Assembly: GCF_016755875.1 (NCBI RefSeq) | Contig: NZ_BNED01000010.1 | Coordinates: forward strand, 1-18,263 | Length of the DNA: 18,263 bases | DNA from: Streptomyces spororaveus | Lineage (GTDB): Bacteria; Actinomycetota; Actinomycetes; Streptomycetales; Streptomycetaceae | Direction: 5' to 3' | Part shown: piece by piece, positions 1-18,263 of the stretch | Layout: every line of letters starts with the position of its first letter | Numbering within the stretch: the first letter of the stretch is position 1 | Program-made: the position numbers and the translations under genes | Notes under the pieces: generated by a model | Databases searched by the model: none | What the model was told of the DNA's origin: nothing | What the model saw: the letters and a program-made list of their open reading frames with translations, nothing else

Positions 1-1
1 C

Positions 2-2014
2 CCGGCCGACCAGCCGGACCTGCCCACGCAATTTCGCCGCCTCGGCCAAGCGGCCGCCCTGACCTGGGCCCTGGCCGGCCGCGACATCCACCTGGGCAAT
101 ATCGTCCTGTCGGACAGCGCCCTACACATCATCGACGAGGAGGTCTTCGGCCTCGGCGTCGTCACCGACAACCCGGCCCTGCCGACCCCCCTCCGCGAAG
201 AGCTCAGGTTCTTCGAATCCTCGCCCGTCCACACCGGCGTCTTCCCCTACCTCACCCCGCTCCCCGGCAGGGAGAGCGGCATCGATTTCTCCCCGTACAG
301 CAGGCTGCGCGCCGCACTCACCCCGGCCCGGCCTACCCCGACGGGGCCGCAGGAGCTGCTGGACGCTGATGCTGTTGCATTCCTGCACGGCTACGAGGAG
401 ATGCTCCAGGCCTTCGGAGACGTCTCAACCCACAACCGGGCCTTCCGTCAGCAGGTCGAGGAATTGACTGGCGAACGCTGCCGTCTGGTCCCGCTGCCCA
501 CGGCCCGCTACGGTGAACTCCTTGCCCAGAGCCTGACGGAGGAACGCCTGGCCTCCGGCAGCGCCCGCGAGTCGTTCTTCACGGAGCAACTGCACGCCGA
601 CTCGGCTTTCAAACCATGGCGTGGACCGCTCGTCCCGGAAGAATCCGCGGATCTCTTCGACGGCGATGTCCCCCTGTTCCATGCCCCGGTGGACAGCCGC
701 CTTGTCCGCGGCCTCTCCAGGAACGCGCACGCCCTGCTGGACCATACGGGGGCCACGGTTCTGCAGCACCGCACGGCCCGCCTCGCCGTCGAGATGCCGG
801 CACTGCTCTGGCAGGCCACCGCCTCTCTGGAATGTGCTGCCCGTAACCGCGGTCAGCGGCTGGCCGCGCAGTCCGGTCTCACCGCCACCACTGCCTCGGC
901 GGACCCCGGACTGTGCGTGGACGCGTCCCACACCCTTCTGTCCCGCCTGCGGGATCTGGCCGTCCAGACCCTGGACGGCCACCTCGCCTGGGCAGACGTC
1001 CGACACGACATGCGCCGCAAGTGGCACATCGGGCACGCCGGTACCAGCATCCGCTCCGGATCCTCCGGCATCCTTCTGGCCTCACTCCTGCTGCGGGCCG
1101 TTCCCCAGACCCGGTTGGCTACCACCGCCGACGACCTCACCTCCCTCCTTGCCGACCCATGGCTCGACGAGACGGAACAGCTCACCCAGGACGAGGGCGT
1201 CTATGTTCTCAGTGAGTTGTGCGAGCGGCTCCTGGTCGCCACCGAACTCCTGCACCGCACCGCCGGTCCACGGACGGAGCCCGTTCTCAGAGCGCTCCTC
1301 TCCGCGATCAGGCGGAGCCTGCCCTACCTCAAAAGCCACCCCGACCAGGACATCGCCCCCGCACTACTGGCACTGGCAGCCGCTGCAGGCACCCTGCCCG
1401 CCGGCCACCAGGACTCTGTGCAACGCCTCCTCCAACAGTTCGATGACGGCTCCACAGAGCTCCCCCGTACCTATGACGCCCTCCTGGCCCGCCACCTCAT
1501 CGCGCGCCGCTTCCCCCACCTGCCCCTCCTCCAGCCCGGAGACACTGCTGTACCGAACGTCTCCGCGTTCTTCCCGCCCTGGATCAGCGGAGCCTTCCCC
1601 GAGCACGCCGCCCGGCTCGTCCTTGCCGAGACAAGTCCTCGGTACGCCGACATCACGGCGGACATCGTCGAGTCCCTGCGCGTCACGACGGAGCACAACC
1701 ACGGCCTGGCCAACGGCACAGCCGGCCGAATCAGCCTCCTGACGCTGTTGGGGGAAAGCAAGCAAGCTGCCCTGCTGGCCACGCAACTGGCCACCCTTGT
1801 CCTGGCTCCCGACTCGCGCAACCCGGATCGAACATTCGATCCTGCCGCACGTCCGGGCCTGCTGACCGGCATGGCCGGTACCGCCTACGAGCTGGCACGC
1901 AGCGCCAGCGGCGGCCACCTCCCGTCGCTTCTGCTGCCTGCCGGTCTGGCCACCGGACCTGCCGCCCAGAACAGCCCTCCTCACCTCCCGCGCACGGAAG
2001 AGAACCACCGATGA
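2..2014 (+). CDS. LanM-type class II lanthipeptide synthetase, 5'-truncated, with degenerate cyclase domain
   Basis: The frame is open from base 2 to the stop at 2012-2014 (about 670 residues), so the N-terminus lies upstream of the window and the internal ATG at 401 is not the start. LanM enzymes phosphorylate Ser/Thr of a precursor peptide and eliminate phosphate, then a LanC-like domain adds Cys thiols to form thioether rings. Codons 28-33 read DIHLGN, the DxHxxN catalytic motif of the dehydratase, followed by IIDEEVF. Codons 161-167 (RLVPLPT) match the R...T pair used in elimination. The C-terminal half resembles LanC (HGLANGTAG, PGLLTGMAGTAYEL), but the zinc motifs are changed: WCxG is WISG, LCHG is LANG, and the upstream His motif has Arg/Ser. 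I therefore read an active dehydratase with a cyclase that probably cannot bind zinc. The stop overlaps the next gene's start by ATGA, implying coupled translation. Family sure; loss of cyclase activity inferred. Confidence 0.85.
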   Translation, partial: PADQPDLPTQFRRLGQAAALTWALAGRDIHLGNIVLSDSALHIIDEEVFGLGVVTDNPALPTPLREELRFFESSPVHTGVFPYLTPLPGRESGIDFSPYSRLRAALTPARPTPTGPQELLDADAVAFLHGYEEMLQAFGDVSTHNRAFRQQVEELTGERCRLVPLPTARYGELLAQSLTEERLASGSARESFFTEQLHADSAFKPWRGPLVPEESADLFDGDVPLFHAPVDSRLVRGLSRNAHALLDHTGATVLQHRTARLAVEMPALLWQATASLECAARNRGQRLAAQSGLTATTASADPGLCVDASHTLLSRLRDLAVQTLDGHLAWADVRHDMRRKWHIGHAGTSIRSGSSGILLASLLLRAVPQTRLATTADDLTSLLADPWLDETEQLTQDEGVYVLSELCERLLVATELLHRTAGPRTEPVLRALLSAIRRSLPYLKSHPDQDIAPALLALAAAAGTLPAGHQDSVQRLLQQFDDGSTELPRTYDALLARHLIARRFPHLPLLQPGDTAVPNVSAFFPPWISGAFPEHAARLVLAETSPRYADITADIVESLRVTTEHNHGLANGTAGRISLLTLLGESKQAALLATQLATLVLAPDSRNPDRTFDPAARPGLLTGMAGTAYELARSASGGHLPSLLLPAGLATGPAAQNSPPHLPRTEENHR

Positions 2015-3513
2015 ACAGCGGCGAAACCGTCCGGGCCTATCACGAATGGACCAGCAACAGCACCGGCCCCATCCATCGCCGCCCACCACGGCCGGCCGAG
2101 TACATCCAGCTCGACCCGGACCGTGAGCCGCCCCCCTTCAAGCGTTACCCGGACTCCGAACTCCACCCTCTGCCCGTCACCGCTCCCATGCCAGGACCGG
2201 CCGCGACGGACGCCCTGGCCGGCCTCACTGTCCCAACCGAGCACCCGGTCGACCTCACGCTGCTCTCCCGGATCCTGCGTCTTTCCTTCGGAATCACCCG
2301 CAGCTCCCGGCGCCACGGCCGCACAGTGAACTGGCGACCCGCTTCTTCCGCTGGCAACCGCCATCCCCTCGAGGCGTACGTCGCCACCGGACAAATCGAC
2401 GGCCTCGCCGCCGGGCTCTATCACTACGCCCCGGAGGCCGGTGCCCTCGAACAGCTTCTCGACGGCGACCAACGCAGCGTTGTCGCCGGAACCGCCGACA
2501 CTCCTGCAACGCAGGCGTTCATCATCCTGACCGGCCTGCCCTGGCGGACCGCGTGGAAATACGCCGAACGGGGCTGGCGCCATGTGTACTGGGATGCTGG
2601 CACCGCCCTCGCCAACCTGTTGACTCTGGCCGAAGCGCATGGCTTGCAGGCACGGCTCCACTTCGGCTTCGACGACCAGGCGCTCAATCGGTTTCTCGAC
2701 CTCGACGGCCGTACCGAATTTCCCCTGTTGATAGTGGCACTGGGCGGTTCCTCCACAGCACACACCCACGCAGCAGCAGCACGCAACCAGGAGCTGCCTA
2801 CGCCTGCCGAGCCACCGTCCGCACCCATTGAATTCCCGCTCGTCACCGTTGCCCAACAGGCAGGGAACCTCTCCGGCAACTCAGAGGTGCGGAAATGGCG
2901 CAGCACGCCCGCAGGAGACGCTACCCACCCGTGCGGGGCAGTCGAGCCCGCGGCCCATCCGCACAGCGGGTCGATCGAAGAACTCATCCTGCGGCGCGTC
3001 ACCACCCGCCGCATGGACCCTGTGACGGTTTCACAGCAACTGCTGAGCTGGGCCATGCAGTGCGCCACCCGCCCCGTCTCCATGGACGCCGTCTCCACCG
3101 GCCATACGCTGATCACCCCAGACCTGTCGGTGCACGGCATCGCAGACCTAACTCCCGGTGTCTATCGCTACCGCAACGGTCAATTCAAGGGGCTCAGCCT
3201 TCTGACCGAGCCGCAGGCACGTGCTCAGGCCACCGGTCTCTGCCTGGATCAGACAGTCGCCGGAAATTCTGCTTATACCCTTTTTGTCACCACTGACCTT
3301 GAGAGCCTGCTCCAATCATGGGGGGACCGCGGCTACCGCATGGCTCAAACCGAGGCCGGCATTGTCGTAGGGCGCCTGCAACTTGCCGCCGCAGCAATGG
3401 GCTTCGGCGCCTCCGGACTCACGTTCTTCGACGACGCAGTGGCCGATGCTTTCACCACACACCGAAGCGCCATGCTCGCCTGCGCTGTGGGAGTTCCTCT
3501 GCGCCACCCCTGA
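2011..3513 (+). CDS. SagB-type flavin-dependent peptide dehydrogenase, tandem nitroreductase domains
   Basis: This 500-residue protein has two nitroreductase-fold domains, as in ThcOx/SagB enzymes that oxidise azolines to azoles in RiPPs using FMN. Domain 1 (about 85-245) shows ITRSSRR, the SSAGNRHPLEAYV segment at 112-124, the GLYHY turn at 135-139, and WKYAERGWR at 182-190. Within the last, K183-Y184 matches the Lys-Tyr pair known to be catalytic in azoline dehydrogenases. FGFDDQALNRFL and a final VALG complete the domain. Domain 2 (about 318-497) has RRVTTRRM, RGYRMAQTEAG and GFGASGLTFFDD. Residues 250-317 are a low-complexity linker. The gene is ATGA-coupled to the LanM-like gene and is probably the last of the operon, since a hairpin follows. 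No YcaO cyclodehydratase is visible, so the substrate could be azolines made by upstream enzymes, or another oxidisable or reducible residue such as a dehydroamino acid. Family confident, substrate unknown. Confidence 0.85.
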   Translation: MNSGETVRAYHEWTSNSTGPIHRRPPRPAEYIQLDPDREPPPFKRYPDSELHPLPVTAPMPGPAATDALAGLTVPTEHPVDLTLLSRILRLSFGITRSSRRHGRTVNWRPASSAGNRHPLEAYVATGQIDGLAAGLYHYAPEAGALEQLLDGDQRSVVAGTADTPATQAFIILTGLPWRTAWKYAERGWRHVYWDAGTALANLLTLAEAHGLQARLHFGFDDQALNRFLDLDGRTEFPLLIVALGGSSTAHTHAAAARNQELPTPAEPPSAPIEFPLVTVAQQAGNLSGNSEVRKWRSTPAGDATHPCGAVEPAAHPHSGSIEELILRRVTTRRMDPVTVSQQLLSWAMQCATRPVSMDAVSTGHTLITPDLSVHGIADLTPGVYRYRNGQFKGLSLLTEPQARAQATGLCLDQTVAGNSAYTLFVTTDLESLLQSWGDRGYRMAQTEAGIVVGRLQLAAAAMGFGASGLTFFDDAVADAFTTHRSAMLACAVGVPLRHP

Positions 3514-3538
3514 GACGGTCCTGTTTCGCCGGGATCAG

Positions 3539-3571
3539 CGTCGTGCTGGAATCCACGGGTCCAGCACGACG
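3539..3571 (+). terminator. Hairpin terminator after the RiPP operon
   Basis: A perfect 12-bp stem (3539-3550 with 3560-3571) encloses a 9-nt loop, 25 nt after the SagB stop codon. There is no strong T-run, which is common for Streptomyces terminators. Confidence 0.7.
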
Positions 3572-3586
3572 GGTCGGCGGTAGTGA

Positions 3587-4033
3587 GGTCTCCGAAGTGT
3601 CGGCCAGGAAGCTGGCCACAGCCGCCGTTCCATCGGGCGTCAGCTCCACATGACCCACCGCACCGTCAAGAGCCGCGCCGACGTTGCGAAGCCGGAAGAC
3701 CTCTTTCGCGGCCAGTGGCAGCACGACAGGACCTCCGTCCTCGACGAGTACAAGCCCTACCTGGACGTACGTTGGGACAAGGGCTGCACCAACGCCAGGA
3801 AGCTATGGGAGGAGATCGTTCCCTTGGGCTACCGAGGCAGCTACGGCCGCGTCAGCGCCTACCTGCGAGAAAAGCGCACCTCACCACGGCCGGTCGCCGC
3901 GCAACCGCCGGCACCCCGCGTGGTGACGATATGGATCCTCAGCCGACCCGAGACACTGACCGAGATCGAACAGCTCCGGCTCTGTGGACGTTCGCGTAAT
4001 TCCCCAGGTGCCCGTCTGGCTGGGGGCTGGTGA
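3587..4033 (+). pseudogene. ISL3-family transposase, N-terminal fragment
   Basis: The frame opens after a stop at 3584-3586. It reads a helix-turn-helix segment (GHSRRSIGRQLHMTHRTVKS), then YKPYLDVRWDKGCTNARKLW and GYRGSYGRVSAYLREKR, then RVVTIWILSRPETLTEIEQLRL. This order matches the N-terminal part of actinobacterial ISL3 transposases, which would continue for several hundred residues with the catalytic domain. Here similarity stops near 3983 and an unrelated tail runs to TGA at 4031-4033. No good start codon precedes the HTH; the ATG at 3650 lies inside it. I call it a truncated relic, cut at both ends, with no recognisable inverted repeats. It lies just beyond the RiPP operon terminator. 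Confidence 0.75.
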
Positions 4034-4042
4034 CTCGTCTCG

Positions 4043-4414
4043 TCAGAGGTCGACGCGATGCTCGGCAGCCGATGGGTCATCGACGGAGCCGTAGCGCAAG
4101 ACGACGTGCGCCGGCCGGAACGGCAGGTCGTTCAGGATGGGTGCCATGACAGCGAAGAGTGCGCCCGCGTCCGGTCCGTAGGCGTAGAGGACCACCTCGC
4201 CTCCTCCGTACTCGTTTCCGTCGAACTCGCCGACGTCGGCTTCCTCGATCGCCTCGGTCAGCAGGGACTGGGCCTCGCGGACGACCTCCCGTTGGCTTGG
4301 CTCGCCGAGGCCGTCATCGGTCAGTCGATAGTGAGCGATGACGGCATGCTCGACGTCGGCTTCTGCTTCGTCTGTGTCGGCCATGCGGGAAACGATCTCA
4401 TCCCGAACCGACAT
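4043..4414 (-). CDS. Conserved-looking hypothetical protein, 123 aa, acidic
   Basis: Starting at the ATG at 4412-4414 the protein is 123 residues, acidic and soluble, with no signal peptide or membrane segment. An N-terminal helical acidic region (DEAEADVEHAVIAHY, LLTEAIEEADVGEFDG) is followed by a compact part (GGGEVVLYAYGPDAGALFAVM, FRPAHVVLRYGSVDDP) ending in HRVDL. It resembles small uncharacterised Streptomyces proteins, but I know no function. A second in-frame ATG at 4384 is an alternative start. An in-frame extension upstream runs into the neighbouring insertion sequence and looks like antisense translation of its transposase, so I exclude it. The IS end lies only about 35 bp upstream of the start, so the native promoter has probably been displaced. 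Confidence 0.65.
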   Translation of the reverse strand: MSVRDEIVSRMADTDEAEADVEHAVIAHYRLTDDGLGEPSQREVVREAQSLLTEAIEEADVGEFDGNEYGGGEVVLYAYGPDAGALFAVMAPILNDLPFRPAHVVLRYGSVDDPSAAEHRVDL

Positions 4415-4449
4415 CCTCGCCAGCCTGGCCCTCCGGGACGCGGTCCTAG

Positions 4450-4463
4450 GCCGTGTTTTAGAA
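4450..4463. repeat. Left terminal inverted repeat of the IS5-family element
   Basis: GCCGTGTTTTAGAA is the exact reverse complement of the right end at 5769-5782. With the flanking CTAG and one more base the symmetric match reaches 19 bp (4445-4463 against 5769-5787). Confidence 0.9.
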
Positions 4464-4503
4464 GTGGGCTCGTTCCCTCGTCTCGCGCCGTGATGATCTC
4501 GGG

Positions 4504-5373
4504 GTGGGGCGAGGGGATCTTTCTGACGAGCAGTGGGCGGTGCTGGAGCCGTTGCTGCCGGTGGCGGTGGTGGGCAGGCGGTCGCTGGGTCGGCGGAAGC
4601 TGATCGACGGCATCCGGTGGCGGGCACGGACTGGTGCTCCGTGGCGGGATCTGCCACTCGAATACGGGCCGTGGCAGACGGTCTACGGACTCTTCCGCCG
4701 CTGGCAGCGCGACGGGATCTGGCACTTGCTGCTGACCCGGCTGCAGGCTCAGGCGGATGCAGCCGGGCTGATCACGTGGGAGATCAACGTCGACTCCACG
4801 ATCTGCCGGGCCCATCAGCACGCCGCAGGCGCCCGCCGCGACGGACAGGCCCAGAAGGAACCGCCTGGCGGAACCCGCACCGAGCCCGACGACCACGGCC
4901 TGGGCCGGTCCCGGGGAGGTTTCACCACCAAGATTCATCTCGCCTGCGAGCAAGGCCAACGGCCGCTGTCCTTGCTGGTCACCGCAGGTCAGCGTGGTGA
5001 CAGTCCTCAGTTCGCCGCTGTCCTGGAAGGCATCCGAGTCCCTCGCACCGGACGAGGCCGTCCCCGTGTCCGGCCGTTGCGAGTGCGGGGCGACAAGGCG
5101 TACTCCTCCCGCGCCAACCGAGCCTACCTGCGGAAGCGGGGAATCCGGTGCACGATCCCGGAGCCTGCCGACCAGGCCGCCAACCGCAAACGGCGCGGGA
5201 AGACCGGCGGGCGGCCCCCGGCTTTCGACCGCGAGGACTACAAGGCCCGGCACGCGGTCGAGTGCGGGATCAACCGGCTCAAGCGCAACCGGGCGGTCGC
5301 CACCCGGTTCGACAAACTCGCGGTCCGCTTCGAGGCCACCGTCCTGATCGCCGCGATCGGCGAATGGCTATGA
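4504..5373 (+). CDS. IS5-family (IS427 group) DDE transposase
   Basis: A 289-residue transposase starting at GTG 4504. The N-terminal DUF4096-like region ([48 protein letters not shown]) is followed by an RNase H-fold DDE domain. The catalytic acids are D97 in [12 protein letters not shown]197 in VRGDKAYSS and E253 in [15 protein letters not shown]; the last also holds the K/R signature. [17 protein letters not shown] and GQRGDSPQF are typical for the family. The protein ends in AAIGEWL, the usual C-terminus, and all catalytic residues are present, so it is probably functional. It lies between perfect inverted repeats; 71 bp separate it from the passenger gene on the same strand. Confidence 0.95.
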
Positions 5374-5444
5374 CCGCTCTGAGCTGTCGGTTCCTCATGC
5401 CATGCTGACCGCGACCCAGGTGAACAGGCGAGGGGAAGGCAACG

Positions 5445-5774
5445 ATGGGGGCTCAGTACTACGGCGCCGACAGCGAGAGCGGCGACCGCATCGACGACCC
5501 CTCCGAGGATGCGCTGTTCATGCTGATCAGCGAACTCAACGACTCCGACAACACCTTCGTGGTCGTCCAGCCCGACGAGGACGACCCTGTCTGGTTCGCC
5601 TCCGTGGCCGTCCTGGACGAAGGCGGTTACGAGATCGTCCGCCGTGACACCACGCGCAACGAGCACGAGGTCACCACGGCGACCAGCATCAACGACATCG
5701 CCCGCGACCTCACCATCTGGATGGCCGCCCGCGACTTCCCCGGACGGCCAACCAGGCAGGTCAGCGAGTTCTAA
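5445..5774 (+). CDS. Passenger gene of the IS5-family element: small acidic protein, 109 aa
   Basis: ATG at 5445 is preceded by a strong Shine-Dalgarno (AGGGGAAGG, 5431-5439). The protein is acidic, soluble and alpha/beta-looking: EDALFMLISELNDSDNTFVV, then DDPVWFASVAVLDEGGYEIV, then a hinge rich in RDTTRNEHEVTT, then a helix INDIARDLTIWMAARDF. I do not recognise the family with certainty. Its layout loosely recalls small immunity-type proteins (Imm1-like) of Streptomyces, but that is a guess. The stop codon TAA at 5772-5774 lies inside the right inverted repeat, so the gene sits wholly inside the mobile unit and moves with it. Confidence 0.75.
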   Translation: MGAQYYGADSESGDRIDDPSEDALFMLISELNDSDNTFVVVQPDEDDPVWFASVAVLDEGGYEIVRRDTTRNEHEVTTATSINDIARDLTIWMAARDFPGRPTRQVSEF

Positions 5775-5782
5775 AACACGGC
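5769..5782. repeat. Right terminal inverted repeat of the IS5-family element
   Basis: TTCTAAAACACGGC matches the left repeat exactly in reverse complement and is followed by the second CTAG copy (5783-5786). The passenger gene's stop codon is part of this repeat. Confidence 0.9.
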
Positions 5783-5875
5783 CTAGGTGATCGTGGGCTT
5801 GGCGGGCCTGTCGGTCGGGTTCTTGGGCCGCTTGCTCGGGCGGTAGCTGGGGCCGTTCATGATGACCTGGTGGCT
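5783..5875 (-). pseudogene. Possible C-terminal remnant of an IS21-type IstB helper ATPase
   Basis: On the minus strand the peptide SHQVIMNGPSYRPSKRPK, followed by a short Pro/Thr-rich tail, ends at a TAG at 5783-5785 that is formed by the CTAG target of the neighbouring IS5-family element. The MNGPSYRPxKRP pattern resembles the extreme C-terminus of actinobacterial IS21 IstB ATPases. Sequence further upstream (VITEDEDGSMEG) does not fit that family, and no Walker motifs are found, so at most a tail survives. The assignment is from memory of the motif only. Confidence 0.35.
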
Positions 5876-6129
5876 CCCCTCCATCGACCCATCCTCGTCT
5901 TCCGTGATCACCAGGCTCGGTGAAGTCCGCGTGCGTCCGCCCGGGAACGGCGACAGCCGGTCACTGCCGAAACTACCCCGCCGCCCCTGCACACCGGTAC
6001 GGGCGCGGCAGATTCCGGCCGGTGGGCGCCATCGGCTGCCGCGTTCAGCGGCGGAAGATCGACTTACCCGCCGCGGGCCGCTACAGGAAACTGAGGAGGG
6101 GCGGTTCTTTGAGGAAGGTGAGGCGCGGG
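5876..6129. other. Intergenic or decayed sequence right of the IS5-family element
   Basis: Apart from the Shine-Dalgarno region just before 6130 I see no convincing gene, RNA or terminator. Open frames here lack plausible protein character and probably represent debris of earlier insertions. Confidence 0.4.
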
Positions 6130-6345
6130 ATGGCGGAACCGGAGGATGCCGTTGCCATCCGCCACGTCACCGAACGGCTGATGAAGGCGCACCCCCAGCT
6201 GGACGCGGGGCTGGTGCAAAGCTCGGTACGGACGGCGTACGAAGAGCTCAGGTACGCGCGCGTGCGGACCTACCTGCCAGTCCTGATGGAACGCAGAGCC
6301 AAAGACCTGCTGCCGCCCGACGAGCAGACGAAACGCCACAACTGA
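6130..6345 (+). CDS. Three-helix bundle dimerisation domain protein, 71 aa
   Basis: ATG at 6130 follows a purine-rich Shine-Dalgarno (GAGGAAGGTGAGG). The 71-residue product has three predicted helices: AEPEDAVAIRHVTERLMKAH, AGLVQSSVRTAYEELRYARVR and YLPVLMERRAKDLL. This layout, with the SSVRTAYEELRxARV centre and PVLMERRA end, matches the small three-helix-bundle family (DUF3562-like) common in actinobacteria, whose members are thought to dimerise but have no established activity. The open frame extends far upstream to another ATG at 5920, but that region is Arg/Pro-rich with no family character, so I use 6130. GTG 6119 is a near alternative. Confidence 0.75.
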   Translation: MAEPEDAVAIRHVTERLMKAHPQLDAGLVQSSVRTAYEELRYARVRTYLPVLMERRAKDLLPPDEQTKRHN

Positions 6346-6716
6346 CCCCGCCGCGCGACCGCCCTTGGTCCGCAGGCTGCTTGCCGTAGAACGACGGGAG
6401 CCGGACCGCGGAGCTTCGGGCGGACACGGAAGCCCGGGCGGGGGAAGAGAGTAAGGGGCCCCGACCAGCCGGGGGGATGGCCGGGTCGGGGCCGCGCCCC
6501 GACCGGCGGGGGGGTGCCGGGCGGAGCGGTCAAGGGGTGGGGCGGGAAAGGGTGGTCGCCTCACGGCGGAGGGATCTGCGGGGCTTCAGCCGAACGATCT
6601 TCCCCACAGGCATAGGTCGGGCCCGGGGACACAGTCCCTCCCCGCACCCCACAGATACATGAACGGTCAACCAAACCGGAATGTTCCCACCTATAAGAGG
6701 TATACCGCCGTCCCGG
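6346..6716. other. Gene-free stretch with nested palindromes
   Basis: No ORF here has convincing protein character on either strand. The main structure is the three-arm palindrome listed separately. A short AT-richer patch (CCTATAAGAGGTATACC, around 6690-6706) stands out from the GC-rich background and could be promoter-like, but no matching -35 element was found. Confidence 0.4.
6455..6504. terminator. Three-arm palindrome able to form two alternative hairpins
   Basis: GCCCCGACC occurs at 6458-6466 and again at 6496-6504, and its complement GGTCGGGGC lies between them at 6484-6492. The middle arm can pair with the left arm (10 bp, 17-nt loop) or with the right arm (9 bp, 3-nt loop). It may simply be a terminator region between the plus-strand gene ending at 6345 and the minus-strand gene ending at 6717. 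Confidence 0.5.
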
Positions 6717-7074
6717 TCAGAAGACGACGGGAACACGCAGACCGAGAGCAGCCGCCGCGCGCCGGCAACGCGCGCGAACGGCAGCGAGCTCCGCACGCAC
6801 ATCCGTCCCCGCCCGCCCCGCGGCGGCCGTGGAGGATCTTGCGGCCGCCGCGTGCAGTTCGGCCCGCGCGGTCGCGCCGTCGCCGGGGAGCACCGTGAGT
6901 TTGGCAGCGTCCGCCCGCGCCGACCAACCGTGCCACCTCCGCCGGCCCGGACACCGACCGGTGGACGTGGACGCCGAGCATCCCGGGCACCCATCCTTCG
7001 AGGGCGCCCCGGATGTCCTCGCACAACCCGTCGACACCCGTGTGCGGGCCGTCGGGGGCGATGCCGGTGCTCAT
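6717..7074 (-). pseudogene. Small hypothetical protein gene with one frameshift
   Basis: From ATG 7074 the minus frame reads a plausible N-terminus (MSTGIAPDGPHTG, DGLCEDIRGALEGWVPGMLG, PAEVARLV), then turns into Arg/Gly-rich nonsense. A neighbouring frame then continues in natural composition (ARADAAKLTVLPGDG, ARAELHAAAARSS, TDVRAELAAVRARCRRAAAA) to a stop at 6717. Removing one base near 6915-6920 joins them as ...ARLVARADAAKL.... The joined product would be about 118 residues, mostly helical, with no signal peptide. I do not recognise the family. It could be a true frameshift or a sequencing error. Confidence 0.55.
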
Positions 7075-7135
7075 CTCCCCATAGTCTCCGCCGCCACCGA
7101 CATCCCCCTTCGGTGTGGCAGCTTGCCCAACGGTG

Positions 7136-7165
7136 CGGGCCGTCGCCGGAGGGGGCGACGGCCCG
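7136..7165 (-). terminator. Terminator hairpin of the lamin-tail gene
   Basis: A perfect 12-bp GC-rich stem (7136-7147 with 7154-7165) and 6-nt loop lie about 57 nt downstream of the minus-strand lamin-tail gene. Confidence 0.65.
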
Positions 7166-7221
7166 TGCGGTCATGTCACGCAGGATCTCCGGCACGATGA
7201 TGGGGCCTGCGGGTGCCGGTG

Positions 7222-7689
7222 TTAGCGGCGGCGGCCCCAGGTCTCGGTGTCGACGGTGCGGCCGCGGTCATCGCGCAGCGTCGCGGTGTCGGAGCCGTTG
7301 TCCCAGACGTAGTTACGGCGGTCCTGGAAGAGGTCGGTGCGGGTGTCACGGCCGTTGCCGGTGTGGATACGGATCGTGGCACGGGGGGCGATGCGGACGT
7401 TGTCGAAGCGGTAGCGGTTGCCGTCGCTGTCACGCAGCGTCCAGCCGCGGAGGCTGATGCCGTCGCGGGTGGTGTTGGTGATCTCCACCCACTCCGAGTT
7501 GAGGGAGCGGTTCGAGCGGTCGTCGCGTCCGGGGCTGTCGGCCTGGACCCGGCTGATCTCCACCCGCGGCCGCTGATGGTGACGGTCACCGTCGTGCGCG
7601 GCCGCCGGCAGAGCGGCGGCACCGACGACGGCGCCGGCGGCCAGGACGGTGGCGGCGATACGGCGTACGGAGGAAGAAGCAGAAGACAT
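7222..7689 (-). CDS. Secreted lamin-tail domain protein
   Basis: ATG at 7689 has a good Shine-Dalgarno (GAGGGAG, 8 nt upstream), which decides the start over a longer in-frame extension. The 155-residue product begins with a Sec signal peptide: SSVRRI, then a hydrophobic Ala/Val/Gly core ending ALPAAAH with probable cleavage after AAA. A lamin-tail (LTD) beta-sandwich follows: VEISRVQADSPG, NSEWVEITNTTRDGISLRGW, LRDSDGNRYRF, IRIHTGNGRDTRTDLFQ, YVWDNGSDTATLRDDRGR, VDTETWGRRR. LTD domains in secreted bacterial proteins are thought to bind nucleic acids, proteins or the cell surface; the exact role is unknown. It is the typical small extracellular Streptomyces form and is transcribed alone with its own terminator. 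Confidence 0.85.
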   Translation of the reverse strand: MSSASSSVRRIAATVLAAGAVVGAAALPAAAHDGDRHHQRPRVEISRVQADSPGRDDRSNRSLNSEWVEITNTTRDGISLRGWTLRDSDGNRYRFDNVRIAPRATIRIHTGNGRDTRTDLFQDRRNYVWDNGSDTATLRDDRGRTVDTETWGRRR

Positions 7690-8099
7690 AGGTGACGCTC
7701 CCTCAAGAACAGCGCCCCACCAGCCGAAACAGGTCGGTGGAGGCCTTTGCGGTGTCGGCCCGGTCGAGCCGAGGGCCACACTCTCGACCCGACACGACCC
7801 CCACCGCACCCCCCGCAGACGCCGGTTACCGGACACGGACATATCCGTCACAGTCGCCTGCACACCGCACGCATTCCGTCCGAGCGTGCCCCTGACATTC
7901 ACTGACAGCTACACCCACCCGCCCCACAAACCGGACATCAAGGTCGACAGGCTCCGGCGCACTACCGGGCGCAGTCTTCCGCCGCTTCACCCGGCCGGAC
8001 CAGTGGATCAAGTAACAACCGTTCTGCGGAATTCTTCGCACGTGCGCCCGCAATTCGGACATGAGTCCCGTCCTGTGGCAGGCCTCGCGCCCCTCGCCG
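7690..8099. other. Intergenic region upstream of the lamin-tail gene
   Basis: It holds the Shine-Dalgarno and presumably the promoter of the minus-strand lamin-tail gene, and the 3' flank of the gene ending at 8100. I could not identify a convincing -35/-10 pair, tRNA or ORF. The 8-bp palindrome GCACGTGC near 8038-8045 is the only compact dyad noticed. Confidence 0.4.
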
Positions 8100-8702
8100 T
8101 CATCCGTCGCGGGCGGTCAGAAGGAGCATCAGGGCCTTGGAGTGGGTGGTACCGAGCCCGGTGGCCACCGCCTCGGCGGACATGCCGTCCTCCGCCAGCA
8201 CGCGGGCCGCTTCTCGCCCGACGCGGGTGGCGATCCGCTCCAGCACGCCGACGGCGCGCAGCGCGGCCAGCGGCGCGTCCTCGGTCGTGGCGGTCAGTCG
8301 CTCGGTGAGCTCGACCAGGAGGGCGGCCAGCGGCTCGGGCAGCGGTGCCGCCTTGTCGCGGACGAGAGACAGGTGGGCGTTCCAGTCCGCGAGCGGCCCG
8401 GTCAGATCGACGTCCGCCTCGTACAACGGCCGGTCACCGACCGCATCCCAGTCCAGCAGGTACTCCGCGGCACCACGCCAACCGCACGCACACACCGCCC
8501 GGAGCGCCTCGGCACGCGGGCGGCGGTGCCGGCCGTCGTAGGCCGACCAGTGCGTCGTGGAAGGCACGTCCGGGCCGCTCCCGACGTCGAAGTACACCGG
8601 CCCCGGCTCACCACCACCGATCAGGACACCCACCGCGCCCGCGTGCGCGTCCCCGAACTCCACCGTCCACCAGTCCCACTCCACCAACACACCACCCTCC
8701 AT
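8100..8702 (-). CDS. Uncharacterised actinobacterial protein, 201 aa
   Basis: Starting at ATG 8702 the product has 201 residues, no signal peptide and no membrane segment. The N-terminal half has a beta-rich pattern (WDWWTVEFGDAHAG, VGVLIGGGEPGPVYFDVG) and a small W/C-bearing stretch (RAVCACGWRGAAEYLLDWDA). The C-terminal half is helical and ends with a short HTH-like segment (AVLAEDGM-like, SAEAVATGLGTTHSKALMLL). Similar proteins are common in Streptomyces but unnamed. A GTG at 8747 is an alternative start, but the added residues are Gly/Ala-rich and uninformative. The WCACGWRG-type patch has too few Cys for a certain zinc site. Function unknown. Confidence 0.7.
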   Translation of the reverse strand: MEGGVLVEWDWWTVEFGDAHAGAVGVLIGGGEPGPVYFDVGSGPDVPSTTHWSAYDGRHRRPRAEALRAVCACGWRGAAEYLLDWDAVGDRPLYEADVDLTGPLADWNAHLSLVRDKAAPLPEPLAALLVELTERLTATTEDAPLAALRAVGVLERIATRVGREAARVLAEDGMSAEAVATGLGTTHSKALMLLLTARDG

Positions 8703-8828
8703 CGCGATCCCGCCGGCACCCTGCCCCGCCCGCGCCGGCACCCACACCCCCGCCGACCCAACAAGGCACGTCGTTGGGCCGCCCGCCCAACCACGCCGCG
8801 ATCACGAGCAGCCCAGGAGCACGGCAAA

Positions 8829-8856
8829 GGGCCGCCACCCGTCGAGGTGGCGGCCC
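8829..8856 (-). terminator. Terminator hairpin of the HNH nuclease gene
   Basis: A perfect 11-bp stem (8829-8839 with 8846-8856) with a 6-nt loop lies 18 nt downstream of the minus-strand HNH gene and is followed on that strand by TTTG. Confidence 0.75.
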
Positions 8857-8873
8857 TGACCTTCGGACCCGGT

Positions 8874-9566
8874 CTACGGGGCGAGGGTGAACTCCACATC
8901 CGTGCCGCCACAGCCGGCCGCGATGTCGAACAGCCGATCCCGCTCCGCCTCGTCGACCGCCAGGCCCCAACGCAGCTTGGTCGCGGTCCACTCCGCGCCG
9001 TACCGGCACAGCGCGTCCGGCGCCGGCGGCAGCCACTCCGCCGGATCCTGGTCCGCCTTCGACCGGTTCGAGCGGGCCGTCACCGCGACCAGGGAGGCCG
9101 CCTGGCCCTGGTCGTTCGCGTAGGCTTCGCGCCTCTGTGCGGTCCACGAACTGGCGCCCGAATCCCAGGCCTCGGCGAGCGGCACCATGTGGTCGATGTC
9201 CAGCGCACCGGCCGGGGTCACCTCCCGCTCGTCGTAGTACGACCACCAGGTCCCGCCGGTCAGGGTGCAGCCCGGCCCGATCTCCGGATACACGATCGCC
9301 TCGGCCAGAAGCACCTCCTGGCGGGTGTTGCAGCCGTCCGCCGGGATGTCGCCGGCGTTCCAGTGCCGGAACGAGGTGCGCTGATAGCCGGTCCGGTCCT
9401 CGGTGGCGAGCGGCAGCGCGGACACCGCGACCCCGATCGGCAGAACCTGCGGCACGACCGCCACGGCCGGAGCTGGGCCGGCGGGTTGGGTGGCCGCGTG
9501 CGCGGCCGTGGGCAGGGTCAGGGCAAGGGCGGCGGCCGCGACAGCGGACCGCTTCAAGATCATCAT
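8874..9566 (-). CDS. Secreted HNH-family endonuclease (DUF1524/GmrSD C-terminal-like)
   Basis: From ATG 9566 the product has 230 residues: a signal peptide (MMILKRS, then an Ala/Leu core ending TAAHAA) followed by an HNH domain. Key motifs are ALDIDHMVPLAEAWDSGA, carrying the first catalytic D-H pair, then YANDQ, LVAVTARSNRSKADQDPAEW (the second N/K part), and CRYGAEWTATKLRWGL near the C-terminus. The paired Cys (CNTRQE, GPGCTLTGG, ALCRYG, AGCGG) suit an extracellular, disulphide-stabilised protein. Streptomyces exports such nucleases, probably for DNA scavenging or degradation during development. Starts at GTG 9587 and ATG 9563 are alternatives; none has a clear Shine-Dalgarno, and a 9-bp hairpin abuts the chosen start. 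A perfect palindrome lies about 70 bp upstream. It appears monocistronic. Confidence 0.85.
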   Translation of the reverse strand: MMILKRSAVAAAALALTLPTAAHAATQPAGPAPAVAVVPQVLPIGVAVSALPLATEDRTGYQRTSFRHWNAGDIPADGCNTRQEVLLAEAIVYPEIGPGCTLTGGTWWSYYDEREVTPAGALDIDHMVPLAEAWDSGASSWTAQRREAYANDQGQAASLVAVTARSNRSKADQDPAEWLPPAPDALCRYGAEWTATKLRWGLAVDEAERDRLFDIAAGCGGTDVEFTLAP

Positions 9567-9586
9567 GGGCCGGTTGTACCGGCCCA
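9566..9586 (-). promoter_or_regulatory. Hairpin abutting the HNH start codon
   Basis: A 9-bp stem with a 3-nt loop (centre GGGCCGGT/ACCGGCCC) reaches into the ATG at 9564-9566. In mRNA it would occupy the ribosome binding region, so it may limit translation. If translation starts at GTG 9587 instead, the hairpin is coding. Confidence 0.35.
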
Positions 9587-9633
9587 CGCACCGTCACCAC
9601 CAGGCCCCGGAGCGCGGTTCACCCGGCCGGGGA

Positions 9634-9657
9634 GATCGATTCACCGGTGAATCGATC
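9634..9657. promoter_or_regulatory. Perfect 24-bp palindrome, probable operator
   Basis: Each 12-bp half (GATCGATTCACC and its complement) meets at a central ACCGGT with no spacer. It lies 68 bp upstream of the HNH start on the minus strand and far from any plus-strand gene. Length and lack of loop suit a homodimeric repressor site better than an RNA hairpin. The regulator is not identifiable from the window. Confidence 0.55.
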
Positions 9658-10137
9658 ATGCTCCGAAGGGACGGCATCACTGCCGACGCCACATCACCCG
9701 CGTGCGGTTTCCGGCTGCGGAGACCGACGCCCCGCCCCAACGGCACGACTCCGGGCGCCCCTTCGTCGCAACCGGGCCGGCGCATGCGGCAGATGCCGCA
9801 CCCCGGAGGTCTGCTTCCGAAGCGCGGGGAGAGTCCAAGGCGACACGCCGGACATGGCGGAATTCCACACCATCGAGGACCTGATCCGAACGGGTGACGT
9901 CAGGCCTGCGACGTGCCGAAATCCCAACATAGACACTAGATATAGGGAGGCCACCACAACATGTAGTGGTTTTCGCGTCTTCGCGGGTAGCCGGCACCGC
10001 ATATGCTGGGGGTCACCCCGCGATCCAACGGACCGTCAAAAGTGGGTGCCCCGGCCATGCCGTAGGAAGCGGCCGGGGCCCTACCTCGTGACGTCGGTCG
10101 TGGTTCCCCAGTCATGCCTTCACGTGAGGAGCACAAA
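9658..10137. other. Gene-poor region with a structured leader
   Basis: No ORF here looks real on either strand. Features seen are an AT-richer patch with TAGATATAGGGAGG (9937-9950), an ATG directly followed by TAG at 9961-9966 behind that purine run, and a 9-bp hairpin at 10048-10079 (14-nt loop). These precede the small membrane-protein gene at 10138 and may be its leader. The promoter reading is weak. Confidence 0.35.
10048..10079 (+). promoter_or_regulatory. Leader hairpin upstream of the 89-aa membrane protein
   Basis: The stem GCCCCGGCC (10048-10056) pairs with GGCCGGGGC (10071-10079). It is 58 nt before the start codon and could be an attenuator, or a terminator for an upstream transcript. 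Confidence 0.35.
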
Positions 10138-10407
10138 ATGACGTCGTATCTCGACGGTACCCGATACCCCGGCGAGCGTCCCATCCGGCCCGGTAACCCG
10201 TGGCGCCCGTCGCCGACGAAGATCTTCGTGATCCTGGTCGGCGTCATCGTGGTCGTCGCGAACGAGCTGGTGCCGCAGTCCTCCCCCTGGGCCACCGCGC
10301 TCGGGGCGCTGACCACCGCCATCGGACTGCTGATGGGAACCCCCCTCATCAGCATCCGCGTGCCGGTCGTCGTGCTGCCGTACCCCGTCCTGCGCCGCCG
10401 GCGGTAA
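10138..10407 (+). CDS. Small membrane protein, 89 aa, two membrane segments
   Basis: ATG 10138 has a clear Shine-Dalgarno (GAGGAG, 6-7 nt upstream), which decides against the in-frame ATG at 10114. The polar N-terminus (TSYLDGTRYPGERPIRPGNPW, RPSPT) is followed by a first hydrophobic segment KIFVILVGVIVVVANELV (about residues 29-46) and a second, TALGALTTAIGLLMGTPLIS to VPVVVLP (about 54-83), and ends in RRRR. The positive-inside rule puts the C-terminal Arg cluster in the cytoplasm. The family is not recognised. A strong hairpin follows, between it and the convergent ligase gene. It could be phage- or element-derived, but nothing proves this. Confidence 0.7.
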   Translation: MTSYLDGTRYPGERPIRPGNPWRPSPTKIFVILVGVIVVVANELVPQSSPWATALGALTTAIGLLMGTPLISIRVPVVVLPYPVLRRRR

Positions 10408-10418
10408 CGCCGGGCTCG

Positions 10419-10470
10419 GAATCGAAGAACGCGAGGCCCGGGACACAAGTCGCGGGCCTCGCCCCGATTC
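10419..10470. terminator. Bidirectional terminator between membrane-protein and ligase genes
   Basis: The inner stem GCGAGGCCCG (10431-10440) pairs with CGGGCCTCGC (10453-10462) around a 12-nt loop; outer arms GAATCG (10419-10424) and CGATTC (10465-10470) extend it. It sits between convergent genes, so it can serve both. Confidence 0.7.
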
Positions 10471-10505
10471 GCCCCCGACTGCGGCTTGCGAGGACATGGC
10501 ACCGG

Positions 10506-11528
10506 TCAGCCCGTGGCGGCCGCCCCATGGCCGAACTCGGGAACATCGTCAAGGGTCGTGTCCAGGCGCAGCCGCTGGAAGCGCAGCGGGTGGCGGTAGA
10601 TACCTCCGTGGTCGATGGCCCGGTCGGCGCTGACCTCGGCAACCACGGTGGGGTTGACGAGGGTGGTGTCGAGGACGTCGCGGCTCCCCCACGCCGCCGA
10701 GAACTTCGCGCCCGTCCACGGGTGTCCGGGCGCGGCCGCGGTGAGGTGCTCGGCGACCTGGCGGGCGGCGTCCGGGCGCAGGGGTACGGTCCGGCCGACC
10801 GGACGCAGCCGGCCGTCGTGGTCGTGGCGGCCGAGGACGAGGAGGCCGGGGCGGGTCAGGGTGCCGGTGATCGCGCCGACGATCATTTCCGTGGTATCCC
10901 GCCTCCGGATCTTGGTCCACCCCCGGTATCCGGGCAGGTAGCGGCCGTTCAGGGGCTTGACCAGGATCCCCTCCACCCCGGACACGTCCGTCCAGGACTC
11001 CAACCACTCCCGTGCTGTGGCCAGGTCCGTCGTCTGCGGGACGAGCGTCCACGGCGCGCTCAGGGCGTGCTCGGAGAACAGGTTCTCCAGCAGGGCGCGC
11101 CGCTCGACGTACGGAAGGGTGAGGAGCTCCTGGCCGTCGTGCTGCAAGAGGTCGAAGGCGACGAAGTAGGACGGCCACCGGGAGGCGAGGACGGCGGCGC
11201 CGCGGGCGCGGGTCGCGGCCCGGCGCTGCAACGCCTCGAACGACAACCGGCCGGCCTCGATGTCCCAGACGACCAGTTCGCCGTCGAGGACCAGGCCCTG
11301 CGGCAACTGCGCCTCCGCAGCCGCCACCAGGTCCGGCCAACGGTCCTGCACCAGCGCCCCGCGCCGGGTCTGCACCACCACCGCGCCACCCGGCCCGGAC
11401 GCGGTGAACAGCAGCGCCCGGTGACCGTCCAGCTTCTGCTCGTACGCCACCCCCGCCCGCACAGCGGCCGGGCCCGGCACGGCCTCCGCGGCGTGCGCCA
11501 GCATCGGCTCCACCGGCGGCCTGAGCAT
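10506..11528 (-). CDS. ATP-dependent DNA ligase
   Basis: ATG 11528 is preceded by GGAGG at good spacing, giving 340 residues; an in-frame extension to 11597 lacks support. All nucleotidyltransferase motifs are visible: motif I YEQKLDGHRA, with K of KLDG as the adenylated lysine; motif III LVLDGELVVWD; IIIa YFVAFDLL; IV VEGILVKPL; V GWTKIRRRDTTE. An OB-fold follows, with ITGTLTRPGLLVLGRHD and FSAAWGSRDVLDTTLVNPTVVAEV. It seals DNA nicks through a covalent ligase-AMP. Streptomyces carry several such short stand-alone ligases (LigC/LigD-ligase-domain-like) used in end joining or repair; no Ku or polymerase partner is in the window. The gene is monocistronic and convergent with the small membrane-protein gene. 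Confidence 0.92.
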   Translation of the reverse strand: MLRPPVEPMLAHAAEAVPGPAAVRAGVAYEQKLDGHRALLFTASGPGGAVVVQTRRGALVQDRWPDLVAAAEAQLPQGLVLDGELVVWDIEAGRLSFEALQRRAATRARGAAVLASRWPSYFVAFDLLQHDGQELLTLPYVERRALLENLFSEHALSAPWTLVPQTTDLATAREWLESWTDVSGVEGILVKPLNGRYLPGYRGWTKIRRRDTTEMIVGAITGTLTRPGLLVLGRHDHDGRLRPVGRTVPLRPDAARQVAEHLTAAAPGHPWTGAKFSAAWGSRDVLDTTLVNPTVVAEVSADRAIDHGGIYRHPLRFQRLRLDTTLDDVPEFGHGAAATG

Positions 11529-11621
11529 CACGAGGACCTCCCTCACGGCGTGCGCGTCCCCCTTCCAGGGTCCGACAGACCAGCCGGAGGCGACCACTCG
11601 CGCGTGATCAAGTTCGCCGGG

Positions 11622-12094
11622 ATGTGACTGAGCGTTCTACTTGGCCAGTTGAGCGAAGGCCCGGCAAGGTTGGCGCATGACACGAGATGACCTCTGCGAG
11701 ATGCTCGCCGAGCAGACGCCGGCATGTGGCCGCGCGCGAGAGGCCCTGCTCTCGGGAGGCGCCTTCGATGTCTGGGAGGGCCTGGTCCCCGCCGACCGGC
11801 ACTTCCACGCCTACCGGACCCGCAGCCGGGTCGCACAAAGGCACGGGCAGGTGACCCTCGGCCTCGATGAGACGGTCGACATCCGCGAAGGCGCAGGGGA
11901 CAAACTTCTTCGCAGCGGCTTGATCAGGTCGGCAGATCGGGTATGGACGTTCACGCTCTTTCTCAACGCCGCCGCCACGACGGTGCTGGCCTGTGCTGGC
12001 GTCGCCCGCACTTCACACGACGGGTACTGACGGAAGCTGAACGATCAGCTGGCCAACTACAACGCTCAGTGGCCAAGTAGAACGCTCAGTCACA
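11622..12094 (+). mobile_element. Inverted-repeat-bounded cassette without transposase (MIC/MITE-like, IS21-type ends)
   Basis: The ends 11623-11647 and 12070-12094 are perfect 25-bp inverted repeats beginning TGTGACTGAGCG. Inside the right end the repeat is partly reiterated: units starting AACGATCAG (12040), AACGCTCAG (12061) and AACGCTCAG (12081) have a 20-21 bp period. The left end has a partial second copy (GTTGAGCG). CGGG flanks the unit at 11618-11621 and 12095-12098, a possible 4-bp target duplication, with one extra A at the left end. TG...CA ends and reiterated subterminal sites are features of IS21-family elements. The only ORF inside (117 aa) is not a transposase, so mobility would need a transposase in trans. 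Confidence 0.7.
11677..12030 (+). CDS. Hypothetical protein, 117 aa, carried in the 473-bp cassette
   Basis: ATG 11677 is 54 bp inside the left repeat, with a modest Shine-Dalgarno (CAAGG). The product is mixed alpha/beta: a helical N-terminus (RDDLCEMLAEQTPACGRARE, ALLSGG), central WEGLVPADRHFHAYRTRSR, then QVTLGLDETVDIREGAGDK, and a hydrophobic beta stretch WTFTLFLNAAATTVLACAGV near the C-terminus. It has no signal peptide; the hydrophobic part looks like buried strands rather than a clear membrane helix. I do not recognise the family and see no nuclease or DDE motifs. It ends 40-60 bp before the right repeats, so it fills the cassette exactly as cargo would. Confidence 0.65.
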   Translation: MTRDDLCEMLAEQTPACGRAREALLSGGAFDVWEGLVPADRHFHAYRTRSRVAQRHGQVTLGLDETVDIREGAGDKLLRSGLIRSADRVWTFTLFLNAAATTVLACAGVARTSHDGY

Positions 12095-12098
12095 CGGG

Positions 12099-12631
12099 TG
12101 ACCTGTCTCAGCGAAGTTTGGTGAGTCTCATCGAAGTGTGACCATCAGGGTGGAGCGGTTTGTCCTGGCCGGGTACAGACGTCATGATCGCGGGATGGCT
12201 GAAGAGATGGTTGTCGAGAAGACCTGGCGGCTCATGCTGGAGGGGCATCCCACGGCGCGACGGGGAGAGCCCGCAGTCATAGAGGCCGCCTATGCCGAAC
12301 CTCGGCTGCGGGCCTTGTTCCCGTTTCCGAGCCACGGGGCGCTCACCTTTCACCGCAACACGCAGTTCCCATGGAGCAACGACCTGCCGTTCATCGTCGG
12401 CGACGCGCAATCGTGCATCGTGTACGCGCCACTGGGTGCGTCGCCGCGTGTCTTGGGCGAGTCACTCACACCGAATGAGGCGGCCGCGTTGGTGGTGGCC
12501 CACCTGCCGCACGACTGCGGGCCAGCCTTCGATGGACCGTGGCCCCCAGCGGAGAGCTCCACCAACTGAACCAGCCGCAAGGCAGCAGCCGCCGTTCCGG
12601 TCAAACTTCGATGAGACGGGTCAACAGGACA
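12099..12631 (+). mobile_element. Second inverted-repeat cassette carrying a DUF6193-like gene
   Basis: GTCTCATCGAAGTGTGACC at 12125-12143 and the reverse complement of 12599-12617 agree at 18 of 19 positions. A diverged copy of the left unit lies immediately outside it (12105-12124, 20-bp period). Outer ends TGACCTGT (12099) and, in reverse complement, TGTCCTGT (12631) are similar. The layout mimics the neighbouring cassette, only four bases away. The exact borders and a target duplication are not clear, so the limits are approximate. Confidence 0.5.
12195..12569 (+). CDS. DUF6193-like protein, 124 aa
   Basis: From ATG 12195 the product reads VVEKTWRLMLEG, then the hallmark VIEAAYAEPRLRALFPFPSH and GALTFHRNTQFPWS, then a middle IVGDAQSCIVYAP, and LTPNEAAALVVAHLPHDCGP near the end. 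The EAAYAEPxLRxLxPFxSHGALxF pattern and the closing T-x-EAxxLVVxxLP helix match the DUF6193 family of Streptomyces, sometimes labelled natural-product related but with no shown activity. A GTG at 12138 would add 19 residues; neither start has a strong Shine-Dalgarno, and I prefer 12195 because similarity begins there. The gene is bracketed by the 19-bp inverted repeats, suggesting it is cargo of a transposable cassette. Confidence 0.75.
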   Translation: MAEEMVVEKTWRLMLEGHPTARRGEPAVIEAAYAEPRLRALFPFPSHGALTFHRNTQFPWSNDLPFIVGDAQSCIVYAPLGASPRVLGESLTPNEAAALVVAHLPHDCGPAFDGPWPPAESSTN

Positions 12632-12689
12632 GGGTCGATGAAGGCGTGGGCACTCGCCGAGGAAATCGAACACGTGTTTCACTGGTGGG

Positions 12690-12941
12690 GTGAGACCACC
12701 GTTCCGCTTCCCCGAGGATCTGATCACGCTCCGACGGGCGTGGCAGCAGACGTACGCCGAACTCGCGCAGGTCCCCACCGGGGCCGGTACGACCGCGCTG
12801 CGGCGTCGGCTGATCGCCCTCTCCGGAACGCTGTGCACCCATCCCCACTGGGCGGCCCCCGCCGCCTGGCGGACCGGCGGCGTCGAGCTGCGGCGCGCCG
12901 CCCACACCTCGATATCGACAGAAGGGGAAGGTGCAGCATGA
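12690..12941 (+). CDS. Small conserved-type Streptomyces protein, 83 aa
   Basis: GTG 12690 begins VRPPFRFPEDLITLRRAWQQ, continues TYAELAQVPTGAGTTALRRR and LIALSGTLCTHPHWA, and ends with a basic region (ELRRAAHT). The FPEDLxxLxRAW...TTALRRRLxxLS...HPxW pattern occurs in small proteins found repeatedly in Streptomyces, often near integrated elements. It is a helical, soluble protein with no known role. Its stop overlaps the next gene's start by ATGA, the first link of a three-gene operon (12690-13623). The start is uncertain since the purine run (GGTGGG) is directly adjacent. Confidence 0.7.
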   Translation: MRPPFRFPEDLITLRRAWQQTYAELAQVPTGAGTTALRRRLIALSGTLCTHPHWAAPAAWRTGGVELRRAAHTSISTEGEGAA

Positions 12942-13108
12942 GCGAGCAGACCACTACCAAGCCCCGCCCGCAGGTCGCCACCTGGGCAGCCGGCCAGACC
13001 GGCCCCTGCGCCCGGTGCCACACCTCCACCTGCCGCTACGGGGTGGGCGGGAACCCGCTCTGTGCGCCCTGTAAGCAGGCCCGGCAAGAGCTGCTGGCCT
13101 GCTCCTGA
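12938..13108 (+). CDS. Zinc-ribbon-like small protein, 56 aa
   Basis: ATG 12938 overlaps the previous stop (ATGA) and has a strong Shine-Dalgarno (AAGGGGAAGG). The 56-residue product has a Thr/Pro N-terminus, then CARC (C24, C27) and LCAPC (C42, C45) flanking RYGVGGNP, and a helical KQARQELL tail. Two CxxC knuckles about 15 residues apart are typical of a zinc ribbon. It might bind nucleic acid or a protein partner; the family is unnamed to my knowledge. It is the middle gene of a tight operon. Confidence 0.75.
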   Translation: MSEQTTTKPRPQVATWAAGQTGPCARCHTSTCRYGVGGNPLCAPCKQARQELLACS

Positions 13109-13110
13109 CC

Positions 13111-13623
13111 GTGTCCGATGCCTCTCCGTCGGCCCCGATCACTTTGGTCCTGCCCGACGGGCAGGCCATCGAGCGGGTCCGGCTCTACGAACGCCAGCAG
13201 CTCGACTCCGGGCTATGGATGTACCGCATCGGCGTCCCTCTGTGGCAGACGGCCGCCGGGGGCGGCGTCGAGCCGGCCGAGTACGGCACCTGGGTCACCT
13301 CCGAGCAGCTGCGCCCCCTCCCCGGGGTCGATCTGGGCGGCATCCCGGCCCACCCGCGCACCCGTACCTCGGCGCCGACCCGGTGGGCATGGCTGCTCGA
13401 CGGCCGCACCCACGGCCAGCCCGCCACCGTCCACGCCGAAGGCTGCTCCGGCGCCACCGACCGCGCACACCCGCTCGGCACCACTCAGGCACTCGACGTG
13501 CTCGCACGCCCCGGCACCGTCGCCTGCACCGTGTGCGACGCGGCCGAGGCCCTGCTGCCGATCCTCACCCACGGCAACTACTCTGACCCCGACGGGGCCC
13601 AGACCGTCGGGGACCCGCTGTAG
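13111..13623 (+). CDS. DUF6233-like protein, 170 aa
   Basis: GTG 13111 lies 2 bp after the previous stop, so it is co-translated with the zinc-ribbon gene. The protein has a beta-rich N-terminus (ITLVLPDGQAIERVRLYERQ, GLWMYRIGVPLWQTAAGGGV, EPAEYGTWVTSEQLRPLPGVD) and a C-terminal part with conserved His/Cys (ATVHAEGCSGA, TQALDVLARPGTVACTVCDA). This ordering matches the DUF6233 family, a common Streptomyces protein near integrated plasmids, of unknown function. Its final His/Cys set (HAEGC, CTVC) may bind a metal. The last 46 bp overlap the end of a convergent broken gene on the minus strand. Confidence 0.75.
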   Translation: MSDASPSAPITLVLPDGQAIERVRLYERQQLDSGLWMYRIGVPLWQTAAGGGVEPAEYGTWVTSEQLRPLPGVDLGGIPAHPRTRTSAPTRWAWLLDGRTHGQPATVHAEGCSGATDRAHPLGTTQALDVLARPGTVACTVCDAAEALLPILTHGNYSDPDGAQTVGDPL

Positions 13624-14138
13624 TCGTGGCGCACGTAGCCGCGGCCGTCGCCGTGCCAGTCCAGGAACAGCACCGAGTCGCCGAGCGCGGCCGCGCCGGC
13701 CCGGTGGCTGATGGTCGCGGTCCGGTAGGTGCCGGTGTGCTTCCCGCTGGACGTGCTGTCCTCCAGCCGCGCCTCCAGCTGGGGAAAGTCCCGCTCGGCC
13801 AGCACGGGGTCGGTGCCCTCGCGGGACTGTTTGATCTGCACCCGCAGCTTGGCCCCGTCGAAGATCGTCGGGGTCGTCCACGGGGTAGAAACTCGCCCCG
13901 TCCCAGCGCACTTCGGCGTACGCGTACACGGTGCCTGTGGACCAGGTCCGCGCCAGCCAGCCGCGGGCGCCACCACCCGAGGACCGCCGGGCCCGTCACC
14001 GCCGCCGCGACCCCGGCGGCCGACAGGACACCGGTGCCGGCGGCCGCCACCGACCACCAGCCGCTCCAGGCCGCCACCACGGACGCCGGGACGACCAGAC
14101 GAACCGACGCACGGGCCACGCCAGGCCAGCAGGATCAC
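13578..14138 (-). pseudogene. Membrane-anchored unknown protein, broken by two or more frameshifts
   Basis: Three minus frames each carry a plausible segment in turn. One (GTG 14119) gives VARASVRLVVPASVVAAW and two hydrophobic stretches (WSVAAAGTGVLSAAGVAAAV, TGPAVLGWW). A second gives WLARTWSTGTVYAYAEVRWD and GASFYPVDDPD. A third gives IFDGAKLRVQIKQSREGTDP, VLAERDFPQLEARLEDSTSS, ALGDSVLFLDWHGDGRGYV and ends in APSGSE at TAG 13578. Joins are needed near 13970-13985 and 13870. The rebuilt product would be about 185 residues: an N-terminal membrane hairpin and a soluble beta-rich C-terminal part. The GTG at 14138 overlaps the upstream stop (GTGA), so it was once coupled to that gene. Family unknown. 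Either decay or sequencing indels. Confidence 0.5.
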
Positions 14139-14492
14139 CGTCCGGCGCCGGCCGCGATGGTGCGCAGCACCATGTGCTGCTGCTTCCCAGGGGCATCCCG
14201 GGCTCCGGCGGCGAGCTCGGCGGCCGTACGGTCACGCACCACCTCCTCCCCCGCGCACCACCAGCTGGCCGACGAGGAGGGGTCACTGGGCTTGATGTCT
14301 CGGCCAGCCAGTAAGCGCACCAGCACCGCGTCCCCGGCCCGCCGCGGCTCCGACACGTCGGACCGGCCAGAGCGGGCCCGGTCCTTCTGCCGCTGCTGCG
14401 CCAGCGCACCCGCCACGAATGCCGACCATCACGGCCGGCGCTGCCGCCTTCGCCAGTTCCTCGGCCGCCCACGCCCACAGATCCCCGTACAC
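14135..14492 (-). pseudogene. Small unknown protein, one frameshift, upstream partner of the 13578 gene
   Basis: GTG 14492 opens VYGDLWAWAAEELAKAAAPA and VMVG, then loses sense. The adjacent frame continues as FVAGALAQQRQKDRARSG, RAGDAVLVRLLAGRDIKPSD, ASWWCAGEEVVRDRTAAELA and KQQHMVLRTIAAGAGR to the TGA at 14135. One indel near 14423 would join them as ...VMVGAFVAGAL..., forming one short hydrophobic segment. The rebuilt product of about 118 residues may be a small membrane-associated protein; no family recognised. GTGA overlap with the downstream gene indicates an operon. Upstream lies a hairpin that ends the kinase transcript. Confidence 0.5.
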
Positions 14493-14562
14493 CCGCCGCC
14501 CCGCCCTTCCAGCAAAAGGACAGACCAGTCCTCATTCAAAGCAACGAGGGCAGACCGCAGCA

Positions 14563-14596
14563 GAAACCCCCGTGCGTCGAGGCGACCGGGGGTTTC
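14563..14596 (-). terminator. Terminator of the kinase gene
   Basis: GAAACCCCCG (14563-14572) pairs with CGGGGGTTTC (14587-14596) over a 14-nt loop, 72 nt downstream of the minus-strand kinase gene. The A/T-ended GC stem is a common Streptomyces terminator form. Confidence 0.7.
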
Positions 14597-14667
14597 CGTG
14601 TACCAGTCAGGCAGCCTTACGACCGACGGCTCGTGGGCGCGAGCCGGATATCACCGCGGCGCCTGCC

Positions 14668-16641
14668 TCATGTCTGCACGGCATACAGCATGTTGGACCC
14701 GTCGGAGAGGTACGCGACTCCGTCGGCGACCACCGGCGAGGACGCCGGGCTGTTACCTAAAGGGTGGACCCAGTGCTGTAGCCCGGTATCCGCCTGCAAC
14801 GCGAAGAGCTGAAAGCCGAAGGCGACGTAGACGATGCCGTTGGCCACCACAGGCGAGAGCACCTCATTCAAACCGATTTCGTAGGACCAGCGTTCGCGTC
14901 CCGTGGCCGCATCAACCGCATACAGCTTGGGCATCACGTCCCTATCTGTGATTTTCGCGACCCTTGCGCTTGCGAGGTAGACGATGCCATTGGCCACCGC
15001 TGGCGACGAGCGCAAGCGGGCCTTGGTGTGGAATGACCAGCGCTCCCGCCCGGTATCCGCGTCCACCGCGTGGAGCTTGCCGTTGTCACTGCCGACGTAG
15101 ACGACGCCGTCGACCACCGCAGGCGACGAGCGCACCTTCCTGCCCGTGGCGAAGGACCAGCGCTTCTCGCCGCTCCTCGCGTCCACCGCGTACAGCCCAC
15201 CGTCGTCACTGCCGAAGTACACGATCCCCTCGACCACCGTCGGCGACGAGCGCACCATTCCACCGGTGGTGAACGCCCAGTGGGGCTCCCCGGTTTCCGC
15301 GCTCACGGCATGGAGCCCGCGGTCGTCGCTGCCGACATAGACGACTCCGCCGACCACCGCAGGCGACGAGCGCACCGTTCCACCGGTGGTGAAGGACCAG
15401 CGCTTCTCACCCATCCTCGCGTCCACCGCGTACAGCCCACCGTCGTCACTGCCGAAGTACACGATCCCCTCGACCACCGCCGGCGACGACCACGCCCTGC
15501 CGCGGGAGGTATAGACCCAGCGCTGCTCCCCACTCGTCACATCCACCGCATACAGGGCGCCGCTGCTGCAGTAGACCAGGCCGTCGGACGCGGCTGACCC
15601 CCGGTACCTCTCCCTAGGGGTGGCCCAAAAGCCCGTGGGGGTGCAGGCGTAGGACCACTTCCTCGAACCGCGTAGGCGCCGGCCGGGCCCCCCAGGCACG
15701 GTGGCCCGTGTGTCCGGCACGGGCGAGGGGGGATCGTTCCGCTGAACGAGCTGGGCGATCTGGTCAGGCATCCAGCTTGGCTCTGTGAGCAGAAGTGTGG
15801 GGCGGAGGGGCTGCCCCTTTCCGTCCTTGCCGCGAGAGCCGGTCAGCTGGTCGAGCAGTGTGGCCACGGTCGGACGCTGATCGGGCTCCTTGGCCAGGCA
15901 GGCGGCGACGACATCACGAAGTTCACCAGGGAGGGCATCAAGGCTGGGCTCTTCCTGGACGGTACGGATGCACAGCGCGGTCGAGCTGCCAGAACCGAAC
16001 GCGTTGACGCCAGTGGCCGTGTAGGCCAAGACCGCTCCCAGGGCAAAGACATCGCTGGCCGGGGTCACCGCCCGGTCGAGGAGCTGTTCCGGAGACATGT
16101 AGCCGGGGGTGCCGATCAGCACGCCGGCCCGGGTCAACGTACTGGCCTCCATGGCGACCGAGATACCGAAGTCGATGATCCTCGGTCCGTCCGCGGCGAG
16201 AAGCACATTGGACGGCTTGAGATCACGGTGGATGACCCCGGCCGCGTGGATGACCTCGAGTGCCTCAACCATGCCAGCGGCCAGGTCGAGCACCGAGTGA
16301 AGTGGCCATGGACCGTGAGCGGCGAGTGCCTCACCGAGGGAGGGGCCCGGCACATAGACGGTCGCCATCCAAGCTGGCGAGCCGTCCGGGTCGGCGTCGA
16401 TCACACCGGCGGTGAAGGCGCCATTGACCCGTTGAGCCGCCGTCACTTCTCGCTTGAAACGTCGCCGGAACTCGCCATCCCCAGCCAGCTCCGGACGCAC
16501 TACTTTCACGGCAACCGGGCGCCCGCCGGGCGAGCGCCCGAGGTACACCCGGCCCATTCCTCCGGAGCCCAGACGCGCCACGATCTTGTAGCGCCCCACC
16601 TGCTGCGGGTCCTCCGGGCCCAATGGGTCCAACGCTCCCAC
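14668..16641 (-). CDS. Serine/threonine protein kinase with PQQ-type beta-propeller (AfsK-like)
   Basis: GTG 16641 has a Shine-Dalgarno (AAGGGGG). The 657-residue protein starts with a Hanks-type kinase domain (about 17-268): glycine loop LGSGGMGRV (24-32), VAVKVV with K46, HRDLKPSN (138-145), DFG (157-159), GTPGYMSPE (177-185) and SDVFALG. All catalytic residues are present. A Pro-rich linker (about 280-325) leads to repeated blades of about 40 residues (SSPAVVxGxVYxGSDxGxLxAVDxxxGxxxWSF), the PQQ/YWTD-like propeller, running to the C-terminus. No membrane helix is seen, so it is cytoplasmic or peripheral. Kinase plus PQQ propeller without a membrane segment is the AfsK layout of Streptomyces, in which the kinase phosphorylates AfsR and affects secondary metabolism; whether this paralogue does so is unknown. 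It is flanked by a promoter and a terminator, so probably monocistronic. Confidence 0.92.
   Translation of the reverse strand: MGALDPLGPEDPQQVGRYKIVARLGSGGMGRVYLGRSPGGRPVAVKVVRPELAGDGEFRRRFKREVTAAQRVNGAFTAGVIDADPDGSPAWMATVYVPGPSLGEALAAHGPWPLHSVLDLAAGMVEALEVIHAAGVIHRDLKPSNVLLAADGPRIIDFGISVAMEASTLTRAGVLIGTPGYMSPEQLLDRAVTPASDVFALGAVLAYTATGVNAFGSGSSTALCIRTVQEEPSLDALPGELRDVVAACLAKEPDQRPTVATLLDQLTGSRGKDGKGQPLRPTLLLTEPSWMPDQIAQLVQRNDPPSPVPDTRATVPGGPGRRLRGSRKWSYACTPTGFWATPRERYRGSAASDGLVYCSSGALYAVDVTSGEQRWVYTSRGRAWSSPAVVEGIVYFGSDDGGLYAVDARMGEKRWSFTTGGTVRSSPAVVGGVVYVGSDDRGLHAVSAETGEPHWAFTTGGMVRSSPTVVEGIVYFGSDDGGLYAVDARSGEKRWSFATGRKVRSSPAVVDGVVYVGSDNGKLHAVDADTGRERWSFHTKARLRSSPAVANGIVYLASARVAKITDRDVMPKLYAVDAATGRERWSYEIGLNEVLSPVVANGIVYVAFGFQLFALQADTGLQHWVHPLGNSPASSPVVADGVAYLSDGSNMLYAVQT
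15061..15540 (-). repeat. Tandem 120-bp repeats with a 240-bp superperiod in the propeller
   Basis: Blade-encoding units recur every 120 bp. Units two apart are much closer than neighbours: 15181-15240 and 15421-15480 differ at one base in 60. The blades alternate YFGSDDGGLYAVDAR and YVGSDxxxLHAVxA forms, an ABAB order that suggests duplication of a two-blade block. Confidence 0.8.
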
Positions 16642-16722
16642 CCCACACCCCCTTCAGGCTCCCCCTTGGGAGCCGCTGTCCGACCCCGCCACCACTTCCA
16701 CACAAGACGCAGTCCGTTGCCT

Positions 16723-16752
16723 GGTATATCCCTGACGGTGTGCACATCAAGC
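16723..16752 (-). promoter_or_regulatory. Probable housekeeping-type promoter of the kinase gene
   Basis: On the minus strand TTGATG (16752-16747) is followed after 18 bp by TATACC (16728-16723), about 80 bp upstream of the GTG start. It is the most AT-rich spot of the intergenic region. Spacing is slightly long. Confidence 0.4.
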
Positions 16753-16877
16753 GATGAAATTGTTGGCAGCAGCCGCACGGTGTCTCCCCCTCCGAGTGCT
16801 GTCTCACACCTGCCCTCGACCCGCCCCGTGGGCCCTACGGGCGGGAGATCTGGAGGCACTCGGCATAGACAAGCCCC

Positions 16878-16901
16878 CCCCCTGCAGCGTTGCGCAGGGG
16901 G
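16878..16901 (-). terminator. Terminator of the DUF6087-like gene
   Basis: CCCCCTGC (16878-16885) pairs with GCAGGGGG (16894-16901) around an 8-nt loop, about 27 nt downstream of the minus-strand stop at 16928. A nine-C run lies on the distal side. Confidence 0.6.
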
Positions 16902-16927
16902 CCGGATGGTTCGGGTGGGTGGTGGTG

Positions 16928-17148
16928 TCACCAGCCGTGGATGAAGGCGGCGGCCTCGGCGGCGTTGTCGGCGACTCCGACGGGCAGCCATTCGCCGGAC
17001 TCGTCGTCGAGCTCGAAGAGGACGCGGGGGGGCGTCGGGGGCGAGGTGCGCGGCTCGGCCGCGAGCCGCCGGGTCCAGGGGTTCGGCGCGGCGGCGTCCT
17101 GTGATCTGCCTGTCGGACTCGCGCTGGCGGTCAGGGATGCGCCCGCAT
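16928..17148 (-). pseudogene. DUF6087-like small protein, frame broken at a G7 run
   Basis: One minus frame reads DRQRESDRQITGRRRAEPLD and PAARGRAAHLAPDAP; the next reads RVLFELDDESGEWLPVGVAD and NAAEAAAFIHGW to the stop at 16928. They join if the seven-G run at 17026-17032 is shortened by one base, giving ...HLAPDAPRVLFELDD.... The RAxPLxPxAxGxxxHLxPDAPRVLxxxD...WxPVGVAxN pattern resembles the DUF6087 family of short Streptomyces proteins, function unknown. A second indel near 17135 is needed to reach an ATG (17148 or 17166), so the start is uncertain. The homopolymer position makes a sequencing error quite possible. Confidence 0.5.
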
Positions 17149-17353
17149 CCGCAGCGCGAAAGCCATCCGCTGGGGCGGACGCTTCCTCACCGACGCAGCC
17201 TGACCCCAAACCGGTGAACCTATGCGGTCAGAGCACTAGAGCTGGGCACGGCAGCCAAGAAGCGGGATCGGCTGCGGCCGCCGCAGTTCTGGTCCTACGG
17301 TGGCCAGGTCAGCGCGAGCATGCGTCAGGTGCAGGTACGTAGGGGTGGGTGCG

Positions 17354-17686
17354 GTGGATATTCCTCTGGTGGATGCGGTGGCTGCGGTACGCGACGAACT
17401 GCTGTCGGCGGCGGCTCAAGTCGGCGCGGATCCTGGGGTGGTATTCGCGGTGGGTCCGGTAGAGATGGAGTTCGAGGTCGAACTGCGGGCGGACGCGAAG
17501 GCGAAGGCCGGGTTCAAGCTGTGGGCGGTCGGGGCGGAGACCGAGGCCGGCCTCTCGCGCGGCCGTACCCACCGCGTCTCCTTCACTCTCACCCCCAAGC
17601 GTCCCGACGGCGGCGACCTGCTCGTCAGCTCCGCGCAGGAGCGCCCGGAGGGGCCCGGCGACGTGTCGGGGCGCATCCCGGACTGA
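17354..17686 (+). CDS. Trypco2 (trypsin-co-occurring domain 2) protein, 110 aa
   Basis: GTG 17354 is preceded by AGGGGTG; an in-frame extension upstream is Arg/Cys-rich and unlike the family. The protein reads VDIPLVDAVAAVRDELLSAA, GVVFAVGPVEMEFEVELRAD and AKAKAGFKLWAVGAETEAGL, then THRVSFTLTPK, ending in a polar tail. The (L/V)xDAVxxVRxEL... VxFxVGPVExEFEVELRxDAxAKxGFKxWVV order, with the closing VSxxLTP, is that of trypco2. This small domain was defined by its genomic association with trypsin-like proteases in bacterial conflict systems; it is thought to be an accessory or regulatory partner. Here it directly precedes such a protease (80 bp gap, same strand), which supports the call. Confidence 0.88.
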   Translation: MDIPLVDAVAAVRDELLSAAAQVGADPGVVFAVGPVEMEFEVELRADAKAKAGFKLWAVGAETEAGLSRGRTHRVSFTLTPKRPDGGDLLVSSAQERPEGPGDVSGRIPD

Positions 17687-17766
17687 CGGTGGCGCGGTCC
17701 GGTCGGCACGACCGGACCCAGGCGGGGTGGTCGGGACCAGGTGTCGGGACCGGGGTGGGGTAGGAA

Positions 17767-18263
17767 GTGGAACAGCTGAGGGTGACCGCGGTGACCGGGC
17801 CGAAAGGCCCGGGGTCGGGGTACGCGGTCGGGGGCCGCCTGGTTCTGACCTCCGCGCACGTCACCGGCCCGGCTGGTGGCCGCGTGCAGGTGTTCCACCC
17901 GGGTGGCGGCGGCAGCGCGGGCGGAACCGTGGTGTGGGCCGGGACGCCGGGCGGGCGTGACGACGCGGCGCTCGTCCTCGTCGATGGCTCCCCGCACTGG
18001 CGGCCGCCAGCCGCGCCGGTCCTGTGGGGGCGCCCTGACACCAAGCGCCCGGGCACCTCCTGTGAGACCTGGGGTGTGCCGGACGAGGCCCAACGCCCAG
18101 GCAGGCCGGTCGAAGCCGCGCACTTGCACGGGGAAGTGAACCCCGGCAGTGGCTTCGTCGGCAACCAATACGTCATGGACCTGCGCACCCCCGCCGCCGG
18201 ATGGCCGGGCGACGGAACCTCGCCCTGGTCGGGCCTGTCGGGGGCGGCTGTGTTCTGCGACCG
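17767..18263 (+). CDS. Trypsin-like serine protease, 3'-truncated by window end
   Basis: GTG 17767 follows AGGA; the frame stays open to the last base, so only the first 165 residues are visible. There is no signal peptide, unlike secreted trypsins, so the enzyme is expected in the cytosol. Catalytic elements in order: His in GGRLVLTSAHV (H31), Asp in GRDDAALVLVD (probably D66), and Ser in SPWSGLSGAAVFCD (S158, GLSGAA for GDSGGP). All three are present, so it should be active. Together with trypco2 it forms the protease part of a conflict or regulatory module. In such proteins the protease is often followed by an effector-associated, NTPase or TPR region, which would lie beyond the window. 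Confidence 0.88.
   Translation, partial: MEQLRVTAVTGPKGPGSGYAVGGRLVLTSAHVTGPAGGRVQVFHPGGGGSAGGTVVWAGTPGGRDDAALVLVDGSPHWRPPAAPVLWGRPDTKRPGTSCETWGVPDEAQRPGRPVEAAHLHGEVNPGSGFVGNQYVMDLRTPAAGWPGDGTSPWSGLSGAAVFCD

Follow-up and report, generated by a model that had tools for sequence, protein, structure and literature searches.

A LanM-like enzyme without zinc ligands, encoded beside a SagB-type dehydrogenase in a putative cysteine-free RiPP cluster of Streptomyces

In this study, we analyzed a stretch of 18,263 bases (the window), which is the whole of contig C10 of a genome of 8.86 Mb in 10 contigs. We consider it likely that part of a cysteine-free RiPP cluster lies here, in which a LanM-like enzyme only dehydrates Ser and Thr without forming thioether rings, and in which the LanC-like half of this enzyme is kept for structure or substrate binding. 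The dehydratase residues are complete throughout a small family of homologues, the zinc ligands are gone in all its members with a complete C-terminal half, and the candidate precursor encoded with the enzyme has no Cys.

Results

The LanM-like gene is complete in the genome and coupled to sagB

The features of the window, all on the + strand, are as follows.

2-2014, +: LanM-like protein, residues 251-920 of 920 (DUF4135 match, overlap with contig C4, identity to P0001)
83-100, +: kinase motif D278-I-H280-L-G-N283 (CylM D347/H349/N352), placed by mapping on CylM, invariant in 7/7 members
482-502, +: elimination residues R411 and T417 (CylM R506/T512), placed by mapping on CylM, role as described in PMC4550811
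872-2011, +: LanC-like half without zinc ligands, residues 541-920
995-1069, +: family-specific invariant stretch D582, D586, R588, R589, H592, H595, G597-S599, S602-G603, S605-G606 (five complete members)
1580-1591, +: degenerate first zinc site W777-I-S-G (WCxG in ordinary LanM), MAFFT alignment
1706-1717, +: degenerate second zinc site L819-A-N-G (LCHG in ordinary LanM), MAFFT and HMMER alignments
2011-3513, +: SagB-type flavin dehydrogenase with two nitroreductase stretches (TIGR03605, 140.7 bits, cut-off 78.4; PF00881, 88 bits)

The LanM-like ORF of 670 aa lacks its 5' end here, as the window is the whole contig and begins inside the gene. Contig C4 (24,910 bases) starts with the DNA of the window in reverse orientation, with an exact overlap of 1,723 bases, and encodes residues 1-824 on its minus strand (positions 1-2472). 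A complete copy of 920 aa, P0001, is present in the protein collection (source contig of 37,933 bases); it is the window's own protein and was not counted as an independent homologue. Since the full enzyme can be read from C4 and P0001, the gene, which the first-pass annotation had called intact, is so in the genome, though its 5' part is cut off in the window. The coupling to the next gene, also claimed there, was borne out by a stop codon that overlaps the SagB start in ATGA at bases 2011-2014.

The second gene belongs to the SagB family, with a TIGR03605 score over the cut-off, and its product carries K183-Y184, which we take to be the K-Y pair that typifies azoline oxidases. Its position next to the LanM-like gene was seen directly in this genome only; the homologue P0004 ends in MNSGKTARA, much as SagB in the window starts with MNSGETVRA, which hints indirectly that a SagB gene may follow that of P0004 too. 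Just downstream of SagB lie an IS21-like transposase remnant (3650-4033, 28.4 bits, under the cut-off) as well as an IS5 transposase (4504-5373, 250.7 bits), which probably mark the downstream border of the cluster. Elsewhere, a SagB homologue with 37% identity directly follows an NRPS (locus L016, genome G047, contig C1, 9257-10681).

The remainder of the window encodes, on the minus strand, a lamin-tail-domain protein (7222-7902, 84.3 bits), a GmrSD_C/HNH nuclease-like domain protein with an N-terminal signal-like stretch seen by eye (8874-9587, 35.2 bits), an ATP-dependent DNA ligase domain protein (10506-11597, 105 bits) and a Ser/Thr protein kinase fused to a PQQ-type beta-propeller (14668-16641). 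A DUF6193 protein (124.6 bits) is encoded at 12138-12569.

The dehydratase half keeps all catalytic residues

DUF4135 (PF13575) was matched in all seven members of the family, with 81.5 bits for the part of the protein in the window and 192.9 bits for full-length P0001. Residues were assigned by aligning the family profile to CylM with HMMER (77.5 bits over the dehydratase part) and counting residues. Mutagenesis of CylM is described as linking D347, H349, N352, D364 and K274 to phosphorylation and D252, H254, R506 and T512 to phosphate elimination (PMC4550811). The equivalents of these nine residues in P0001 are D181, H183, K203, D278, H280, N283, D295, R411 and T417, all invariant in the seven members (alignment A1); D181, H183 and K203 are encoded on C4, outside the window. 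The DxHxxN motif and the R/T pair, read as kept in the first-pass annotation, are therefore confirmed as D278/H280/N283 and R411/T417.

These residues also bear on whether the enzyme could be only a kinase whose product keeps phospho-Ser/Thr, like EmbM in the case of phospeptin. EmbM is described as LanM-like, without a zinc cyclase domain and with a Cys-free precursor (PMC9505594), which would fit here as well, but it is also described as lacking critical elimination residues, whereas the equivalents of D252, H254, R506 and T512 are invariant in this family, and we regard such an enzyme as very unlikely.

The LanC-like half has lost its zinc site in all complete members of a small family

Two homologue searches over 5.8 billion proteins, with about 8,000 candidates scored in each and E up to 1e-40 in the second, returned the same group: P0001-P0007 in one, and six of them together with P0012 in the other. 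P0012 is an ordinary LanM with 25% identity and the next scored relative outside the group, and the seven members stand apart as a separate group among the scored candidates. The named homologues come from Streptomyces. No further full family member was found in draws of 392, 395, 394 and 383 genomes, which overlap one another and include the own genome. Scores with the lanthipeptide synthetase models stayed under the cut-offs: TIGR03897 (LanM, cut-off 304) gave 219.9, 235.3 and 206.7 bits for P0001, P0004 and P0005, and NF038151 (LanKC, cut-off 575) gave 15.0 bits for P0001.

I778 stands at the Cys position of the first zinc site and A820-N821 at the Cys-His positions of the second, and the spacing from I778 to A820 is 42 residues, all as the first-pass annotation had it. 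WISG and LANG share columns with WCHG and LCHG of P0012 in the MAFFT alignment, by which all three zinc ligands are replaced; the columns of CylM C911/H912 likewise hold Ala and a non-His residue in the HMMER profile alignment, in a stretch that scores only 3.4 bits, and the column of CylM C875 was placed by MAFFT alone. The ligands are absent in 5/5 members with a complete C-terminal half, the window's protein among them, and no homologue with intact ligands was seen among these five. Pairwise identity among members is 37-91% in this half and 48-92% in the dehydratase half. Because the ligands are gone in all complete members while the half is otherwise kept, their loss is a family trait; decay of a single copy was rejected, the loss being common to four other complete homologues.

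The same recurrence answers part of the earlier proposal that loss of cyclization was selected: a loss common to other complete homologues speaks for selection rather than decay. The other part does not follow, since class III LanKC enzymes cyclize without zinc, and missing zinc ligands are thus no proof of lost cyclization. As for a LanM that is decaying and has no current function, the LANC_like score of the window protein lies under the cut-off, the two transposase genes are close by, and the C-terminal half is unreadable in P0006 and P0007, which end in frameshift-like tails (by eye). These tails could mean that this half is dispensable, or could be errors in those records. Against decay stand the ORF of 920 aa, the operon coupling and the conservation of both halves, down to 37% in the C-terminal half, and this reading appears highly improbable to us.

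A Cys-based zinc site relocated within the C-terminal domain was also looked for and rejected, with no Cys column invariant in this half among the five complete members aligned. Two His residues, H592 and H595, are invariant in the same five, and on the alignment it is possible that they serve a different metal site.

Model comparisons touch on whether this half is instead a metal-independent cyclase like that of class III LanKC, which would close rings with a Cys-containing peptide from another locus of the genome. ThurKC and other class III enzymes are described as cyclizing with Ser, Phe or Asp at the zinc positions (PMC10604976), the class III model gave weak matches in 6/7 members (best E 1.2e-6; 20.4 bits for the C-terminal half in the window), and class III CuvL was the best structural match of the C-terminal half alone. 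However, TIGR03897, the class II model, gives this half a higher score (34.7 bits, aligning to the end of the model), none of the four candidate precursors has Cys, and a search of the own genome with the candidate precursor returned only itself and one marginal match (E 0.04). Such a cyclase is therefore unlikely in our judgment.

The cluster on contig C4 encodes a cysteine-free candidate precursor

Seven genes form a RiPP-type cluster, ordered towards the window as precursor candidate, JmjC protein, M3 peptidase, methyltransferase-like protein, HExxH enzyme, LanM-like enzyme and SagB. The first five are encoded on C4.

C4 7509-7288: candidate precursor, 74 aa, no Cys; ribosome-binding site GGAGGAAAGG (by eye)
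C4: JmjC_2 protein (PF08007, 63.7 bits, cut-off 22)
C4: M3 family oligoendopeptidase (PF01432, 49.5 bits, cut-off 27; TIGR02290, 321.9 bits, under its cut-off)
C4: methyltransferase-like protein, 243 aa, glycine motif by eye
C4: HExxH-type peptide beta-hydroxylase (TIGR04267, 55 bits, cut-off 40)

The 74-aa ORF matched no family; only its position, its ribosome-binding site and its conservation mark it as the putative precursor. Three homologues besides itself were found, with 74-89% identity, and Cys occurs in 0/4 sequences. The hydroxyl residues T29, T30, T41, T42 and S71 are invariant, and position 39 holds either Ser or Thr in every sequence. The homologue P0010 and the enzyme P0003 are both on S. 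virginiae contigs of 169,736 bases, which makes linkage of precursor and enzyme in a second genome most likely. Another homologue of the precursor, P0011 of Streptomyces sp. NPDC059176, has 99 aa and a longer tail; no LanM homologue bearing this strain name appeared in the homologue searches (about 8,000 candidates scored each). After the ORF comes a strong, GC-rich hairpin (z -3.6); as it has no T run, it was not listed by the terminator scan, and going by this consensus scan, which showed neither promoter-like nor terminator-like sites around the ORF, the hairpin is not an intrinsic terminator.

The nearest solved relatives of the JmjC_2 protein are the histidyl hydroxylases NO66/MINA. JmjC-RRE fusions have been described (PMC12710340), and a Pfam scan of the piece at the end of the JmjC protein, where a fused RRE was looked for, was empty. 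The methyltransferase-like protein matched no family and no PDB sequence. Among the eight C4 proteins scanned, no match to MNIO or radical SAM families was found. A divergent MFS transporter gene is also present on C4, and close upstream of the cluster lies a gene for a DNA polymerase III alpha subunit (L007, 9558-13118, minus strand, 1,398.6 bits), possibly dnaE in a second copy, carried by a plasmid or a chromosome arm.

The first-pass annotation had suggested that another enzyme might cyclize the product; this is not needed, and neither a separate LanC-type protein nor a YcaO was matched on the two cluster contigs, C4 and C10. The genome holds four YcaO matches, two on C5 and one each on C1 and C2; those at C1:37946-38866 and C2:166822-167742 have identical scores, a sign that contig ends may be duplicated or that there are terminal repeats.

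A distant YcaO could make oxazolines for SagB to oxidize, with the LanM-like enzyme dehydrating beside azoles, as CcaM does in the dehydrazole pathway. The K-Y pair of SagB and the presence of YcaO genes in the genome are compatible with this, and the architecture described for CcaM is of the same kind (PMC10676384). Yet none of the four YcaO matches is on a cluster contig, and dehydrazole precursors are described with a long nitrile-hydratase-like leader and a core rich in Ser, Thr and Cys (PMC10676384), whereas the candidate precursor here has 74 aa and no Cys. We hold this pathway to be quite unlikely.

Discussion

Compared with what characterizes a LanM, the enzyme has a DUF4135 dehydratase domain with its catalytic residues, a C-terminal LanC domain that lacks the Cys, Cys and His zinc ligands in five of five complete members, and, if the precursor is rightly chosen, a substrate without Cys in its core (0 Cys in 4/4 candidates). 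As zinc loss is no proof by itself, the Cys-free candidate precursor, whose assignment is putative, bears the argument. The lost metal site together with a candidate substrate that offers no cysteine for ring closure points to a probably linear modified peptide.

We have proposed a plausible model for this pathway, in which the reactions, their order and the role of SagB are what we infer from the gene content. The LanM-like enzyme would phosphorylate Ser and Thr of the 74-aa precursor and then eliminate the phosphate to give dehydroalanine and dehydrobutyrine, forming no thioether rings, and its LanC-like half would be a surviving scaffold, a substrate-binding part or a substrate clamp. The JmjC and HExxH oxygenases would probably beta-hydroxylate other residues, the methyltransferase-like protein would methylate, and the M3 peptidase would remove the leader. 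SagB would provide a YcaO-independent flavin redox step, acting most likely at dehydro residues or next to them, by alpha,beta-dehydrogenation or by reduction. The product would probably be an uncommon linear, hydroxylated dehydro-peptide.

Parts of this model have precedents. CcaM is described as having no zinc ligands and forming no lanthionine, yet its C-terminal half is needed for dehydration and is inactive in trans (PMC10676384); by analogy, this is the best model of why the LanC-like half is kept here. Nitroreductases not associated with YcaO are described as rare and functionally uncharacterized, and the nitroreductase domain of PflD as making dehydrophenylalanine without YcaO (PMC12636437), a precedent by which alpha,beta-dehydrogenation by SagB would be possible. 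Reduction of dehydro residues by SagB is also possible, without support from its family.

Further, and only tentatively, the system may represent a new RiPP class, in which a zinc-less LanM dehydrates Cys-free linear peptides, a YcaO-independent SagB acts on the dehydro residues (by reduction to D-amino acids or further dehydrogenation), two kinds of oxygenase take part, and the LanC fold with its new invariant Asp/Arg/His cluster serves as a substrate clamp. The principle itself is not new, as CcaM, PoyF and EmbM are already non-cyclizing LanM relatives. As far as the literature was searched, no single system combining a Cys-free candidate precursor, absence of YcaO, SagB and two oxygenases was found; the new part is thus the combination of all these with a full dehydratase set and a ligand-less LanC-like half. 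In this small and rare family the metal site for ring closure has been stably lost and the likely peptide has no cysteine, so the reason for keeping a LanC half can be put to the test. The cluster is also a source of a SagB enzyme that has no YcaO partner alongside it.

Several known systems share parts of this combination. Class II LanM enzymes such as CylM and LicM2 differ in having the zinc ligands that are absent here. In the CA_C0082 family of Clostridium, a LanM-like protein and its homologues are described as being without zinc ligands, as here, but also without the catalytic residues of the dehydratase, with 670-728 aa and a tie to Agr quorum sensing (PMC10301443). PoyF, the polytheonamide dehydratase, and EmbM, the phospeptin kinase, are likewise LanM-derived and non-cyclizing, and EmbM also acts on a Cys-free precursor (PMC9505594); both are described as having no cyclization domain, whereas the LanC-like half is kept here, as are the elimination residues that EmbM is described as lacking. 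The pair of JmjC and HExxH oxygenases resembles that described for biphenomycin, where it hydroxylates residues (PMC12707348), and the PflA/PosA pathways have an HExxH enzyme and a nitroreductase without YcaO (PflC/PflD, PMC12636437); these accounts describe no LanM-type dehydratase for either system.

CcaM/LanMbC of the dehydrazoles (carnazolamide) is described as joining a DUF4135 dehydratase to a LanC-like half that has no zinc ligands, with a dehydrogenase encoded alongside and, for CcaM, a product without lanthionine rings (PMC10676384), all of which recall the present cluster. The LanC-like half of LanMbC is of class III type; the signals for the one studied here are mixed, with more bits from the class II than from the class III model (34.7 against 20.4), but with class III CuvL as its best structural match and class III model matches in 6/7 members. 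In contrast to CcaM/LanMbC, the present system lacks YcaO on the cluster contigs, a long NHLP leader and Cys in the candidate precursor, and it adds two oxygenases, an M3 peptidase and a methyltransferase-like gene.
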